Part shown: in pieces, positions 1 to 64,000 of the stretch | Layout of the letters: each line of letters starts with the position of its first letter | Numbering within the stretch: the first letter of the stretch is position 1 | Assembly: GCF_009296025.1 (NCBI RefSeq) | Contig: NZ_CP045178.1 | Location: 620,001-684,000, forward strand | Source: Streptomyces tsukubensis | GTDB taxonomy: Bacteria > Actinomycetota > Actinomycetes > Streptomycetales > Streptomycetaceae | Reading direction: 5' to 3' | Length of the DNA: 64,000 nucleotides | Translations under genes and position numbers: made by a program | The notes under the pieces: generated by a model | The model's input: only the letters and a program-made list of their open reading frames with translations | The model's database searches: none | What the model was told of the DNA's origin: nothing

Positions 1-647
1 CTGTTGAACTGGTGATATTCGACTGTGACGGCGTCCTGGTGGACAGCGAGAAGATATGCGTGCGAGTGGATGCGGTGATCACGGCCGAGCTGGGGTGCGC
101 GTTCACCGAGGCCGAGATCATCGAGCGGTTCGTGGGCTCGTCCACCGAGGTCTACACGGCGGCGGTGGAGGAGCGGCTCGGGCGGCGGCTGGAGAAGGAC
201 TGGCAGCAGCGGTACGAGCACCTCTACGAGGCCGCCTTCGAGGCGGAACTGACCGCTGTCGACGGTGTCGCGGAGGTTCTGAAGGGCCTCACCACTGCCG
301 TCTGCGTCGCGTCGAACGGCGAACACCCCGGCATCCGGCGCAACCTGGAGATCACCGGTCTGAGGGACCACTTCGGGGAACACATCTTCAGTGCGAGCGA
401 CGTCCGGCTCGGCAAGCCCGCGCCCGACCTCTTCCTGCACGCCGCACGCTCCATGGGTGTGGAGCCCGAGCGGTGCGTGGTGATCGAGGACAGTCCGTAC
501 GGAGTGCGGGCGGCTCGGGACGCGGGCATGCGGGCATTCGGGTACTGCGGCGGTCTCACAGCGGCCGCGCGGCTTGAGGGGCCGGGCACTGTCGTGTTCG
601 ACGACATGCGCGACCTGCCCCGACTCCTGGCGGCCGCGGGCCAGTAG
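1..647 (+). CDS. HAD-superfamily hydrolase, beta-phosphoglucomutase-like, 5' end cut by window
   Basis: Phosphatase or phosphomutase of the haloacid dehalogenase superfamily, presumably cytosolic and acting on a small phosphorylated metabolite. Motif I (DCDGVLVDSE) is at the very N-terminus, motif II is the Ser-Asn of VASNGE, motif III Lys lies in LGKPAPDLF and motif IV is IEDSPYG. The cap lies between motifs I and II, as in the beta-phosphoglucomutase/phosphoglycolate phosphatase group. A GTG at 12 could start it, but the frame stays open leftwards (Val-Glu-Leu) to the window edge and relatives have several residues before the first Asp. The true start is therefore probably outside. Substrate cannot be told. 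Confidence 0.85.
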   Translation, partial: VELVIFDCDGVLVDSEKICVRVDAVITAELGCAFTEAEIIERFVGSSTEVYTAAVEERLGRRLEKDWQQRYEHLYEAAFEAELTAVDGVAEVLKGLTTAVCVASNGEHPGIRRNLEITGLRDHFGEHIFSASDVRLGKPAPDLFLHAARSMGVEPERCVVIEDSPYGVRAARDAGMRAFGYCGGLTAAARLEGPGTVVFDDMRDLPRLLAAAGQ

Positions 648-663
648 GGGGCTACCGGGGAAG

Positions 664-1083
664 TCAGGGGCGGGCCCGGGGTCTTCCTACGCTGCCCATG
701 ACGCGGGTGACGGTGATCTCGATGACGACGCGCTCCGGGTTGGGGCGCGGGGGCTTGTACCTGGCGGTGTAACGGGCCTCCGCGTCGGCGACCGCCGCCG
801 GGTCGTCGTTCACGCGGGCTCTGCCTTCGAGGGTCGACCAGTTGGCCCCCTCCACCTGACTGACCGCGACGGGGACGCCGGCCGCGTGGGCACGGATGGT
901 GCGGGCCTTACGGCTCGTGCCGCTGGTGATGACGCGGGCGACGCCCTCCTCGGGGTCGTAGGTCACGCCGACAGGAACCAGGTGCGGGCTGTTGTCGGGG
1001 CGCGAGGTGGCGAGGAGGGCGATGTGCCGCTCCCGCCAGAAGGACAGGAACTCCGGGGAGCGAGCGGCGTCGGCCGGTGTCAC
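664..1083 (-). CDS. PPOX-class flavin/F420-dependent oxidoreductase
   Basis: Small split-barrel flavoprotein of the pyridoxamine 5'-phosphate oxidase superfamily, of the type that in actinobacteria often uses F420H2. The start of the fold is visible in FWRERHIALLATSRPDNSPH, followed by a VPVGVTYDP strand and an ANWSTLEGRARV strand. Length (about 139 aa) is normal. I chose the GTG at 1083 because an AAGGA sits 8 nt upstream and family members begin just before the TPADAARSPEFL segment; an ATG at 1092 and a GTG at 1113 are alternatives. Its 3' end faces the HAD gene, so the two converge. Substrate unknown. Confidence 0.75.
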   Translation of the reverse strand: MTPADAARSPEFLSFWRERHIALLATSRPDNSPHLVPVGVTYDPEEGVARVITSGTSRKARTIRAHAAGVPVAVSQVEGANWSTLEGRARVNDDPAAVADAEARYTARYKPPRPNPERVVIEITVTRVMGSVGRPRARP

Positions 1084-1235
1084 GGCACACATCCTTGGGG
1101 CGGAGGGGAGCACAGGGGGTGGGCTCTTCTGGGACCACTGTTTTCCGCATCATGGCCCTCCGGAGCCGCCGGAGGAAAATCGCCGCCCGCCCATCACGTC
1201 GGCGGTGGCACCGTGGTGGGCGCCTCTCGGTTCAG

Positions 1236-1302
1236 GGGGTCCTTGCGACAGGGGAGTCCGATCAGGCCCCCGAGGCGCGGGCGCCCCTGTCGCGAGGACC
1301 CC
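1236..1302. repeat. Dispersed palindromic element, copy 1 (full hairpin)
   Basis: Left arm GGGGTCCTTGCGACAGGGG (1236-1254) pairs with CCCCTGTCGCGAGGACCCC (1284-1302), 19 bp with one G-T position, around a 29-nt loop. The right arm encodes the last residues of the AraC regulator, so it could terminate that gene. Related copies lie at 2537, 44014 and 58843. Confidence 0.8.
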
Positions 1303-1711
1303 TGAGCGGTCTGGTGACCTGCTTCGCCACGCACGGCGGCATCCCCTCCTCGGCCTCCGCCGCCTGGCGCCGGTAGACGCTGGGTGAGACACCGACCAGT
1401 TCGCTGAAGCGGGTGCTGAAGGTGCCGAGCGACGAGCACCCGACCTCGAAACAGACCTCGGTGACTCCCCTGTCGCCACGGCGCAGCAGCGCCATGGCCC
1501 GCTCGATCCGCCGCGTCATCAGGTAGCCGTACGGTGATTCGCCGTAGGCAAGCCGGAACTGCCTGCTGAGGTGCCCCGCCGACATGTTCACCCCCCGGGC
1601 GAGCGCCTCGACGTCCAGCGGGCGCGCGTACTCCCGGTCGACGCGGTCGCGGACGCGGCGCAGCAACGCGAGGTCGCGCAGTCGCTGGGCGGAGTCGGTT
1701 CTACCGGGCAC
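1262..1711 (-). CDS. AraC-family transcriptional regulator
   Basis: DNA-binding regulator of about 149 aa consisting almost only of the two-helix-turn-helix AraC/XylS domain. Recognition helices are visible around MSAGHLSRQFRLAYGESPYG and VTEVCFEVGCSSLGTFSTRF, followed by the usual GVSPSVYRR end. There is no N-terminal effector-binding domain, so it is a short stand-alone type. The Arg-rich C-terminal tail is encoded by one arm of the dispersed palindromic element and is probably not functional. Start is GTG at 1711. Nearby PPOX and GNAT genes are possible targets, but nothing in the sequence proves this. Confidence 0.85.
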   Translation of the reverse strand: MPGRTDSAQRLRDLALLRRVRDRVDREYARPLDVEALARGVNMSAGHLSRQFRLAYGESPYGYLMTRRIERAMALLRRGDRGVTEVCFEVGCSSLGTFSTRFSELVGVSPSVYRRQAAEAEEGMPPCVAKQVTRPLRGPRDRGARASGA

Positions 1712-1814
1712 CTCACCGATCGTGCCATGTCCTGGCGGGGTTGCCCAGGCGCTCCCGGTGGCTGCGCGGTGGGGCGGTCCGCCCGGCGGTAAGAGCGACC
1801 GGGCGTCGCCCGGC

Positions 1815-1875
1815 GGCGTCGGCGCGGGCGGTGCGCGAGGGGCGTCGGCGCGGGCGGTGCGCGAGGGGCGTCGGG
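1815..1875. repeat. 26-bp perfect tandem duplication
   Basis: Positions 1815-1840 are repeated exactly at 1841-1866, and a third unit starts (GGCGTCGGG) before diverging. It lies in the 280-nt gap between the divergent AraC and GNAT genes and could change promoter spacing. Confidence 0.85.
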
Positions 1876-1991
1876 CCGGCTCACGAGTTCTCCGCCGAGG
1901 ACGCGGGCTCCCGGTGTGCCCGGAGCGCCCCGGCGGACAGATCCGGACACCGGCCCGGACTCGGCAGCCGGCGACCGACTACGCTGACCGG

Positions 1992-2537
1992 ATGCCGAGC
2001 CACGTCTCTCAGCCACCGCGCATCCGGTCTGCCGAAGCCTCGGACGCCGAGGCCGTTCTCGCCATGATGGACGAGATCATGGTGTGGCTGGTCTCCCGGG
2101 GCCGCACCGCCCAGTGGGGTACCGAGCCGTGGTCGGCGCAACCGGCCCGCGTCGACTACCTGCACGGTCGCATCGCCCGCGGGGATCTCCGTGTCGCGGT
2201 CGGGGCCGACGGGGGGATCATCGGGGCGCTCTCCCTCTCACAGGCCCCCGGCGCGTACGTACCGCCGACGGACGAGCCCGAACTGTTCATCAACTTCCTC
2301 GCCACTTCGCGCCGCGCCAAGGGCCGGAACGTCGGCGGCGCGCTCCTCGACGAGGCACGCGCGGAGGCCCGCCGCCGGGGCCTCGCGCTGATCCGTGTCG
2401 ACTGCTTCGCCGGCGACGACGGCCGCCTGAAGCAGTGGTACGCGAGCCAGGGTTTCGAGGAGGTCGCTCCCTTCACGGTTCCCCGCGCGGGTGCGCCCGA
2501 CTGGCCGGGCATGTTGTTCGCCATGCGCCTGCGTTAG
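1992..2537 (+). CDS. GNAT-family N-acetyltransferase
   Basis: Predicted acetyl-CoA-dependent acetyltransferase of 181 aa. The family core is visible: strand with LFINFLATSRRAKGRNVGGA, in which a variant of the Q/R-x-x-G-x-G/A acetyl-CoA loop is followed by the helix LLDEARAEARRRG, then LIRVDCFAGDDGRLKQWYAS and QGFEEV, the usual motif-B end. ATG at 1992 was chosen because upstream in-frame sequence is low-complexity and includes the 26-bp duplication. Divergent from the AraC regulator. The stop is immediately followed by copy 2 of the dispersed hairpin, likely its terminator. Substrate unknown. Confidence 0.85.
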   Translation: MPSHVSQPPRIRSAEASDAEAVLAMMDEIMVWLVSRGRTAQWGTEPWSAQPARVDYLHGRIARGDLRVAVGADGGIIGALSLSQAPGAYVPPTDEPELFINFLATSRRAKGRNVGGALLDEARAEARRRGLALIRVDCFAGDDGRLKQWYASQGFEEVAPFTVPRAGAPDWPGMLFAMRLR

Positions 2538-2595
2538 GGGTCCTCGCGACAGGGGAGTCCGATCAGGCCGCGGGGACCCATATCGCAAGGACCCC
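2537..2595. repeat. Dispersed palindromic element, copy 2 (hairpin)
   Basis: Left arm GGGGTCCTCGCGA (2537-2549) pairs with TCGCAAGGACCCC (2583-2595). The left arm continues as CAGGGGAGTCCGATCAGGC, the same as copy 1. It starts at the last base of the GNAT gene and probably acts as its terminator. Confidence 0.8.
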
Positions 2596-2630
2596 TTTGG
2601 CCATGTATCGAAAGTGGATCTCGGGCTGTG

Positions 2631-3126
2631 GATGATCACGGGCTGGGACGCTCGCGCGGCGGGTTCACCACCAAACCGCACCTGGCCGTCGAACAGGGCC
2701 AAAAGCCCATGTCGATCGTGGTGACCGCTGGGCAGCGCGGGGACTCACCGCAGTTCGAACCCCTCTTGAAGAAGATCCGCGTGCCCCGCATCGGGCCGGG
2801 GCGGCCGCGTGTCCGTCCCCATCGGGTCCGCGCTGACAAGCGCATACGCCTCCCGCAGAAGCCGCGCCCAGCCGCGCCGCCACGGAATCCGCTGCACCAT
2901 CCCCGGCAAGGCCGACCAGGCGCGCAGTCGTCGCCACCATGGATCGCGTGGCGGACGGCCGCCGAAGTTCGACAAGGACGACTACAAGCGGCGGCACGCG
3001 GTCGAGTACGGGATCAACCGCGTCAAGAGGCACCGCGCCGTGGCTGCGCGATAGGACAAACTGGCGGTCCGGTACGAGGCGACCGCCCTCGTCGCTGCCA
3101 TCGACAGAGCGGCTGTGATCAGCTGA
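2631..3126 (+). pseudogene. IS5-family transposase relic
   Basis: Decayed C-terminal part of an IS5-type DDE transposase. In one frame DDHGLGRSRGGFTTKPHLAV and the IRVPRIGPGRPR block are recognisable. After an apparent single-base insertion near 2841 the next frame carries AYASRRSRAQPRRHGIRC, SRGGRPPKFDKDDYKRRHAV and INRVKRHRAVAAR. A TAG at 3052-3054 then sits where relatives have Tyr (RYDKLAVRYEA), and homology continues to the TGA at 3124. The N-terminal half is missing, so it cannot be active. No terminal inverted repeats were recognised. Confidence 0.85.
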
Positions 3127-3315
3127 CGGCCCTACCGGATGATGGTGCAGCATCCCGGCGCCTGTGGCCTATCCGCTCCAGTCCCTTCGCACCGACACGG
3201 CCAACAAACCGCTTCCCCCGCCGAGTTCGCTGACCCTGCGCAGCCTCCCGATGGCAGCTGACAGGCCCCAGGGGCAGCGCGCATCCAGAAACTGACACAA
3301 AACGGCACCTGCCGC

Positions 3316-3570
3316 ACCCATGGGCCCGGCCCCCTCTCTCCAGCGCGGCCCGGACAGCCCTGCCCCGGGCATCGTCCGGCTTGGGCGGACGACCGGTGAC
3401 CGCACGTCGCCGCAGGGCCGACGCGCCACCCTCCTCCCACAGCCGCCACCCTCGCCCCTACACCCCCACCGCCCGCGCGATCTCCGCGTTCGAGACGCCG
3501 GCCTCGAACAACTCGACCGCCCGAACACGCCGCGCCTGGCGCCGACTGAGGCCGCGACAAAGGAGGAAGA
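3316..3570 (-). pseudogene. IS630-family transposase relic (N-terminal helix-turn-helix part)
   Basis: Minus-strand frame reading LSRRQARRVRAVELFEAGVS then NAEIARAVGV, stop (TAG at 3458-3460), then WRLWEEGGASALRRR, VTGRPPKPDDARGRAVRAAL and ERGGRAHG. This is the helix-turn-helix and linker of an IS630-type transposase, with an in-frame stop and a small deletion where relatives have SRESVRRW. Beyond about 3316 similarity is lost. Dead remnant next to the IS5 relic. Confidence 0.7.
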
Positions 3571-3942
3571 GAGGAACCGGCCATAGAGGGCGATGGTGGA
3601 TCAGCCACCCCAGCAGCCTCCCACCCACACCACCACACCCACCGAACTTGCGACAAGATCAGTGGGGCCGCCGCTGCGGGACCACCGCCGTACGCCCGCA
3701 TCCGAACGAGCGTCGGGGATCTGAGCGGCCACGGGCCCCGCCCGGCCGCCCGACGGTGGGGACCGTTGGGACCGCGGGTCTTGCCCGTCGTACACCCGCG
3801 ACGGGAGGAGGGCACGAGAGCCCGCGATCGGCGCCCGGCACGAGAGCGCCCGGCCGTCGACCGCCCGCGCCGGTATCTCCCGTGGTGCCCGGACGGCCCC
3901 GGCTGAAATGCGGCGGCCGATCTTCCGTGGTGAGACTTGCCC
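3571..3942. other. Intergenic region upstream of the gas-vesicle operon
   Basis: I see no convincing gene here. It must carry the promoter of the gvp operon, but no clear -35/-10 pair or operator was recognisable by eye. Confidence 0.5.
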
Positions 3943-4266
3943 ATGGCGGAAGAACGCACCACCACGCGGACACGGCCCTCCCCGAAGAGCGCGGGCAGCG
4001 CACGTGAACGCGGCGGGCCCCGGGCGGCGATCAAACAGGCCAGGGAATGGCTCGACGACCTCGTCGAGCACCGGGTCGAGGCCGTGTCCGCTGTCCGGCC
4101 GACCGACAAGGGCGGCTGGCTGGTCTGCGTGGAGGTGCTTGAGGTGCCACGCATCCCCGACACCACCAGTCTGCTGGCCACCTACGAGGTGACGCTCGAC
4201 CCGTCCGGTGAGCTCAGCGAGTACCGCCGGGTGCGCCGCTATCGCAGGGGCGCCGCCGACGAGTGA
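3943..4266 (+). CDS. gvpO: Gas vesicle protein GvpO
   Basis: First gene of the gas-vesicle cluster, 107 aa. The N-terminus is basic and Thr/Ser-rich (about 25 residues). The conserved GvpO domain follows: AIKQAREWLDDLVEHRVEAV, GGWLVCVEVLEVPRIPDTTS and LLATYEV...YRRVRRYRR. In actinobacteria GvpO is a short accessory protein always beside gvpA; in haloarchaea it affects gvpA expression or assembly. ATG at 3943 gives the compact form; a TTG two codons earlier is possible. The next gene, gvpA, follows after 42 nt. Identity is clear; the exact role in Streptomyces is not known. Confidence 0.92.
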   Translation: MAEERTTTRTRPSPKSAGSARERGGPRAAIKQAREWLDDLVEHRVEAVSAVRPTDKGGWLVCVEVLEVPRIPDTTSLLATYEVTLDPSGELSEYRRVRRYRRGAADE

Positions 4267-4308
4267 CCCACGGCCTCGGGGGCCAACGGCTGAGAGGACC
4301 GCAGCATC

Positions 4309-4815
4309 ATGACTACCACTGCCTATCCGGGCACCTATCCGGGCACCTATCCGGGCGAGGTCGCGTGCGTGCCACGGGCGGGGACGTTGTACGACGTCCT
4401 CGAACTGATCCTTGACCGGGGCATGGTCATCGACGTGTTCATCAGGGTGTCCCTGGTCGGGATCGAGATCCTGAAGATCGACGCGCGCATCGTCGTGGCC
4501 AGTGTCGACACCTATCTGCGGTTCGCCGAGGCGTGCAACAGGCTCGATCTGGAGAACGACTCGCGCAGCACCACCGTGCCCGAGCTGTTCGGCGGCGGCG
4601 CCGCGAAGACGGCGGCCAAGAAGGTGGGCAAGAGGAAGCTCACGGACGCGGCCGGGTCGGTCGGTGACACCGTGCGCAAGGCCGTCGGCGGCCGAGGCCA
4701 CCACGACGCCGACGCCGAGGAGGCCGAGGAACGCGAGCCCCGGCGACGTGTCGCGTCGTCCCGCTCCCGGTCCGGCGCGGGGGCTCCGCGCCGGCGAGCC
4801 ACAGGGACCAGTTGA
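4309..4815 (+). CDS. gvpA: Gas vesicle structural protein GvpA (C-terminally extended)
   Basis: GvpA/GvpJ-family protein expected to form the ribbed vesicle wall. The amphipathic core spans about residues 24-75 (LYDVLELILDRGMVIDVFIR, then VSLVGIEILKIDARIVVASV). At 168 aa it is about twice the classic GvpA length: the tail from about residue 85 is Lys/Ala-rich, then Glu/Asp-rich, then Arg-rich. The N-terminus has three TYPG-like units encoded by a perfect 12-bp tandem repeat beginning at 4324. The stop overlaps the gvpF start by 1 nt. A GvpJ-type minor wall protein is the alternative name; position after gvpO favours GvpA. Confidence 0.9.
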   Translation: MTTTAYPGTYPGTYPGEVACVPRAGTLYDVLELILDRGMVIDVFIRVSLVGIEILKIDARIVVASVDTYLRFAEACNRLDLENDSRSTTVPELFGGGAAKTAAKKVGKRKLTDAAGSVGDTVRKAVGGRGHHDADAEEAEEREPRRRVASSRSRSGAGAPRRRATGTS

Positions 4816-5591
4816 TGGGCGAGATCTATGTGTACGGGGTGGTGCGCGCCTCCCGCGTCCCCGTCTCCGGGGCCGCGGGAGGGGTCGGTTCCCCGCCCGC
4901 GGCGGTGCGGCTGCTGGCCGAGGGGCCTGTGGCGGCGGTGATCAGTGAGGCGCCGCCCGGGTTGCGGGCGCGCCGCAGGGATCTGCTGGCCCACCAGACC
5001 GTGCTGGGCGAGATGGGGCGGGGCGGGCCCGTGCTGCCGATGCGGTTCGCCACGGTGGCCTCCGACGAGTCCACGGTCCGCTCGACCCTGACGGCCAACG
5101 CGGAGCGGTACGTGGCCGCGCTCGACCGGGTGACCGACCGCGTCGAGATGAACGTGAAGGTCGGCCCTGCCCAGGACCGGCTGGCCGAGTTGCTGCGGCA
5201 GGAGCCACACCTCCAGCGGCTGCGCCGCGTGGCACGTGCGCAGCCGGGTTACGAGAACGACGTCCGGCTCGGCGAGGCGGTGGCGACCGCTCTTGAGCAG
5301 CGGGCCGGGCAGGCCGCCGATGTCGTCGTACGGGCCTTGGCCGAGGTCGCGGCCGAGGCTGTCGCGGGGCCCGTCACCGAGGGCTGCGTACGCAATGTGT
5401 CGTTCCTGGTGGACGAGGACGGGCTGCCCGCCTTCCGTGCGACGGCGGGGAAGTTGGCGGCCGGGCTCTTCGACCGGATGGAGCTGCGGCTGACGGGCCC
5501 GCTGCCCTGCTACAGCTTCGTACCGGCCGATCAGGACGAGGCTCGGGCCGGGACCACCGCACGTGGCACGAAGGCCTCGTCATGGGCCTGA
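4815..5591 (+). CDS. gvpF: Gas vesicle protein GvpF (GvpF/L family)
   Basis: 258-aa GvpF/GvpL-family protein, thought to be a minor wall-associated or chaperone-like component needed for vesicle nucleation. Family signatures are EIYVYGVVRAS at the start, the AHQTVLGEM and VLPMRFATV segments, and the closing LRLTGPLPCYSFV. ATG at 4815 overlaps the gvpA stop (TGATG), indicating translational coupling; it ends 10 nt inside gvpG. A second family member, gvpL, lies further down the operon. Confidence 0.93.
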   Translation: MGEIYVYGVVRASRVPVSGAAGGVGSPPAAVRLLAEGPVAAVISEAPPGLRARRRDLLAHQTVLGEMGRGGPVLPMRFATVASDESTVRSTLTANAERYVAALDRVTDRVEMNVKVGPAQDRLAELLRQEPHLQRLRRVARAQPGYENDVRLGEAVATALEQRAGQAADVVVRALAEVAAEAVAGPVTEGCVRNVSFLVDEDGLPAFRATAGKLAAGLFDRMELRLTGPLPCYSFVPADQDEARAGTTARGTKASSWA

Positions 5592-5836
5592 TCTCGGGAC
5601 TGCTCACGCTCCCCCTGGCCCCGGTGAGGGGCGTCGGCTGGATCGCCGGGCAGCTGGAGCAGATGGGCGCCAGGGAGATGTACGACCCCGCGGTACTGCG
5701 TACCCGGCTCTCTGTTCTCAACGACTCGCTGGAGCGCGGCGAGATCACCGACGAGCAGTTCGAGCGTGAGGAGGAGCACCTCCTCGACCTCCTCGAAGGC
5801 AGCAAAGAGTCCCTACCCGTGGAACGGACCACCTGA
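5582..5836 (+). CDS. gvpG: Gas vesicle protein GvpG
   Basis: 84-aa GvpG. The N-terminal GLISGLLTLPLAPVRGVGWI is hydrophobic and the rest is a charged helix with the family pattern RLSVLNDSLERGEITDEQFE and EEEHLLDLL. GvpG is an essential minor assembly protein in known gas-vesicle systems. Overlaps gvpF by 10 nt, and its TGA shares one base with the gvpY ATG (TGATGA), so it belongs to one coupled transcript. Confidence 0.92.
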   Translation: MGLISGLLTLPLAPVRGVGWIAGQLEQMGAREMYDPAVLRTRLSVLNDSLERGEITDEQFEREEEHLLDLLEGSKESLPVERTT

Positions 5837-6561
5837 TGAACGACAACACCAAGGCCGCTCTGGCGGCCGCGGTCGCGGGCGGCTACCTGCTGGGCCGCAC
5901 GCGGAAGGCGAAACTGGCCTTCGTCGCCGCCACCTACCTGGCGGGCCGCCGCTTCGGTCTCGACCCCAAGGCCCTGGCCTCCGAAGGGCTGCGCAGGCTC
6001 GCGGAGTTGCCGCAGGTCGCGGAGTTGAACCAGCAGCTGCGGGGCGACCTGCTGGACGCGGGACGGCAGGCGCTCGTCTCCGTCGCCAACCGTCAGGTGG
6101 CCGGTCTCGCGGACTCGCTGCAATCACGTACCCGGACCCTCACGGAGGGAGCGCGCGAGGACGGGGAGAGCGAGGAGCCGTACGAGGACGACGGCGGGTA
6201 CACCGGCGGTCGGGAGGAGGGCGAGGAGTCCGAGGACGCCCCCGACGACGAGGCCCGCGACGAGCCTCTCGATGACGACGACGAGGACGCGGGCGGGGAC
6301 GAGGAGGAGGACGAGGACGCGCCCGCACGCAGGGAGGCGCCGCCCGCCGGGAAGAGGGCTCCCGCGCGCAGGAGCACGGCGGCGGAGAGGACGCAGGCCA
6401 AGAAGAGCGCGCTGGGCAAGTCCCCCCGCGCCAGGAAGAGCGCCCCGGCAGAGAAGACACCGTCGAAGACGACCGCGGCGGGCCGATCCGCCGCGAAGAA
6501 GGACTCGGCGGCAAGTACCCCGTCCAAGAAGACAGCCGACCGCTCCAGTCGCCGGAGGTAG
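5836..6561 (+). CDS. gvpY: Gas vesicle cluster protein GvpY
   Basis: 241-aa protein in the position of gvpY of Streptomyces clusters. Residues 1-40 (ALAAAVAGGYLLGRTRKAKL...) form a Gly/Ala-rich hydrophobic hairpin, followed by a helix to about residue 100. A strongly acidic stretch (about 108-165, rich in Glu/Asp/Gly) follows. The last 75 residues are Lys/Ala/Arg-rich like histone H1 tails (AKKSALGKSPRARKSAPAEK). The bipolar charge suggests binding to a charged partner such as the vesicle, GvpZ or nucleic acid, which is inference. No enzymatic motif is seen. Confidence 0.85.
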   Translation: MNDNTKAALAAAVAGGYLLGRTRKAKLAFVAATYLAGRRFGLDPKALASEGLRRLAELPQVAELNQQLRGDLLDAGRQALVSVANRQVAGLADSLQSRTRTLTEGAREDGESEEPYEDDGGYTGGREEGEESEDAPDDEARDEPLDDDDEDAGGDEEEDEDAPARREAPPAGKRAPARRSTAAERTQAKKSALGKSPRARKSAPAEKTPSKTTAAGRSAAKKDSAASTPSKKTADRSSRRR

Positions 6562-6567
6562 AGGGAC

Positions 6568-7662
6568 ATGGCCAGGCAGAACCAGCGCCAGGAAGCGGAC
6601 GAGCCACAGGACAGTGGGGGTGAGAAGTTCACCGGCCTCGACAGGCTCCGTGAGGAGCTGTCCTCCTTCGCGAGCGCCCACTTGGACGATCTGGTCCGCA
6701 AGGCGGGCGACAAGGTCACGGGCGTGGCCCAGCACCTGACCGACTCCACCCAGGAGGGCGGCAGCATCCTGCCGCAGGTGGGCAAGCGGCTCCTCCAGGG
6801 AGACAACCCGGTCAAAGCGATGGTCGGCGAGAAGGCACGCAACGTGAAGGACACCGTCGTGGGCAAAGCCAAGGAAGCAGTGGGCGCGGGCAGTGGAGAC
6901 GGCAAGGCGGGGAGCTCGAAGGCCACCAACATCGTCGAGGTCATCGATGTCGGTGTCCCGCTGCGCCGGGCCTACAACCAGTGGTCGCAGCTGGAGGATT
7001 TCCAGGACTTCACGAAGGGCGTACGCAGCGTCTCCGTGAACGAGGAGGGCGAGAGCGACTGGACCCTCAAGATCGGTCCGTCCAGCCGCAGTTGGAAGGC
7101 GCACGTCGAGGAGCAGATCCCCGACGAGAGGATCGTCTGGAACTCCGAGGGCGCCAAGGGCACCACGCACGGCGTGATCACCTTCCACGAACTGGCGCCG
7201 AGCCTGACGCGGATCGTCGTCGTGGTGGAGTATCAGCCGGCCGGGTTCTTCGAGAAGACGGGCAACCTCTGGCGTGCCCAGGGCCGTCGGCTCCGGCTGG
7301 ACCTCAAACACTTCCAGCGGCATGTCACCTTCACCGACGAGGAGCCCGAGGGCTGGCGCGGCGAGATCCGCGACGGCGAGGTCGTCCGCTCGCACGACGA
7401 GGTCGTCGAGCAGGAGGAAGCCGAGGCCGAGGACGATCAGGGCGGCGCGGACGGGGAGGGGTCCTACGACGACCGGGACGACGACGAGGCGCCCGACGAC
7501 CCCGAGGAAGCGGACGAAGAGGGACCCGAGGACGAGTACGAGGACGAGGGTCCGGACGAAGAGGACGACGACGAGGACGAGCGGAACGGGGACGACCGCG
7601 GTGAAGAGGACGACGAGGACGAGGCCGACGAGAAGCCGCGTCGCGGCCGCGGCCGGCGGTGA
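6568..7662 (+). CDS. gvpZ: Gas vesicle cluster protein GvpZ (SRPBCC domain, acidic tail)
   Basis: 364-aa protein. The N-terminal third is helical (LREELSSFASAHLDDLVRKA). From about residue 118 an SRPBCC/polyketide-cyclase-like domain is visible: NIVEVIDVGVPLRRAYNQWS, QLEDFQDFTKGVRSV, IPDERIVWNSEGAKGTTHGV, ITFHELAPSLTRIVVVVEY. The last 100 residues are almost only Glu/Asp/Gly, ending in RRGRGRR. SRPBCC folds bind hydrophobic ligands; the role here is unknown. Starts 6 nt after gvpY. The acidic tail and the basic GvpY tail could interact. Confidence 0.87.
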   Translation: MARQNQRQEADEPQDSGGEKFTGLDRLREELSSFASAHLDDLVRKAGDKVTGVAQHLTDSTQEGGSILPQVGKRLLQGDNPVKAMVGEKARNVKDTVVGKAKEAVGAGSGDGKAGSSKATNIVEVIDVGVPLRRAYNQWSQLEDFQDFTKGVRSVSVNEEGESDWTLKIGPSSRSWKAHVEEQIPDERIVWNSEGAKGTTHGVITFHELAPSLTRIVVVVEYQPAGFFEKTGNLWRAQGRRLRLDLKHFQRHVTFTDEEPEGWRGEIRDGEVVRSHDEVVEQEEAEAEDDQGGADGEGSYDDRDDDEAPDDPEEADEEGPEDEYEDEGPDEEDDDEDERNGDDRGEEDDEDEADEKPRRGRGRR

Positions 7663-7668
7663 GCGGCG

Positions 7669-8115
7669 ATGACCACGATCGACACGCAGGGCTACGCGGC
7701 ACCTGTCACCGGTACCCAGTCCACCACCCACTCCACCAACCTCGCCGACATCCTCGAACGCGTCCTGGACAAGGGCATCGTCATCGCGGGTGACATCAAG
7801 ATCGACCTGCTGGACATCGAGCTGCTGACCATTCGGCTGCGGCTCTTCGTGGCCTCGGTGGACACCGCGAAGAAGGCGGGCATCGACTGGTGGGAGACCG
7901 ATCCGGCGCTCTCGTCCCGCGCGGCCCGCAGTGAACTGCTTGAGGAGAACCGCAGGTTGCGCGAGGAGTTGGCCCGTGCCGAGGACCGCGCCTCCCTCGA
8001 CGAGGACGCCGAGGACGGGCGTCCCTGCGCCGCGTACGAGCCCGGCGCCGCGTACGAGCGGTCCGGGGCCGGCCCGGGGACAGGACGAGACGCAGAGGAG
8101 CACGGAAACCGATGA
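7669..8115 (+). CDS. gvpJ: Gas vesicle protein GvpJ (GvpA/J family)
   Basis: 148-aa GvpA-family minor protein. The wall-type core is NLADILERVLDKGIVIAGDI then KIDLLDIELLTIRLRLFVAS, residues about 24-68. An amphipathic helix (LLEENRRLREELARAEDR) and an acidic, Gly-rich tail follow. J proteins are thought to form the vesicle tips. It begins 6 nt after gvpZ and its TGA overlaps the gvpL ATG (ATGA). Confidence 0.9.
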   Translation: MTTIDTQGYAAPVTGTQSTTHSTNLADILERVLDKGIVIAGDIKIDLLDIELLTIRLRLFVASVDTAKKAGIDWWETDPALSSRAARSELLEENRRLREELARAEDRASLDEDAEDGRPCAAYEPGAAYERSGAGPGTGRDAEEHGNR

Positions 8116-8939
8116 CGGCACACGCGACGGACGGCGCACCGCCGCTCCAGGAGCCGTACGGGCCCCTCGCGACCTATGTGTTCGCCGTGTGCCGCGCCGG
8201 GGCGGCCACGGAGCCGCCGCGGGCCGCCGGCCTGTCGGGGAACCCGCTGCGGCTGCTCCCGCTCGGCGCGGAACTCGCGGCGGTCGTGCAGAGCGTACCG
8301 GCCTCCGAGTACGCCGAGGAGGCGTGGAAGCGTCTCCTCGGAGAGCCCGCCTCCCTGGAGCGCTGTGCCCGTGCCCACCACGAGGCGGTCACGGCGACGG
8401 CCGCGTGCGCCACGGCGGTTCCGCTGCCGCTGGCCACGCAGTACGAGGACGACCTGCGGGCACGTGAAGCGCTCACCGAGCAGACCTCCCGCTTCGACGA
8501 GGCGCTGCGCCGGGTGGAGGGCCGTGAGGAGTGGGGGGTCAAGGTCTACGTAGCGGCGGGCCGCGAAGCACCGCAGGATCCCCCGGCCGCCGTCCCCTCC
8601 GCACCGCCCTCACCGGCCCCGGGCGCCGGTCTCGCCTACCTCAACCGCAGGCGGGCCGAGCACGACGGATGGGAGCGGCGGCGCGAGGAGTCCGTCCGGC
8701 AGGCGGAGCGGGTCGACACCGCGCTGCGGACACTGGCGGTCGCGGCCAGGAGGCTGCGTCCGCACGAGAGCGAGGTGAAGGGGGAGCGCAGGCAGGTCCT
8801 GAACGCCAGCTATCTGGTGGACGGCACGGACACTGCCCTGCTGCACCGGACGGTGGAGGGGCTGCGCAGGCGCACCGGGGCGGAGATCGAACTCACCGGA
8901 CCCTGGGTGCCCTATTCCTTCGCGGGGGCCGACGCGTGA
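8112..8939 (+). CDS. gvpL: Gas vesicle protein GvpL (GvpF/L family)
   Basis: 275-aa second GvpF/L-family protein, probably a minor assembly component. It shares with GvpF the TYVFAVCRAG opening, the PLPLATQYEDD segment, a charged coiled region around residues 175-210 and the ending ELTGPWVPYSFAGA. Overlaps gvpJ by 4 nt and gvpS by 4 nt, so translation is coupled on both sides. Confidence 0.9.
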   Translation: MTAHATDGAPPLQEPYGPLATYVFAVCRAGAATEPPRAAGLSGNPLRLLPLGAELAAVVQSVPASEYAEEAWKRLLGEPASLERCARAHHEAVTATAACATAVPLPLATQYEDDLRAREALTEQTSRFDEALRRVEGREEWGVKVYVAAGREAPQDPPAAVPSAPPSPAPGAGLAYLNRRRAEHDGWERRREESVRQAERVDTALRTLAVAARRLRPHESEVKGERRQVLNASYLVDGTDTALLHRTVEGLRRRTGAEIELTGPWVPYSFAGADA

Positions 8940-9172
8940 CGCGGCCCGTGAGCGATCCGGTGCCGTGGGACGCCGAAGGACCGGAGGCGGGAATCATCGG
9001 CATTCCGCTGGTGGACCTGTTGGACCGGGTCCTGGCGACCGGCGTGGTGATCAGCGGTGACCTGGTCATCGCCATCGCGGAGGTTCCCTTGGTACGCCTG
9101 TCGTTGCACGCGTTGCTGTCGTCGGTCAACGAACGCGTCCCCGCACCGTGGAAGGACGGAGGTCCGCTGTGA
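8936..9172 (+). CDS. gvpS: Gas vesicle protein GvpS (short GvpA/J-family protein)
   Basis: 78-aa GvpA-like protein starting at GTG 8936, inside the gvpL stop (GTGA). The family core IIGIPLVDLLDRVLATGVVI, then GDLVIAIAEVPLVRLSLHAL, makes up most of it, with almost no tail. It is the third GvpA-fold paralogue of this cluster. Its stop overlaps the start of gvpK by 4 nt. Confidence 0.88.
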   Translation: MTRPVSDPVPWDAEGPEAGIIGIPLVDLLDRVLATGVVISGDLVIAIAEVPLVRLSLHALLSSVNERVPAPWKDGGPL

Positions 9173-9492
9173 GCCCCGAGCCGGAAGCCGCCGCCGTCAC
9201 CCGTCGCGAGTCCGGGCCCGGCCACCTCGACGTGGACGCCGACACCGTGGGCCGTGACCTGGTGAGTCTGGTCCTCACCGTGGTCGAGCTGTTGCGTCAG
9301 CTCATGGAGCGCCAGGCCATCCGCCGTGCCGACCAGGGGGACCTGACGGACGACCAGGTGGAGCGGATCGGAACGACCCTGATGATGCTGGAGACCAGGA
9401 TGAACGAACTCTGCGCGCAGCACGGTCTGCGGCTGGAGGACCTCAATCTGGACCTCGGCCCCCTGGGCACGCTGCTCCCCGACCACCGCTGA
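9169..9492 (+). CDS. gvpK: Gas vesicle protein GvpK
   Basis: 107-aa last gene of the operon. The GvpK family is evident from DVDADTVGRDLVSLVLTVVE, LLRQLMERQAIRRAD, LTDDQVERIGTTLMMLETRM and LRLEDLNLDLGPLGTLL. GvpK is a conserved minor protein needed for vesicle formation in other systems. GTG at 9169 overlaps the gvpS stop and is preferred over the in-frame GTG at 9148 by the coupling pattern. A strong hairpin follows directly. Confidence 0.92.
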   Translation: MSPEPEAAAVTRRESGPGHLDVDADTVGRDLVSLVLTVVELLRQLMERQAIRRADQGDLTDDQVERIGTTLMMLETRMNELCAQHGLRLEDLNLDLGPLGTLLPDHR

Positions 9493-9503
9493 GCCGTCGG
9501 CGG

Positions 9504-9538
9504 GACCCTCGCCGGGGCGCCGGCGCCCCGGCGGGGTC
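9504..9538 (+). terminator. Terminator hairpin after gvpK
   Basis: Arms CGCCGGGGCGCC and GGCGCCCCGGCG (9510-9533) are perfectly complementary and are extended by GACCC/GGGTC with one bulged T. No T-run follows, as is usual for Streptomyces terminators. It also lies downstream of the converging permease relic. Confidence 0.75.
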
Positions 9539-9585
9539 GCGGACCATGGGCACCGGTGCCCGTGCGGCCTGGTCGAGTCCTTCTC

Positions 9586-9926
9586 TCAGACGGTGGCCAA
9601 GGCCTCCGTGGGGGTCAGCCGGGCCGCCCTGATCGACGGACAGACTCCCGCGGCCACACCGATGACCAGCGCCCCCGTCGTACCGGCCGCGAGCGCGCCC
9701 GGCGGTATCGCCACCGGCCGGCCCTGGTAGGTGGCGTACCCGACGGTCGCGAGGACACCGAGGAGTGTCCCGGCCGCCCCGCCGAGGAGCGAGAGCACCA
9801 CCGACCCGGTGAGGAACTGTCCGCGGATCTGGTTGCGGCCCACCCCGAGTGCCCGGCGCAGACCGATCTCCCTCCGGCGTTCCCGTACGGGGATGTACAT
9901 CGTGTTGGCCACGCCGATATCGACGC
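9586..9926 (-). pseudogene. MacB/FtsX-type ABC permease relic, C-terminal part
   Basis: Minus-strand frame encodes GVANTMYIPVRERRREIGLR, RALGVGRNQIRGQFLTGSVV and ends PSIRAARLTPTEALATV. This is the last about 110 residues of a MacB/FtsX-like ABC transporter permease, with two membrane spans. The frame reads back only to about 9926, where the homology stops abruptly. The middle part of what looks like the same gene reads away on the other strand from 9928. Confidence 0.8.
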
Positions 9927-9927
9927 G

Positions 9928-10143
9928 ACGTACTTCACCGTCGTCGGCGTACTGGATCCGATGCCGCTCACCCCGGAGCTGGAGCGCTCCGTGCTGGTGG
10001 GCCGGGAGGCGGCCAGGAGCACCCTCCACTTCGACGGCCACCCGACCGTGGTCTACGTGAAGGCACCGATGGCGACGCGCTGGCGCTGCCGCCGGAGAGC
10101 TGGTGCGGGAGATGCCGGGGGCGGATGTCCTCGCGAGCGGTTG
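9928..10143 (+). pseudogene. MacB/FtsX-type ABC permease relic, extracytoplasmic-domain part
   Basis: Plus-strand frame reads ATYFTVVGVLDPMPLTPELE, RSVLVGREAARSTLHFDGHP, TVVYVKA, typical of the MacB periplasmic domain just before the last membrane spans. It then breaks: the recognisable continuation DGDALALPPE and LVREMPGADVLASG appears in other frames and ends with TGA near 10141. Frameshifted and oppositely oriented to the C-terminal fragment, so non-functional. Confidence 0.7.
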
Positions 10144-10176
10144 ACGCGCGGTCGCCGGTCCGGTCCCCGGTTGTCC

Positions 10177-10647
10177 TCAGCCGCCGTCCGCCGCCTTCTG
10201 CAACGCGGCCACGTCGAGCTTCCCCATCGCCATCAGGACCGGCGTGACCCGCCGCGCCCGCTCCGGGTCGCTCAGCATCTCCGCCATTCCGCCGGGGTAG
10301 ACCTGCCAGGACAGCCCGTACTTGTCCTTCAGCCATCCGCAGGGCCCCTCCGAGCCCCCGTCGGCCGTCAGCGCCTCCCAGTAGTAGTCGATCTCCTGCT
10401 GGTCCGCGCAGTTGATCCCCAGGGAGATGGCCTCGTTGAAGGCGAACTCGGGGCCGCCGTTGATGGCGATGTACTCCTGGCCGTCGAGGAGGAACTCGAC
10501 GGTCAGGACCGTGCCGGCCTCGCGCCGTCCGCCCTCCGGGTAGTACGTGACGGCGGTGACCTTCGAGTTGGGGAAGACCGAGACGTAGAACTCGGCCGCC
10601 TCCAGCCCCTGGGTGTCGAACCAGAGATTCGGCGTGATCTTCGGCAT
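10177..10647 (-). CDS. VOC-family (PhnB-like) glyoxalase-fold protein
   Basis: 156-aa protein of the vicinal oxygen chelate superfamily, PhnB/3-demethylubiquinone-methyltransferase-like branch. Seen: PKITPNLWFDTQGLEAAEFY, VFPNSKVTAVTYYPEGG, EFLLDGQEYIAINGGPEFAF, and the C-terminal CGWLKDKYGLSWQVYP. ATG at 10647 is preceded by AGGAGG. Such proteins are common stand-alone members with unknown substrate. Monocistronic in appearance; its downstream neighbour is the broken permease. Confidence 0.88.
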   Translation of the reverse strand: MPKITPNLWFDTQGLEAAEFYVSVFPNSKVTAVTYYPEGGRREAGTVLTVEFLLDGQEYIAINGGPEFAFNEAISLGINCADQQEIDYYWEALTADGGSEGPCGWLKDKYGLSWQVYPGGMAEMLSDPERARRVTPVLMAMGKLDVAALQKAADGG

Positions 10648-11118
10648 GTCGTCCTCCTGGGTTCTTCTTCGTGGATGCTGCACGGGGCTGGACGGTTCGC
10701 GGGGCGGTGCCCCCGGGGTGCCCTTCGTCGCCGTTGTGCCCTTCACGAGTTCTGACCTTCGCACCACCCGGAACTCATCGCATCCGCGTGAATCCGCCGG
10801 ACGCGCGCGGGAACGGGCCGCCGACATACTCGCCGCCCCACCACGCCACACACGGGGAAATCCACGCCCGGCCGCGCGAGAGCTGAGGAGCGGAGGAGCA
10901 CAAGAGCGGGGACGCGGAGGAAGCGCACGTCGGGGCAGGCCCTGGGGGCATGCTCCCACCGCCCGCGGCCCGTTGCGGACGCGGGAGCTCCGGATTCCGG
11001 TGGTATCCGGAAGGAGTTCATCACCCGAAAATGGTGGCCAGGTCACCCGACTCCGGGGTTCGATGGAGTGCGGAGCCGAGTCCCGGTTCCCACGCGGAGC
11101 AGAGAGGACCGATGCCCC
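10648..11118. other. Intergenic region without recognised gene
   Basis: Between the VOC gene and the small ORF at 11119. Open frames on both strands give Arg/Pro-rich translations without family resemblance. It must hold the VOC promoter. Confidence 0.5.
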
Positions 11119-11301
11119 ATGGCCACGGCGACATGTCCCTGCGGCGGTACCTTCAACACCAGCGACCCGACCCCTGACGAGTCACCCCGTGTCGTCCACC
11201 GCGACCGGCGGGGAGACCCCGCTCCGTGTCCCCTGGACGGGGCCTCGGCCGAGCTTCATCCGACCGTCCCCGCCGGGCGACGGAGGCCGGGCGGGGGCTG
11301 A
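11119..11301 (+). CDS. Small hypothetical protein (60 aa)
   Basis: Possible small protein starting MATATCPCGGTFNTSDPTPD. A Cys-Pro-Cys-Gly-Gly near the N-terminus and a Cys-Pro later could suggest metal binding. Codon third positions are about three quarters G/C, somewhat below strong genes here. A GAGAGGACC stretch lies about 13 nt upstream. The Arg/Gly/Pro-rich C-terminus looks non-coding. Real gene status is uncertain. Confidence 0.3.
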   Translation: MATATCPCGGTFNTSDPTPDESPRVVHRDRRGDPAPCPLDGASAELHPTVPAGRRRPGGG

Positions 11302-11333
11302 GGCGGCGGCGGGCACGCCCTGCGGAGCGGAGT

Positions 11334-12524
11334 TCAGACCGCGACCCAGCTCCGCAGCGTGTCGCTGGTGTACTGGAGTTCTTCGGTGAGCCGGTTGGCC
11401 TCGATCACCAGCACCCCGTAGGGGCGGGTGGGATCGGCCAGCGGAAGGCCCTGGTTCCTCGCCTCCTCCACGACCTCCTCGCACCGCTGCCTGGCGTCCC
11501 GCGTCTGGCGGGTGAGACGTTCCGTCTGCTGCGGCAGTGTCGTCTCGTCGAGGTTGCTCACGGTGAGAGCGATCTCATCGACGGCCTCAAGGAAGTCCGC
11601 GTACCGCTCAAGGAAACGGCCGTAGAGGTAGTCCCTCTCCTCCTGCCACTGGTCGAGACTGCGGGTCAGGGACGCCATTTGGTAGAGGGTCCGCTCCAGG
11701 GTGTCGAGCACCGACTCGTACCCCTGGAAGGTGAGATGGCCGTGGTGGCGCCGCAGCAGACGGCGCGGATTGAGGTAGACGCTCTCCTTCGCGGTACTCA
11801 GACCACTCCTCGCCTGCGTGATCAGGCTGCCCGTACCGGCGGCCTGACGGCGCCACCGGCCGGTGGTCTCCGCGTCGAGGGTGCCGCCCCGCAGCGTCGG
11901 GTGTATGTCGCGGGCCAGGTCGTAGAGCGAACCGGCCAGGGCGTGGATGCTGTACTCGGCGCTGCGGTAACGCATCGGGGGCGCGATGGCGATGTTCACC
12001 GCGGTGCCGATGACGCAGCCGATGAGGACAAGCAGGATGATCTGTCCCAGTTGCAGCACGCGTTCGGTGGTGCCCGTGGTGCTGATGTAGGTGGAGAAGG
12101 CGAAGAACGCGGCCGTGGCCACCTGTGGTCCCTGTGTTCCCAGGACCCGCCACCGTCCGATCGACAGCGCGATCACGGCCACGGCCAGGAAGGTCAGCAG
12201 TTCGGGTCCCGTGGTGAAGCCGAGCGCGGCCTGGACGGCGACGCCCGCCGCCACCGCGCCGACATAGCGCAGCGACTGCACGACCGACTGGTAGACCGTG
12301 ACCTGCATGATCACCACGGCGGAGAAGGGTGCGAACGCCGGCGACCTGGCGTCCATCACGTAGAAGGAGATGATCCAGGAAAGGGCGGCGGCCAAGGTGC
12401 TCTTGGCCACAAGCAGCACCGTGTGCCGCTCCGTCCCGTCGGAGTGCCAGGCCCTCCCCCACCACCGCAGGACCCGCCTCGCCCACTGCGGTACCCCCCG
12501 CTCCAGGCCCTCCTCGCCCTCCAT
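11334..12524 (-). CDS. FUSC-family / aromatic acid exporter-like membrane protein
   Basis: 396-aa membrane protein. Residues about 38-175 hold five to six hydrophobic spans (LLVAKSTLAAALSWIISFYV, FAPFSAVVIMQVTVYQSVVQ, YVGAVAAGVAVQAALGF, ELLTFLAVAVIALSIG, LGQIILLVLIGCVIGTAVNI). A long cytoplasmic helical domain of about 200 residues follows. This half-size layout matches the aromatic acid exporter/FUSC group, proposed to export aromatic or phenolic acids. ATG at 12524 has a GGAGAG 7 nt upstream. No operon partner. Confidence 0.8.
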   Translation of the reverse strand: MEGEEGLERGVPQWARRVLRWWGRAWHSDGTERHTVLLVAKSTLAAALSWIISFYVMDARSPAFAPFSAVVIMQVTVYQSVVQSLRYVGAVAAGVAVQAALGFTTGPELLTFLAVAVIALSIGRWRVLGTQGPQVATAAFFAFSTYISTTGTTERVLQLGQIILLVLIGCVIGTAVNIAIAPPMRYRSAEYSIHALAGSLYDLARDIHPTLRGGTLDAETTGRWRRQAAGTGSLITQARSGLSTAKESVYLNPRRLLRRHHGHLTFQGYESVLDTLERTLYQMASLTRSLDQWQEERDYLYGRFLERYADFLEAVDEIALTVSNLDETTLPQQTERLTRQTRDARQRCEEVVEEARNQGLPLADPTRPYGVLVIEANRLTEELQYTSDTLRSWVAV

Positions 12525-12764
12525 GTGACTCTCTCCTTCAACCGGACCACCGACCGGGGCTCTCGCCCGCCTCTTCTGGTGCAGAGAGGCAGCATCGCCG
12601 CTCGGCCGCCCGGAGTGCGGGAGCGCGCGCCGACTCGCCGCACCGAAGTACGCGGGCGCACCGCCCGGCGCGCACCACCTGCCGCGCCGGGCCGAGATGC
12701 CTCGTATCCGGGGCCTGGCCGGTCAAACCCGCCCCGATGCCCGCCACGGCGGCCACGACGGCGT

Positions 12765-12794
12765 CCCGTGCACGACGACGACCCCGTGCACGGG
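12765..12794 (-). terminator. Hairpin downstream of the liv-type operon
   Basis: CCCGTGCAC (12765-12773) pairs with GTGCACGGG (12786-12794), 9 bp with a 12-nt loop. It lies about 90 nt beyond the end of the binding-protein gene. It is the only structure I recognise in the 358-nt gap 12525-12882, which also carries the FUSC-gene promoter. Confidence 0.4.
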
Positions 12795-12882
12795 CACCGG
12801 GTGGGCCCTCACCGTCCCTCCCGCGACCGTGAGCGGCCTGGCGCGGCCGGTGGCGCGCCTCCGTGGGACGAGGACCGTCCGG

Positions 12883-14199
12883 TCAGCCGCTCGCCGTGTA
12901 TCCCCGCGCCTCGGGGGCCGCGCCCGCCTCGCGGACCGCCTTGAGGCCGCCGGTGACGGACGTGTCGGGCTGCTGGATCACACTCTCCCGAGAGGAGGCG
13001 GCCTTCGGGTCGCTGAAGTCCTGCTTGATGCCGAAGCCGTTGTCGTAGGCGTTGAGGGTGAGGAGGGCCTTGTCGACCCCCTGCCTGGTCAGGTCCTTGT
13101 TCTGGCAGGCCTTCTTGAGCGCCTGGGTGAAGACGGCGGCCGCCGTCCAGCCGGCGACGACTCCGTTGTCGAGGGACTCCTTCGGGTACGCGGTGCGGTA
13201 GTCCTTCACCAGTTTCTTCGCGTCGGCGGTGTCGGCGCCGACGGGGAGGGACGGGGAGGCGACCCAGTAGTTCTTCGTGAGGGCGGGGCCCGCCTGGGTG
13301 GCGAGGAGCTGCGGCGAGAAGGCGGAGTTGTTGCCGATGATGGGGACGTCGAACTTCCCGGCAGCGGCCACGCCGACGAGGGAGGCCGCCTGGCGCGGTC
13401 CCGCGCTGAGCACGACGGCCTTCACTCCGGCCTTCTTCAACGCCGCCACCTGCGCTGTCATGTCGTTGTCCGTCGGCTTGATCTTCTGCTCGACGACGGT
13501 GAGCCCGGCCTCCTGCGCCATGTGGCGGGAGCCCTTGAGCGCGTTCTCGCCGTAGTCGCCCTCGAAGTAGACGTGGCCGAGCTTGTCGCCCTTCTTCAGC
13601 CCCTTCTCCTTCATCAGGAAGTCGATGGCGTTGATCGTCTCGTAGTCGTACGTGGAGCCGATGACGCGGATGTACGGGCTGCCGAGCAGGTTGGCCGACC
13701 AGGCCTGCGGGAGGACCAGCGCCTTGTCCGCCGTGATGCGCTTCTCGACGGCGGCGACGAACGGTGAGCCGATGAACTGGGGGAAGCCCAGGACCTTCGG
13801 TTCGAGTTCGGTGTAGGCGGCGACGGCCTTCTGCGGGTCGTAACCGTGGTCGCGGACGACCAGACTCAATTTCCGGCCGCAGACACCGCCGTCGGCGTTG
13901 ACCTGCTTGATGTAGAGCCGCTGGGCCTGGGTGATGCTCTTGCCGAGCGTGGCGTAGACACCGGTCATGTCGGTGAGGGCGCCCAGGCTGATGGTCCTGC
14001 CCGAGACCCCCTCGCCGGTCTTGACGCCGCCCTCGCTCCCGCTGCCCTTGTTGTCGTCGTCCGCCTTGGAGCTGCATCCGGCGACCGCGAGCGCCAGGGC
14101 GAGCACGGCGGCGGAGGAGGCCCTGAGCGGACCGGAACGGAAGGTGCCCGCTCGCCCCGGTCGGGTCTTGCGGGATGTACCGGTTTTCCGTGAACTCAT
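12883..14199 (-). CDS. Branched-chain-amino-acid-type ABC transporter substrate-binding lipoprotein
   Basis: 438-aa extracellular solute receptor. It has an Arg/Lys-rich N-region, a hydrophobic stretch and the lipobox LAVAGC with the lipidated Cys near residue 42. The type-1 periplasmic-binding (LivK/Leu-Ile-Val) fold follows: ISLGALTDMTGVYATLGKSI, NADGGVCGRKLSLVVRDHGY and the central GPRQAASLVGVAAAGKFDVP. Last gene of a five-gene operon; ATG at 14199 overlaps the upstream permease stop (ATGA). The ligand may be an amino acid, amide, urea or aromatic acid and cannot be settled from sequence. Confidence 0.92.
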   Translation of the reverse strand: MSSRKTGTSRKTRPGRAGTFRSGPLRASSAAVLALALAVAGCSSKADDDNKGSGSEGGVKTGEGVSGRTISLGALTDMTGVYATLGKSITQAQRLYIKQVNADGGVCGRKLSLVVRDHGYDPQKAVAAYTELEPKVLGFPQFIGSPFVAAVEKRITADKALVLPQAWSANLLGSPYIRVIGSTYDYETINAIDFLMKEKGLKKGDKLGHVYFEGDYGENALKGSRHMAQEAGLTVVEQKIKPTDNDMTAQVAALKKAGVKAVVLSAGPRQAASLVGVAAAGKFDVPIIGNNSAFSPQLLATQAGPALTKNYWVASPSLPVGADTADAKKLVKDYRTAYPKESLDNGVVAGWTAAAVFTQALKKACQNKDLTRQGVDKALLTLNAYDNGFGIKQDFSDPKAASSRESVIQQPDTSVTGGLKAVREAGAAPEARGYTASG

Positions 14200-15272
14200 C
14201 GCTTCTCCCTGGGAGTTGTCCGGATACGCCGGGCGGCGATGCTCGTCAGGCCGCCGGGCAGGAAGAGAACCACCGCCACCACCGCGGCTCCGTAGAGGTA
14301 GCGGGACGCCTCGCCCGGCGCGACTCCGCCCGAGCCGGGGTCACTGACGAGCGGCAGGACATCGCTGTAGCGGGTCAGGAGCTGTGGGAGGAGCGAGACG
14401 AAGACCGCCCCGACCACCGCGCCACCGACCGAGCCGAGCCCGCCTATGACGATCATGGCGAGGTATTCGAGGGACAGGGCCATGCCGAAGTAGTCGGGCA
14501 CGGTCCGCTGGAAGACGAGCGCGAGCAGGACGCCCGCGATCCCCGCGTACATGGAGGACAGGACGAAGACCGCGCCCCGGTAGCGGGCGACGGGTACGCC
14601 GATCACTCCGGCCGCCACCTGGTGGTCACGCAGGGCGTTCAGTGCGCGGCCCGGCCTCCCGCGCAGCACCCCCCGGGCGAAGAGCCCGGAGCCGAGGAGC
14701 AGGAGGAGCCCCGCGTACCAGAGCTTCTCCGAGGAGCCGAACGGGACGGCGGCGACGACCACTTCGGCGTCGTCGAAGGTCAGCCCGAAGAGGCTCAGGG
14801 GCGGTACGTCCCGCCCGTTGAAGCCGCCGGTCACGTCACGGGCGTTGAACAGCACATGCTGCCCGATGAAGATCAGCGCGAGGGTGGCGATGCCGAGGTA
14901 CGCCCCGCGCAGCCGTCCCGCGACGGGGCTGAAGAGGCCGCCCGCGACTCCCGAGACGAGTACGGCGAGTACCGCGGCGAGCCAGGTCGGCAGGGCGAGC
15001 CCGATCTGCGAGCCGGTGGACTCGCCCGCGAAGACGCAGTAGCCGTACGCGCCCACGGCGAGGAAGAAGGCGTGTCCGAGGGAGAGTTGGCCCGCGGCCC
15101 CGGTGAGGAGGTTGAGGCCGATGGCGCCGATGGCCGCTGCCATGGCGAACAGCCCTGCCTGGAGCCAGAAGCGGTCCAGGTAGAAGGGGAGCGCGAGGAG
15201 GACCAGGGCACCGGCGGCCCACATCCCCCACCGGAGCGGGCGCGGGCGGAGTGGTGTGCGGCCGTCAGACAC
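14196..15272 (-). CDS. livM: ABC transporter permease, LivM type
   Basis: 358-aa inner-membrane permease of the LivM family, with about nine hydrophobic spans. Family landmarks: GLNLLTGAAGQLSLGHAFFL near the start, GRLRGAYLGIATLALIFIGQ, the ABC-contact loop region around LNALRDHQVAAGVIGV and the closing SLEYLAMIVIGGLGSVGGAV. It pairs with the LivH-type permease to form the channel. Overlaps livH by 8 nt and the binding protein by 4 nt. The substrate assignment is by family only. Confidence 0.92.
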   Translation of the reverse strand: MSDGRTPLRPRPLRWGMWAAGALVLLALPFYLDRFWLQAGLFAMAAAIGAIGLNLLTGAAGQLSLGHAFFLAVGAYGYCVFAGESTGSQIGLALPTWLAAVLAVLVSGVAGGLFSPVAGRLRGAYLGIATLALIFIGQHVLFNARDVTGGFNGRDVPPLSLFGLTFDDAEVVVAAVPFGSSEKLWYAGLLLLLGSGLFARGVLRGRPGRALNALRDHQVAAGVIGVPVARYRGAVFVLSSMYAGIAGVLLALVFQRTVPDYFGMALSLEYLAMIVIGGLGSVGGAVVGAVFVSLLPQLLTRYSDVLPLVSDPGSGGVAPGEASRYLYGAAVVAVVLFLPGGLTSIAARRIRTTPREKR

Positions 15273-16155
15273 GGGTCAGCTCCTTCGTGCCCAGCAGCCC
15301 CGCAGGGCGTATCAGCAGCACCACGAGCATCACCAGGTAGGGGGCGAGATCGCCGAGGCCTCTGCCCATGAAGGCGAGGTCACTCTGGTAACCGGTGGCG
15401 AGGGACTCGGTGACGCCGACGATCAGCCCGCCCGCGAGCGCGCCCGTCGTCGAGTCGAGGCCGCCGAGGATCGCGGCCGGAAACGCCTTCAGCGCGGCGA
15501 GCGAGGTGGCGCGCTCCAGCCCAGGGGTGGGGAAGACGGTGAGGAAGAGGGCGGCCACGGCGGCCAGTCCGCCCGCCACCGCCCAGGCGCCGAGCGACAC
15601 CCGTCCCAGCCGTACGCCCATGAGCGCGGCCGTCTCCGGGCTCTCGGCCGCCGCGCGCATCGCCACGCCCCAGGAGGTGAAACGGAAGGCGAGCAGGAAG
15701 GTTCCGATGAGGAGGGCGGCGGCGACGAAGGCGGCGATCTGGGTGTGCGGCACGCTCACCTCGCCCACGGTGAGGACCGCGTCGCCCCACGGGTCGCCGA
15801 GAGCGAGGACGTCCGTGCCGAGGCGGCGGGTGAGTTCGGTGGTGAGCAGGATGTCGACGCCGATCGTGGCGATGGCGAGCACGCTGTGGTTGGTGCCCCG
15901 GTAGCGGCGCATCACCAGGAACTCGACGGCGGCGCCGACCACCGCCGCTCCCCCGATGCCGACGAGGAGCGCGGGCCAGAAGCCGATGTCGTCGTGGAGG
16001 GAGGCGATGAGGTAGCCGCCCGCGAGGAGCAGCGAGGCGTGTGCGAAGTTCACCACCTCGGTGGCGCGGAAGATGACGACGAAGCCGAGGGCGATGAGCG
16101 CGTAGACGGAGCCCAGCGAGACTCCGTTCAGGAGGAGTTCGGCGAAGGTGCTCAC
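15265..16155 (-). CDS. livH: ABC transporter permease, LivH type
   Basis: 296-aa LivH-family permease. Opening LLNGVSLGSVYALIALGFVV, then the FRATEVVNFAHASLLLAGGY signature, ALMGVRLGRVSLGAWAVAGG and FPAAILGGLDSTTGALAGGL near the end. About eight membrane spans. Overlaps the upstream ATPase gene by 4 nt (ATGA). In LivH/UrtB comparisons the length fits LivH, so an amino-acid-like substrate is favoured but not proven. Confidence 0.92.
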   Translation of the reverse strand: MSTFAELLLNGVSLGSVYALIALGFVVIFRATEVVNFAHASLLLAGGYLIASLHDDIGFWPALLVGIGGAAVVGAAVEFLVMRRYRGTNHSVLAIATIGVDILLTTELTRRLGTDVLALGDPWGDAVLTVGEVSVPHTQIAAFVAAALLIGTFLLAFRFTSWGVAMRAAAESPETAALMGVRLGRVSLGAWAVAGGLAAVAALFLTVFPTPGLERATSLAALKAFPAAILGGLDSTTGALAGGLIVGVTESLATGYQSDLAFMGRGLGDLAPYLVMLVVLLIRPAGLLGTKELTRV

Positions 16156-16982
16156 GATGCGGTCTCCTCTCCGAGGTAGGCGCGGAGGACGGCGGGGTCG
16201 TTCTGCACGTCGTGCGGGGCGCCGTCGGCGATCAGCCGCCCGAAGTCGAGCACGGTGACCGTGTCGGCGATCCGCATCACCACTCCCATGTCGTGTTCCA
16301 CCAGCAGGATCGAGATGCCGAGGCTGTCGCGGATGCCCGCGATGACGGAGGCCGTGCGCCGCCGCTCCTCGGAGGTCATGCCGGCGACCGGCTCGTCGAG
16401 GAGGAGCAGCCCGGGTTCGAGACAGAGCGCGCGGGCGAGTTCCGTGAGCTTCCGCTGTCCGTAGGGGAGCGCGCCCGTGGGCGTGTCCAACTGCCGCTCC
16501 AGACCGACGAACGCGGCGATCTCACGCACCCGTTCGCGGTGGCGGCGCTCCTCTTGCGTCGCGCTCGGCAGCCGCAGTCCCGAGGCGAGGAAACCGGCGC
16601 GGGTGAGGCGGTGGCGCCCGAGGAGGAGGGTGTCAGCGACAGTGGTGCCCGCGGGCAGGGCGAGGTTCTGGAAGGTCCGCGCGATGCCCTGTTCCGCGAT
16701 GCGGTGCGGGGGCAGGCCGGTCAGTTCACGGTCGCCGTGGCGGACGCTGCCTCCGGTGGCGCGGTAGACGCCGGTCAGTACGTTGAAAGTGGTGGACTTC
16801 CCCGCGCCGTTGGGCCCGATGAGCGCGTGCACGGTGCCCGGCAGGACGGTGAGGTCGACCGCGTCCAGGGCGGTCAGTCCCGCGAAGCGTACGGTCAGGC
16901 CGCGTACGGACAGGGTCTTGACCCCGGGGGTGCCGGGCGGGGCGGGGACGGCGGGCAGGGGCGTGCCGTCCTCGGCGGTCAT
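16152..16982 (-). CDS. livG: ABC transporter ATP-binding protein, LivG type
   Basis: 276-aa nucleotide-binding subunit. Walker A is GPNGAGKSTT, the LivG-typical GIARTFQNLALPAG Q-loop follows, and the signature is a degenerate LPYGQRKLTELARAL. Walker B is LLLLDEPVAGM and the switch His is in ILLVEHDMGVVM. Overlaps livF upstream and livH downstream by 4 nt each. A 25-residue Pro-rich N-terminal extension precedes the domain. Confidence 0.93.
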   Translation of the reverse strand: MTAEDGTPLPAVPAPPGTPGVKTLSVRGLTVRFAGLTALDAVDLTVLPGTVHALIGPNGAGKSTTFNVLTGVYRATGGSVRHGDRELTGLPPHRIAEQGIARTFQNLALPAGTTVADTLLLGRHRLTRAGFLASGLRLPSATQEERRHRERVREIAAFVGLERQLDTPTGALPYGQRKLTELARALCLEPGLLLLDEPVAGMTSEERRRTASVIAGIRDSLGISILLVEHDMGVVMRIADTVTVLDFGRLIADGAPHDVQNDPAVLRAYLGEETAS

Positions 16983-17767
16983 CGGCGGCCTCCCCAGCGG
17001 GGCAGGGCGGGCAGGGCGGCCACGTCCTGGGCTGCGGCCTCCTCGTCCACCACGCCGAGGTAACGGCGCCTGACCTCGTCCGACGCGGCCAGTTCCGCCG
17101 CGGGCCCCGCGAGGGTGACCTCACCGACCTCCAGTACGTACGCGTGGGTGGCGAGGCGCAGGGCGAGGGCCGCGTTCTGTTCCACGAGCAGGACGGCGGT
17201 GCCCTCCTCGTTGATCTCCCCGATGGTCCTGGCGATGCGGGCGGCCATCTGTGGGGCGAGACCGAGCGAGGGCTCGTCAAGGAGCAGCAGCCGGGGCGCT
17301 GCCATCAGGGCGCGGCCCACCGCGAGCATCTGCTGTTCCCCGCCGGAGAGCAGGCCCGCGGGCTGCCTGGCCCGCTCGGCCAGTACGGGGAAGAGCCGGT
17401 GCACCCGGTCCAGGGCCGCCGCCCTGTCCGCCCTCGTGCCGCGCGCGCCGAGGGCCCCCGCGCGCAGGTTGTCCGCGACCGTCATCCGTGCGAAGACCCG
17501 CCGTCCTTCCGGTACATGGCACACCCCCGCGTCGACCGGCCGCTCCAGTGGGCGCCCGTCGAAGGTGATGCCACCGCCGGTGACGGCGCCGCCGTGGAAG
17601 GACAGCGTCCGCGAGAGGGCCCGCAGCAGCGTCGACTTGCCCGCGCCGTTGGCGCCGAGGACGGTGACGACAGAGCCGTCGGGCACCTCCAGTGACACCT
17701 GCCGCAGGGCCCGCACGGCGCCGTAGCCGACCGACACATCCCGTACCACCAGTCCCGATCCAGCCAC
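16979..17767 (-). CDS. livF: ABC transporter ATP-binding protein, LivF type
   Basis: 262-aa second ATPase and first gene of the operon. Walker A GANGAGKSTL, LivF-type VCHVPEGRRVFARMTVADNL, signature LLSGGEQQMLAVGRAL, Walker B LLLLDEPSLGLA, switch His replaced by Gln-Asn (VLLVEQNAALAL), as is normal for LivF. Start is GTG at 17767, with AGGAGG about 9 nt upstream; the frame is open further but Arg-rich. Divergent from a PucR-type regulator 202 bp away. Confidence 0.92.
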   Translation of the reverse strand: MAGSGLVVRDVSVGYGAVRALRQVSLEVPDGSVVTVLGANGAGKSTLLRALSRTLSFHGGAVTGGGITFDGRPLERPVDAGVCHVPEGRRVFARMTVADNLRAGALGARGTRADRAAALDRVHRLFPVLAERARQPAGLLSGGEQQMLAVGRALMAAPRLLLLDEPSLGLAPQMAARIARTIGEINEEGTAVLLVEQNAALALRLATHAYVLEVGEVTLAGPAAELAASDEVRRRYLGVVDEEAAAQDVAALPALPRWGGRR

Positions 17768-17895
17768 CCCGGATGCCTCCTGTTCCTTCGCGTGGCGCTC
17801 ACCACAGCACCGGGCGGGCGTCCGGGTCCACGCGATGCGGCGGAATCGCTGCCCGTGACCAGCGCGCACCGCCACCGGTTGTGCACCGGCACAAC

Positions 17896-17922
17896 GTCCC
17901 CGGCAGGGGGCCTGCCGGGGAC
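17896..17922. promoter_or_regulatory. 27-bp perfect inverted repeat between liv operon and PucR-type gene
   Basis: GTCCCCGGCAGG (17896-17907) and CCTGCCGGGGAC (17911-17922) form a perfect 12-bp stem around GGG, 47 nt before the regulator start. It could be an operator for the divergent pair or a 5'-UTR hairpin. Confidence 0.5.
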
Positions 17923-17969
17923 GGCCCCGCGATGGCATCCTTCGGCGGAGCGGGCCGGAGGGAGGCGTC

Positions 17970-19175
17970 ATGAGCAACCGGAGTCGACGGACCGGGCACG
18001 ACTGGAAACTGCTGGGGCAGGCGTGCACGGAGCTACAGGCGCGGGTGCCGGAACTCGTGGACGCGCACATGCGGCAGATCGCGGACCACTCGCCCGTCTA
18101 CCTCCAGGTGCTGCCGCAGGACCAGCAGTGGCAGGAGGCGGAGGAGGCGATACGGATCGGCATCAAGGCGATCTCGGCACCTCGGGACTCGCCCCGCCAC
18201 GACCTGCGGCACGCGGAGGATCTGGGGCGGCGCAGGGCGGGCCAGGGGCTCCCCCTCGACCTGCTGGTGCACGCCTACCGCAACGCGGGCTATCTGGTGT
18301 GGGACGCGCTGGTCGAGGACGTCGCGGGCCGGGACCCCGAGAACCTGGCGGTGCTGATGCGCTCGGCGACGATGGTGTGGTCGGCGGTCGACGCGCAGGC
18401 GGCGACGGCATCCGAGTCCTACCTCGCGGCCGAGAAGGAGCTGCGGTGGCGCACCGACGAGCAGTTGCAGGCCCTCCTCGACGCGCTGCTCGCCGGCCAG
18501 GAGACACCGGGTCTCGTGGCGCGCGCCGCCGCCGGGCTCGACCTGCCTGAACGTGGGCCCTACGCGGTGGTGGCGCTGCGCGCGGAGCGCCACCACCGCA
18601 GGGAATCCTTCCACCGGCAGATACAGCGGCCCGGTTTCCGTTTCGTCTGGCGGATGCGGGCCGACTACGAAGTGGGGGTCGTGTCACTCGGGCCCGACGA
18701 GGGGCTGGACGGGCTTGCCGGGCTGCTTGAGGGGCGCTGCCCGGGGCCGGGGGGCATCAGCCCGGTGGTGGAGGGCCTCGGGAAGCTTGCGCACGCGAGG
18801 AGACTGGCGGAGCTGGCGCTGCGTACCTGCCCGCCCGACGACGTGACGGGGCTCGTCCGTCTCGACCAGCGGATGCCGACGGCCCTGGTGGTCAGCCGGC
18901 CGGAACTGGCGGAGCTGCTGGTCTCCCAGGTGTTCGGTGAGGTGCTCGCGCTCGAACCACCCGACAGGGCTGTGCTGTTGGAGACACTGGACGCGTGGCT
19001 CGCGTGCGAGGCGTCGGCGGGGCGGGCGGCGAGGCGGCTGTACTGCCACCGCAATACCGTGTTCAACCGGCTGCGGCGGCTGGAGCAGCTCACGGCACGC
19101 TCCCTGGCACGGCCGCGCGACCTGATCGAGATGACGCTGGCGCTGGACGCGTACCGGCTGACGACGGGGGTCTGA
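17970..19175 (+). CDS. PucR/CdaR-type transcriptional regulator
   Basis: 401-aa regulator. The N-terminal helical domain (about 1-150; LVHAYRNAGYLVWDAL, SYLAAEKELRWRTDEQ) matches the domain found in many actinobacterial PucR proteins. A degenerate GGDEF-like middle (CdaR) part follows, and the C-terminal PucR helix-turn-helix is LDAWLACEASAGRAARRLYC, HRNTVFNRLRRLEQLT. ATG at 17970 has GGAGGGAGG upstream. Divergent orientation makes it a likely regulator of the liv-type operon. The 3' end of the gene is the first unit of a 40-bp tandem repeat. Confidence 0.87.
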   Translation: MSNRSRRTGHDWKLLGQACTELQARVPELVDAHMRQIADHSPVYLQVLPQDQQWQEAEEAIRIGIKAISAPRDSPRHDLRHAEDLGRRRAGQGLPLDLLVHAYRNAGYLVWDALVEDVAGRDPENLAVLMRSATMVWSAVDAQAATASESYLAAEKELRWRTDEQLQALLDALLAGQETPGLVARAAAGLDLPERGPYAVVALRAERHHRRESFHRQIQRPGFRFVWRMRADYEVGVVSLGPDEGLDGLAGLLEGRCPGPGGISPVVEGLGKLAHARRLAELALRTCPPDDVTGLVRLDQRMPTALVVSRPELAELLVSQVFGEVLALEPPDRAVLLETLDAWLACEASAGRAARRLYCHRNTVFNRLRRLEQLTARSLARPRDLIEMTLALDAYRLTTGV

Positions 19176-19360
19176 CGGCACCTCGCCCGCCACCGCCCTC
19201 ACGACGGAGGGCTGACGAACCTCCGCCCGCTACCGCCCTGACAACGGGGATCTGACTTGCCCCTCGCCCACCACCGCCCTCACCACGGAGGGCTGACGAA
19301 CCTCCGCCCGCCGCCGGCTCCGACGACCGGGGCCCGAGGGGTCCCTCGCCCGCTACCGCC
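19161..19360. repeat. 40-bp tandem repeat, about five units
   Basis: Units start at 19161, 19201, 19241, 19282 and 19322 (40, 40, 41, 40 and about 39 bp) with the pattern ACGACGGRGGTCTGAC... followed by CGCCCGCYACCGCCCT. The first unit is the stop region of the PucR-type gene, so the array grew from its 3' end. The last unit touches the STAS gene end at 19353. Confidence 0.85.
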
Positions 19361-19787
19361 GCCGTGTGGGGTCGCCGATCGTGCCGCTCGGCCCCCGTGT
19401 CACTTCAGGTGGCCGGTCGAGGGCCGCACGGGCCTCCGCCCGCAGTCCTTCGCCCGCCGTGCTGAGGCCCAGGGCGAGCCGCAGCACGTGCCGGGGCTGG
19501 GGCTGCCACCCCCGCGTGGTCAAGTGGGCTCCCCTGGCGGCCGCGTGACGCACCACATGGTCCAGCAGGTGGAGTCCCGAGGAGTCCATGAAGGACACGT
19601 GCTGGGTGTCAAGGACCATCCGGTTCATCGTGGTGGGCAGTGCGGCGAGCACCTGATCGAGACCTGGGCAGCCGTCCTGCTGGATGTCGGCGTGGACCGT
19701 GAGCAGCACGCTGTCGCCCACACACTGGACGCTTAGCTGGTCGGGAAATGCTTGCACGAGCGCCCCCAATCGTCGGGCGGCAGCCAT
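19353..19787 (-). CDS. STAS-domain protein (anti-sigma factor antagonist-like)
   Basis: 144-aa STAS protein. The domain spans about residues 18-105: LSVQCVGDSVLLTVHADI, LPTTMNRMVLDTQHVSFMDS, SSGLHLLDHVVRHAAARGAH. The Ser of DSSGL is the phosphorylatable position in SpoIIAA/RsbV-type antagonists. In Streptomyces such proteins act in partner-switching with RsbW-like kinases; no kinase is adjacent. Runs convergently to the PucR-type gene. The Arg-rich C-terminus is near the repeat array. Confidence 0.85.
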   Translation of the reverse strand: MAAARRLGALVQAFPDQLSVQCVGDSVLLTVHADIQQDGCPGLDQVLAALPTTMNRMVLDTQHVSFMDSSGLHLLDHVVRHAAARGAHLTTRGWQPQPRHVLRLALGLSTAGEGLRAEARAALDRPPEVTRGPSGTIGDPTRRR

Positions 19788-20157
19788 CGGCTGCCGGTGC
19801 GCGGCCCGCTCGTCGCGGGCCGATCGGTTCCGGGTGGTGCGGCCGTCCGGTGGAGCGGTGCGGCCACGGCTGACGGTCGCCGCACCGTCCGCAGGTCTTT
19901 TTTCAACGTCTCACAGATCGGCTCCACCCGAAACCACCTGATGGGACATACCGGTCGGAAATCCGTGACGAAGTCCGGTCCCCGTGGGCGGAGGAGGCGT
20001 CCGCTCCGTCCCCGCACCCGACTTCGGCACCGTCCTGTGTCCGGCTCGGCGCCGCCCTGTCTCCGGCTCGGCGCAGTCCCCGCGCCCGGATCGGCGCCGT
20101 CCTCGCACGGGGAGGCGCTGGGGAGCGGAGTGGGTCGTACGCGGCTAGCGTGAACCC
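19788..20157. other. Intergenic region between divergent STAS and ABC ATPase genes
   Basis: No gene recognised. It holds a short T-run near 19893 and three imperfect copies of a CGGCTCGGCGC-type unit between 20040 and 20100. Promoters for both neighbours must lie here but no box is clear. Confidence 0.45.
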
Positions 20158-21321
20158 ATGATCACGTTCGATCACGTCACCAAGCGCTATCCCGACGGCA
20201 CCAACGCCGTGAATGATCTCTCCTTCGAGGTGGCCGAAGGCGAGCTGGTCACCCTCGTGGGCCCGTCCGGCTGCGGCAAGACGACCACCATGATGATGGT
20301 CAACCGGCTCATCGAACCCACCTCGGGCCGGATCCTCGTCGGGGGCGAGGACATCATGGCCACCGATCCCGTACGGCTGCGGCGCGGGATCGGCTACGTG
20401 ATCCAGCAGGTGGGTCTCTTCCCGCACCGTACGGTCCTCGACAACACGGCGACCGTGCCCGCCCTGATCGGCTGGAAGAAGGCCAAGGCGCGGGCGCGCG
20501 CCGCGGAACTGCTCGACCTGGTGGGGCTCGACCCCGGCACGTACGGCCCCCGCTATCCCGACCAGCTCTCCGGCGGACAGCGCCAGCGGGTCGGGGTGGC
20601 GCGGGCACTGGCGGCCGATCCGCCCGTGCTGCTGATGGACGAGCCGTTCGGCGCCGTCGACCCGGTGGTACGCGAACGGTTGCAGAGCCAGTTCCTCGAA
20701 CTCCAGCGGACGATGCGCAAGACCGTGCTGCTGGTGACGCACGACATCGAGGAGGCGGTGCGGCTCGGCGGCCGGATGGCGGTCTACGGTCCGGGGCGCG
20801 TCGAGCAGTACGACACCCCTGGCGCCGTCCTCGGAAAGCCCGCCACCCCTTACGTCGCCGAGTTCGTCGGCGCCGACCGAGGCCTCAAGCGGCTCTCCGT
20901 GACCGAGATCCAGCAGCACGACCTGGAGCAGCCGCCGATCGCCCGGTTCGACGTGCCCGCGGCCCGCGCCGCCGCGTATCTGCGTGAGGAGGGCGCCCGC
21001 TGGGCCGTCGTACTGGACGAGGACGGCGCGCTGCACGGCTGGGTGGGGGCGGCGGAGCTTGCCGGGGCGCCGGAGGGCGGCACGGTACGGGGGCTCGCGC
21101 ACCGGATGAACGCCTGGGTCCCGGTCGGCGCCCCGCTGAAGCAGGCGTTCAGCGTCATGCTCCAGCACGACGCGGGGTGGGTCGCGGTGCTGGACGGGGC
21201 GCGGTTCTTGGGGGTGCTCACTCCGGCGAGGCTGCACGAGGCGCTGCGCAGGTCGGTCGATGCCGACGCGCGGGGTGTCGGCCGCGGGGACGTCGACTTC
21301 GACTCGGTGACCGACGCCTGA
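20158..21321 (+). CDS. Glycine betaine/proline-type ABC transporter ATP-binding protein
   Basis: 387-aa ATPase of the OpuA/ProV/OpuC group for osmoprotectant uptake. Walker A GPSGCGKTTT, the diagnostic GIGYVIQQVGLFPHRTVLDN, signature LSGGQRQRVGVARAL, Walker B VLLMDEPFGAVDP, switch VTHDIEEAVRLGG. A C-terminal CBS-like pair (about 270-370; WAVVLDEDGALHGW, GWVAVLDGARFLGVLT) may sense ionic strength as in OpuA. The other subunits lie on the opposite strand immediately downstream, an unusual convergent split. Confidence 0.92.
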   Translation: MITFDHVTKRYPDGTNAVNDLSFEVAEGELVTLVGPSGCGKTTTMMMVNRLIEPTSGRILVGGEDIMATDPVRLRRGIGYVIQQVGLFPHRTVLDNTATVPALIGWKKAKARARAAELLDLVGLDPGTYGPRYPDQLSGGQRQRVGVARALAADPPVLLMDEPFGAVDPVVRERLQSQFLELQRTMRKTVLLVTHDIEEAVRLGGRMAVYGPGRVEQYDTPGAVLGKPATPYVAEFVGADRGLKRLSVTEIQQHDLEQPPIARFDVPAARAAAYLREEGARWAVVLDEDGALHGWVGAAELAGAPEGGTVRGLAHRMNAWVPVGAPLKQAFSVMLQHDAGWVAVLDGARFLGVLTPARLHEALRRSVDADARGVGRGDVDFDSVTDA

Positions 21322-21392
21322 GAGTCGCCGGAGTCCGGACGGACAACGAAGTCACAGTCCGGACGCGCGAGGGGACCTGGTGCCACGGGGCG

Positions 21393-22334
21393 CTAGATCA
21401 GGTGCTTGGACTTCAGGTAGGAGCGTGCCACGTCCTCGGGAAGCCGCCGCCAGCCGTCGACCCGCCGGTTGAGGGAGGCCAGATCGGCGGTGGTCAGCAC
21501 GGGGGCGAGGGATTCCAGGGCGCGGGCGACGCCGCGGCTGCCCGCCCGCGCTCGGTTGACGACGGGCACGATGTAGTCGGCGTTCTGGAGTTTCTTGTCG
21601 TCGTCGAGGATGACGAGGCCGAACTGGTCGAGGGTGGCGTCGGTCGTCGTGGTGACGAGCATCCTGGCCTGCCCGCTCTGGACGGCCTTCTTCGACTGGG
21701 TGGTGCCGACGCCCTTGGGGTCGATCCCCGTGATGTTGATCTTGTAGACCTTTTCGAGCCCCGGCTGGCAGTACACGCGGGTCGCGCACTCGTCACCGGC
21801 CGCGAGCCGCACGCCCTGGTTCGACGCACCGAGGTCGCTGAGGGTCTTGAGGTGGAGGCGGTCGGCGAAGGCGCGGGTGACGGCGTACGCGTTCTGGTCG
21901 ACCGCCTTGCCGGGGTCGAGGACGGTGAGGCCGCGCGGCTCGGCGAGGCGGCGCAGGGCCCGCATCGTCGCGTCGAGGTCGGGCGATCCGACGGGGCTCG
22001 CGTCCGCGCCCTTGTCCTTGGCGTTCAGCCAGTCCGCGAAGGTCGCCGCGTATTCGGGCACGACGTCGATCTGCCCGGACTCCAGGGCGGGTTCGTACAG
22101 CTCGCGGTTGGCGACGGTGAGCATCTCGGTCCGGTATCCGGCCTTCCTCAGCAGCAGCGCGTACATCTCGGCGAGGAGATCGCTCTCCGTGATTCCCGTG
22201 GTGCCGATGGTGAGCTGCTTGCTGTCGCCCGGGGGTGCGGTGACCTCGCCCCTGTTCTCCAGCGAGGGACCCGTGGAGCAGGCGGTGAGCAGCAGTACCG
22301 CCCCCAGGAGCAGGGCGCACGGCCTGCGGTTCAT
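21393..22334 (-). CDS. Glycine betaine/choline-type substrate-binding lipoprotein (OpuCC/ProX-like)
   Basis: 313-aa lipoprotein with lipobox LLLTAC near residue 19. The OpuAC domain has KQLTIGTTGITESDLLAEMY, QIDVVPEYAATFADWLNA and a Thr/Lys stretch with VTTTTDATLDQFGLVILDDD. It binds a quaternary ammonium or related osmolyte outside the membrane. ATG at 22334 overlaps the upstream permease gene by 4 nt. Third gene of a permease-permease-receptor operon; the partner ATPase gene converges from the left. Confidence 0.9.
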   Translation of the reverse strand: MNRRPCALLLGAVLLLTACSTGPSLENRGEVTAPPGDSKQLTIGTTGITESDLLAEMYALLLRKAGYRTEMLTVANRELYEPALESGQIDVVPEYAATFADWLNAKDKGADASPVGSPDLDATMRALRRLAEPRGLTVLDPGKAVDQNAYAVTRAFADRLHLKTLSDLGASNQGVRLAAGDECATRVYCQPGLEKVYKINITGIDPKGVGTTQSKKAVQSGQARMLVTTTTDATLDQFGLVILDDDKKLQNADYIVPVVNRARAGSRGVARALESLAPVLTTADLASLNRRVDGWRRLPEDVARSYLKSKHLI

Positions 22335-23005
22335 TCCGAGCCTCCCTTCGACCTGTCGGGCATGGCGCGTTCCAGGAGGGCGAAGGCCCCTTCGACCAGC
22401 AGCGCGAGGACGGCGACGAGCAGGGCGCCCGCGACGACCTGCGGGGTGCTCGCGAGGTTGAACCCCGCGGTGATGATCCGGCCGAGCCCGCCGCCGCCCG
22501 CGAGTGCGGCGATGGTCGCGGTGGCGACGAGCTGGACCGCGGCGATGCGTACGCCGGTGAGGATCATCGGCATCGCGAGGGGCACCTCGACGCGGCCGAC
22601 CATCTGGGAACCCGTCATCCCCATGCCACGCGCGGCCCGCACGACCCCGCGGTCGACTCCGCGCATCCCGACGTAGGCGTTGGTGAGCAGCGGCGGTACG
22701 GCGAAGAGTACGAGGGCGACGACGGTGGGCCCCTCGCCGTAGCGGCCGAGCGGGGTGAGCAGGAGCAGCACGAGGACGGCGAAGGTGGGGACGGCGCGTC
22801 CGACGTTGGAGAGGTTGACCGCGAGGGCCCCTCCCCTGCCCAGGTGGCCGAGGACCAGGGCGATGGGCAGCGCGATCAGGCAGCTCAGCAGCAGGCAGAC
22901 CGCGGTGAGGACGAGGTGTTCCGTGAGCCGGTGCCAGACGCCGTTCTCGCCCGACCAGTGGGCCGCGTCGGTGAGCCAGCGCCACGAGTCGCTGAGGGTC
23001 TTCAT
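22331..23005 (-). CDS. Osmoprotectant ABC transporter permease (OpuCB/CD-like)
   Basis: 224-aa BPD-type permease with about six spans. LTAVCLLLSCLIALPIALVL, NVGRAVPTFAVLVLLLLTPL and the cytoplasmic coupling loop VRAARGMGMTGSQMVGRVEV followed by PLAMPMILTGVRIAAVQLVA are typical. Overlaps the second permease gene by 4 nt. Together they would form the heterodimeric channel driven by the ATPase at 20158-21321. Confidence 0.9.
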   Translation of the reverse strand: MKTLSDSWRWLTDAAHWSGENGVWHRLTEHLVLTAVCLLLSCLIALPIALVLGHLGRGGALAVNLSNVGRAVPTFAVLVLLLLTPLGRYGEGPTVVALVLFAVPPLLTNAYVGMRGVDRGVVRAARGMGMTGSQMVGRVEVPLAMPMILTGVRIAAVQLVATATIAALAGGGGLGRIITAGFNLASTPQVVAGALLVAVLALLVEGAFALLERAMPDRSKGGSE

Positions 23006-23682
23006 GAGCCCGTCGCTCTCGTCCAGGGGGTGAGCAGCCGCTGGACGAGGAGGAGCAGCAGGTCGGCGGCGACCGCGATGATCACGCAGAGTACGGAGGC
23101 GGTGAGTACCTGGGCCTTGAAGTAGGTGTTCATGCCCGCGTAGATGAGGTTGCCGAGCCCGCCGTAGCCCACGATCGCGCCGACGGTGACGAGGGAGACC
23201 GCGGAGACGGTGGCGATCCGCAGCCCCGCCATGGCGGAGGGCACGGCCAGCGGGAGTTCGACGGTGAGCAGCAGCCTGACGGGCCCGTACCCCATACCGC
23301 GGGCGGCCTGCCTGGTCTCCTCGGGCACGGCCCGCAGTCCGGCGAGGATGTTGCGTACGAGGAGGGTCAGCGAGTACAGGACGAGGCCGGCGGCGACAAG
23401 GGTGGCGGAGAGCCCGTAGACGGGGAGCAGCAGCGAGAACATGGCCAGCGACGGGATGGTGTAGAGCACGGTGGTGACGACGAGCACGGGTCCTGAGGCC
23501 CAGCTCCATCTGCGGGCCACGACGGCCAGGGGCACGGCGATGGCCAGCGCGACGGCGACGGAGACGGCCGTCAGCTCCAGGTGCTGGACGACCGCGTCGA
23601 GGAGGATGTGCCTGCGGGTCGTCAGGTACTCACCGCAGATCCACTCGTTCCGTGCGAGGCAGTCGTCCGGGGGCCCGGTCAT
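23002..23682 (-). CDS. Osmoprotectant ABC transporter permease (OpuCB/CD-like)
   Basis: 226-aa permease and first gene of the minus-strand operon. Seen: LELTAVSVAVALAIAVPLAV, TTVLYTIPSLAMFSLLLPVY, coupling loop ARGMGYGPVRLLLTVELPLA and VGYGGLGNLIYAGMNTYFKA. The ATG at 23682 is preferred because the first span then begins at a normal distance; a GTG at 23754 would add an Arg-rich 24-residue leader. Ends overlapping the next permease. Confidence 0.88.
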   Translation of the reverse strand: MTGPPDDCLARNEWICGEYLTTRRHILLDAVVQHLELTAVSVAVALAIAVPLAVVARRWSWASGPVLVVTTVLYTIPSLAMFSLLLPVYGLSATLVAAGLVLYSLTLLVRNILAGLRAVPEETRQAARGMGYGPVRLLLTVELPLAVPSAMAGLRIATVSAVSLVTVGAIVGYGGLGNLIYAGMNTYFKAQVLTASVLCVIIAVAADLLLLLVQRLLTPWTRATGS

Positions 23683-23783
23683 CAGCCCATTCCACCGGGG
23701 GCACCGGGACTCGGCACGCCGGATGACCCGTTCGGGCGTCGCGGGAGACACCACCGGCAGGGCGCGCGGGCGGGACGCGCGGG

Positions 23784-23830
23784 CGGCGGAAGGCTCCCGG
23801 ACGCTTGTCGGCGCCGGGAGCCTTCCGCCG
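23784..23830 (-). terminator. Terminator hairpin after the GH92 gene
   Basis: CGGCGGAAGGCTCCCGG (23784-23800) pairs perfectly over 17 bp with 23814-23830, loop 13 nt, about 45 nt beyond the GH92 stop. No T-run. Confidence 0.75.
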
Positions 23831-23874
23831 TGTGAGGGGGGTGCGGTCGATCGTGCGGTGCGGCGCGCGGTCGG

Positions 23875-26800
23875 TCAGGCGGTGGCCGCCCCGAAGATGT
23901 GGATCACTCCCCCGTCGGTGGTCTCCGGCAGGGTCACACTCGCCAGCTCCTTGCCGGCCTCAAGCGCGATGGGCGCGGTGGCGAAGATCTCGGCGCCCAC
24001 CGGGTCCTTGGCTCCGCCGATGGTGTCGCGGTAGTCGGTGTGCAAGGCGACCGTGTTGCCGTAGGAGGGCTTGTCGGAACCGCCGCTGAGCGTCCAGTCG
24101 CTGAAGCCGATGTCGGCCTTCTGGGTGGTGCCGTCGGTGTAGGTCAGGGTGGCCGTCCCCGCGGCCTTGCCCTCGGCCGCGCTGCCGAGCAGGCTCAGCT
24201 TCGTCGCGTCCGCCTTCCCGGACACGTCGAGGATCTGTCCGCCGCCGGTCACCTCGATGTTGTCGGGGTCACCGGCCTTGGTCTCGGGCCATGTGAAGTC
24301 GAAGCCGCCCGAGGAGACGGTGGAGCCGGGCTTCGCGCCCGCCGCCGCTAGGGCCTTCGCGGAGTAGCTCCAGCCCTCCCCGTCGAAGTTGGCCTGCGGC
24401 CTGTCGTCGTCGGCGGAGACGCCCCGGCTGTTGAGGTTCCACAGCAGGCTGTTCTTCGGGGCGACGGTGACGGCCAGTGAGGTCTTCGGCAGGGCGGTGC
24501 CCGACGCCGATTCGAGGGTCACGGGGACGGTGTGGAAGCCGGGCTTGGCGTCGGCCGAGGCCGTGACGGAGAACGTGGCGCTCCTGGAGCCGCCCGCGGG
24601 GACGGCGATGTCGCCCTGCGCGGGGGTCACCGTGATCCCGGCAGGGGCCGTGGCCCGCCAGTGCACCTTCTCGGCCTTGTCCTGGAGGGTCTGCACCTTG
24701 ACGGCCGCGTCGGTGCCGCCGCCGCCCGGTTCGGTCTTCACCCCGCCGGGCGTGGTGCCGGTGAAGTACTTGTCGCCGCCGCCGGGGTACGAGGGCGGGG
24801 CGTCGGCCGCCGCGCTGCCCCAGGTGGTGTCGGGCTCGCTGCCCAGGGTGAAGTCGAGGGTGCCGCCCCGGCTGACGAAGGAGGCGGGCACCCAGGGCTT
24901 CTCCGACTTCCGGCCGTCGGTCCGCAGGGCGTGGATGTACTTGTCGGTCGCCGAGGCGGCCGGCGCGTTGATCCGAATCGTCCTGGAGTGGCCCGTGTGG
25001 ACCACCGCGTGCGGGAACAGCGGGGCGGTCAGCGTCATGTCCGCGCGGCTGGGGTTCTGCGGGTACATGCCGAGCGCGGAGAAGACGTACCAGGACGACA
25101 TGGTTCCGGCGTCGTCGTTGCCGGGGATGCCGCCAGGGGTGTTGGTCCACAGCTGGTCGAGCTCGGCGCGGACCGTCTCCTGCGTCTTGTAGGGGGCTCC
25201 CAAGTAGTCGTAGAGGTAGGGCGCGTTGATGTCGGGCTCATTGGTCGGGTCGTAGCGGGTGTCGTCCTTGGCCGTGAAGTCGAAGGCGCCGTCCTTGTCA
25301 CGGAAGAAGGAGTCGAGCCGCTCGACGGCCTTGTCCTTGCCGCCCATGGCGCCGGCCAGCCGGGCCACGTCCGAGTAGACCATCCAGGTGTAGCGGGCGC
25401 TGGTGCCCTCGACGAAGCCACTGCCCGTCGACGGGGTGAAGCTCCCCGCCCAGGTGCCGTCCGCGTTGCGGTCGCGAATGTAGCCGCCGTCCGCCGTGGC
25501 GGTCGGGTCGAAGACGTTGGCCCAGTTGCCCGAGCGGTCGAGGAACTTCCTCTGATTGGCCCGGTCGCCGGTGCCGCGCGCCAGCTCGGAGAGACCGTAG
25601 TCGGCCGCCGCGTCCTCCAGCGTCTCGGCGGCACCGCCCCAGCAGTGGCAGTTGTCCGCGGGTACGTAGCCGAGCTTCATGTACTGGTCGAGGGCGGGCC
25701 GCTGGCCGACGCACTCGACGTTGCATCCCGCGCTGTCCGAGTCGTTGGCCGTGGGGACCGTGGCCGCCTTGACCAGCGAGGCGACGGCGCCCTTGACGTC
25801 GAAGTCGTGGCCGCCGAACGCGTAGACGCCGGCGAGTGCCGCGGCGGAGGGGTCGCCCGACATGACACTGGTCTTGCCGTGCTGGAGCAGCCACCTGTCC
25901 CATTCTCCGCCGCGCTGGCCCGCGTAGTTGTAGAGGGACTGCGCGTAGTCGCTGCCTGCCTTCGGGTTCAACATCGTCAGGAGCTGTACTTGCGCGCGGT
26001 ATTGATCCCAGCCGGAGAACGTCCCGTACTGCGCCTTCTGGCCGCGGGCGAGCTTGTGCGCCTTGCCGTCGGCGCCGAGGTAGCGGCCGTCTGTGTCACT
26101 GGTCAGGGTCGGTTCGAGCATGGAGTGGTAGAGCGCCGTGTAGAAGGTGGAGTACTGGTCGGCGCTGCCGCCGCCCACCTCGACCGTGCGCAGCGCCCGC
26201 TGCCACGCCTTGGTGGCCTGCCGCTCGACGGAGGCGAAGCTCTTGTGGGCCGGGTTCTCGGCGCGGAGGTTGGCCTCGGCGCTCCGGGCGCCGACGTAGG
26301 AGACCGCCACCTTCGCGCCCGCGCTGGTGGTGCCCCGGGGGAAGGTGATGTACGCCCCCGAGCCCTTGCCCGCCACGGCGTTGCCCGACGAGCTGTATCC
26401 CGTGCCGCCGGTGGCCGAGGTGGCGCCGGGGTGCAGGGTGTCGTCGGTCCAGGTGCCCGACTTCGCGAAGGGCTTGTCGAAGTGGATGGTGAAGTGGAGC
26501 GTGTACAGCGCCTTGCGGTTGTTGGCGCTCTGCGGTCCGCAGAAGTTGCCCGCGTCCACGGAACCGGTCACGGTCCTGGCCGCCTCGTCGATGCGCACAC
26601 TCGCGTCGGCGCTGCCGGTCTCGGAGTTGGAGGTACGCACCAGCATGCTCGCGGGCTTGTCCGCCGGGAAGGTGAAGCGGCCCGAGCCCGTACGCGGGGT
26701 CGCGGTCAGCTCCGCGCCGGCTCCGCTGTCGAGGCCCACCTTGTAGTAGCCGGCCCGTGCGGTCTCCTTGTCGTGCGAGAAGGAGGAGGCGTACGTGGCG

Positions 26801-27225
26801 TCGGTCGTGTCAGCGGTCGGCGAGGAGTCGACATCACCGGGGTACGGCATGATCGGGACGTCGCCGTTGGCACCTGAGCAGCCGACACCGTTGAGGTGGG
26901 TGAGGCTGAAGCCGCGGATCTTCTTCGCGTTGTACTGGTATCCGCCGGGCGCCGGGTTCGAGACCTGGTTGCCGTTGGAGGTCTGCGGGCTCCAGGAGAG
27001 CATGCCGAACGGCTGTACCGCGCCGGGGTAGGTGTTGCCCGCGTTGGCCGAGCCGATCAGCGGGTTGACGTAGCCGGCCGGGTCCTTCACGGCGCCGCCG
27101 TGGCCCTGCGACGCGTCGGCGGGCACCGCGACCGCCGACAGGCCAAGGGCCGCCATGGCCATGACCATGATGCCGCCGGCAGCCCGGCGCGCCGGGCTCC
27201 TGCGACGAGTCACTCTGTCTGACAC
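23875..27225 (-). CDS. Secreted glycoside hydrolase family 92 (alpha-mannosidase-type)
   Basis: 1116-aa exported enzyme expected to remove alpha-mannose from glycans. GTG at 27225 gives a signal peptide with an Arg-rich start and cleavage near VPADA-SQ. The GH92 domain covers about 30-770: DPAGYVNPLIGSANAGNTYP, SLTHLNGVGCSGANGDVPIM, GTFSGWDQYRAQVQLL, EPDINAPYLYDYLGAPYKTQ, IPGNDDAGTMSSWYVFSALG. A NEW3-like domain (about 790-890, with AVPAGGSRSATFSVTASADA) and a further beta domain ending TTDGGVIHIFGAATA follow. Monocistronic, with an operator-like palindrome upstream. Confidence 0.93.
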   Translation of the reverse strand: MSDRVTRRRSPARRAAGGIMVMAMAALGLSAVAVPADASQGHGGAVKDPAGYVNPLIGSANAGNTYPGAVQPFGMLSWSPQTSNGNQVSNPAPGGYQYNAKKIRGFSLTHLNGVGCSGANGDVPIMPYPGDVDSSPTADTTDATYASSFSHDKETARAGYYKVGLDSGAGAELTATPRTGSGRFTFPADKPASMLVRTSNSETGSADASVRIDEAARTVTGSVDAGNFCGPQSANNRKALYTLHFTIHFDKPFAKSGTWTDDTLHPGATSATGGTGYSSSGNAVAGKGSGAYITFPRGTTSAGAKVAVSYVGARSAEANLRAENPAHKSFASVERQATKAWQRALRTVEVGGGSADQYSTFYTALYHSMLEPTLTSDTDGRYLGADGKAHKLARGQKAQYGTFSGWDQYRAQVQLLTMLNPKAGSDYAQSLYNYAGQRGGEWDRWLLQHGKTSVMSGDPSAAALAGVYAFGGHDFDVKGAVASLVKAATVPTANDSDSAGCNVECVGQRPALDQYMKLGYVPADNCHCWGGAAETLEDAAADYGLSELARGTGDRANQRKFLDRSGNWANVFDPTATADGGYIRDRNADGTWAGSFTPSTGSGFVEGTSARYTWMVYSDVARLAGAMGGKDKAVERLDSFFRDKDGAFDFTAKDDTRYDPTNEPDINAPYLYDYLGAPYKTQETVRAELDQLWTNTPGGIPGNDDAGTMSSWYVFSALGMYPQNPSRADMTLTAPLFPHAVVHTGHSRTIRINAPAASATDKYIHALRTDGRKSEKPWVPASFVSRGGTLDFTLGSEPDTTWGSAAADAPPSYPGGGDKYFTGTTPGGVKTEPGGGGTDAAVKVQTLQDKAEKVHWRATAPAGITVTPAQGDIAVPAGGSRSATFSVTASADAKPGFHTVPVTLESASGTALPKTSLAVTVAPKNSLLWNLNSRGVSADDDRPQANFDGEGWSYSAKALAAAGAKPGSTVSSGGFDFTWPETKAGDPDNIEVTGGGQILDVSGKADATKLSLLGSAAEGKAAGTATLTYTDGTTQKADIGFSDWTLSGGSDKPSYGNTVALHTDYRDTIGGAKDPVGAEIFATAPIALEAGKELASVTLPETTDGGVIHIFGAATA

Positions 27226-27314
27226 CGTTCCTGCCCTTCGTGTGTGACGAGAGGTCAACGCGACGGCATGGGACCGCTTTTCTCCGCTCCGCTCTCCGGA
27301 GAGACCCATTCCGA

Positions 27315-27326
27315 GACAACGTTGTC
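27315..27326. promoter_or_regulatory. LacI/ROK-type operator-like palindrome upstream of GH92 gene
   Basis: GACAACGTTGTC is a perfect 12-bp palindrome 90 nt upstream of the GH92 start, with the CG centre typical of LacI-family operators. A repressor gene is not adjacent. Induction by mannose-containing sugars is inference. Confidence 0.6.
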
Positions 27327-27472
27327 AAAATCTGATCGGGATATTCCTCCGAATGATCAGGACGTGTCAAGGGTTTCCGGAACCCCAGGTTCACCTCCCG
27401 TTCCGGCATCCCGTGTTTTTGGCACCCGCGTGTCGAACGCCGTCGCTCCGAGAACCGCGCTCCGAGTTCAGC

Positions 27473-27616
27473 GGGACCTCGGGACAGCGGGACTGCGGGA
27501 CTGCGGGACTGCGGGACCTCGGGACAGCGGGACAGCGGGACAGCGGGACTGCGGGACTGCGGGACTGCGGGACTGCGGGACTGCGGGACTGCTGAGTAGC
27601 CGGGTAGCTGGGCAGC
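27473..27616. repeat. 8-bp tandem repeat array (GGGACTGC family)
   Basis: Fifteen consecutive octamers of GGGACTGC, GGGACAGC or GGGACCTC fill 27473-27592, followed by three degenerate units to 27616. The period is not a multiple of three, so open frames through it on both strands (Ser-Arg-Ser-Pro-Ala-Val-Pro-type peptides) are artefacts. Confidence 0.95.
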
Positions 27617-27939
27617 GCCAGGTGCGGGCCATGACCTGCGGGGGCCGAACGCTCGGCGGCGGGGCGTTCCCCCGCGCACCCGGGCACCCGGGCGCCCCTG
27701 CGCCCCTGCGCACGTGCGACCGGCACACGGGCACTGCCGCGGCGTATGCCTCCGCGACTCCCCCGCGGTTGTGGTGGCACACGCCGGACCACCCGGGCCG
27801 GTCGCACCTCTGGACGTTAGACGCCTGGATCCGCCGGTGCGAGGTTCGGTCCGCACAGCGGGCGCCCCGAGGGTTTCACCTCGCACAGTGGCGGTGGCGG
27901 TGGCGGTGCCGGTGGCGGGGTGCGCGGCGCCCGACCGGA
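27617..27939. other. Intergenic region with further short repeats
   Basis: Continues the gap between GH92 and the second PucR-like gene (27226-27939). It contains CCCGGGCAC/GCGCCCCT-type units near 27680-27710 and GGTGGC hexamers near 27892-27920. No gene recognised. Confidence 0.55.
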
Positions 27940-29352
27940 TCAGAGCTCGCCCAGCGCCCGCATGGCCAGCCACAGTTCGTGGCACGCGCTGGGGGCGTGC
28001 AGCAGCGACCGTCCTGATGCCACCTCCGCCCTCGCCAGGCGCTTGCGCGCGCCGGGTGGCGAGATCCCGAGCCCGGCCGCCGCCTCGGGGAGCCTCGCGT
28101 CCGCGGTGAGCCAGGCGCGTACGGTCTCGGCGGCCGGTCCCAGTGGGGCGAGTTGGGCGCGCGCCCAGGACTGCGCCGCGGGGGCGGCGAGCAGGGAGTC
28201 GAGCGCGGTCGGGGGCCCTGGGGCCTGCGGGCGCCAGGTGTGCAGCCGCAGCGCCAGCCAGGCGGCGGACCTGTCGGCGAGGCTCACCGACAGGGCGAGC
28301 CCCAACAGCTTCTCAAGCAGGCGGAGCCGGGCCGCGAGAGTGTTGCGGTGGATCTTCAGATGCCGGTCGGCGGCCGTGCCGAAGGTCAGCCAGGAGCCCA
28401 GGGTCCCGAGCAGTTCCTCGCCTCCGGGGTCGGACCTGCGCGCGGGCCGGTGGGCGAGGCAGGGTCCGAGGAGCCGCGCCGCCCAGGCACTGCCCTCGGG
28501 GCCGAGCAACGGGGCCAGCCCCGAGTGGGGGCTGAACCGTGCCCACCGGTCCGGCGTCGCGCGGGCCACCGCCAGGGCGTGGAAGGCCTGTTCGTAGCCG
28601 AGTGGGGTGTCGGGCAGCGACATCTCCTCGCTCGCACCGACCCTGCACCCGGGCAGCCGTTCCATGGCGGGGGCTTCCCAGCCGCTGTCCCCGGCGGGGA
28701 CCAACGCGATGAGGTGGTTGGCCCGCACGGGACACGGGATGATCCAGGCCCGGCCCTCCATGAGCCGCCCGAGCGATTCCGCGATCAACGACCTGGCGGG
28801 CTGCGGGCACTCGACGACGCAGACCCGCAGGGGGCTCGGCAGTTGCGACCCCATGGCCGCCGCGATCCGGTGGGCGACGCTCACACTGCCGCCCATCAGC
28901 AGGTGGAGCACCGCCTCCCTGCTGTGCGCCTCTGTCAGCTCTGTCCTGCGTCGGACGCGCTCCGTCTCCTCGAAGCCCCTGCACAGCGCGAGCACGCCCG
29001 CGGTGTCGGCGAGCAGCGTGCCGTGGAGGTGGCTGTCCTGGCCGTCGAGGACGAGGTAGGAGTCCCGGCCGACCGCGACCATGTGGACCGTACGTCCGTC
29101 GTTGCCACCCACCACACCTGACGGCATGCCACGCGTGTACACGTTCCTGACGGCGGGTGGTATCTCCGGGGCTGCCGGGCCCGGTGACGAGCCGAGCACC
29201 GTGCCGTCGCCCGCCACGAGCGATACGCACCCGCCGGTGCGCCGTCCGAGCCATTCGAGGATCGCGGGTACTGAATCGGTGCGGGCGACGAGCCGCAGGA
29301 GTACCAGGGCGTCCTCTGCGCGGGTCCCGCCCGCCGGGGGCCGATCGGTCAT
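27940..29352 (-). CDS. PucR-family-like helix-turn-helix regulator
   Basis: 470-aa regulator. The N-terminal half (about 20-125; SVPAILEWLGRRTGGCVSLV, RDSYLVLDGQDSHLHGTLLA) looks like a GAF/PucR sensory domain. The CdaR-like middle and the helix-turn-helix DRHLKIHRNTLAARLRLLEK, LLGLALS follow at about 330-370. The last 90 residues hold a second possible helix-turn-helix (LPEAAAGLGISPPGARKRLA), which is unusual. Divergent from the uridylyltransferase gene 399 bp away. Target unknown. Confidence 0.8.
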   Translation of the reverse strand: MTDRPPAGGTRAEDALVLLRLVARTDSVPAILEWLGRRTGGCVSLVAGDGTVLGSSPGPAAPEIPPAVRNVYTRGMPSGVVGGNDGRTVHMVAVGRDSYLVLDGQDSHLHGTLLADTAGVLALCRGFEETERVRRRTELTEAHSREAVLHLLMGGSVSVAHRIAAAMGSQLPSPLRVCVVECPQPARSLIAESLGRLMEGRAWIIPCPVRANHLIALVPAGDSGWEAPAMERLPGCRVGASEEMSLPDTPLGYEQAFHALAVARATPDRWARFSPHSGLAPLLGPEGSAWAARLLGPCLAHRPARRSDPGGEELLGTLGSWLTFGTAADRHLKIHRNTLAARLRLLEKLLGLALSVSLADRSAAWLALRLHTWRPQAPGPPTALDSLLAAPAAQSWARAQLAPLGPAAETVRAWLTADARLPEAAAGLGISPPGARKRLARAEVASGRSLLHAPSACHELWLAMRALGEL

Positions 29353-29751
29353 CCCGTGGGCCCCCGGCTTATGCGTCTCGCGGGTCTCATGGCCGAAACC
29401 GTACCCGTCCCGCGCGTGGCGGGCGGCGGAATTTCCGCCCCTCCGTCAGCAACTGCCGTCGCTTCCGCCCCGGGAGGTGTACGGAGCCCCTGTGGTCGTA
29501 TCCAGTGCCGTCGACGCGACGCCGGGGCTCCCGTGCTGGGCGTGCGGGGAGCCCGTACGCGGCGTACGGGAAGGGGCTCGCGGGAGGTTCCTCGTGCGGG
29601 GCCAGGGACTGTGGCGTCTTCCGGCCGTCCCTCGCGGTCTTCTCGCAACGCGGGCGTTCCTCGCGCGTCCCCTGCGTAAACTGCGCCTACCAACCGGCCG
29701 GTCTTTCTGGACCCGGTGGCCCGGCCGATGTCCCCTGAAGGCCAGGTGTGT
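29353..29751. other. Intergenic region between divergent regulator and GalU-like gene
   Basis: About 400 bp without a recognised gene. Promoters of both neighbours must be here. No clear operator seen. Confidence 0.4.
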
Positions 29752-30681
29752 GTGGTGAAGGCCGTCCTCGCGGTCGCCGGCATGGGGAGCCGTTTCTTCC
29801 CCATCGCGAAGACGATCAACAAGTGCATGCTGCCTGTCATGGAACGCCCTGTGATCGCGCACGCCGTCGCGGACTGCGTCGCGGCGGGCGCACGGGAGAT
29901 CGCCGTCATCACCGCGCCCGGTGAACCGGGCAGACAGGTACGCCACTACTTCACCAACGACCTGGAACTGGAACGGTACTTCACCGACCGGGGCTGGCAG
30001 GCCAAGTACGAGCCGCTCGCGGGCCTGCACGAGCAGGCGGACTTCACCTTCCTCGAACAGCCCCGCGACGAACGGTACGGAACGGTCCTTCCCGTCCTGC
30101 GTGCCGCGACCTTCCTCGACGGGGACGACTTCCTCCTGCTGGCCGGTGACGACCTGTTGCTGCGCCCGGACGGCGGCTCCGACCTCGCGGAACTCACCGC
30201 TGGACGCTCAGCGGCCGGCGTCCCCGCCGCCATCGCCGCGGCCACGGTGCCAGGGGCCCAGGCCCACCGTTACGGCGTCCTCACCACCCGCACCTCGGCC
30301 AGGGGTCACCGGGTGCTCGACGCCATCGTGGAGAAGCCCTCTTCCCACCCTGGCACGACCGCCTACATCAACATCAGCCGCACGCTGCTGCCCAGCGACT
30401 CCCTCGCCTACTTCAACAAGGTCACGCCGGCCGCCAACGGCGAGTACCAGGCGACCGACGCCATCGCCGCCTACGCCCGCGACCATGACGTCCTGGTCCA
30501 CCCGGTCCGAGGCCAGTATCACGACTGCGGCAACCCGGCGGGCTGGCTGGGCGCCAACAACGCGGCCGCGGTGATCGCGTCGTTGAACCCCGGGAGCGGG
30601 CCCTCGGTCACCCCTGTGATCCCGCCACCGGGCGACCGCGCGGGAACAGCTCCGCCGCCCCGACGGCCGCCTCCCTATTGA
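29752..30681 (+). CDS. UTP-glucose-1-phosphate uridylyltransferase-like nucleotidyltransferase
   Basis: About 309-aa sugar nucleotidyltransferase close to GalU, which makes UDP-glucose from UTP and glucose-1-phosphate. Seen: the binding loop AVAGMGSRFFPIAKTINK, MLPVMERPVIAHAVADCV, the acidic centre FLLLAGDDLLLRP, IVEKPSSHPG, GEYQATDAIAAYA, and HDCGNPAGWL. The usual GLGTRFLP is here GMGSRFFP and the KxxPKEMLP Pro-Lys is Ile-Asn-Lys-Cys, so specificity may differ. Start chosen at tandem GTGs (29752/29755), where the family N-terminus begins; GTG 29716 is an alternative. The stop lies inside a terminator-like hairpin. Confidence 0.8.
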   Translation: MVKAVLAVAGMGSRFFPIAKTINKCMLPVMERPVIAHAVADCVAAGAREIAVITAPGEPGRQVRHYFTNDLELERYFTDRGWQAKYEPLAGLHEQADFTFLEQPRDERYGTVLPVLRAATFLDGDDFLLLAGDDLLLRPDGGSDLAELTAGRSAAGVPAAIAAATVPGAQAHRYGVLTTRTSARGHRVLDAIVEKPSSHPGTTAYINISRTLLPSDSLAYFNKVTPAANGEYQATDAIAAYARDHDVLVHPVRGQYHDCGNPAGWLGANNAAAVIASLNPGSGPSVTPVIPPPGDRAGTAPPPRRPPPY

Positions 30682-30702
30682 GCGCTCGCGAGTGAGGGAG
30701 GC
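30669..30702. terminator. Hairpin between convergent genes
   Basis: GCCTCCCT (30669-30676) pairs with AGGGAGGC (30695-30702); the 18-nt loop contains the palindrome CTCGCGAG. It includes the stop of the GalU-like gene and precedes the end of the aldehyde dehydrogenase gene. Bidirectional terminator candidate. Confidence 0.4.
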
Positions 30703-30765
30703 CGACCGTTCCGGCGCGCCGACCGTCCCATCGGTACCACGGCGGCGCACCGGAGGCGGAAAGGG

Positions 30766-32139
30766 TCAGCGCTTGACGCGGACCAGCTTCTTGTTGGCGA
30801 ACTCCTCCATGCCGTACTTGCCGAGTTCCCGGCCGATGCCGGAGCGCTTGACACCGCCGAAGGGCAGCTCGGCAGCGGTGCCACCGGCCTCGTTGATGTG
30901 GACCATGCCCGCGTCGAGCTGTCCCGCGATGCGCAGGGCGCGGTCCTCGTCGGCGCATTCGATGACGGCGCCGAGGCCGTAGGGAGTGTTGTTGGCCAGC
31001 TCCACGGCCTCCTCCTCGGAGGCGACCTTGTAGATGACCGCGGCGGGGCCGAACAGCTCCTCCTGGAACGCCCGCATCTTCGGGGTGACTCCGGTGAGCA
31101 CCGTCGGCTCGTACCAGGCGCCGTCCCTGTCGACCCGCTTGCCGCCGGTGTGCACGGTCGCACCGTGCTCGACGGCGTCCTCGATCTGCGCGGCCAGCGA
31201 ACGTACGGCCGCCTCGGAGGAGAGCGGCCCCATGAACGTCTCCGGCTTGGTGGGGTCGCCGGGCACGACGGCGCGCACGGCGCAGGTGAACTTCTCGACG
31301 AACTCGTCGTAGTGCTCTTCGAGCACGATGATCCGCTTCGCCGCGTTGCACGCCTGGCCCGCGTTGCCCAGGCGGCCGGCGAAGGCGTGCTTGACGGTGC
31401 GGTCCAGGTCGGCGGGGCCGAGCACCAGGAACGGGTCGGAGCCGCCGAGTTCGAGCACGACCTTCTTCAGGTGCTTGCCCGCCTGCTCGGCGACGGCGGA
31501 GCCCGCGCGCTCCGAGCCGGTGAGGGAGACGCCCTGGACCCGGGGGTCGGCGATGATGGTGGAGACCTGCTCATTGCTGGCGAACAGGTTGATGTACTGC
31601 CCGTCCGTGAGCCCGGCGTCGATGAAGACGCGCTCCATCGCGAGTGCCGACTCGGGGCACTGGGGCGCGTGCTTGAGCAGGATGGTGTTGCCGAGCATCA
31701 GGTTCGGGGCCGCGAAGCGGGCCACCTGGTAGTACGGGAAGTTCCACGGCATGATCCCGAGCAGCGGGCCCACGCCCTCCTTACGGACCACGGCGGTGCC
31801 GCCTGCGACGACGTCGAGTTCGTCGTCGGCGAGGAACGACGGGCCGTTCTTCGCGTAGTAACGGTAGATGGACACGACGATGCCTATCTCGCCGCGTGCC
31901 TGGGCGACCGGCTTGCCCATCTCCCGCGTGATGATCGCGGCCAGCTCGTCCTTGCGCTCTTCGTAGAGGTCGGCGACGCGCTCCAGGACGGCGACACGGT
32001 CCTGCGGAGCCGTCCGCCGCCAGCTCCCGAACGCGGCGGCGGAGCGACCGAGCGCCTCCCGCACGACGGCGTCGCTCGCCTCCGGGTACTCGCCCTCGGT
32101 GGCGCCCGTGGCGGGGTTGACGACCTTGTAGGCGGTCAT
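30766..32139 (-). CDS. NAD(P)-dependent aldehyde dehydrogenase (succinate-semialdehyde dehydrogenase-like)
   Basis: 457-aa soluble dehydrogenase oxidising an aldehyde, possibly succinate semialdehyde, to the acid. Seen: GPLLGIMPWNFPYYQVARFA (co-factor fold), VSLTGSERAGSAVAEQAGKH, the Glu in VVLELGGSDPFLVL, the catalytic Cys in GNAGQACNAAKRIIV, and the C-terminal LPFGGVKRSGIGRELGKYGM. Length is typical of the GabD/YneI-like group. ATG at 32139 begins MTAYKVVNPATG. Converges on the GalU-like gene. True substrate unknown. Confidence 0.88.
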   Translation of the reverse strand: MTAYKVVNPATGATEGEYPEASDAVVREALGRSAAAFGSWRRTAPQDRVAVLERVADLYEERKDELAAIITREMGKPVAQARGEIGIVVSIYRYYAKNGPSFLADDELDVVAGGTAVVRKEGVGPLLGIMPWNFPYYQVARFAAPNLMLGNTILLKHAPQCPESALAMERVFIDAGLTDGQYINLFASNEQVSTIIADPRVQGVSLTGSERAGSAVAEQAGKHLKKVVLELGGSDPFLVLGPADLDRTVKHAFAGRLGNAGQACNAAKRIIVLEEHYDEFVEKFTCAVRAVVPGDPTKPETFMGPLSSEAAVRSLAAQIEDAVEHGATVHTGGKRVDRDGAWYEPTVLTGVTPKMRAFQEELFGPAAVIYKVASEEEAVELANNTPYGLGAVIECADEDRALRIAGQLDAGMVHINEAGGTAAELPFGGVKRSGIGRELGKYGMEEFANKKLVRVKR

Positions 32140-32377
32140 GCTTTCTCCCTCATGCACTGCTCTGCGGATTTCTGCTCCTGGGTGGCTTCCCCGCGAGAAG
32201 GTCGGGAATCCCGAACCCCCGTCACCGTCTCATCACTCTCGCGGACGCCGGTGGCATAGGCGGCTCCATCGCACCGCCACACCGCTCCGACGTGCGTAAA
32301 CACACGACTACCTGGTACCCCGTAGCTGTCCGCGTAGACACCTCGCGCTCCTGTCGACCGGCTGGACCCGGCCCCGC

Positions 32378-32956
32378 TCAGAGGATCCCGCCCGGATCGA
32401 TCCTGGCCGCAGTGGGTTCCCCCCACACCCGCACCACCTCGAACGCGGTGAACTCACGCACCAGCCGGTACGCGGCGGCGGGGCGGGGCGCGCGCCGGCT
32501 CGCGGCGAGATAGCCCTCGGTCTCCCTGACATCACGGCGGGGCGTACCGCACAGCTGCCACGCCGAGCCGTTCCACGCCTCGGGGCGCCACCGCTCCTGG
32601 GGCTGCGGGTGATCCGTGCTGATGCCGTACCGCGAAGGGACGGGCAGCTTCTGGTCCGCCTCCCCCTGCTGGCTCGGCCAGGCGTTGTCGTAGGCGGAGC
32701 GGCGTGACGTCCGCCGCCTGGTCTCGCAGAGCAGGCAGCGGTCGGCCGCGTTCTCGTCGACGGGGCCGTTCGGATGCTCGGAGCAGCGCGTCGTCGGGGC
32801 AGGACCCGCTCCCTCCCCCAGCAGTTCGAGTGCGCGTCGCAGGTCCTGCCTGATCTCGTGCAGCTTGTCGTCGGGGACGTCGGCGGACAGGGCGTCCCCG
32901 TGCTCGCCGAGGACCCGCAGCGCGCGTCCGAGGGCGGTGAGCTGCGCGTGGTTCAC
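32378..32956 (-). CDS. Hypothetical protein with Cys-rich zinc-ribbon-like segment
   Basis: 192-aa protein I do not recognise. The N-terminal 50 residues form a helical pair (QLTALGRALRVLGEHGD, LHEIRQDLRRALELLGEG). A putative metal site follows, RCSEHPNGPVDENAADRCLL then CETRRR, giving Cys-x3-His and Cys-x2-Cys spacing. The rest is polar with several Trp. Start is GTG at 32956. Codon use fits the chromosome. It is cotranscribable with the aldehyde dehydrogenase gene, but 238 bp separate them. Confidence 0.6.
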   Translation of the reverse strand: MNHAQLTALGRALRVLGEHGDALSADVPDDKLHEIRQDLRRALELLGEGAGPAPTTRCSEHPNGPVDENAADRCLLCETRRRTSRRSAYDNAWPSQQGEADQKLPVPSRYGISTDHPQPQERWRPEAWNGSAWQLCGTPRRDVRETEGYLAASRRAPRPAAAYRLVREFTAFEVVRVWGEPTAARIDPGGIL

Positions 32957-33089
32957 GGAAAATCCCCCAGTGGAGCGGAGTGGACCGGCGTTCTTCCCTG
33001 GCCGGCTGCCACGCCCATTTTACCGGTGGCGGCTCGGAGGGTTCAGACTCGCCCGGGTCGCCGGGGGCGGGTGGCCGGGGGCGAGCCGG

Positions 33090-33310
33090 TCACTCCTGCG
33101 CCTGCACCCGGGTCCGCGGATTCTCCGGATGGACGCGCATGGCGGCGCCCGCCTCGGCAGGGACTCCCGCGCGGAAGGCGTCGAGGATCGCGGCGTGCTC
33201 GGCGGCGCTCTCCCGCGCGTCGCTGATCACATGGTCGCTCAAGGCGCGGTCACGCTGCGTGTAGCCGTTGAAGGAGTTGAAGGCCTGTTCGAGGAGGCCC
33301 TCGTCTGCCC
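33090..33310 (-). pseudogene. GntR-family regulator relic (end of FCD domain)
   Basis: The minus-strand frame ends with FNSFNGYTQRDRALSDHVIS, ESAAEHAAILDAFRAGVPAE, AGAAMRVHPENPR, which is the last part of an FCD ligand-binding domain of a GntR-type regulator. The DNA-binding part and most of the FCD domain are absent; the chitinase promoter region occupies the place where they should be. Left over from a deletion or rearrangement. Confidence 0.6.
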
Positions 33311-33371
33311 GGCCGCAGGCGCGTTCCGCGGGACCGGCGGGCCGCCCCACTCACCGGCCGGCCCGCGAAAT

Positions 33372-33449
33372 TGGTCCAGTCCTCCGCATCAGCGGTGGAC
33401 AGGCGGTGGACAGGTGGCCGTGCCATCTTTCCCGGAATTGGTCTAGTCC
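33372..33449 (+). promoter_or_regulatory. Chitinase-type direct repeats / DasR-like sites
   Basis: TGGTCCAGTCCT at 33372 and TGGTCTAGTCCC at 33439 resemble the 12-bp direct repeats of Streptomyces chitinase promoters and the DasR site core TGGTCTAGACCA. They lie 188 and 121 nt before the GH18 start. Spacing between repeat starts is 67 nt. Confidence 0.75.
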
Positions 33450-33559
33450 CTTCTTGGTTCAGGCCATTGACATGTCTCCGACCACAGGGATATCCCATAC
33501 CCAACACCGCTGCGCACCACGGGATTTGGCGGGCCACCCACCTCACACCTTGGACTCAT

Positions 33560-35083
33560 ATGAGACGCATGCGCTCTCTCCGTTCGGTCCTCACCGCAAC
33601 CGTCACCGCCATCGCGGCAGCGGGCCTGGCCGCCACCGGCGCCGGCTCCGCCCAGGCGGCGTCACCACTTCCCGCCCGGGTCTTCGCGCCCTACTTCGAG
33701 TCGTGGACGGGTGAGAGCCCCGCCGCCCTCGCGGACCAGTCCGGCGCCCGACACCTGACGATGGCGTTCCTCCAGACGGCCTCCGCCGGGTCCTGCACGC
33801 CGTACTGGAACGGGGACACAGGGTCCCCCGTCTCGTCGGCCACCTTCGGCAGCGACATCAAGAAGATCCAGGCCAACGGAGGGGACGTCATCCCCTCCTT
33901 CGGCGGGTACACCGCGGACACCACCGGCACCGAGATCGCCGACAGCTGCGGGGACGTCGACCAGATCGCCGCCGCGTACGAGAAGGTCATCACCACCTAC
34001 GACGTCGCCAGGCTCGACATGGACATCGAGGTCGACTCGCTCGACAACTCCGCCGGCGTCGACCGGCGCAACAAGGCGATCAAGAAGGTCCAGGACTGGG
34101 CCGCGGCCTCCGGGCGCAAGGTCGAGATCTCCTACACGCTGCCGACGACCACCACAGGTCTCGCCTCCAGCGGACTCGCCGTACTGAAGAACGCGGTGAC
34201 CAACGGCGCACGGGTCGACGTCGCCAACATCATGACGTTCGACTACTACGACAACGCCACGCACAACATGGCCAACGACACCCAGACCGCGGCCACGGGC
34301 CTCTACAACCAGCTCGCCAAGCTCTACCCGAGCAAGAGCGCGGCCCAGCTGTGGGGCATGATCGGCGTCACCGAGATGCCGGGCGTCGACGACTTCGGCC
34401 CCGCGGAGACCTTCACCCTCGCCAACGCGAAGCAGGTGTACTCCTGGGCCGTCTCCAAGGGCATCAACACCCTCTCCTTCTGGGCGCTCCAGCGTGACAA
34501 CGGAAGCTGCCCCGGTGGGGCCGCCGCGGACAACTGCTCCGGCATCCAGCAGAACACCTGGGACTTCACGCACGTCTTCGCGCCGTTCACGAGCGGCACC
34601 ACGGCCCCGGCCGACGACTTCTCGGTGACCGCCTCCCCCGCCTCGGGGTCGGTGGCCGCGGGCAAGTCGGCCACCACCGCGGTGAAGACCGCCGTCACTG
34701 CGGGCGAGGCACAGACGCTTCAGCTCACCGTCGACGGCGCCCCCAAGGGGGTCACCGCCTCCCTCAGCCCCACCTCGCTGAAGGCGGGCGCCTCCGCCAC
34801 ACTGACCCTGGACACGACCTCGGCAGCGGCATCGGGCACCTATGACATCAACGTCACCGCGCAGAGCCCGAGCGGCAGCCACACCGCCACGTACTCCCTG
34901 ACCGTCACCGGCGGGAGCGGCAGCGTCTGCACGAGCACCCCGTGGGCCACCGGCTCCGTCTACACCGGCGGCCAGCAGGTCTCGTACGAGGGCCACAACT
35001 GGAAGGCCAAGTGGTGGACGACGGGCGAGGAGCCCGGCACCACCGGCGAGTGGGGCGTCTGGCAGGACCTCGGTCCCTGCTGA
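33560..35083 (+). CDS. Secreted chitinase, GH18, with C-terminal carbohydrate-binding module
   Basis: 507-aa exported chitinase. Signal peptide about 1-33 (Arg-rich start, GSAQA cleavage). The GH18 domain covers about 36-355 with SFGGYTADTTG and the catalytic motif LDMDIE, Glu157 as acid. The middle domain (about 365-455, Ser/Thr/Ala-rich, SVTASPASGSVAAGKSATTA) is an Ig-like linker. The end (about 460-507, WATGSVYTGGQQVSYEGHNW, AKWWTTGEEPG) is a CBM5/12-type chitin-binding module. ATG at 33560. The promoter carries two chitin-regulon repeats. Belongs with the AA10 and GH19 genes at 59.5-60.9 kb. Confidence 0.95.
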   Translation: MRRMRSLRSVLTATVTAIAAAGLAATGAGSAQAASPLPARVFAPYFESWTGESPAALADQSGARHLTMAFLQTASAGSCTPYWNGDTGSPVSSATFGSDIKKIQANGGDVIPSFGGYTADTTGTEIADSCGDVDQIAAAYEKVITTYDVARLDMDIEVDSLDNSAGVDRRNKAIKKVQDWAAASGRKVEISYTLPTTTTGLASSGLAVLKNAVTNGARVDVANIMTFDYYDNATHNMANDTQTAATGLYNQLAKLYPSKSAAQLWGMIGVTEMPGVDDFGPAETFTLANAKQVYSWAVSKGINTLSFWALQRDNGSCPGGAAADNCSGIQQNTWDFTHVFAPFTSGTTAPADDFSVTASPASGSVAAGKSATTAVKTAVTAGEAQTLQLTVDGAPKGVTASLSPTSLKAGASATLTLDTTSAAASGTYDINVTAQSPSGSHTATYSLTVTGGSGSVCTSTPWATGSVYTGGQQVSYEGHNWKAKWWTTGEEPGTTGEWGVWQDLGPC

Positions 35084-35099
35084 TTCGACCACCTCCCCC

Positions 35100-35136
35100 G
35101 CGGTGGTGCCCGGAGTCCCCCGCCGGGCACCACCGC
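35100..35136 (+). terminator. Terminator hairpin after GH18 chitinase
   Basis: GCGGTGGTGCCCGG (35100-35113) pairs perfectly over 14 bp with CCGGGCACCACCGC (35123-35136), loop 9 nt, 16 nt after the stop. Confidence 0.8.
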
Positions 35137-35168
35137 CCCCGTGAACCGGCCCCACCAATCCGTACCCC

Positions 35169-35234
35169 GGCGCCACCGTCCCCGCGTCCTGGCGCCACCG
35201 TCCCCGCGTCCCGGCGCCACCGTCCCCGCACCCC
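35169..35234. repeat. 22-bp tandem repeat, three units
   Basis: GGCGCCACCGTCCCCGCGTC plus two bases, repeated at 35169, 35191 and 35213 with small changes in the last unit. Lies between the chitinase terminator and the end of paaK. Confidence 0.85.
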
Positions 35235-35282
35235 GCACGGGCAGGGACGGCTCGGGGTGTTCGGGGCACCGGCGTGCGTGGC

Positions 35283-36695
35283 TCAGTGCCGCTCGTCCAC
35301 GATCCTGCGGATCTTGCCGACCGAGCGCTCCAGGGTCTCCACATCCACGATCTCCACACCGGCGCTGACCCCGATGGTGTCCTTGACCGCCTTCGCGACG
35401 GCGTCCTCGGCCGCGTTCCGTTCGCCGGCGGAGGCGCCCGGCCTGGCCTCCGCACGGATCGTCAGATGGTCGAGGCGTCCCCGTCTGGTCAGTCTGAGCT
35501 GGAAGTGCGGGGCGAGCGCGGGGGTCCGCAGCACGATCTCCTCGATCTGGCTGGGGAAGAGGTTCACCCCACGCAGGATGACCATGTCGTCACAGCGGCC
35601 CGTCACCTTCTCCATGCGCCGCATACCTGGCCGCGCGGTGCCCGGCAGCAGCCTGGTGAGGTCACGGGTGCGGTAGCGGATGACGGGCAGGGCCTCCTTG
35701 GTCAGGGAGGTGAGGGCCAGTTCACCGCTCTCGCCGTCGGCCAGTACGTCATCGGTCACCGGGTCGACCACCTCGGGCAGGAAGTGGTCCTCCCAGATGT
35801 GCAGACCGTCCTTGGTGTCGACGCACTCCTGTGCCACCCCCGGCCCCATGACCTCGGAGAGTCCGTAGATGTCGACCGCGTGGATGTCCATGCGGTCCTC
35901 GATCTCCCTGCGCATCTCCTCCGTCCACGGCTCGGCACCGAAGACGCCCACGCGCAGCGCGGTGGAGCGCGGATCGACGCCCTGGCGCTCGAACTCGTCC
36001 AGCAGGGTGAGCAGATACGACGGCGTCACCATGATGATGTCGGGCTCGAAGTCCTGGATGAGCTGAACCTGGCGTGCGGTCATGCCGCCCGAGGCGGGAA
36101 TGACGGTGCAGCCCGCACGCTCGGCTCCGTAGTGCGCGCCGAGGCCGCCGGTGAACAGCCCGTAGCCATAGGCGACATGCACCCTGTCGCCCCGTCGCGC
36201 ACCGGCCGCCCGCAGCGAACGCGCTATCAGGTCGGCCCAGTTCGACAGATCGCCCTCGGTGTACCCGACGACGGTGGGGCGGCCCGTGGTGCCGCTCGAC
36301 GCGTGGATGCGGCGGATCTCGCCGCGCGGTACCGCGAACATCCCGAACGGGTAGCTCTCCCGCAGGTCCGCCTTGGTCGTGAAGGGGAATCGGGCGAGGT
36401 CTTCGAGGGCCCGGCAGTCGTCCGGGGTGACGCCGGCCGCGTCGAATTTGCGGCGGTACAGGGGGACGTTCTCGTAGGCGTGGCGCAAAGTCCACCGCAG
36501 GCGTCGGAGCTGGAGTTCACGTATCTCCGCACGGGTCAGGAGTTCCGCGGAATCCTTCAGCCCGTCCGGCAGTGGTTCGCCCGCACGGGGCCGGGGTCGC
36601 CGCGCACGGAGCTGCCGCGGGCCGTCGCCGCCGCCACGTCCGGTAAGCGGCTCGTCGGGCCTGGACTCCGCCGCGCCGGGCTCCATGTTGTTCAC
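35283..36695 (-). CDS. paaK: Phenylacetate-CoA ligase PaaK
   Basis: 470-aa AMP-forming ligase converting phenylacetate to phenylacetyl-CoA, the first step of the paa pathway. Seen: YENVPLYRRKFDAAGVTPDD, LARFPFTTKADLRESYPFGM, the ATP loop HASSGTTGRPTVVGYT, FGAEPWTEEMRREIEDRM, YGLSEVMGPGVAQEC, GRCDDMVILRGVNLFPSQIE and the Lys in the ending SVGKIRRIVDERH. The first 40 residues are an extra Arg/Pro-rich tail. Overlaps paaI upstream by 4 nt. Divergent from the paaJ operon. Confidence 0.95.
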   Translation of the reverse strand: MNNMEPGAAESRPDEPLTGRGGGDGPRQLRARRPRPRAGEPLPDGLKDSAELLTRAEIRELQLRRLRWTLRHAYENVPLYRRKFDAAGVTPDDCRALEDLARFPFTTKADLRESYPFGMFAVPRGEIRRIHASSGTTGRPTVVGYTEGDLSNWADLIARSLRAAGARRGDRVHVAYGYGLFTGGLGAHYGAERAGCTVIPASGGMTARQVQLIQDFEPDIIMVTPSYLLTLLDEFERQGVDPRSTALRVGVFGAEPWTEEMRREIEDRMDIHAVDIYGLSEVMGPGVAQECVDTKDGLHIWEDHFLPEVVDPVTDDVLADGESGELALTSLTKEALPVIRYRTRDLTRLLPGTARPGMRRMEKVTGRCDDMVILRGVNLFPSQIEEIVLRTPALAPHFQLRLTRRGRLDHLTIRAEARPGASAGERNAAEDAVAKAVKDTIGVSAGVEIVDVETLERSVGKIRRIVDERH

Positions 36696-37330
36696 GCGCG
36701 TGTCTCCACACCTTCCCTGTCCGCCCCGTCCTTGTCCGCACCTTCCGTGTCCGCCCTGAGAGCCCGACTGCGGCCGCGGAACTCCACCACCACGTGGCCG
36801 TCCCGCTCGATCCGTACGTCGTAGAGACCGCTGCGGCCGTAGCGGACGCGCTCCCGCGCGACGGCGACAAGGACATCGCCCTCGAAGGCGGGTGCCACGA
36901 AGTCGACATCGGCTCCCGCGGCGACCGTCACCGGGCCACGGCTGTTGCAGGCGCAGGCGAAGGCCGTGTCCGCCAGGGTGAAGAGGAAGCCCCCGTGGGC
37001 CGTGCCGTGGCCGTTGAGCATGGCGGCGGTGACGGTCATCCGTACGCGCGCGGCGCCGTCCCCCGACGCCAGCAGTTCCATGCCAAGACCCCGTGAGGCC
37101 GTGTCGGCCGCGAACATCGCACCCACCGGATCGGTGGTCCCCGTCGGGACGGCATCCGTGGTCCTGGTCGGATCGGCGTGCGTCGTCCGCATCGGAACCC
37201 CGCCCGAGGTCCCCGTCGGGCCCCCGTCCGTGGCTCCCGCGGGAACACGGCCCGTCCCGGCACGCGCGTCGCCCGTCCCGGCACTCGGTTTGTCCGCCGT
37301 GTCCGCCTTCGTGTCACTACCACGGCTCAT
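36692..37330 (-). CDS. paaI: Phenylacetic-acid-pathway thioesterase PaaI with repeat-rich N-terminal extension
   Basis: 212-aa hot-dog-fold thioesterase that hydrolyses stalled CoA thioesters of the pathway. The domain covers about residues 68-200: MTVTAAMLNGHGTAHGGFLF, TLADTAFACACNS, ADVDFVAPAFEGDVLVA and YDVRIERDGHVVVEFRGRS. Before it lie about 60 Thr/Gly/Pro-rich residues with five 8-residue units (PAGATDGG, PTGTSGGV, PMRTTHAD, PTRTTDAV, PTGTTDPV). Start ATG 37330 includes the repeats; an internal Met just before FAADTASRG would give a normal-length protein. First gene of the leftward paaI-paaK unit. Confidence 0.87.
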   Translation of the reverse strand: MSRGSDTKADTADKPSAGTGDARAGTGRVPAGATDGGPTGTSGGVPMRTTHADPTRTTDAVPTGTTDPVGAMFAADTASRGLGMELLASGDGAARVRMTVTAAMLNGHGTAHGGFLFTLADTAFACACNSRGPVTVAAGADVDFVAPAFEGDVLVAVARERVRYGRSGLYDVRIERDGHVVVEFRGRSRALRADTEGADKDGADREGVETRA

Positions 37331-37356
37331 ATGGCGACCACCACCCTTGCTGCCCG

Positions 37357-37370
37357 ACCGAACATTCGGT
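37357..37370. promoter_or_regulatory. Palindromic operator-like site, paa box 1
   Basis: ACCGAACATTCGGT is a perfect 14-bp palindrome between divergent paaI and paaJ. It resembles the TetR-type PaaR operator (ACCG-N2-CG-N2-CGGT core, from memory) and matches box 2 at 40044. Confidence 0.65.
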
Positions 37371-37518
37371 TAGCTTTCGACCGGCTCAGTAATTCAGCAT
37401 CCGATCTACCTGTCAAGGGGTTCCATGCGTACGTCCGCTTCGCCCGGTCCTGGGCTTCGCACAGCCCCCGCCACCGAGCTCCGGTCCCGCCTGCCCCGCC
37501 ACCCCCAGGAGGCCGCCC

Positions 37519-38730
37519 GTGTCTGACGAGGTCTATCTGATCGACGGGGCCAGGACCCCGCAGGGCCGCTACGGCGGCGCCCTCGCCTCCGTACGCCCCG
37601 ACGACCTGGCCGCGCTCGTGGTGGGCGAGGCCGTGCGGCGCGCCGGCGTGGAGCCGGGCTCTGTCGACGAGGTGATCCTCGGAGCGGCCAATCAGTCCGG
37701 TGAGGACAACCGGGACGTGGCGCGCATGGCCGTACTCCTGGCCGGGCTGCCCCACACGGTCCCTGGTTACACCGTGAACCGGTTGTGCGCCTCGGGTCTG
37801 ACCGCGGTGGCCGGGGCCGCCCAGGCGATCAGGGCGGGCGAGGCGGAGATCGTGGTCGCCGGCGGTGTCGAGTCGATGACCCGCGCGCCCTGGGTCATGG
37901 CCAAGCCCGGCACTCCGTGGGCCAAGCCGGGAGAGATCCACGACACCTCACTCGGCTGGCGGTTCACCAACCCGCGCTTCGCCGCGGCGGACCGCGCGGC
38001 AGGCGACGGGCACGGCCGGACGACGCTGAGCATGGGCGAGACCGCCGAGGAGGTCGCCGCGCTCGACGGCATCGGCAGGGACCGCTCCGACGCCTTCGCG
38101 CTCCGCAGCCATCAGCGGGCCGTCGCGGCCCAGGCCGCGGGGAGGTTCGACCGCGAGATCGTGCCGGTCCCCGTCAAGGAGGGCGACGTCACCAGGGACG
38201 AGGGGCCCCGGCCCGCCACGACGCTGGAGAAGCTGGGCAAGCTGCGCACGGTCTTCAAGGCGGACGGCATCGTGACGGCGGGTTCCTCCTCGCCGCTCTC
38301 CGACGGCGCCTCCGCGCTGGTCGTGGCGGGCGCCGAGGCCGTCGAGCGGCACGGCCTCACACCAAGGGCGAGGATCGTCACCTCGGCGTCCGCCGGGGTG
38401 GAGCCGAGTCTGATGGGGCTCGGGCCGGTACCGGCCACCAGGAAGGCGCTCGACCGGGCCGGCTGGGCCGTCTCCGATCTGGACGCCGTCGAGCTGAACG
38501 AGGCGTTCGCCGCGCAGGCCCTGGCCGTGACCGGGCGACTGGGGCTCGACGAGGAACGGGTCAACGCGGACGGCGGGGCCATCGCCCTCGGTCACCCCCT
38601 GGGCTCCTCGGGTTCACGGATCCTGCTGACGCTGCTCGGCCGGATGGAACGGGAGGACGCGAGGCGCGGCCTCGCCACTCTCTGTGTCGGGGTCGGGCAG
38701 GGCATGGCGATGCTGGTGGAGCGGGTATGA
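37519..38730 (+). CDS. paaJ: Acetyl-CoA acyltransferase (thiolase), PaaJ-like
   Basis: 403-aa thiolase. In the phenylacetate pathway this step cleaves 3-oxoadipyl-CoA (and the dehydroadipyl analogue) with CoA. Seen: the N-terminal LIDGARTPQGRYGGALASVR, catalytic Cys in VNRLCASGLTAVAGAAQAIR, GGVESMTRAPWVMAKP, NEAFAAQALAV, and the active His and second Cys in GGAIALGHPLGSSGSRILL and LATLCVGVGQGMAM. Its stop overlaps (ATGA) the start of a small repeat ORF. A generic acetyl-CoA acetyltransferase is the alternative; context favours PaaJ. Confidence 0.87.
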   Translation: MSDEVYLIDGARTPQGRYGGALASVRPDDLAALVVGEAVRRAGVEPGSVDEVILGAANQSGEDNRDVARMAVLLAGLPHTVPGYTVNRLCASGLTAVAGAAQAIRAGEAEIVVAGGVESMTRAPWVMAKPGTPWAKPGEIHDTSLGWRFTNPRFAAADRAAGDGHGRTTLSMGETAEEVAALDGIGRDRSDAFALRSHQRAVAAQAAGRFDREIVPVPVKEGDVTRDEGPRPATTLEKLGKLRTVFKADGIVTAGSSSPLSDGASALVVAGAEAVERHGLTPRARIVTSASAGVEPSLMGLGPVPATRKALDRAGWAVSDLDAVELNEAFAAQALAVTGRLGLDEERVNADGGAIALGHPLGSSGSRILLTLLGRMEREDARRGLATLCVGVGQGMAMLVERV

Positions 38731-39065
38731 GCGGCCCCACCGGGACGGCCGCCCCGACCGGCCCCCGCGTAGCCGTACGAGACGCGGGGCGCCAAGGCTC
38801 GGGGCGCCCGGACTCAGGGCGCCGAGGCTCGGGACGTCGCCACCCGGGCCCCCGACATCCAGGATCTCGACACCCAGGGCTTCGGCCCCCAGGGCTTCGG
38901 CCCCCAGGACCCCGACATCCAGGACTTCGGCGCGCGGAACACCGACCAGAGGTGCCGGGCAGCGGCTGTCCGGCACCAGAGGTGACGGATTTCCCGGCGC
39001 GGAAGCGACAGCGGGGCGTCCCCACGGGGAAGAGCACAGGTGAGCGGATGGAGGCCAGGGCATGA
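38727..39065 (+). CDS. Pro/Arg/Gly-rich repeat ORF coupled between paaJ and paaH
   Basis: 112-residue frame whose ATG overlaps the paaJ stop and whose TGA overlaps the paaH ATG, both as ATGA. The centre has a five-residue repeat (RHPGP, RHPGS, RHPGL, RPPGL, RPPGP, RHPGL) encoded by a 15-bp minisatellite. No known domain, no membrane segment. It may be a real small protein, or it may simply keep ribosomes moving across a repeat expansion so that paaH stays coupled. The perfect double overlap is hard to get by chance in a 330-nt spacer. Confidence 0.45.
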   Translation: MSGPTGTAAPTGPRVAVRDAGRQGSGRPDSGRRGSGRRHPGPRHPGSRHPGLRPPGLRPPGPRHPGLRRAEHRPEVPGSGCPAPEVTDFPARKRQRGVPTGKSTGERMEARA

Positions 39066-39925
39066 GCACAGCCGTACCTGAGCGGGTCGGGGTGATCGGC
39101 GGAGGCCGGATGGGGGCGGGCATCGCGCAGTCCTTCGCCACGGCAGGCGCTGAGGTCGTCGTGGTCGAGCAGGACCCCGCGGCGGCCGAGAAGGTCCGTG
39201 AGCGCGTGGCGGACTCACTCCGGCGGGCGGCTGCGCGCGGTCTGCTGCCCGAGCCGCCCGACAGGATCCTCGCCAGGCTCTCCTTCGCCCACGAGATCTC
39301 CGCCCTCACCCTCATGGGCGGCGTCGAGCTGGTGGTGGAGGCCGTGCCGGAGAGCGCGGCGCTGAAGGCCGGGGTGCTCGCGACGGCCGAGGCGGCGGTC
39401 GGTGCGGACACGGTGCTCGCCACCAACACCAGCTCGCTCTCGGTGACCGAGCTCGCGGCCGTACTGAAACGCCCTGAACGCTTCCTCGGCATGCACTTCT
39501 TCAATCCGGTGCCGGCCTCCGCACTGGTCGAACTGGTCGTGACGGCCGGCACGGACCGCGCCTCGGTCGAGCGGGCACTGGCCTGGACCGCGGGGCTCGG
39601 CAAGAAGGACGTGGTGGTCAAGGACTCCCCCGGCTTCGCGAGCAGCCGACTTGGGGTGGCCCTCGGCCTTGAGGCGATCCGGATGACAGAGGAGGGCGTC
39701 GCGGAGCCCGAGGCCATCGACGACGCGATGCGACTCGGCTACAAGCACCCCATGGGGCCGCTGCGCCTGACCGACCTCGTCGGTCTCGACGTGCGGCTCG
39801 CCATCGCCGAGCACCTGCACGCCACGCTCGGCGAGCGCTTCGCCCCGCCCGAGCTGCTGCGAGAGAAGGTGGCCCGCGGTGAACTGGGGCGCTCCACGGG
39901 CCAGGGGTTCTACACATGGGAGTGA
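39062..39925 (+). CDS. paaH: 3-hydroxyacyl-CoA dehydrogenase PaaH
   Basis: 287-aa NAD-dependent dehydrogenase that oxidises 3-hydroxyadipyl-CoA to 3-oxoadipyl-CoA before the PaaJ thiolase step. Rossmann loop VGVIGGGRMGAGIAQSFATA, then ADTVLATNTSSLSVTELAAV, the catalytic His in RFLGMHFFNPVPASALVELV, VKDSPGFASSRLGVALGLEA and the C-terminal MGPLRLTDLVGLDVRL. It closely resembles 3-hydroxybutyryl-CoA dehydrogenases. Translationally coupled to the upstream repeat ORF; 151 bp with an operator-like site follow before paaA. Confidence 0.9.
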   Translation: MSTAVPERVGVIGGGRMGAGIAQSFATAGAEVVVVEQDPAAAEKVRERVADSLRRAAARGLLPEPPDRILARLSFAHEISALTLMGGVELVVEAVPESAALKAGVLATAEAAVGADTVLATNTSSLSVTELAAVLKRPERFLGMHFFNPVPASALVELVVTAGTDRASVERALAWTAGLGKKDVVVKDSPGFASSRLGVALGLEAIRMTEEGVAEPEAIDDAMRLGYKHPMGPLRLTDLVGLDVRLAIAEHLHATLGERFAPPELLREKVARGELGRSTGQGFYTWE

Positions 39926-40043
39926 GCCGCGCGGGGCGCGGTGAGCCCGCTACGGACTGCGGGGCCCCCGCGGCGGGGGCCAGGGTCGGCGCGGCGCCGA
40001 ACGGCTCTTCATACACCCTGCTGGGATCTCACACCCTCCTGGG

Positions 40044-40057
40044 AACGAACGATCGGT
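40044..40057. promoter_or_regulatory. Palindromic operator-like site, paa box 2
   Basis: AACGAACGATCGGT, 20 nt before paaA, aligns with box 1: both read CGAAC-N2-TCGGTT-R-G, 12 of 15 positions identical. One half-site is imperfect. Suggests that paaABCDE has its own promoter under the same regulator. Confidence 0.6.
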
Positions 40058-40076
40058 TGGGAAAGGTTGTGACGGC

Positions 40077-41120
40077 ATGACGGGGAACGAGGCTCCCGAG
40101 GCCCGGAATCCGCGGAACAAGGCTTCGGGGCAGCACGGGGCTCCATCGCACGAGGATTCGGGGCAGCACGAGGAGACCGCACGGTCGCAGGAGCACTTCG
40201 ACAGGACCATCGCCAGGGACCAGCGGATCGAACCGCGCGACTGGATGCCCGAGGGGTACCGCAGGACGCTGGTGCGCCAGATCGCGCAGCACGCCCACTC
40301 GGAGATCATCGGTATGCAGCCGGAGGGCGACTGGATCACCCGGGCGCCGTCGCTGCGCCGCAAGGCCATCCTCTTCGCGAAGGTCCAGGACGAGGCCGGC
40401 CACGGCCTGTATCTCTACAGCGCGGCGGAGACGCTCGGGGCAGACCGCCAGGAGCTGACGGAGATGCTGATCAGCGGTCGGCAGAAGTACTCGTCGATCT
40501 TCAATTATCCGACGCCGACCTTCGCCGATGTCGGCGTCATCGGCTGGTTCGTGGACGGCGCGGCCATCTGCAACCAGGTGCCGTTGTGCCGCAGTTCGTA
40601 CGGACCGTACGCGCGGGCCATGGTCCGGGTCTGCAAGGAGGAGTCGTTCCACCAGCGGCAGGGCTACGAGCTGCTGATGACCATGGTGCGGGGCACCGAG
40701 GCCCAGCGCGCGATGGTGCAGGACGCCGTCGACCGCTGGTGGTGGCCCTCCCTGATGATGTTCGGTCCCCCCGACGACTCCTCCCCCAACTCGGAGCGCT
40801 CCATGGCCTGGAAGATCAAGCGCCACTCCAACGACGAGCTGCGCCAACGGTTCGTCGACATGACAGTGCCGCAGGCGCGCCATCTGGGGGTGACCCTGCC
40901 GGACCCGGAGCTGCGGTGGAACGAGGAGCGGGGCAGCCACGACTTCGGCACCCCCGACTACGCGGAGCTGACGCGGGTGATCTCCGGCGACGGGCCCTGC
41001 AACACCGAGCGGATCCAGCGGCGCCGCGCCGCCCACGAGGAGGGCTCCTGGGTCCGTGCGGCCGCCGCGGCGCACGCGGCGAAACACGCGGACGCGGGCC
41101 GTACGGAGATCGCCGCGTGA
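40077..41120 (+). CDS. paaA: 1,2-phenylacetyl-CoA epoxidase subunit PaaA
   Basis: 347-aa catalytic di-iron subunit of the ring-1,2-epoxidase. Iron-ligand helices carry [20 protein letters not shown] (Glu-x2-His) and [20 protein letters not shown] (Glu-x3-His), as in PaaA. Also [20 protein letters not shown] and [20 protein letters not shown]. The first 40 residues are an acidic, repeat-like extension absent from most PaaA proteins. ATG at 40077. GTGA overlap with paaB. First gene of a five-gene coupled set. Confidence 0.96.
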
Positions 41121-41419
41121 GCGCCGCCGACGGGGTGCGCGACTCCTGGCCGCTGTACGAGATCTTCGTACGGGGCAAGCGCGGGCTCAACCACGTGCAC
41201 GTCGGGTCGCTGCGGGCGGCCGACAACCGGATGGCGCTGCTGAACGCGCGGGATCTGTACACCCGCCGCAACGAGGGGGTGAGCATCTGGGCGGTGCGCA
41301 GCTCGGACATCGTCGCCTCGGCCCCGGACGAGAAGGATGCGTTCTTCGAGCCGAGCGGCGACAAGGTCTACCGGCACCCGACCTTCTACGACATCCCCGA
41401 AGACGTACCGCACATCTAG
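41117..41419 (+). CDS. paaB: 1,2-phenylacetyl-CoA epoxidase subunit PaaB
   Basis: 100-aa small subunit bridging the epoxidase complex. Family blocks [40 protein letters not shown] and [16 protein letters not shown] are all present, ending [13 protein letters not shown]. Start GTG 41117 overlaps the paaA stop by 4 nt. paaC follows after 11 nt. Confidence 0.95.
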
Positions 41420-41430
41420 GAGCCCAGGGC

Positions 41431-42288
41431 ATGAGCGACGACGATCACATGAATCTGTCCCTCGCCGACTCCAGTGGCGACACGCAGTGGGCCTTCGGCA
41501 CCGGCTTCGAGGACCCGCTGCACGGCGTGGACACGGCCGTCCCCGCCGGGGTGGACGCGCCCGTACTCACGGCCCTCTGCCTGGCTCTCGGCGACGACGC
41601 GCTGGTCAGCGCGCAGCGGCTGGCCGAGTGGGTGACCCGCGCGCCCGAGCTGGAGGTGGAGCTGGCGCTCGCCAACATCGGGCTCGATCTGCTCGGCCAG
41701 GCGCGGCTGCTGTACGCGCGGGCCGGCCAGGTCGACGGTTCCGGCAGGGGCGAGGACGCCTACGCCTACCGGAGGGACGCGGGCGAGTTCCGCAATGTGC
41801 GCCTTGCCGAACTGCCCTGCGGTGACTTCGCGTTCTCCGTGACGCGGCTGCTCGCCCTGTCCGCGTGGCGGCTCGCGCTCTTCCAGCGGCTGACGTCCGC
41901 TCCGGACCCCGTACTCAGGGCCATCGCCGCCAAGGGCGTCAAGGAGCTGACGTACCACCGTCAGTTCGCCGCCGACTGGACGGTCAGGCTCGGTGACGGC
42001 ACGGCGGAGTCGCGGCGCAGGACGCTGCGGGCGATGGAGGAGATCGGCCCTTGGCTGGGCGAACTGGCCGACGAGGACACGGCGGAGACGTTCGGCGCCC
42101 CGACGGGAGAGGTCGGCGTCGAGACCCTGCGGGTCTGGGGGCAGGTGGCGCGGGCGGCCGGGCTGAGTGTCGACACGGGTGACCCGGTGCCCGGCCACGG
42201 CAGGGCGGGGCAGCACACGGAGCATCTCGCCCCGCTGGTCGAGGAGTTGCAGTCGGTGGCGCGGGCGCTGCCGGGGGCGACGTGGTGA
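41431..42288 (+). CDS. paaC: 1,2-phenylacetyl-CoA epoxidase subunit PaaC
   Basis: 285-aa structural partner of PaaA with a ferritin-like helical fold that lacks the full iron site. Seen: LALGDDALVSAQRLAEWVTR, ELEVELALANIGLDLLGQAR, LAELPCGDFAFSVTRLLALS, GVKELTYHRQFAADWTVRLG, and the closing LAPLVEELQSVARALPGATW. ATG at 41431 is preceded by CCCAGGG. The stop overlaps the paaD start. Confidence 0.94.
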   Translation: MSDDDHMNLSLADSSGDTQWAFGTGFEDPLHGVDTAVPAGVDAPVLTALCLALGDDALVSAQRLAEWVTRAPELEVELALANIGLDLLGQARLLYARAGQVDGSGRGEDAYAYRRDAGEFRNVRLAELPCGDFAFSVTRLLALSAWRLALFQRLTSAPDPVLRAIAAKGVKELTYHRQFAADWTVRLGDGTAESRRRTLRAMEEIGPWLGELADEDTAETFGAPTGEVGVETLRVWGQVARAAGLSVDTGDPVPGHGRAGQHTEHLAPLVEELQSVARALPGATW

Positions 42289-42836
42289 CCGGCCGGGGCC
42301 GCTCCGCCGAGGGCGCGCGGGCCGGTTCCGACGCTCTCGACCGTGCCTCGCGGGTGGCGGGTGAGGTGTGCGATCCGGAGCTGCCGATGCTGACGCTGGC
42401 CGATCTCGGGGTACTGCGGGGCGTGGAGTTCGAGGAGGACGGCGTACTCGCCGTCTCGCTGACGCCGACGTATTCGGGGTGCCCGGCGATGGCCGAGATG
42501 CGCGCCGCGACCGTGGAGGCGCTGCGGGACGCCGGGTTCCCCCTGGTGCGGGTGCGGACGGTGCTCGACCCGCCCTGGACGACTGACTGGATCACGGAGC
42601 GCGGCAGGCGGGCCCTGGCCGAGCACCGGATCGTGCCGCCCGGGAACGCTCCGGCGAGCCGGTCGGGGCCCGTGGAGCTGAACCTCTCCCCCACCCGGCG
42701 CGCCGCGACGGTGACGTGCCCGCACTGCGCGGCGCGGGACACGGCGGAGGTCTCGCGTTTCTCCGCCACCTCCTGCCGGGCGCTGCGGCAGTGCCGTGTC
42801 TGCCGGGAACCTTTCGAGTACTTCAAGGAGATCTGA
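42285..42836 (+). CDS. paaD: Phenylacetate pathway Fe-S assembly protein PaaD
   Basis: 183-aa protein with the DUF59/MIP18 domain (VCDPELPMLTLADLGVLRGV, LTPTYSGCPAMAEMRAATVE) and a C-terminal four-Cys zinc-like site (TCPHC...QCRVC). Needed in vivo for epoxidase activity, presumably for iron-sulphur maturation of PaaE or the complex. Two adjacent GTG codons (42282, 42285) overlap the paaC stop; the second gives the usual GTGA coupling. Stop shares a base with the paaE ATG. Confidence 0.92.
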   Translation: MTGRGRSAEGARAGSDALDRASRVAGEVCDPELPMLTLADLGVLRGVEFEEDGVLAVSLTPTYSGCPAMAEMRAATVEALRDAGFPLVRVRTVLDPPWTTDWITERGRRALAEHRIVPPGNAPASRSGPVELNLSPTRRAATVTCPHCAARDTAEVSRFSATSCRALRQCRVCREPFEYFKEI

Positions 42837-43948
42837 TGACCGCGCCCACTCCCACGGCCTCCACGCAGGCTGTACGCGGGCGCCGCAGGCCCGCCTTCCA
42901 CGCGCTGCGGGTCGCGTCGGTGGAGGCGCTGACCGAGGACGCGGCGGCGGTGACCTTCGCGGTCCCCGGCGCGCTGGCCGAGCGGTTCGCCTTCGCCCCC
43001 GGCCAGTCGCTGACGGTACGGCGCCGGGTGGACGGCCATGAGCAGCGGCGCTCGTACTCGCTGTGCTCGCCCGTCGGGCAGGCGCCCAGGATCGGGGTGC
43101 GGGTGGTGCCCGACGGGCTCTTCTCCAACTGGCTGGTACGTGAGGTGCGCCCGGGGGACGTGGTGGACGTGATGGAACCGACGGGGCTCTTCACCCCCGT
43201 GCTGGGTGAGCCCGCCCACCATGTGCTGGTCGCGGCCGGTTCCGGGATCACTCCGATGCTGTCCATCGCGGGGTCGGTGCTGGCCGCCTGTGAGGAGGCG
43301 CGCGTGACGCTCCTGTACGGGAACCGGCGCAGCGGCACCGTGATGTTCGCGGACGAACTCGCCGATCTCAAGGACGGTTGCCCCGAGCGGTTCCAGGTGG
43401 CGCATGTGCTGTCCAGAGAGCCGCGGGAGGCGGAGATCCTCTCCGGACGGCTGGACGGCGAGCGGCTCGCGGCGCTGGTCTCCGCCTTCGTCGACGCCGG
43501 GGAGGAGCACCACTGGTGGCTGTGCGGTCCGCACGGCATGGTCAAGGACGCGCGGGCGCTGCTCGAAGGTCTCGGTGTCCCTGCCGACCGTATCCACCAG
43601 GAGCTGTTCTTCGCCGACGACCAGGAACCCGTGCCTCTCCGGCGCCCCGACGACACGGTTCCCGAGGGGCCGGCCTCGGAGGTCACGGTGGTCCTCGACG
43701 GGCGGTCGAGCACTTTCCCGCTGGCCCGCGACGAGAGCGTGCTCGACGGCGCGCAGCGCGTCAGGCCCGATATGCCGTTCGCCTGCAAAGGTGGCGTCTG
43801 TGGTACGTGCCGGGCCCGGGTCACCGGTGGTGAGGCGGACATGCGGCGCAACTTCGCGCTCGAACCGGGCGAGGTGGAGCAGGGGTACGTACTGACGTGC
43901 CAGACGCGCGCCGTCTCGGAGGAGCTGACGGTGGACTACGACGTCTGA
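42836..43948 (+). CDS. paaE: 1,2-phenylacetyl-CoA epoxidase reductase PaaE
   Basis: 370-aa NADPH-dependent reductase feeding electrons to PaaA. The ferredoxin-reductase part has the flavin motif RRSYSLCSP and the NAD(P)-binding VLVAAGSGITPMLSIAGSVL; the C-terminal plant-type 2Fe-2S domain has CKGGVCGTCRARV with the fourth Cys in YVLTCQ. ATG at 42836 overlaps the paaD stop. Last gene of the epoxidase set; followed by a 15-bp tandem repeat and dispersed element copy 3. Confidence 0.95.
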   Translation: MTAPTPTASTQAVRGRRRPAFHALRVASVEALTEDAAAVTFAVPGALAERFAFAPGQSLTVRRRVDGHEQRRSYSLCSPVGQAPRIGVRVVPDGLFSNWLVREVRPGDVVDVMEPTGLFTPVLGEPAHHVLVAAGSGITPMLSIAGSVLAACEEARVTLLYGNRRSGTVMFADELADLKDGCPERFQVAHVLSREPREAEILSGRLDGERLAALVSAFVDAGEEHHWWLCGPHGMVKDARALLEGLGVPADRIHQELFFADDQEPVPLRRPDDTVPEGPASEVTVVLDGRSSTFPLARDESVLDGAQRVRPDMPFACKGGVCGTCRARVTGGEADMRRNFALEPGEVEQGYVLTCQTRAVSEELTVDYDV

Positions 43949-43952
43949 GCGC

Positions 43953-43982
43953 GGCGCGGCGCTACTCGGCGCGGCGCTACTC
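43953..43982. repeat. 15-bp tandem duplication
   Basis: GGCGCGGCGCTACTC occurs twice head to tail (43953-43967, 43968-43982) directly after paaE. Confidence 0.85.
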
Positions 43983-44013
43983 GGCCGCGGGGGCCTCGAT
44001 CGGTCCCCGCGGC

Positions 44014-44038
44014 CGGACTCCCCTATTGCGAGGACCCC
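44014..44038. repeat. Dispersed palindromic element, copy 3
   Basis: The reverse strand reads GGGGTCCTCGCAATAGGGG then AGTCCG, matching copies 1, 2 and 4. Its partner arm is degenerate (a GCCGCGGGGACC stretch as in copy 2 follows). Lies between the ends of convergent paaE and STAS genes, consistent with a terminator role. Confidence 0.75.
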
Positions 44039-44503
44039 TCAGTCCCGGCCGGCCTGCGCCACGCTGGGGTAGAGGGACAGGACCCGGTCGGCGCCGGTGA
44101 TTTCGAGCAGTCTGCGCACCGGCTCGGACGGCGCCGCGATCCTCAGTGACGTCGACTGGTGGGCGCGCAGCAGGAGGTTGAGGAAGGTGGAATCGGCGAA
44201 GGTGACACCGCTGGTGTCGAGGACGGTCACGGGGTGGCTGGCGGCGGTCTCCTCCAACGCCATCCGGAGAGGTCCGAGGTTCTGCATGTCGATATCGCCG
44301 TGGGCGGCGATGACCCAGGTGTTCTCCAGCGCGTACTGGTCTCCGAGCACTCCGCGGGAACGCTGTGGAGGAACGCCTGCGTGATCGTCCTTGCCTGGCG
44401 TGCGAGGTCTGGGCACGGAACCCATTATCCGCCCATCCGTGCCCGCCTGGACAGCCGCCCCCGTATTTCCGTCGGCTGTCCCGTTCTCGCCCGGCCGCTT
44501 CAC
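44039..44503 (-). CDS. STAS-domain protein coupled to a cytochrome P450
   Basis: 154-aa STAS protein of the anti-sigma-factor-antagonist type. Domain about 60-150: ENTWVIAAHGDIDMQNLGPL, VTVLDTSGVTFADSTFLNLL, LRAHQSTSLRIAAPSEPVRR; the phosphorylatable position would be the Ser of DSTFL. The GTG at 44503 overlaps the P450 stop by 4 nt, so both could be cotranslated. The first 55 residues are polar and disordered, and an internal ATG (MGSVPRPRT) would remove half of them. Pairing of a P450 with a STAS protein is unusual. Confidence 0.82.
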   Translation of the reverse strand: MKRPGENGTADGNTGAAVQAGTDGRIMGSVPRPRTPGKDDHAGVPPQRSRGVLGDQYALENTWVIAAHGDIDMQNLGPLRMALEETAASHPVTVLDTSGVTFADSTFLNLLLRAHQSTSLRIAAPSEPVRRLLEITGADRVLSLYPSVAQAGRD

Positions 44504-45732
44504 CAGACCACCGGCAGGGCGTGCGGGGTCCTGACCACGCTGCCGGAGCGCCAGCGCACATCCCCGACCGGTACGGCGGGGCGCAGACCGGGAGTATGTA
44601 CGCGTATGGCTCGTAGGACCACATCGATCTCAAGTCGGGCCAGGTGCTGGCCGGGGCAGCGATGGGGGCCGTGGCCGAAGGCGAGGTGCCCCGGGCCCGC
44701 CCTCCGCGGCTCCGGGCGTTCCGGGTCGGGGAACGCTCTCGGATCCCGGTTGGCCGCCTCGTACGAAACGACCACGCACTCCCCTCTCTTGACCGGGATA
44801 CCCGCGATCACCGCGTCCTCCATGGCGACTCGGGGCGCGCCACCGGTGACGAGGGGCGTGACCCGGAGCAGTTCCTCCGTGATCCGCGGCACCGACGCCT
44901 CGGACGCCCGCAGGGCCGCGCGGAGTTCGGGGTTGCCGTCGAGGACGGGCAGGATGTTGGTGAGAAACCCGACCGACGCCTCGTGTCCCGCGCACCACAG
45001 TGGTCCCGCCATCGCGGCGAGCCCGGCGGGGTCCACGGCTTCGCCCGCCGCCCGCGCGAGCCGTGCCATGAGGTGGTCGCCGGCCAGATGTGCCGGGTCG
45101 GCGTACCAGTCGGCCAGGACCGCGTGGAACTTGTCCCAGGCCGCGCGTACGGCGGTGTCCGGGTGGCCGTGGAAGGTCAGCCCGACCTGGAAGGCAGCCC
45201 GCAGCTCGTCGCGGACGGAGTCGGGCAGCTCTCCGAAGAGGAGCCGGCCGGTGAGACGGTACGAGAGGGGGCGGACGATGCCTTCGTTCCAGTCGGTCTC
45301 GCGCTCGCCGCGCGGGCGGCGGCCGAGCGCGGCGAAGAACCGGTGGGCGGCGCTGGTGACGGCCGCGGTTCTGGCCCGCACCTCACGGGGGCTCAGCGCT
45401 TGCTGCACCACCGTACGCAGGACCGGGTCGTCGAAGAATGGTCCCGGAGTCCCGGCGCCGCCCGCGGGGCAGAACCTGACGCGCTGCTGCCTCGGCGCGC
45501 TCTCGGTGCCCGCCGCGCGCAGGCTCATGCGGGGGTCGGCGAGGACCGCCCGCGCCACGGCGTGCCGGGTCACGAGCCATACCGTGTCGCCGTTCAGTGT
45601 CCGCACCCGATGGGCCGCCGCCTCCTCGACGCACAGCCGCGCGTACCAGGGGGACAGCCGGTCGCCCCACTCCCCGAACGGATAGACCGGCAGGCTCTCC
45701 TGTGTCCGTGTCTGTTCGGCCGCGCCGCTCAC
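44500..45732 (-). CDS. Cytochrome P450
   Basis: 410-aa soluble class-I type P450. The heme loop is FGHGPHRCPGQHLARLEIDV with the axial Cys. The ExxR is in ITEELLRVTPLV (Glu-Glu-Leu-Leu-Arg). The I-helix reads CAGHEASVGFL, so the usual acid-Thr pair (GHETT) is Glu-Ala-Ser; loss of the Thr may alter oxygen activation. Start GTG 45732 overlaps the stop of a small upstream ORF and the gene ends overlapping a STAS gene. No ferredoxin or reductase nearby, and the substrate is unknown. Confidence 0.9.
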   Translation of the reverse strand: MSGAAEQTRTQESLPVYPFGEWGDRLSPWYARLCVEEAAAHRVRTLNGDTVWLVTRHAVARAVLADPRMSLRAAGTESAPRQQRVRFCPAGGAGTPGPFFDDPVLRTVVQQALSPREVRARTAAVTSAAHRFFAALGRRPRGERETDWNEGIVRPLSYRLTGRLLFGELPDSVRDELRAAFQVGLTFHGHPDTAVRAAWDKFHAVLADWYADPAHLAGDHLMARLARAAGEAVDPAGLAAMAGPLWCAGHEASVGFLTNILPVLDGNPELRAALRASEASVPRITEELLRVTPLVTGGAPRVAMEDAVIAGIPVKRGECVVVSYEAANRDPRAFPDPERPEPRRAGPGHLAFGHGPHRCPGQHLARLEIDVVLRAIRVHTPGLRPAVPVGDVRWRSGSVVRTPHALPVVW

Positions 45733-45878
45733 GGTGTCCTCGGTGGTCCGGGCGGCGCGGCGAGGACGGGACCGCGGTGCCCCGCCGCCGTCGGCTCGGG
45801 TTTGTCCTCGTACGGCGAGGTCGTGGTGCTGGTGTTGTAGCTGGTGCGTGGCCCGGGATCCGTGGCGGCGTCTGTCAC
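45729..45878 (-). CDS. Small ORF (49 aa) coupled upstream of the P450
   Basis: GTG at 45878 opens a frame reading TDAATDPGPRTSYNTSTTTS, PYEDKPEPTAAGHRG and a Pro-rich end; its TGA overlaps the P450 GTG (GTGA). Third codon positions are mainly G/C, supporting coding. An AAAGAG lies 5 nt upstream. No family recognised. It could be a leader peptide, a small partner or a P450 peptide substrate; the last is weak because the C-terminus has no aromatic residues. Another open frame overlaps it. Confidence 0.4.
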   Translation of the reverse strand: MTDAATDPGPRTSYNTSTTTSPYEDKPEPTAAGHRGPVLAAPPGPPRTP

Positions 45879-46192
45879 AGGACTCTTTGTAGCGGGCGAG
45901 GTAACCCGCCGCCCGGCACTCCCGCACAAACCACTCGTTGCGCTGATCCTCGGCGTTCGCGGCCCGCGGGGGCGGCGGGGCTGTGTCGCGCGCGGAGGCG
46001 GTGAACCACCCGGGCGGAGCCGGGGCGTGGGGGCTCGCGGACGTACGGCGACTCCCACGCCTCCGCGCCCCCGGAAGCTCCCGTCGCCGCCGGGGCGCGC
46101 GGCCGAGGTGGTCGGCCGCGCCCGTGCGCCGTCGGGCGCCGCCGACCTCGACACGCTCGGCGATCTCCGGTGCCGGCCGTGTCCGCGCGCCG
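45879..46192. other. Intergenic region
   Basis: Between the small ORF and the aldo/keto reductase end. One minus-strand frame here reads NEWFVRECRAAGYLARYKES, protein-like in composition, but has no start with a convincing ribosome site. No gene assigned. Confidence 0.4.
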
Positions 46193-47134
46193 TCAGACCG
46201 GTTGGTCCATGCGCCGACGCTGGTCCTCCGTGAGCCGCAGCTCCATCGCCTCGAATGCCTCGTCGAGCTGGTCCTCGCGGCTCACTCCCACGATCGGAAC
46301 GATGCCGGGCGTGCCACCGGTCAGCCAGGCGAGCACCACCTGATGGGGCGTCGCCCCGGTCTCCGCCGACACCTCCGCGAGCACCGCGAGGCGCCGCGTG
46401 GTGCCCGGGTGGTCGTAGATCTCGTGCATGGGCCGGTCGGCGCGGGTGTAGGCGCCGCTCAGCAGCGAGCTGTACACCCACAGGTCCACGTCGTCCTCGC
46501 TCGCCGCGTAGTCGAGCGTCTCCGCTGTGGCGAGTCGGTGGCCGCCTTCCGGGACCACCGCCCACGGCCTGGGGTGTACGTAGGAGTGGCGCAGCTGGAG
46601 GGCGGTCCAGCCGGTGACCCCCTGCTCCCGTGCGAGGGCACGGGCCCGCTCCACGCGCCACGCCGTGTGGTTGGATGCACCGAGCCTGCGGACGAGTCCG
46701 TCCCTCACCGTCGCGCCGAAGGCCGCCACCGTCTCGGCCAACGGGTCGTCGCGCTTCTCCGCGTGTGCCCAGTAGAGGTCGATCCGGTCCGTACGAAGCC
46801 GCCGCAGGCTGTCCCGTACGGCCGCGTGGATGACGGCCGGGGAGAGGCCCTCGGCGGACTCGGGCCATTTCCCCGCCGCGGTCGGCTGCTGGCCCACCTT
46901 CGTACTGATGAGTATCCGGTCCCTGACGCCGTCGCGGGCGGTGAGCCACTCCCCGATGAGTGTCTCGCTCTGACCGCCCACACCGGAGGGGTCGGCCCAG
47001 AAGCTGTAGCAGTTGGCGGTATCGATCCAGCGCCCGCCCCGGGCGGCGAACCGGTCGAGGAGCGCCATCGAGGTGTCCCTGTCCACCGTCGTACCGAAGC
47101 TCATCGCGCCCAGGGCGAATTGGGGTGTGGTCAT
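46193..47134 (-). CDS. Aldo/keto reductase
   Basis: 313-aa NADPH-dependent reductase with TIM-barrel fold. Seen: FALGAMSFGTTVDRDTSMAL, the catalytic Asp/Tyr region WIDTANCYSFWADPSGVGGQ, Lys in ILISTKVGQ, LRRLRTDRIDLYWAH with the active His, RRLGASNHTAWRVERA, and a co-factor end GIVPIVGVSREDQLDEAFEA. Physiological substrate unknown. Divergent from the LLM oxidoreductase, with 244 bp between. Confidence 0.9.
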   Translation of the reverse strand: MTTPQFALGAMSFGTTVDRDTSMALLDRFAARGGRWIDTANCYSFWADPSGVGGQSETLIGEWLTARDGVRDRILISTKVGQQPTAAGKWPESAEGLSPAVIHAAVRDSLRRLRTDRIDLYWAHAEKRDDPLAETVAAFGATVRDGLVRRLGASNHTAWRVERARALAREQGVTGWTALQLRHSYVHPRPWAVVPEGGHRLATAETLDYAASEDDVDLWVYSSLLSGAYTRADRPMHEIYDHPGTTRRLAVLAEVSAETGATPHQVVLAWLTGGTPGIVPIVGVSREDQLDEAFEAMELRLTEDQRRRMDQPV

Positions 47135-47378
47135 GTCGGATCTCTTTCGTCATCGCGGAGCGCCTGTCCGGCGCGTGCGCCGCGTGGTCCTGGGCCTACA
47201 GTCCTCGTTGAAGTGCACACGAGGGCAAGAGGCGTCCCCCGGAGGCGCTCGGACACATCGAGCGTCTCCCGGCGGTCATCGGGAACACTGGTGATCCGCG
47301 GTCGCCCCGGCTGTGCCGGTACGGCCGGGGCCCGGTGCACGAAGAGTCAGCAGCGTGACACGCACAAGGGAGCACGGC

Positions 47379-48236
47379 ATGGAGATCGGTCGAGTCGGAA
47401 TCTGGAACCCGCTACTCGCTTCCGGAGACCCCGAAGGCACCGGAGAGGCGGCGGAGGCCACGGCCGAGTTGGAGCAGTTGGGTTACGGAGCGGTATGGCT
47501 GGGCGGCAACAGCTCCGTACCGGTCGCCGCCGACCTGGTCAGGGCCACGTCCCGGATCGTGGTCGCCACCGGCATCCTGAGTATCTGGGACTACGACGCT
47601 CCGCTCGTGGCGGAGCAGTGCGCGGCGCTGAGCGCCACCGACCCCGGGCGTTTCCTGCTCGGGCTCGGGGCCAGCCACTCCGCGCTGGCGAAGAACTACC
47701 ACAAGCCCTACTCGTCGATGGTCGCCTACCTCGACGCGCTGGACTCGGCGCGGTCGCCGGTCCCCCGCGAGGGGCGGGTGCTCGCCGCGCTCGGTCCGAA
47801 GATGCTCAAGCTGGCGGGCGAGCGCGCCGCGGGCGCACATCCCTACCTGGTGACGCCTGAGCACACCGCCCTGGCCAGGCAGGCGCTGGGAGCGGATGCC
47901 CTGCTCGCGCCCGAGGTGAAGGTGGTGTTCGAGACCGACGCCGAGAAGGCCCGGTCCATCGCCAGGTCGTATCTGGAGATGTATCTGGGGCTGCCCAACT
48001 ACACCAACAACTGGCTGCGTCTGGGCTTCAGCGAGGACGACTTCAAGGGCGGCGGCAGCGACAGGCTCATCGACGCCAATGTCATTTGGGGCGACGAGTC
48101 CAGCCTGCGCGAGGGGGTGGCCGCCTACCACGAGGCGGGCGCCGACCACGTGGCCGTCCAGGTGCTGACCGAGGACATGAGGGCCCTGCCGAGGGCGCAG
48201 TGGCGTGAGCTGGCGGGCGTGCTGGAGCTGAGCTGA
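47379..48236 (+). CDS. LLM-class (F420-dependent type) oxidoreductase
   Basis: 285-aa luciferase-like monooxygenase family protein, likely using F420 as in TIGR03620-type actinobacterial members. Seen: GRVGIWNPLLASGDPEGTGE, LEQLGYGAVWLGGNSSVPVA, IVVATGILSIWDYDAPLVAE, PGRFLLGLGASHSALAKNYH, YSSMVAYLDALDSA, LAALGPKMLKLAGERAAGAH. ATG at 47379 has AAGGGAG upstream. A strong hairpin follows. Substrate unknown. Confidence 0.9.
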   Translation: MEIGRVGIWNPLLASGDPEGTGEAAEATAELEQLGYGAVWLGGNSSVPVAADLVRATSRIVVATGILSIWDYDAPLVAEQCAALSATDPGRFLLGLGASHSALAKNYHKPYSSMVAYLDALDSARSPVPREGRVLAALGPKMLKLAGERAAGAHPYLVTPEHTALARQALGADALLAPEVKVVFETDAEKARSIARSYLEMYLGLPNYTNNWLRLGFSEDDFKGGGSDRLIDANVIWGDESSLREGVAAYHEAGADHVAVQVLTEDMRALPRAQWRELAGVLELS

Positions 48237-48254
48237 CATCCCGCCCCCGGTGTC

Positions 48255-48301
48255 CACGCCGACCACCCCGTGCCTCCGCGGGCGCGGGGGCGGTCGGCGT
48301 G
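48255..48301. terminator. Bidirectional terminator hairpin
   Basis: CACGCCGACC (48255-48264) pairs with GGTCGGCGTG (48292-48301), with further CCCCG/CGGGG pairing inside. Sits between the ends of the convergent LLM and NTF2-like genes. Confidence 0.75.
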
Positions 48302-48340
48302 CCGGCGCCCGCCCCCGCGGGCTCTCTCCAGCTTCATCGG

Positions 48341-48790
48341 TCACTTCCGGGACGCCGGGACGAGGGTGGGGGCGGTCTTGAAGGAGATGGCCTCCATGAG
48401 CGGCTTGCGCTTGGTGTTGTGGAAGGCCGCGATGCGCCACCGGCCGTCCTGCTCACGGACCAGGGTGTAGGTCTGGACCTTGGTCGGTTTCTTCGGTTTG
48501 CCGCCCTTGTAGCTGTCGCCGCGGCCGGTGATCACGGCGGTGTCCGGACCGTAGAAGCGAATGTCCAGGATCTCGTCGGCGAGCCGCGTGCCCTTGAGGA
48601 ATGTGGCGAACAGCGTCCGGTGGCTTTCGATGATGTCGCGGCGGCCCCGGTAGTACGTGCCGACGAAGGTGACGTAGGTGGCGTCCTCTGTGAACTGCGC
48701 ACCGTAGGCGTCGGCGTCGTGGCGTCGCCAGGCGTCGATGAGTGAGGTGATCACCGCGGTGACGGCGCTCCGGTCGTCCGTGGCGGGCAT
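48341..48790 (-). CDS. NTF2-like protein (SgcJ/EcaC family)
   Basis: 149-aa SnoaL/NTF2-fold protein of the SgcJ/EcaC type. AVTAVITSLIDAWRRHDADA, YGAQFTEDATYVTFVGTYYR, ESHRTLFATFLKGTRL, VITGRGDSYKGG and WRIAAFHNTKRKPLMEAISF are typical. Members are described as putative oxidoreductases or ligand-binding proteins in antibiotic clusters. ATG at 48790 with GGAGGATTCC just upstream. Divergent from a MarR regulator, sharing a 70-bp region with two palindromes, so it is the likely target of that regulator. Confidence 0.88.
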   Translation of the reverse strand: MPATDDRSAVTAVITSLIDAWRRHDADAYGAQFTEDATYVTFVGTYYRGRRDIIESHRTLFATFLKGTRLADEILDIRFYGPDTAVITGRGDSYKGGKPKKPTKVQTYTLVREQDGRWRIAAFHNTKRKPLMEAISFKTAPTLVPASRK

Positions 48791-48824
48791 GGAATCCTCC
48801 AGGTAGTTACACTGACACAGATAT

Positions 48825-48854
48825 TGCAGGTACACATTATCTGCACGCGTGCAG
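48825..48854. promoter_or_regulatory. Two overlapping inverted repeats, likely MarR operators
   Basis: TGCAGGTA...TTATCTGCA (48825-48845) and the perfect 14-bp palindrome CTGCACGCGTGCAG (48841-48854) share CTGCA. They lie between the divergent NTF2-like and MarR genes. Confidence 0.65.
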
Positions 48855-48860
48855 CCATCT

Positions 48861-49382
48861 ATGCAAGGGGCATCCAGGGACATGGCAGACCTGACTCCGG
48901 CGGACGAGCACTTGGTCTTCCGTCAGTACCTCGACGCCGTGGGACTCCATGGCATGGCAGGGGCGGAAGCGGTGGGGCTCAGCGCCTCCGAGTGGTACGC
49001 GCTCAGCCGGATCGCGCTGGAAGCCACACTCACCTCGGGAGAACTGGCCGCGCGTACCGGTCTCACCACCGGGGCGACCACTCGCCTGATCGACCGTCTG
49101 GAGCGCGCCGGATTCGTCCGCCGGGCCGCCGATCCGGATGATCGACGCAAGGTCGTCGTCGAACCGGTGGCCGACTCCCTCGACCATATTGAGAGTGTGG
49201 TCGGGCCCGCCCGGCGCCACATCGCTGAGGTGCTCAGTCGATACACGCCGGAGCAACGCGCCGTGCTCTTCGACTACTTCGCTCACGCGGCCCCTGCTTT
49301 TCGGGCGGCCACCGAGGAGATCAGGGACGCAGCAGCACACCGTCGTCAGCGCGAGGCAGACGCGACGGCCCACCGCCCCTGA
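48861..49382 (+). CDS. MarR-family transcriptional regulator
   Basis: About 173-aa winged-helix regulator. Domain: LSASEWYALSRIALEATLTS, GELAARTGLTTGATTRLIDR (recognition helix), LERAGFVRRAADPDDRRKVV (wing with the typical DxRxxx motif), then a dimerisation helix. ATG at 48861 was chosen because the GTG at 48849 lies inside a palindromic operator; an ATG at 48882 (ADLTPADEH) is also possible. Probably represses itself and the divergent NTF2-like gene in response to a small ligand. Confidence 0.87.
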   Translation: MQGASRDMADLTPADEHLVFRQYLDAVGLHGMAGAEAVGLSASEWYALSRIALEATLTSGELAARTGLTTGATTRLIDRLERAGFVRRAADPDDRRKVVVEPVADSLDHIESVVGPARRHIAEVLSRYTPEQRAVLFDYFAHAAPAFRAATEEIRDAAAHRRQREADATAHRP

Positions 49383-49464
49383 GGGTGACGGGCCCAAGAC
49401 GGGTGACTTCAAGTGGTCGAAGCGGATCCGGCCTCGCGTGGAGGCGGGCCGGCTCCGCCCGGTC

Positions 49465-50256
49465 TCACCTCGGGAGCTCGGGCGGTTCCGCGCCGGTTTC
49501 CGCGGGATGGTCCAGTGCCCGCAGGAAGGCGCCGAACCCGTGGGGCGCCCTGGGGGTGCTGCGGCCCGCGGTGCGTACGGGGCAGCGGTCGGTGCGCAGG
49601 ATGCGCCGCCCCTCGCGTTCCAGGGCCGCGACCAGGGCCCGGTCCTCCCCGTGGGTGAGCGGCGGGAACCCGCCCGCCGAGCGGTACGCCTCCGCGGTGA
49701 CACCCAGGTTGGCGCCGTGCACGTGCGGGTGGTCCCAGGGCAGGCGGCGGACGGGCGGGCGCCCGGCGAAGTAGAGGGCGTCGTGCCGGTGCAGCACCGC
49801 CTTGTCGACCGGCGGATGGGACGCGACCCGTACCGTCCCCACCACGCACTCCCAGCCCCGGCCCGCGTGGAACAGTTGGTGGGAGAGCCATCGGGCGGGC
49901 ACGACGGTGTCGGCGTCGGTGACGGCGATCCACGTCCGCCACGCGTCCTCGCCCAGCAGGCCGAGCGCGGCCGTGACGGCCGCGGCCCTGGCGGCGCCCA
50001 CATTGCGGCGGGACACCTCCACGACGTGTGCTCCGTGGCGACGGGCGACGGCCGCCGTGCCGTCCGTACAGGCGTCGGCCGCGACCACGGTGACGACGCG
50101 CGGGCCGTCGGGTCCGAGCCTGCGCGCGGCGGCGCGGGTGGACCGGAGGGTCGCGCCGAGCAGCGCGCTCTCGTTGTGGGCGGGGACGACGACGGCGATC
50201 GCCGGTGGCGGCCGACGCTCCGCGCGTTCGTCGGACGCCGAACGTGCCTCCCTCAC
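49465..50256 (-). CDS. Family-2 glycosyltransferase
   Basis: 263-aa GT-A-fold glycosyltransferase with no membrane spans. Seen: AIAVVVPAHNESALLGATLR, VTVVAADACTDGTAAVARRH, NVGAARAAAV, the nucleotide-sugar metal site WIAVTDADTVVPARWL, VHGANLGVTAEAYRSAGGFP, PLTHGEDRALVAAL. Start GTG 50256 overlaps the methyltransferase stop. Last gene of the operon with acyl-CoA dehydrogenase, PIG-L deacetylase and methyltransferase, suggesting transfer of a sugar to an acylated or amino acceptor. Confidence 0.88.
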   Translation of the reverse strand: MREARSASDERAERRPPPAIAVVVPAHNESALLGATLRSTRAAARRLGPDGPRVVTVVAADACTDGTAAVARRHGAHVVEVSRRNVGAARAAAVTAALGLLGEDAWRTWIAVTDADTVVPARWLSHQLFHAGRGWECVVGTVRVASHPPVDKAVLHRHDALYFAGRPPVRRLPWDHPHVHGANLGVTAEAYRSAGGFPPLTHGEDRALVAALEREGRRILRTDRCPVRTAGRSTPRAPHGFGAFLRALDHPAETGAEPPELPR

Positions 50257-50960
50257 ACAAGGCCCTCCGCCTCGGCGACGGACGGCGGAGCACTCCCGTC
50301 GGGAGCCCCTCGGGTGAAGGTCTGGAGGACGAAGTCCGGGTCGCGGTACTCCGAGAGTTCCACGAGGCCCGGTGTGGCCCGCAGCACGGGGGCGAGCTGT
50401 GATCCGGTCCTGAGGTGGTCGCGTACGGGATGGTCCCAGTGCGCGGTCACCAGGGTGCCACCGGGTTCGAGGCTGTGCACCGCCCGCCCCAGGAGACAGC
50501 TCAGCTCGAAGTCGTCGAAGTAGTAGAGCATTTCGGAGAGGACGATGAGGTCGAAGGTGCCCTCGGGCCACTCCTCGGGCAGCGTCATCCCGCGGACCTC
50601 GGTCCCCGGCAGGTCACGGGTGCGTTCCCTGGCGGATGCGACGGCGGACGGCACGCGGTCCGCGGCGAGAAGGCGGTCGCAGCGGGGTGCGAGCAGGGCG
50701 GTGAGGACCCCGACGGAGCAGCCGGGTTCGAAGGCGGAGCGGTAGCGGCGGCGCGGCAGGGCAGCGACGGTCAGCGCGTACTTGCGCTCCTCGTACCAGC
50801 GTCCGGCGAGGTCCCAGGGGTCGCCCGTGTCGGCGTACATGGCGTCGAAGTAGCCGGGCGGGGTGCTCCCGGTCCGCGCGGGGGCCCGATGCGCGGCCGA
50901 TGCGGGGGTGGGCCGGGTGTCAGGTGCCCGGCGCGCGTTCATGTCCGGTGTCGTACTCAT
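50253..50960 (-). CDS. SAM-dependent methyltransferase (NodS-like)
   Basis: 235-aa class-I methyltransferase. Seen: YFDAMYADTGDPWDLAGRWY, EERKYALTVAALPRRRYRSA, motif I FEPGCSVGVLTALLAPRC, RLLAADRVPSAVASARER, and FDLIVLSEMLYYFDDFELSC. The DPWDLAGRWYEERKY opening is the signature of NodS-type proteins, which N-methylate the amino sugar of rhizobial Nod factors. First 35 residues are disordered. Overlaps PIG-L and glycosyltransferase genes by 4 nt each. Confidence 0.87.
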   Translation of the reverse strand: MSTTPDMNARRAPDTRPTPASAAHRAPARTGSTPPGYFDAMYADTGDPWDLAGRWYEERKYALTVAALPRRRYRSAFEPGCSVGVLTALLAPRCDRLLAADRVPSAVASARERTRDLPGTEVRGMTLPEEWPEGTFDLIVLSEMLYYFDDFELSCLLGRAVHSLEPGGTLVTAHWDHPVRDHLRTGSQLAPVLRATPGLVELSEYRDPDFVLQTFTRGAPDGSAPPSVAEAEGLV

Positions 50961-51925
50961 CGGAAGACCACCTCGAAGTTCCTTGTGTGGTGCGCGAGTT
51001 CCTCCGGAGGCAGGATCACGGTCGGTTCCGCGCCCGCCTCGTTCTTCGCGTTCTCCCCGCTCGCCGCGGTTCTTCCCGTGGCCTCCCCGTTGCCGACGAG
51101 GGGGGCCGTCTGGGTGGCGAACCTCCGCACGGCGCGGTCCTTGGCGGCCTGCGCCCGAGCGGGCAGAGGGAGGCGGTGGGCGGTGTGCCAGGGCACCCGC
51201 CAGTCGTCAGGCACGGCCCAGTGCCACATCCAGACCGGGTACTCCCACAGTGGTGTCCCCGTGGTGCGAGACGCCGCCGCGGCGGCCCGGCCCACTGCCT
51301 CGTGATCGCTGTGCAGGTCTCCCGCCCAGGGTGCTACGCAGACGGCGGCGCCCACTTCCGCGGCCACCGCGGCGATGGTGTCCCTGACCCGCTCCTCGTG
51401 GCGGTGCACCTGGGTGTCGGGGACCCTGAGCCGTCGTTGGCGCAGGCCGGGCAGGCCCAGTTCCTTCATCGCCTCGCCCAGTTCGGCCACGCGCATCCGG
51501 GCGAGCCGTTCGGGGGTGACGTGCGTGTGGTGCGGGTGGGAGGCCTCGCCGTCCGTGACCGAGACGAGGTGTACGTCCGTACCGAGCGCCGCGAGGGCCG
51601 CCATGGTCCCGCCGAAGCCGAGCACTTCGTCGTCTGGGTGGGCGGCGACGACCAGTACGGGGCCGGCCGGCGGCTCGGCGACCGGCAGCCGGGCGAGTCC
51701 CCGCCAGGACGCCCAGGTCTTCTCCGGGGTGCCCGGGGCGTCGATGGCCTCGGCAGCCGACCGATCGGGGACGTCGATGGCGTCGGCAGCCGACCGGCCG
51801 GGGATGTCGATGGCATCCGCCGTCGCCCGGCCTGGAGCAGGGTCGGTGTCGGCCGTCGCCCGGCCTGGAACATCGATGGTGTCGGCCGTCGCCCGGTCGG
51901 CGGCGGGGTGTTCCGTGCCGCTCAC
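50957..51925 (-). CDS. PIG-L/LmbE-family deacetylase with N-terminal repeats
   Basis: 322-aa predicted zinc-dependent N-deacetylase of the LmbE/MshB/PIG-L type, removing acetyl from an amino sugar. The metal motif AHPDDEVLGFGGTMAALAAL is near residue 94 and the second His site is DLHSDHEAVGRAAAAA. The first 60 residues are five 11-residue units (RATADTIDVPG type: RATADTDPAPG, RATADAIDIPG, RSAADAIDVPD, RSAAEAIDAPG) that are not part of the enzyme fold. Overlaps both neighbours by 4 nt. Confidence 0.9.
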   Translation of the reverse strand: MSGTEHPAADRATADTIDVPGRATADTDPAPGRATADAIDIPGRSAADAIDVPDRSAAEAIDAPGTPEKTWASWRGLARLPVAEPPAGPVLVVAAHPDDEVLGFGGTMAALAALGTDVHLVSVTDGEASHPHHTHVTPERLARMRVAELGEAMKELGLPGLRQRRLRVPDTQVHRHEERVRDTIAAVAAEVGAAVCVAPWAGDLHSDHEAVGRAAAAASRTTGTPLWEYPVWMWHWAVPDDWRVPWHTAHRLPLPARAQAAKDRAVRRFATQTAPLVGNGEATGRTAASGENAKNEAGAEPTVILPPEELAHHTRNFEVVFR

Positions 51926-53070
51926 TGGGGCCTCCTCGCGCCGGGGTCGGCGGGGACCGGACCGGCCCCGCCCGCCTTCTCGCCCGAGCCCTGACCCTCA
52001 CCCACGTCCTCGGCTTCGGCTTCGGCTTCGGCTTCGGCTTCGGCTTCGGCTTCGGCGATCAGATGGCCGAGGGTGGCGAGGTCGCGTTCCGCGTGGTGCT
52101 GGCGGATGTAGACGGTCAGGTCGGCGACGGTCCGGGCGTGGCGCTCGTCGTGGCAGAGCGGCCCGGCCCCTGTCGCCCTGCCCACGTGGTCCATGACGTC
52201 GGCGCAGACACGTTCCACCAGGGCGCGCACCCGCAGGGCGCGCGGGGTGCCGCCGTCGAGCAGGTCGAGCGGGTCGGCGTCGATCTCGTCCGCGGCCTGC
52301 CACAGCACGGTCTCGGCGGCGTTGAGCAGGACGTCGACGGCGCCGAGGTGAGCCGCGGTGTGCGCGTCGGGGGTCCTCCTGCGGGCCCCGGCGAGCAGGG
52401 TGTCGGCGACGGAGCGGGCCCCGCCGAGCCAGCAGGCCGCCACACCGATGCCGCCGTGGGTGAATCCGGGCCGCTCGACGTAGTCACCGTTCTCTCCGAC
52501 GGGTGCGGCGGGTACCGCGGTGAAGGTGACGTCGGGGGTGTCGCTGCCCGCCATGCCGATGGCGGGCCAGGTGCCGGGCACGGTGGCGGTGCCCGGTCCG
52601 TCGACGCGGGCGGCGAAGAGTCGCCATCCGTCGCCGGTGGCCGCGGTGACGAGGGCGTCGGTGCAGGAGTGCGCGCCCGAGCAGTACTGCTTCAGACCGT
52701 CGAGGCGCCACCGGCCCTCGTCGTCGAGCGTGGCGGTCAGGCCGGGTCCCGGCGGTTGCGCGGCCCAGACACCCCAGCGCCGGCCGGCCTCCGGCGCGGG
52801 CCCGCCCAGTTCGTCGAGGATGGCGACGGCGTCGAGGTGCCCTTCGGCCAGTCGGGCGAGGGCCAGGTCCGATCTGCCGAGGCGGTAGAGGGCGCGGAAC
52901 CGCGCGCGGGTCATGCCCTCGGCCGGGAGCGGCACGTGGGCGGCCTCGTCCCTCGCCCACGCGGCGAAACGCCTGGCCACGCCATGTCGTACCTGGTCAG
53001 AACCGTTCTCTTCGCCGCGCGGCGGGGAGTCCGTGGGGCGGACCGGGGAGTCCTCGACGTCAGCGGTCAC
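51922..53070 (-). CDS. Acyl-CoA dehydrogenase family protein
   Basis: 382-aa flavoprotein-like protein, first gene of the operon. Recognisable parts: LALARLAEGHLDAVAILDEL, WGVWAAQPPGPGLTATLDDE, GRWRLDGLKQYCSGAHSCTD, GWRLFAARVDGP, and helical C-terminal AAHLGAVDVLLNAAETVLWQ. It is divergent from standard acyl-CoA dehydrogenases and I cannot place the catalytic base. The C-terminus carries an (Glu-Ala)8 run from a hexanucleotide repeat. GTG at 53070 has AAGG upstream. Ends 4 nt inside the PIG-L gene. Confidence 0.82.
   Translation of the reverse strand: MTADVEDSPVRPTDSPPRGEENGSDQVRHGVARRFAAWARDEAAHVPLPAEGMTRARFRALYRLGRSDLALARLAEGHLDAVAILDELGGPAPEAGRRWGVWAAQPPGPGLTATLDDEGRWRLDGLKQYCSGAHSCTDALVTAATGDGWRLFAARVDGPGTATVPGTWPAIGMAGSDTPDVTFTAVPAAPVGENGDYVERPGFTHGGIGVAACWLGGARSVADTLLAGARRRTPDAHTAAHLGAVDVLLNAAETVLWQAADEIDADPLDLLDGGTPRALRVRALVERVCADVMDHVGRATGAGPLCHDERHARTVADLTVYIRQHHAERDLATLGHLIAEAEAEAEAEAEAEAEDVGEGQGSGEKAGGAGPVPADPGARRPQ
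52010..52055. repeat. Hexanucleotide microsatellite (CGGCTT)
   Basis: About 7.5 uninterrupted copies of CGGCTT within the acyl-CoA dehydrogenase gene, read on the minus strand as alternating Ala-Glu. Six-base steps keep the frame, so length can vary without inactivating the gene. Confidence 0.95.
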
Positions 53071-53319
53071 CTTGCACCATCTGCCTTTCGGACTGCGGTC
53101 GGGACGTGGAGCCGGTCTCCCGCCCCCGCCCCTCGGCAGAACGGCTCCCACCTCGCATCATCGGAGTAGTGAAGGAGGCGCGCACCTCATGGCGCGACGC
53201 TCCGCCGAGTGCCCGGTGGGGTGCGGCGCAAACCGCGCACCACCCCCGGTGGCCCTCGGCACACCACCCCCGGAGGCCTTCGACACTCCCCACCGGTCAC
53301 CGAGCGCGGTCCCTACGGC

Positions 53320-54282
53320 TCAGGCGGCGTCAGCGAACGCGTCCACACCAGTCAACTCGGCCGAGAGAGTCCAGAGCCGGGCGGCCTGCTGGGGGTCGGT
53401 CGCGTAGTCCCGCACACCACCGCCCGCCTCACCCGCGGGCTCCGCGATGTCGCAGTCCTCGCAGTAGACGCCACCCCGGCCGGCGAGGAGCGGTGACGTC
53501 GCCGCCCAGATCTGGGTGGCCGCGCCCTGTTCCGGCGTCTTGAAGGAGGTGTTGATCTGGTTGCCCCGCTCGTCGATCCAGCCGAGCCGCACCATCTCCT
53601 CCTTGGGCAGGTGGCGCTGGAGCGGAGTGAGGATGCCTCCGGGGTGGAGCGAGAAGGCACGGACGCCCGCGTCCTTGCCGAGCGCGTCGAGGTGCACGGC
53701 GAAGAGCGCGTTGGCCGTCTTGGCCTGCCCGTACGCCTTCCACTTGTCGTAGCCGTCGGTGAAGTGGATGTCGTCCCAGCGGATGGGCGAGTTGCGGTGC
53801 CCGGCCGACGACACGGAGACGACCCGCGCTCCGCCGTCCCTGGCGAGCGCGCGCCAGACCCGGTTGACCAGGGCGTAGTGACCGAGGTGGTTGGTGGCGA
53901 ACTGGGCTTCCCAACCCGGGCCCACCCGTGTCTCGGGGCAGGCCATCACTCCGGCGTTGTCGATGAGGATGTCGATGCTCCGGTCGGAGCGCAGGAACCG
54001 CTCGGCGAAGCCGCGCACGCTCTCCTGGTCGGCGAGGTCGAGTGCGTCGACCTCCACACCGTCGATGCCGGACAGTGCCTCACCCGCCGCGTCGGGCCGC
54101 CGGGCGGGGACGACCACGCGGGCGCCGGCCTCGGCGAGAGCGCGGGTCGTCTCCAGGCCGAGCCCTGAGTAGCCGCCTGTGACGACGGCGAGCCTGCCGG
54201 TGAGGTCGGTGTCCCGCAGGACCTCCCGCGCCGTGCTGGTCGCGCCGAACCCTGATCCGATCTTGTGCTGAGGTGTGTTCAT
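53320..54282 (-). CDS. Short-chain dehydrogenase/reductase (retinol-dehydrogenase-like SDR)
   Basis: 320-aa NAD(P)-dependent SDR. Cofactor loop GRLAVVTGGYSGLGLETTRA, IDILIDNAGVMACPETRVGP, catalytic Ser in RVVSVSSAGHRNSPIRWDDI and Tyr-x3-Lys in YDKWKAYGQAKTANALFAVH. A C-terminal extension with GVYCEDCDIAEPA is typical of the longer WWOX/retinol-dehydrogenase-like bacterial subgroup. Substrate unknown. Stands in a block of oxidoreductases with the AKR and TetR genes. Confidence 0.9.
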   Translation of the reverse strand: MNTPQHKIGSGFGATSTAREVLRDTDLTGRLAVVTGGYSGLGLETTRALAEAGARVVVPARRPDAAGEALSGIDGVEVDALDLADQESVRGFAERFLRSDRSIDILIDNAGVMACPETRVGPGWEAQFATNHLGHYALVNRVWRALARDGGARVVSVSSAGHRNSPIRWDDIHFTDGYDKWKAYGQAKTANALFAVHLDALGKDAGVRAFSLHPGGILTPLQRHLPKEEMVRLGWIDERGNQINTSFKTPEQGAATQIWAATSPLLAGRGGVYCEDCDIAEPAGEAGGGVRDYATDPQQAARLWTLSAELTGVDAFADAA

Positions 54283-54388
54283 GGCGATGACGCTATGAGG
54301 TGGAGTGCTCTCGAAGTCAAGACGCGGCCAGGCTCCGCGAGTCCTGTGCGCGCCGCTTTCGGGCGCCCCGGTACTGAGGCCGCGGTGG

Positions 54389-55435
54389 TCAGGCGACCGG
54401 AACGGTGAGCGGTTCGAGGAGTGTGCGGTCGCCGTCGAAGCCGTGGGCCAGCGCGGCCGCGACGTCCTCGTGCGGGGTTCCCATACGGACGGCGCTGATC
54501 TCGTCCAGCCGCTGGTAGTGCCCCTCGTCGAGTTCGAGGCGGAGAGAGCTCAGGTATTCCTCCAGGTGCGTCAGGGAGCGGGGGCCGACTATCGGGACGA
54601 GGGCGGTGTGGGCTCGTGCGGCCCGGCCACGCAGCCAGGCCAGGGCGACCTGGATCGCGCTCACGCCGACCTCGTGGGCGATCGTCAGTACGGCGTCAAC
54701 GACGGCGGTGCGCTGGGTGGTGTCCTCGATGGCGCCGCCTCGGGCGGTCAGCCTGCCCTGTCCGCCCTGTCGGTACTTTCCGGTGAGCAGTCCTCCGGCC
54801 AGCGGGGAGTACAGGAGGGCGCCCAGGCCGTGGGCCTCTGCCATCGGCAGTAGTTCCCGCTCGGCTGACCGTTCGGCCAGGCTGTACTCGGTCTGGATGC
54901 CGACCAGCGGGGCCAGGCCCCGCAGGTCGGCCCGGACCGCGGCCCCGGCGACCCGCCAGGCCGGGAAGTTGGAGAGTGCGCCGTGCAGGATCTTGCCGGA
55001 GCGGATCAGATCGTCGAAACCGGCCAGGATCTCCTCAATGGGGGTGGTCCCGTCGGGGAAGTGCGGCATGAAGACGTCCACGTACTCGGTGTCGAGCCGG
55101 CGCAGGCTCGCCTCCAGGGAGCGGACCATGGTCTTGCGGCTGTTGCCCGTGGTGCCGGGGCGGGGGTGTCGCTGCCGCGTTCCGCTGTACTTGCTGATGA
55201 CGACATAGTCGTCCCGTTGGCCACCGAGCAGCCCGCCGAGCACGGTTTCCGCCTGTCCGTCCTGGTAGAGGTTGGAGGTGTCGAACGTGGTGCCTCCGGC
55301 GGCGACGAAGGCCTCGAAGATCTGCCGCGACCCCTCAGGACCGGCGCCGGTGTCCGAGGTACTGAAGTTCGCCGTCCCGAGCGCGTACTCCGACACGCGC
55401 AGTCCGGTCAGTCGGCCGAAGGTCCTGTAGCGCAT
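54389..55435 (-). CDS. Aldo/keto reductase
   Basis: 348-aa NADPH-dependent reductase. Seen: YRTFGRLTGLRVSEYALGTA, TTFDTSNLYQDGQAETVLGG (catalytic Asp and Tyr), DYVVISKYSGTRQ (Lys), LRRLDTEYVDVFMPHFPDGT (His), HGALSNFPAWRVAGAAVRAD, GLGALLYSPLAGGLLTGKYR, and VPIVGPRSLTHLEEYLSSL. Divergent from a TetR regulator with only 72 bp between starts; the shared region holds an imperfect inverted repeat (GGTAGG...CGTACC, 55462-55482). Probably the target of that regulator. Confidence 0.9.
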   Translation of the reverse strand: MRYRTFGRLTGLRVSEYALGTANFSTSDTGAGPEGSRQIFEAFVAAGGTTFDTSNLYQDGQAETVLGGLLGGQRDDYVVISKYSGTRQRHPRPGTTGNSRKTMVRSLEASLRRLDTEYVDVFMPHFPDGTTPIEEILAGFDDLIRSGKILHGALSNFPAWRVAGAAVRADLRGLAPLVGIQTEYSLAERSAERELLPMAEAHGLGALLYSPLAGGLLTGKYRQGGQGRLTARGGAIEDTTQRTAVVDAVLTIAHEVGVSAIQVALAWLRGRAARAHTALVPIVGPRSLTHLEEYLSSLRLELDEGHYQRLDEISAVRMGTPHEDVAAALAHGFDGDRTLLEPLTVPVA

Positions 55436-55507
55436 GGAAACTCCTGGTGGGGTGGTGGTGCGGTAGGCTCGTCCACCGTACCAAAAAAACGAGGGGTCGC
55501 TCTTTTT

Positions 55508-56068
55508 ATGCCGAAGGTAAGCCAGGAACACCTGGACGCCCGCCGTCAGCAGATCGTGGACGCCGCTCGGGCCCGGTTCGCCGGCCACGGCTTCGCCCGC
55601 ACGTCCATGGCCGACATCGTCACCGAGTCGGGGCTCTCCAACGGGGCCATCTACCGCTACTTCACCAGCAAGGACGAGATCGTCGTCGCCGTCTGCGAAC
55701 AGGGCAGCGAAGCCCTGCCGAAAGCGCTCACAGCCGAGGCTGTCGCGGCCTTCCTCGCACACGTACGCACCCGGGCGCGCGAGACGGGTCACGCCCGGCT
55801 GGTGGCCCAGATCTACGCCGAAGCAGCGGTGTCGCCACAGCTGGCGGCACTCGTCCGACAGCAGCTGGCCACCTTGAGAGCCACGGTGGCCGCGTTGGTC
55901 CCCGCCCGTCGAAGACAGCACGCCGAACAGATCGCCGAAGGATTCGTGGCTCTCTGTGTCAGTTACAGCCAGCAACTGGCCATCCGTGGCGACCTGGACC
56001 CCGCCCCCTTCACCGCGTCGTTGATGGCGATCGTCGAGGGAGCGCCGGACAACCGGGCCACCGGATAG
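55508..56068 (+). CDS. TetR-family transcriptional regulator
   Basis: 186-aa repressor. The helix-turn-helix at about 12-55: ARRQQIVDAARARFAGHGFA, RTSMADIVTESGLSNGAIYR, YFTSKDEIV. The remaining helices form a ligand pocket of the TetR_C type. ATG at 55508 follows an A/T-rich GAGGGGTCGCTCTTTTT leader. Divergent from the aldo/keto reductase, hence a likely auto- and neighbour repressor responding to a toxic or aldehyde-like effector (inference). Confidence 0.9.
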   Translation: MPKVSQEHLDARRQQIVDAARARFAGHGFARTSMADIVTESGLSNGAIYRYFTSKDEIVVAVCEQGSEALPKALTAEAVAAFLAHVRTRARETGHARLVAQIYAEAAVSPQLAALVRQQLATLRATVAALVPARRRQHAEQIAEGFVALCVSYSQQLAIRGDLDPAPFTASLMAIVEGAPDNRATG

Positions 56069-56273
56069 CCAGGACCCGATCGACCGGACCCGATCAGCTG
56101 GACCCGATCAGTTGGACGACACCTCTCCACTCGGCCCGGCACGGGTGCGGCCCCGCCCGCGCCCCGTGGGGGCGAGGACAGGGCCGGGGACCAAGGCGGG
56201 CCGGCCTGACCGGCTGCCGATCCGGTCACGCCAGGAGCCGGATCGGGGCGTCAGGCCCGCACCGGTCAGGGAC

Positions 56274-57101
56274 TCAAGCTCCGAACCGGTCGGGGTCGAA
56301 ACCGGTGCGCTCGTCGCGGTTGAGGGCCGCGATCTCGGCGAGGTCACCCTCGGTCAGTTCGAAGTCGAACAGATCGAAGTTCTCCTCCACCCGCTTCCGC
56401 GTGACCGACTTCGGGAAGACGATGTCGCCGCGCTGGAGGTGCCATCGGAGGGTGACCTGGGCCGGGGACTTGCCGACACGCTCGGCGATGGCCACGATCA
56501 CCGGATCGTCGAGCACCTTGCCCTGCGCGATGGGCGACCAGGCCTCGGTGGCGATACCGTGCTCGGCGTCGAACGCCCGCAGTTCCTCCTGGGTGAGGTA
56601 CGGATGCACCTCGATCTGGTTGACGGCGGGGACCACGACGCTGTTCTGGAAGAGACGGCGCAGGTGGTGCGCCTGGAAGTTGGAGACACCGACGGCCTTG
56701 ACCCGGCCGGACCTGTACATCTCCTCCATGGCCTGCCAGGTCTCCGTGAAGTCACCCACGCCCGGCAGCGGCCAGTGGATGAGGAAGAGATCGAGGTACT
56801 CGATGTCCAGCGTGTCCATCGTCTTGTCGAAGGCTCGCAGCGCGTCGTCATGGGCGTGCGCGTCGTTGTCGAGCTTGCTGGTCACGAAGATCTCGCCCCG
56901 GTCGATGCCGGAGTCACGGACGGCCTGGCCGACCTCTTTCTCGTTGCCGTACATCTGGGCGGTGTCGAGGTGCCGGTAACCGACCTCCAGCGCCGCCAGA
57001 GTCGCGTCCCTGGTCTCCTCGGGGGCGATCTGGAAGGTACCGAAGCCGAGCTGGGGAATCTCGACACCATTGTTCAGGGTGATGCTGGGTACTGCGGACA
57101 C
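56274..57101 (-). CDS. Aldo/keto reductase (2,5-diketo-gluconate reductase-like)
   Basis: 275-aa AKR5-like reductase. Seen: ITLNNGVEIPQLGFGTFQIA, GYRHLDTAQMYGNEKEVGQA (Asp, Tyr), EIFVTSKLDND (Lys), LDIEYLDLFLIHWPLPG (His), VKAVGVSNFQAHHLRRL, VNQIEVHPYLTQEELRAF, and GDIVFPKSVTRKRVEENFDL at the cofactor end. Start GTG 57101 has GGGAG six nt upstream. Monocistronic; the right neighbour photolyase gene reads in the same direction, 200 bp upstream. Confidence 0.92.
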   Translation of the reverse strand: MSAVPSITLNNGVEIPQLGFGTFQIAPEETRDATLAALEVGYRHLDTAQMYGNEKEVGQAVRDSGIDRGEIFVTSKLDNDAHAHDDALRAFDKTMDTLDIEYLDLFLIHWPLPGVGDFTETWQAMEEMYRSGRVKAVGVSNFQAHHLRRLFQNSVVVPAVNQIEVHPYLTQEELRAFDAEHGIATEAWSPIAQGKVLDDPVIVAIAERVGKSPAQVTLRWHLQRGDIVFPKSVTRKRVEENFDLFDFELTEGDLAEIAALNRDERTGFDPDRFGA

Positions 57102-57284
57102 GTGTGACTCCCTGCTCTCGACATTGGATCGGGGCGGGGCCGACCGGGCCGCTCCTCGCGGGGCGATCGTCCGGCGTACGCCTCCGGATCCCGTCCACGA
57201 GTTCGTGTCCCCGGTTTGGGCAGGCGAAAAACATACGAATGGCACGAAAGAGCTGTTTTTAGGCCCTTATCCACCACTTACCGT

Positions 57285-57318
57285 TTACTCCTTACCCCGC
57301 GTTACTCCTTACCCCGCG
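57285..57318. repeat. 17-bp duplication across the photolyase stop
   Basis: TTACTCCTTACCCCGCG occurs twice in tandem (57285-57301, 57302-57318). The right copy contains the photolyase stop codon and last residues; the left copy repeats them beyond the gene end. Confidence 0.95.
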
Positions 57319-58675
57319 CACGCCTGAAGCGGGCCAGACCGTCGGCCAGCTCGACCAGCGGGTCCGGATAGTCCGGGCCGACCCGCCGCGAACCACGGAG
57401 CTTCCAGGGTTCGTGCACCGCACCGCCCTCGATCCCGGCGAGCTCGGGGACCCACCGGCGCACGTAGACCCCGTCGGGGTCGTACCGCTTACCCTGCGTC
57501 ACCGGGTTGAGCACGCGGTTCGGCCGCGAGTCGGTGCCCGTTCCCGCGATCCACTGCCAGTTCAGCTGGTTGTTGGCGATGTCGCCGTCGACCAGCAGCT
57601 CAAGGAAGTGCGCGGCCCCGATGCGCCAGTCCACGTACAGCGTCTTGGCGAGGAAGCTGCCCGCGAGCAGTCTGCCGCGGTTGTGCATCCACCCCTCGTG
57701 GGCGAGCTGCCGCATGGCGGCGTCGACCACCGGATATCCGGTGCGGCCTTCCTTCCACGCCGTGATCTCCTCCCCCGCCGAGCGCTCGGAACGCCAGCGG
57801 TCGCCGTGCGAGCGGTAGTCCTCGTGCGACGCGGCGGGTCGCACGGCCAGTACCTGGTGGTGGAAGTCCCGCCAGCACAGTTGCCGTACGAAGGCGTCGG
57901 CGCCGGGGCCGCCCGCGCCCCGCGCGCGGTGGACCAGCTCAGTCGCCGACAGGGCGCCGAAATGCAGATGCGGCGAGAGCCGCGAGGTGGCGTCGCCCGC
58001 CATGTCGTCGTGCCGGTCCTCGTAGGCGGCGAGCCCGGAGCGCAGCCAGGCGGACATGTCCGCGCGCCCCTCACGCTCCCCGCCCTTGGCGAGTGCGGGC
58101 GAGGTGCCCTTGACGTCGGATCGGGCCGGAAGATCACCCGAGCGCACGGCGTCGGGGACTCGAACGGCCCGCGGGGCGGCCAGCGGCTTACGGAGGCTCA
58201 CCTCCGACCAGCGCCTGAAGTAGGGCGTGAAGACCGCGAAGTGGCCGGAGTTCTGCGGCACGACCGCCCCGGGCGGGACAACGGTGACCACCGCGTCGTG
58301 CACCGCCAGACGTCGGCCCGCCGCCTCCAGCGCCTTCCGCAGCCGTTCACTCCGTCGCTGCGCGTAACCGCTGACATCGTCGGCCATGTGCACTTCGCCC
58401 GCGCCCGCCTCCGCGGCCACCGCGCACACCTGTTCCACGACGTCACCGGCCCGCACCACCAGCCTGCCGCCGCGTTCCCGCAGCCCGGCGTCGAGATCGC
58501 CGAGGCAGTCGGCGAGGAACGCGCGCCGGTTGGGCGCGGCGTATCCGCTCGCCCCGATGGCGTCGTCGCACACGAAGAGCGGCACCACCTCGTCGGCGCC
58601 CGCGAGCGCGGCGCGCAGCGGCGGATGGTCGTGCAGGCGCAGATCGGAGGTGAAGAGGACGACCGAGACCTTCAT
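57302..58675 (-). CDS. phr: Deoxyribodipyrimidine photolyase
   Basis: 457-aa DNA photolyase that repairs UV dimers in light. The N-terminal antenna domain opens VSVVLFTSDLRLHDHPPLRA. The FAD-binding C-terminal part has RLSPHLHFGALSATELVHRA, FVRQLCWRDFHHQVLAVRPA, GYPVVDAAMRQLAHEGWMHN, RGRLLAGSFLAKTLYVDWRI, FLELLVDGDIANNQLNWQWI and RPNRVLNPVTQGKRYDPDG, all hallmark class-I segments. ATG at 58675 was chosen by the family N-terminus. Length is normal. Stop lies in a 17-bp tandem duplication. Confidence 0.95.
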   Translation of the reverse strand: MKVSVVLFTSDLRLHDHPPLRAALAGADEVVPLFVCDDAIGASGYAAPNRRAFLADCLGDLDAGLRERGGRLVVRAGDVVEQVCAVAAEAGAGEVHMADDVSGYAQRRSERLRKALEAAGRRLAVHDAVVTVVPPGAVVPQNSGHFAVFTPYFRRWSEVSLRKPLAAPRAVRVPDAVRSGDLPARSDVKGTSPALAKGGEREGRADMSAWLRSGLAAYEDRHDDMAGDATSRLSPHLHFGALSATELVHRARGAGGPGADAFVRQLCWRDFHHQVLAVRPAASHEDYRSHGDRWRSERSAGEEITAWKEGRTGYPVVDAAMRQLAHEGWMHNRGRLLAGSFLAKTLYVDWRIGAAHFLELLVDGDIANNQLNWQWIAGTGTDSRPNRVLNPVTQGKRYDPDGVYVRRWVPELAGIEGGAVHEPWKLRGSRRVGPDYPDPLVELADGLARFRRARGKE

Positions 58676-58842
58676 GGCGCGACTCCGGGATGGGGACGGA
58701 CGGCGTACGGCTACCGGCGGGGGCGAGCGACGGCGGGCGGGAACAGCGGGAGCCATACCGGCGCCCGGGGTCATTCCGGCCCAGCATGGCCGCTGGACGC
58801 ACACGTCCATCGACTGCCACGCGCTTCGCCCCGGATGGCGTA

Positions 58843-58868
58843 AGGAGTCCTTGCAACAGGGGAGTCCG
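58843..58868. repeat. Dispersed palindromic element, copy 4 (single arm)
   Basis: AGGAGTCCTTGCAACAGGGG followed by AGTCCG, matching the left arm of copies 1-3. No complementary arm found. It lies between divergent starts, so a terminator role is not obvious here. Confidence 0.7.
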
Positions 58869-58995
58869 AGCCGCGGAGCGCTCCCGACGGCCCGGACCGG
58901 CGGGGCCCGCATCGGCGAGCGGGAGAAGACGACGTGGAAGGCACTCCCCCGAACGCGCGCAGTGGGGCGGGCACCTCAGCTCACGCACCACGTTC

Positions 58996-59049
58996 CGCAC
59001 CACACGCACCACACGCACCACACGCACCACACGCACCACACGCACCAGC
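58996..59049. repeat. 9-bp tandem repeat array (CGCACCACA)
   Basis: Five perfect CGCACCACA units from 58996 to 59040 and a sixth degenerate one to 59049. Open frames through it give Thr-His-His runs. Confidence 0.95.
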
Positions 59050-59123
59050 AGAGTCACCGTGACCGTGCGCGCCCGCCCAGCTCATCCCGTCGCCCATCCT
59101 CCTCACCCCTCACCAAGTCGATC

Positions 59124-59155
59124 AGTTGCCCAGTCGCCCGGTTGCCCAGTTGCCC
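59124..59155. repeat. 8-bp tandem repeat array
   Basis: AGTTGCCC, AGTCGCCC, GGTTGCCC, AGTTGCCC: four consecutive octamers. Confidence 0.85.
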
Positions 59156-59293
59156 CCGAAATTCCCTTACCGCAGAGGCCGTTGCCATATGTACGGGAGT
59201 GGCGAATAGCGGAGGATACGCGCCGGCACTCCACCCACGCGGCCCCAACCGCCCTTTGCTCCATGACTCTTGACGCGGACGCGTCGACCTGTA

Positions 59294-59305
59294 TGGTCTA
59301 GTCCA
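59294..59305 (+). promoter_or_regulatory. DasR-like / chitinase-repeat site upstream of AA10 gene
   Basis: TGGTCTAGTCCA, differing from the DasR core TGGTCTAGACCA at one position, 190 nt before the AA10 start. Same motif as the two sites in front of the GH18 chitinase. Confidence 0.7.
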
Positions 59306-59495
59306 AGTCGCGAAGGCCTTTCCGAATACGCGTCCTTTCCCATGGACCGCCATGGCAGAGCACGTGTCCGAGGAATGGCTTTCGCTGCGGACCTTCTCGC
59401 CTCTTGACCCCCACCCTTGAGAGGCCGACCTGCCGAATCCGGGTCCCCCACGGACCCGTATCCCGAGCGGGCAGGCCTGATGTGAAGGAGTAATC

Positions 59496-60011
59496 ATGCG
59501 CAGCAAGAAGAAGATAGCCGCTCTGGTCGGCGCCGTGATCGCACCGGTGATCGCCGTGAGTCTCCCCGCCGGTTCCGCCAGTGCCCACGGGTATATCTCC
59601 AACCCGCCGAGCAGGCAGGCCCAGTGTGCCGCCGGCACGGTCGACTGCGGTGACATCACCTATGAGCCGCAGAGCGTGGAGGGCCCCAAGGGCCTGACCA
59701 GTTGCAGTGGCGGCAATTCGCGCTTCTCGGAACTGGACGACGACTCCAAGGGCTGGGCCGTCACCCCGGTCAACAGCAGCCAGGAATTCAAGTGGACGCT
59801 GACGGCTCAGCACAACACGACCACCTGGCAGTACTTCGTCGGCGGCCAGAAGATCGCCGAGTTCGACGACGGCGGGGCGAAGCCCGGCGCGACCGTCACC
59901 CACCAGGTCGACTTCGGCAGCCTGAAGGGCAAGCAGAAGGTGCTCGCCGTCTGGAACGTGGCCGACACCGCCAACGCGTTCTACGCCTGCATCGACGTCA
60001 ACGTCGGCTGA
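59496..60011 (+). CDS. Chitin-active lytic polysaccharide monooxygenase (AA10, chitin-binding protein)
   Basis: 171-aa secreted copper enzyme that cuts crystalline chitin oxidatively. Signal peptide 1-30, cleavage SASA-H, leaving His31 as N-terminal copper ligand (HGYISNPPSRQAQCAAGTVD). The second copper His is in TAQHNTTTWQYFVGG and the axial Phe in TANAFYACIDVNVG. Single-domain, normal length for the Streptomyces CHB type. The ATG at 59496 has AAGGAGTA upstream. A DasR-like site lies 190 nt upstream. Works with the GH19 and GH18 chitinases. Confidence 0.95.
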   Translation: MRSKKKIAALVGAVIAPVIAVSLPAGSASAHGYISNPPSRQAQCAAGTVDCGDITYEPQSVEGPKGLTSCSGGNSRFSELDDDSKGWAVTPVNSSQEFKWTLTAQHNTTTWQYFVGGQKIAEFDDGGAKPGATVTHQVDFGSLKGKQKVLAVWNVADTANAFYACIDVNVG

Positions 60012-60054
60012 CAGACGGGCAAGTGGCGCCCGGACACCGCCGCTGAGACCACAC

Positions 60055-60078
60055 CGGGGCGGGCCCCACACCGCCCCG
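60055..60078 (+). terminator. Hairpin between AA10 and GH19 genes
   Basis: CGGGGCGG (60055-60062) pairs with CCGCCCCG (60071-60078), loop 8 nt, 44 nt after the AA10 stop. May terminate or attenuate transcription into the GH19 gene. Confidence 0.5.
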
Positions 60079-60192
60079 ACGCGCGGCGACGCGCCGGTCG
60101 GCGGGACTCCACCGCAGGTCATCGCCTGCCCCGGAGCCCCGCCGACGGCGCTCGCCTCCCCCACACGCAAGACGAGTCAAGGAGTGAGCCAC

Positions 60193-60927
60193 ATGCGTAC
60201 ACGCGCCCTGAGACTGCTCACCGCGACGGCCTCGGCCGCCGCACTCGCCGTTCTGTCCCTCAGTTCCTCCGCCGGGGCCGCGCCGGCCACGCCGGACAAG
60301 ACGGCGGCGGAGTTCGTCGTCAGCGAATCCCAGTTCAACGAGATGTTCCCCGGCAGGAATTCGTTCTATTCCTACAGCGGCCTGACGGCCGCGCTGAGCG
60401 CCTACCCGGGCTTCACGGGAACGGGCAGCGACACCGTACGCAAGCAGGAGGCCGCCGCCTTCCTCGCCAACGTCAGCCATGAGACGGGCGGACTGGTGTA
60501 CGTGGTCGAGCAGAACACCGCCAATTACCCGCACTACTGCGACCCCTCGCAGTCGTACGGCTGCCCTGCGGGGACGGACAAGTACTACGGACGGGGCCCG
60601 ATCCAGCTGAGCTGGAACTTCAATTACAAAGCAGCCGGTGACGCCCTCGGCATCGATCTGCTGAACAACCCCGATCTCGTACAGACCGATTCGGCCGTGG
60701 CGTGGAAGACCGGCCTCTGGTACTGGAATACGCAGAACGGTCCAGGCACCATGACGCCGCACAACGCGATCGTCAATGGATCCGGTTTCGGCGAGACGAT
60801 CCGCAGTATCAACGGCAGCCTCGAATGCGACGGAAAGAACCCCGCGCAGGTGCAGAGCCGCGTCGACAGTTACAAGCATTTCGCCGACGTACTCGGTGTC
60901 GATCCCGGCGCCAACCTCACCTGCTGA
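60193..60927 (+). CDS. Secreted chitinase, GH19
   Basis: 244-aa exported chitinase consisting only of signal peptide (about 1-30) and GH19 catalytic domain, without binding module. Catalytic acid Glu97 is in LANVSHETGG, the second acidic residue is in VYVVEQNTANYPHYC, and KYYGRGPIQLSWNFNYKAAG and FGETIRSINGSLEC are conserved. ATG at 60193 has AAGGAG at 9 nt; a GTG at 60184 is too close to that site. 181 bp after the AA10 gene with a hairpin between. No DasR-like site of its own was seen. Confidence 0.95.
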   Translation: MRTRALRLLTATASAAALAVLSLSSSAGAAPATPDKTAAEFVVSESQFNEMFPGRNSFYSYSGLTAALSAYPGFTGTGSDTVRKQEAAAFLANVSHETGGLVYVVEQNTANYPHYCDPSQSYGCPAGTDKYYGRGPIQLSWNFNYKAAGDALGIDLLNNPDLVQTDSAVAWKTGLWYWNTQNGPGTMTPHNAIVNGSGFGETIRSINGSLECDGKNPAQVQSRVDSYKHFADVLGVDPGANLTC

Positions 60928-60954
60928 AGGGCGAGGTCGTAGGGAGCGGCGGGA

Positions 60955-61737
60955 TCAGCCGACGTCGGCCCCCGGGGTCACCGTCGTCACGGTGAAGGTC
61001 CCGCCGCACACACGAAGCCCCTCGGTGCGCGCGGTCATCGTGTCGCGCGCACCGGGTGGGAACACCTGCACGAGCCGTGCCGTGGTCCAACAGGGAGTGT
61101 CGGTCATCCCCTCGTTCAGCGTGTGCAGCACCGCGTGGGCGTGGGCGCCCGGCGCGAGCCGTACCGAGGGACCGAGGGGGCCCTCGCGCTTGGCCGGGAC
61201 ACCGATGCTTCTCCCGTCCCCCGCGAGCAGGGACACCCCGGGGAACCCGCGCAGGGCGCAACTGTGGCCGGAGGCATTGGTGAAGACCAGCGGGTAGTGG
61301 ATGTTGCCCGCGCCTGGATCACCGCGCCCCAGGCTCAGACGCATACCCGCCGACGTGCAGCGGTCCGAGGGTTGGGCGGTCGTATTCGGCGAACCGCCGC
61401 CGCTGGGCACCGGCGCCGCGGTGGAACTCGGGGGTTTGGACGCGGGCGGCTTGGGGGGCTTGGTACCCGATCCTGTGGGCGTCCGGGTCACCGTCCCGAC
61501 CGATCCATCCGTCGAGGGGGCCGGAGAGGACGCGGACGCCGACGAGGTCGCGGACGCCGACGAGGAGGACGCCCCCGTCGTCGTGTCTCCTCCTCCGGAC
61601 ACGCCAGGGTTGCACGCCGCGGAGGCCCCGCCCAGCAGGCACAGCACCGCGGCCAGGCCGGCCCCGCGTAACGCCCCCGCGCGGGGCCGGTCTTGCCGCC
61701 TGCTGCTTCGAGCTGGTTCCCGCGTCACATACGCCAT
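60955..61737 (-). CDS. DUF4232-type secreted lipoprotein
   Basis: 260-aa exported protein. Positive N-region, hydrophobic stretch and probable lipobox LGGASAAC with Cys near residue 42. Then a Ser/Ala/Thr/Pro linker (about 45-115) and a C-terminal DUF4232-like beta domain: CTSAGMRLSLGRGDPGAGNI, HYPLVFTNASGHSCALRGFP, GVSLLAGDGRSIGVPA, and paired Cys in TPCWTTARL and RVCGGTFTV. Function of the domain is unknown. ATG at 61737. Converges on the GH19 gene. Confidence 0.82.
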   Translation of the reverse strand: MAYVTREPARSSRRQDRPRAGALRGAGLAAVLCLLGGASAACNPGVSGGGDTTTGASSSSASATSSASASSPAPSTDGSVGTVTRTPTGSGTKPPKPPASKPPSSTAAPVPSGGGSPNTTAQPSDRCTSAGMRLSLGRGDPGAGNIHYPLVFTNASGHSCALRGFPGVSLLAGDGRSIGVPAKREGPLGPSVRLAPGAHAHAVLHTLNEGMTDTPCWTTARLVQVFPPGARDTMTARTEGLRVCGGTFTVTTVTPGADVG

Positions 61738-62126
61738 GGTCAGCCTCTGCCCGTGTACGGGCCTCCCGAACCGGCGCACGGCGCCACTCTGGACGTACGG
61801 ATCGCGCGCGAAGGGGGCGCATCCGGCCGTGCCCGGTGGCCACGGGGCACGCGGGGAGTCAAAGGCCACGGTCAACCTGATGGACACGGCGGCAGCGTCT
61901 CTCATACCCTCCCGGAATGGTCGGCCCCGAGTCCTCAAGACGCCAGCCACCGGTCAACGTTCTGCGCCTTCACCTACCTGGCACCGGTGATCACCCAGGT
62001 CGCCGGGATGGCGCCCTCCTGGTGTCCCTCGCTCTCCGCACGGCCACTGTCGCCCACCGCTCGGGCGCCTGGGCCGTTGGCGTCGGCCCCACGAAGGCGG
62101 GGGAGACACAGCGCCCGGTCTGAACC
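61738..62126. other. Intergenic region upstream of the DUF4232 gene
   Basis: No recognisable gene. Contains the DUF4232 promoter, not identified, and leads into the terminator at 62127. Confidence 0.45.
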
Positions 62127-62172
62127 GGCCGGGAGGCGGCCTGACGGAACGCCGTCAGGCCGCCTCCCGGCC
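62127..62172 (-). terminator. Very strong hairpin terminator after the MerR-PP2C gene
   Basis: 62127-62147 (GGCCGGGAGGCGGCCTGACG plus G) pairs with 62152-62172 over 21 perfect base pairs with an AACG tetraloop. No T-run. Located about 90 nt downstream of the MerR-PP2C stop. Confidence 0.85.
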
Positions 62173-62262
62173 CGTGTTCCTCCCCCAGGGGCAGGGGCGG
62201 CGCTCCCGCCCGGCTCGGGCCGCAGCACACCCGGCCGGCACCGCGTGTCCTCGCCTCGCCCG

Positions 62263-63489
62263 CTACTGGCCGACCGCTTCGGCGCTCACGGCGGCCGACT
62301 CGGGCGGGGCCTCCGCGGCGGTGGCCGTGACGTCCGCGACGACGCAGCTCACATTGTCCGGGGCGCCCGACGCCCGTGCGAGGGCGATGAGTTCGCGCAC
62401 AGTGTCCTCCGGAGTCCCGCCTGCCGTCAGGACACGGTGTACCTCGGCGGAGGGGACGGCCGCGGGCAGTCCGTCGGAACAGAGGAGGTAGCGGTCGCCC
62501 GCGCGGGCCTCGCGCAGACGGAGGTCCGGGTGGGCCTCGCCGCCGAACAGGGCGCGGACCAGCAAGGAGCGCTGCGGATGGGAGTCGGCCTCCTCGGGGG
62601 TGAGACGTCCGTCGTCGATCATCGACTGCACGAGGGTGTGGTCGTGGGTGATCCGGAAGAGTTCGCCGTCCCTCAGGAGGTGGGCCCGGGAGTCGCCGAT
62701 GTGCACCAGCGCCAGTTGGGAGCCGTTCAGGAACAACGCGGTGAGAGTGGTGCCGACTTCAGTGGCGGGCGCGGAGGCCGGAGCGGGGTGGGCGGCTTGC
62801 GGCGGGGCGGTGTCCGTCCCGTGCCGGGCGCCCGCGCTGTCCGGTGAGGCTGCGGCGTTCCGCGCCGCGTCGGCGATGCCACGTACGGCACTGTTGGCGT
62901 CCTCGACGGCTTCCGCCAGGACGTTGAGGAGGCCCCCCGCAGGGCTCCCCGCGGTGAGCGAGTGGATGTCAAGGCGCCGCATGACGTCGATGGCGGCTGC
63001 GCTCGCGGGTGCTCCGCCGGGGCCGAAGCCGTCCGCGACGGCCAGGAGCCGGGCGTCGGCGTGGACGGAGTCCTGATTGCTCTCCCGCACGAGTCCCGTG
63101 TCGGACAGGGCGGCGCAGCGGATGGTCAGACGGATGTCCTCAGGTGTCACGGTGGGGCCCTTCCCTGACAAGTGGTCGACGAGGAAGGCGGCCAGCTCGC
63201 GTCTGCTCGACGTCTCGGCCTCCACTTGGTACCAGAACCCCTGGATCTCCCGCGCCGCCTCGGGCGCCGCCAGCTCGCACACCTCTCGGATGCGGGCCAG
63301 CGGCATACCCAGGCGGCGCAGCCACGCCACCAGGTGGGCACGCTCCAGTTGTTCTGGGGAGTAGAAGCGGTAGCCGCTTGTCGGGTCGACACGGGCGGGA
63401 GGCAGCAGGCCGAGTTCGTCGTAGAGACGCAGTGCCTTTCGCGACAGGCGCGCGGCCCGCGCGAAGGCACCGATGGTCAGCAGCCCCAT
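62263..63489 (-). CDS. MerR-type regulator fused to PP2C-family Ser/Thr phosphatase
   Basis: 408-aa two-domain protein. Residues about 1-75 are a MerR winged helix: LLTIGAFARAARLSRKALRL, YDELGLLPPARVDPTSGYRF, LERAHLVAWLRRLGMPLARI. From about 120 a PP2C domain runs to the end: CAALSDTGLVRESNQDSVHA, LLAVADGFGPGG (metal Asp), LVHIGDSRAHLLRDG, YLLCSDGLPAAVPS, SGAPDNVSCVVADV. All main metal-site Asp residues appear present. Suggests a DNA-binding phosphatase linking protein phosphorylation to transcription. Promoter is of MerR type. Confidence 0.92.
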   Translation of the reverse strand: MGLLTIGAFARAARLSRKALRLYDELGLLPPARVDPTSGYRFYSPEQLERAHLVAWLRRLGMPLARIREVCELAAPEAAREIQGFWYQVEAETSSRRELAAFLVDHLSGKGPTVTPEDIRLTIRCAALSDTGLVRESNQDSVHADARLLAVADGFGPGGAPASAAAIDVMRRLDIHSLTAGSPAGGLLNVLAEAVEDANSAVRGIADAARNAAASPDSAGARHGTDTAPPQAAHPAPASAPATEVGTTLTALFLNGSQLALVHIGDSRAHLLRDGELFRITHDHTLVQSMIDDGRLTPEEADSHPQRSLLVRALFGGEAHPDLRLREARAGDRYLLCSDGLPAAVPSAEVHRVLTAGGTPEDTVRELIALARASGAPDNVSCVVADVTATAAEAPPESAAVSAEAVGQ

Positions 63490-63531
63490 GCCAGTTCCTC
63501 CTCGTCCCGGGCACCTCGCCCGGTCCTGGCG

Positions 63532-63562
63532 ATGCTGTGCCCTCCCCTTGGGGGAAGGTCAA
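63532..63562 (-). promoter_or_regulatory. MerR-type promoter/operator of the MerR-PP2C gene
   Basis: On the minus strand TTGACC (63557-63562) is followed by a 19-bp spacer filled by the near-palindrome TTCCCCCAAGGGGAGG and then CAGCAT (63532-63537). A long spacer with a centred palindrome is the hallmark of MerR-regulated promoters, here implying autoregulation. Confidence 0.55.
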
Positions 63563-63598
63563 CGCCTGGTGACGCGTCGGGGCACCGATCCGCCGCGG

Positions 63599-64000
63599 TC
63601 AGGCGTTGGCGGGTTCGCTCTGCTTGTCCTGCGCGGAGCGGTCGGGGTCCACGTGGGTGTAGAAGACGGACTTCTGCTGCTTGGTGCGCAGCACGCGGCC
63701 CTTGGCGACGAGCGCTTCCAGAGTGGTACGAACCACGTTGCCCTTCACCTCACGGTCGGGGTGCTGGGAGGTGAGGGTCGCGGCGACCTCGGAGGCGGAC
63801 CTGGGCTCACCGTGCGCGGCGAGCTGGTTGCTGATGAGCTCGCGCAGGGTGGGCCGGCGGTCCTTGCCGCCCTGGTTCTTCGCCCCGGTCGCCTCGACGG
63901 CCTCGGCCTTCGAAGTGGCCGCCTTCTTCTTGGCGGGGGCCTTCTGTGCCTCCGCCGCACGCTGGCGCTTGGGGCGCTCGGTCGTCGACTGCTTGGGCTT
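63599..64000 (-). CDS. Winged-helix-like regulatory protein (5' end beyond window)
   Basis: The last about 133 residues of a protein whose start lies to the right of the window. Lys/Ala-rich, nucleic-acid-binding-like N-terminal part (KRQRAAEAQKAPAKKKAATS) followed by a small winged-helix-like domain: RRPTLRELISNQLAAHGEPR, SASEVAATLTSQHPDREVKG, NVVRTTLEALVAKGRVLRTK. Ends with an acidic tail. The combination suggests a small DNA-associated regulator. I do not know a characterised homologue. Confidence 0.65.
   Translation of the reverse strand, partial: KPKQSTTERPKRQRAAEAQKAPAKKKAATSKAEAVEATGAKNQGGKDRRPTLRELISNQLAAHGEPRSASEVAATLTSQHPDREVKGNVVRTTLEALVAKGRVLRTKQQKSVFYTHVDPDRSAQDKQSEPANA

Follow-up and report, generated by a model that had tools for sequence, protein, structure and literature searches.

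This locus raises the question of what four overlapping genes on the reverse strand of the window, i.e., the whole 64,000-nt stretch of Streptomyces tsukubensis DNA analyzed here, make together. We hold with moderate confidence that the operon is a mobile, stress-induced cassette that makes a small N-methylated amino-sugar glycoside. The first-pass annotation had described a tight four-gene operon with three 4-nt junctions, and this description proved real: all four reading frames of the window copy are open, and the overlaps and protein families were verified. Gene order and overlaps are direct observations (Table 1). The overlap counts refer to starts set by script, with ACAD, PIG-L, and MT occurring together in 65 of the 80 named loci; the ACAD/PIG-L overlap is 7 nt in 18 further loci. 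The start chosen for ACAD is uncertain, because its frame opens at 53151 and BLAST homology mostly begins near residue 46.

Table 1. Features of the four-gene operon, in positions of the window.
Feature	Position	Strand	Remarks
ACAD-fold flavoenzyme gene (ACAD)	51922..53070	-	382 aa from GTG at 53070; frame open to 53151
PIG-L/LmbE-type de-N-acetylase gene (PIG-L)	50957..51925	-	322 aa; zinc motifs AHPDDE, HSDH
NodS-like SAM methyltransferase gene (MT)	50253..50960	-	235 aa
GT2 glycosyltransferase gene (GT)	49465..50256	-	263 aa; TDAD, ED motifs
ACAD/PIG-L 4-nt overlap	51922..51925	-	recurs in 31 measured loci
PIG-L/MT 4-nt overlap	50957..50960	-	recurs in 53 measured loci
MT/GT 4-nt overlap	50253..50256	-	recurs in 22 measured loci
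SigF/SigB-type promoter-like GTTT-N15-GGGCA	53210..53233	-	163 nt upstream of chosen ACAD start
33-bp tandem repeat, 5.1 copies	51733..51900	-	within PIG-L N-terminal extension
Perfect 6-bp tandem repeat, 7.8 copies	52010..52056	-	codes (EA)n near ACAD C-terminus

The four genes are a conserved cassette, beyond chance. Conserved co-occurrence, on which the first-pass annotation had staked its reading, survived the comparison: all four genes lie within 6 kb in 60 of the 80 named loci, which were selected by ACAD among the matches listed. PIG-L accompanies ACAD in 71 of these loci, MT in 66, and GT in 62, and ACAD stands without partners in 7, including one (L033) that is truncated by a contig end. 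Within its own genus, the distribution is patchy, with ACAD in 25 and MT in 26 of 199 genomes; at E 1e-20, 23 genomes contain both, 2 ACAD alone, 3 MT alone, and 171 neither (Fisher 1e-24). Correlations of pairwise distances were 0.82–0.85 (54 loci). Outside the actinobacteria, the cassette was found in proteobacteria, Deinococcus, and Nostoc, and plasmids, whose loci were selected by PIG-L or MT, sometimes carry it. This wide taxonomic spread is absent from the first-pass annotation, as is the stress link described below, and no paper characterizing the four-gene cassette was found in a literature search. Since the cassette has been kept across actinobacteria, proteobacteria, Deinococcus, and a cyanobacterium, it very probably makes something useful. 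Accessory antibiotic tailoring on the chromosome arm of its own genus, a form of specialized metabolism, would fit both the patchiness and the frequent position toward the ends of near-complete chromosomes. However, the same genes are present in the distant groups just named, and polyketide or peptide synthases are absent from the listings of 19 annotated plasmid loci; such a role is therefore considered highly improbable.

The deacetylase of the window is not a NodB-family enzyme but a PIG-L protein (98.9 bits against PF02585, cut-off 28.2). Its nearest relative is a diacetylchitobiose deacetylase (1.4e-20), and conservation of the HPDDE and HxDH metal motifs was observed in its relatives. 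An exchange between PIG-L and a NodB-family deacetylase was observed directly in 40 phylum-sample loci, fetched from 48 matching genomes other than that of the window. PIG-L is present in 23 of them, a NodB-family deacetylase in 15, and neither in 2, and the two never occur together, against 8.6 loci expected if they were independent, although these counts are confounded by shared ancestry. The 15 loci, and also that of Rubrobacter indicoceani (L140), lack PIG-L and carry the NodB-family gene directly upstream of ACAD in the same orientation. The best model for the two such proteins scanned, from L140 and L184, was TIGR04243 NodB, with 113.4 and 107.1 bits, respectively, below the cut-off of 240. 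This mutual exclusion strongly supports the earlier proposal that LmbE/PIG-L replaces NodB, and N-deacetylation followed by NodS-type methylation is well supported as well.

Mycothiol and bacillithiol biosynthesis (MshA-MshB, BshA-BshB) likewise proceeds by glycosyl transfer and PIG-L deacetylation toward a small protective molecule. A redox cofactor of this type, in which a nucleophile would be placed on the freed amine for protection against oxidants, would agree with the GT and PIG-L logic, with the proximity of catalase described below, and with the weak matches of PIG-L to BshB2 (53.3 bits), BshB1 (50.6), and MshB (32.6). Yet, these scores (models TIGR04000, TIGR04001, and TIGR03445) are far under the curated cut-offs of 195, 182, and 224, respectively, and a mycothiol or bacillithiol paralogue was rejected on this basis. 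Moreover, the four proteins contain no cysteine ligase or acetyltransferase match in Pfam and NCBIfam, PIG-L can be replaced by a NodB-family enzyme, and methylation of the amine would block ligation there. The cassette also uses a GT2 rather than a GT4 enzyme, with methylation and flavin chemistry instead of cysteine ligation. We consider a thiol cofactor improbable.

The MT belongs to the NodS superfamily (PF05401, 51.5 bits vs. cut-off 24) but falls below the NodS equivalog NF041650 (68.4 vs. 300 bits). Its profile matched a solved, unnamed protein (4isc, 2.6e-60), then NodS (1.4e-25), with 3.5e-10 for the protein ranked after it; NodS is thus its nearest characterized relative, in line with the NodS-like label given at first. 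An unrooted tree separates the full set of 41 cassette MTs from four NodS and two fusion proteins by a single branch (98/82). In the portions of PMC3420878 and PMC8092242 consulted, NodS is named solely within a reference. The GT2 enzyme matches PF00535 (55.0 bits, cut-off 23.3), and its TDAD and ED motifs are invariant in relatives. These two motifs, AHPDDE and HSDH of PIG-L, and EPGCSVG of the MT, all present in the window copy, are presumably catalytic, which suggests that the three proteins are live enzymes.

The rhizobial Nod factor module NodC-NodB-NodS likewise combines a GT2-family transferase, an amino-sugar deacetylase, and a NodS-type MT. The window cassette differs in having PIG-L, an extra ACAD-fold flavoenzyme, and a stress context, and in lacking a NodA or NodC match. 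Two rhizobial proteins (L193 and L194) unite the three activities in a single chain of GT2, NodS, and polysaccharide deacetylase; in contrast to the cassette, they are fused, their deacetylase is of the polysaccharide type, and no ACAD is annotated within their 4-kb flanks.

The name acyl-CoA dehydrogenase is only a fold-level label for ACAD, because both of its Pfam matches are under the curated cut-offs (PF00441, 21.0 vs. 22.4; PF02770, 20.0 vs. 33.3). Its profile ranks 5gj7 and 5z8t (1.4e-10) first among PDB entries, both bearing just the title "acyl-CoA dehydrogenase type 2 domain protein". The high-scoring proteins of solved structure belong for the most part to the group D monooxygenases, two-component enzymes of ACAD fold to which a separate reductase supplies reduced flavin. 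They include DszC (4.9e-9), MsuC (4.6e-8), and the sugar N-oxygenases KijD3 (3.3e-7), nitrososynthase (3.5e-7), and DnmZ. True dehydrogenases follow close behind (7xp7, 6.3e-7; 2dvl, 1.2e-6), and the best match of an alphaproteobacterial member is a glutaryl-CoA dehydrogenase. Ser131 and Trp168 of ACAD align with Ser163 and Trp205 of DszC, with which it also shares the CSGA and W..GM motifs; the former is part of a K..CSGA motif, and the protein carries an (EA)n tail. The EG[TS] motif, a mark of the classical ACAD catalytic base, is missing from the last 90 residues in 51 of 55 family members. Thus, neither the Pfam scores nor an EGT-type motif identifies a β-oxidation acyl-CoA dehydrogenase, and ACAD bears a closer resemblance to flavoenzymes of the monooxygenase type. 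Compared with group D monooxygenases, however, it is shorter, and its operon has no flavin reductase. Only in the Rubrobacter-like version are MT and GT separated by a ferredoxin-NAD reductase-like gene, and the one such protein scanned scored under equivalog cut-offs.

These features bear on a lipochitooligosaccharide-like product or amino-sugar lipid, whose acyl chain ACAD would supply or modify. The NodS-like MT, deacetylase, and GT2 enzyme do stand side by side, and the variant without PIG-L has a NodB-family deacetylase. Against this, no match to the NodA acyltransferase or to a NodC chitin synthase-like protein was found among the four proteins (Pfam, NCBIfam), so that lipochitooligosaccharide synthesis proper was rejected, and ACAD has the low scores and missing motif noted above. 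A lipid is accordingly as improbable as antibiotic tailoring. The parallel first drawn with NodC and the acyl step is unsupported for the same reasons, given the monooxygenase-like ACAD; of the "lipo- or amino-sugar conjugate" first proposed, the amino-sugar deacetylation and methylation are well supported and the lipid part is not.

The surroundings of the cassette point to stress. Its most recurrent neighbor is a catalase, which we take to be KatE-type (22 of 141 loci; 12 of 65 genus labels, which include unnamed genus codes and a small number of family-level names beside named genera, so that some genera may be double-counted). This proximity was observed directly: a catalase lies within about 10 kb of the cassette in 8 of 17 genomes against 0.07 expected under uniform placement and independent genomes, the 17 being those of 28 matching genomes in which the frame holding the match is 700 aa or longer (11 with short frames were dropped). 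In Comamonas, a copy is inserted in the trehalose operon (otsA-cassette-otsB). Next to the window copy itself, neither a catalase nor a trehalose gene is present, and the long catalase of this genome is about 0.2 Mb away. The iron-containing redox enzyme of one locus (L008) had no match in the other fetched loci.

Decoration of the envelope or exopolysaccharide, in which the cassette would trim and methylate amino sugars of a surface glycan and release no free small molecule, was weighed against these neighbors. The rhizobial fusion L193 sits among glycosyltransferases and an ABC transporter, extra glycosyltransferases occur in the Sphingobium and Sphingomonas versions, and glf and a GT1 gene adjoin the cassette in Deinococcus AJ005. 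However, the most recurrent neighbor is the catalase, and ten named recurrent neighbor clusters include a single transporter, an ABC ATPase found under 8 of 65 genus labels at a median distance of 6.5 kb. We regard this alternative as unlikely, if the least so among those considered.

Enrichment of a promoter motif was also observed. A sequence like the consensus that we assume for SigF/SigB promoters lies upstream of 34 of 81 cassettes, including the window copy, compared with a mean of 0.8 in shuffles and 5 on the reverse strand; this is the best of four patterns tried, and the 81 regions include related species. The variants TGTT (14), TTTG (11), and GGGNC (11) also match, some of which may overlap the true motif. 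An EcfG-type promoter was found in none of the 81 regions, a result that is uninformative for proteobacteria because all 81 are actinobacterial.

For the favored N-methylated glycoside, we infer the substrates, step order, ACAD chemistry, acceptor, and biological role as follows. The GT2 enzyme would add a HexNAc, probably GlcNAc from UDP-GlcNAc, onto a small polar acceptor. PIG-L would then strip the N-acetyl group from the transferred sugar, and the NodS-like MT would methylate the freed amine with SAM as the donor. The last step may be an oxidation by ACAD, for which the (methyl)amine is the likeliest site by analogy with sugar N-oxygenases. Our guess for the acceptor is a stress solute, e.g., glucosyl(-phospho)glycerate or trehalose.

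A clue to the acceptor comes from glucosyl-3-phosphoglycerate synthase (GpgS), to which the cassette GT was observed to be fused, above the curated cut-off, in three of four proteins tested (L180, L185, and L186); in the window genome, GpgS is encoded elsewhere. The fusions hint at a glycerate glycoside. GpgS above the cut-off is present in 38 of 49 cassette genomes and 167 of 347 others, the latter figure presuming that two draws gave the identical 396 genomes and the excess being confounded by shared ancestry. Since 11 of the 49 lack it, glucosyl-3-phosphoglycerate is not the universal acceptor and was rejected as an obligatory one.

A bolder version, which we advance tentatively and think doubtful as a whole, is that the product is a stress metabolite common to at least four phyla, i.e., an N-methylated, N-oxidized (hydroxylamine or nitrone) glucosaminyl glycoside with a glycerate or trehalose core. 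It would be made under general-stress sigma factors and serve beside catalase as an oxidant-scavenging protectant, and Nod-factor deacetylation and methylation would be a symbiotic offshoot of the same toolkit, which pre-existed with a PIG-L or NodB-type deacetylase. A stress protectant would be a further tool, besides trehalose and catalase, with which cells withstand drying and oxidants, and it would illustrate how non-symbiotic parts could give rise to Nod-factor chemistry. With its small size, the operon lends itself to direct testing. In the part of PMC9948694 consulted, the STRING gene neighbors of Acinetobacter baumannii BlsA are LmbE, a glycosyl transferase, and a SAM methyltransferase, with KatE linked via coexpression and OtsB via co-occurrence.

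The operon runs from 53070 to 49465 on the minus strand and consists of four open frames with three 4-nt overlaps, as the first-pass annotation had described; they encode an acyl-CoA dehydrogenase-like flavoenzyme (ACAD), a PIG-L deacetylase, a NodS-like methyltransferase (MT), and a GT2 glycosyltransferase (GT). That observation is confirmed, and its interpretation, a Nod-factor-like pathway to a lipo- or amino-sugar conjugate, is half right: the operon is most likely a general-stress cassette whose predicted product is a small amino-sugar glycoside, N-methylated and probably oxidised. A literature search found no publication on the cassette. The PIG-L, MT, and GT2 proteins pass Pfam cut-offs, with their metal and donor motifs intact, and the “acyl-CoA dehydrogenase” falls under these cut-offs. 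The window is located at 620001–684000 (G000:C2) in a genome 8.63 Mb in size, and the closest named ACADs among the matches listed come from Streptomyces. The annotated neighbors in the window comprise three aldo/keto reductases, an SDR, a luciferase-like oxidoreductase, a SnoaL-like protein, and a MarR regulator; no obvious cassette partner was found among them. Two repeats lie within the operon. In the N-terminal extension of PIG-L, right ahead of the region where homology starts, a short peptide is multiplied by a 33-bp repeat (51733–51900, 5.1 copies). The ACAD owes its (EA)n tail, a probable hot spot of length variation, to a perfect 6-bp repeat (52010–52056, 7.8 copies).

Promoter-like sequence and aldo/keto reductase genes around the operon
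Feature	Position	Strand	Remark
SigF/SigB-like promoter-like sequence	53233-53210	minus	GTTT-N14-17-GGGNA pattern
Aldo/keto reductase gene	46193-47134	minus	one of three within ~11 kb, flanking the operon on both sides
Aldo/keto reductase gene	54389-55414	minus	one of three within ~11 kb, flanking the operon on both sides
Aldo/keto reductase gene	56274-57245	minus	one of three within ~11 kb, flanking the operon on both sides

An ACAD scan of named genomes returned at least 543 confirmed relatives, from which 80 loci, all actinobacterial by title, were kept. Among these 80 ACAD-picked loci, all four genes lie within 6 kb in 60; PIG-L is found in 71, MT in 66, and GT in 62, and the ACAD stands alone in 7. 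The gene order is ACAD-PIGL-MT-GT in Streptomyces and GT-ACAD-PIGL-MT in Rhodococcus, Nocardia, and the full-set Mycobacterium loci. S. albidoflavus (locus L056) is one of the Streptomyces carriers. The conserved co-occurrence of the four families, raised in the first-pass annotation, is borne out by these complete loci and by the genus sample (199 genomes, E 1e-20), in which the ACAD occurs in 25 genomes, the MT in 26, both in 23, and neither in 171 (Fisher 1e-24). MT relatives were seen in three genomes of this sample without the cassette ACAD at E 1e-20 (G036, G042, and G069). The phylum sample contains the ACAD in 49/396 genomes and 35/245 genera, and across 54 loci the four proteins show pairwise distance correlations of 0.82–0.85.

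Cassettes are also present in plasmid records of Pandoraea, Kitasatospora, Acinetobacter, Bradyrhizobium, Legionella, Cupriavidus, Comamonas, Sphingobium, Sphingomonas, Komagataeibacter, Roseomonas, Paracoccus, Sulfitobacter, Deinococcus, and Nostoc. The 23 plasmid-collection loci, selected by PIG-L or MT, include 19 complete cassettes, two without GT, one without PIG-L, and one without ACAD. In the unrooted MT tree, Burkholderiales and Acinetobacter lie with actinobacteria on the same side of a supported branch (99/97), which fits cassette exchange between phyla. Seven loci, mostly from Mycobacterium (L068, L071, L073, L082, L093, L095, and L099), carry the ACAD without PIG-L and MT in the fetched stretch, L068 retaining the GT, and some other phylum-sample ACAD matches contain in-frame stops; together, these suggest that some cassettes have decayed or been rearranged.

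Among the clues to function, the strongest is that one deacetylase is exchanged for another. In the 40 loci fetched from the phylum sample, 23 have PIG-L, 15 have a polysaccharide deacetylase homologue of the type found in Rubrobacter indicoceani (L140), two have neither (L173 and L187), and none has both. In the 15 loci (L174–L186, L188, and L189), as in L140, this NodB-family deacetylase is located directly upstream of the ACAD, replacing PIG-L, with E-values of 1e-48 or better against L140. NodB was the best model for the two genes scanned, from L140 (113.4 bits) and L184 (107.1 bits), both under the cut-off of 240. Since the 15 loci fall in four families (f20, f11, f36, and f44), the pattern is partly explained by ancestry. 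The nearest protein to the PIG-L profile is diacetylchitobiose deacetylase. The MT profile matched the solved methyltransferase 4isc (2.6e-60) and NodS (1.4e-25), the next protein scoring 3.5e-10. The MT is not NodS itself: its score of 68.4 bits is under the cut-off of 300, and in an unrooted tree a single branch (98/82) has all 41 cassette MTs on one side and, on the other, two fusion proteins and four NodS sequences. Two rhizobial single chains (L193:2378-5380 and L194:2504-5416) combine GT2, NodS, and polysaccharide-deacetylase domains. These fusions and the PIG-L/NodB exchange indicate that in nature this type of MT is paired with either class of amino-sugar deacetylase. In deacetylation plus methylation, the Nod analogy is sound, and sounder than could have been known from the sequence at first pass; its lipid part was wrong. 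“Trifunctional” names occur in other records too, and suggest a wider GT2-NodS-polysaccharide deacetylase family.

At a threshold of 1e-5, 13 PDB sequences matched the ACAD. Eight of them bear the names DszC-type, MsuC, KijD3, or nitrososynthase, three are CoA-thioester dehydrogenases or reductases, and the top two, 5gj7 and 5z8t, are named only as acyl-CoA dehydrogenase type 2 domain proteins. In the DszC alignment, S131 and W168 of the ACAD fall on S163 and W205, residues along the flavin site of DszC. In Rubrobacter-like loci, MT and GT are separated by a ferredoxin-NAD reductase-like gene (11 genus labels); the one such protein scanned was under equivalog cut-offs. According to the XiaF work, group D enzymes are monooxygenases with the ACAD fold, are supplied by a separate reductase, and also carry out N-hydroxylation (PMC5481743). 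Taken together, these matches, the alignment, the reductase-like gene, and the XiaF work lead us to regard the ACAD, with moderate confidence, as an oxygenase acting on the amino sugar. Two Deinococcus ACADs (L139:1172-3511 and L196:1877-4240) carry ~410 extra N-terminal residues, for which no Pfam match was found and which by eye read like a glycosidase; in one Deinococcus strain a GH1 gene adjoins the extended ACAD.

The first-pass annotation omitted the stress context formed by catalase proximity, promoter-like sequences, and trehalose genes. A long catalase of the KatE type ranks first among clustered neighbors (12/65 genus labels, 22/141 loci), at a median distance of 2.7 kb from the ACAD. 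Its C-terminal domain was matched in 28/49 cassette genomes of the phylum sample, and in the 17 of these with a long frame, which were kept for the proximity test, the catalase is within ~10 kb of the cassette in 8, whereas uniform placement would give 0.074 (P 2.7e-15). The 8 genomes represent four families. Topoisomerase IB, a region 2-3-4 sigma factor, ferritin-like proteins, and GT4 each occur under 5 or 6 genus labels in uncontrolled counts, and by our own reading, likewise uncontrolled, 15/19 annotated plasmid loci have one or more general-stress type genes nearby. On the L008 plasmid, catalase and an iron-containing redox enzyme adjoin the cassette. An Acinetobacter study describes catalase KatE and a co-transcribed protein as guarding cells during drying (PMC13232832).

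Upstream of the first cassette gene, the SigF/SigB-like sequence GTTT-N14-17-GGGNA was found in 34/81 regions; random windows predict 1.9, shuffles give 0.8, and the reverse strand has 5. By label, the matches are distributed over Mycobacterium (17/22), Streptomyces (8/29), Rhodococcus (6/10), Nocardia (2/2), and Nocardiopsis (1/2), with 0/16 in the remaining labels. Over the same 81 regions, four wrong spacings gave 1 to 3 matches, and of six scrambled ends three gave 0 to 2 and the others 14 (TGTT), 11 (TTTG), and 11 (GGGNC), some of which may overlap the true motif.

Possible clues to the acceptor come from glucosyl-3-phosphoglycerate synthase (GpgS) and trehalose genes. In three lineages (L180, L185, and L186), the cassette GT is fused to GpgS, which scores 341.9, 318.9, and 352.7 bits and so passes the curated cut-off of 262; the same region of a fourth fusion, L176, scores 208.6 bits, under it. 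All fusion loci have the NodB-type cassette, and L167 has a stand-alone GpgS ~5 kb beyond the GT. GpgS over the cut-off is present in the window genome, in 38/49 cassette genomes (absent from 11), and in 205/396 sampled genomes, a difference between cassette genomes and the rest (Fisher 1e-4) that is confounded by ancestry. Trehalose genes lie near the cassette in Acinetobacter and Legionella, and in Comamonas antarctica the cassette is located between otsA and otsB.
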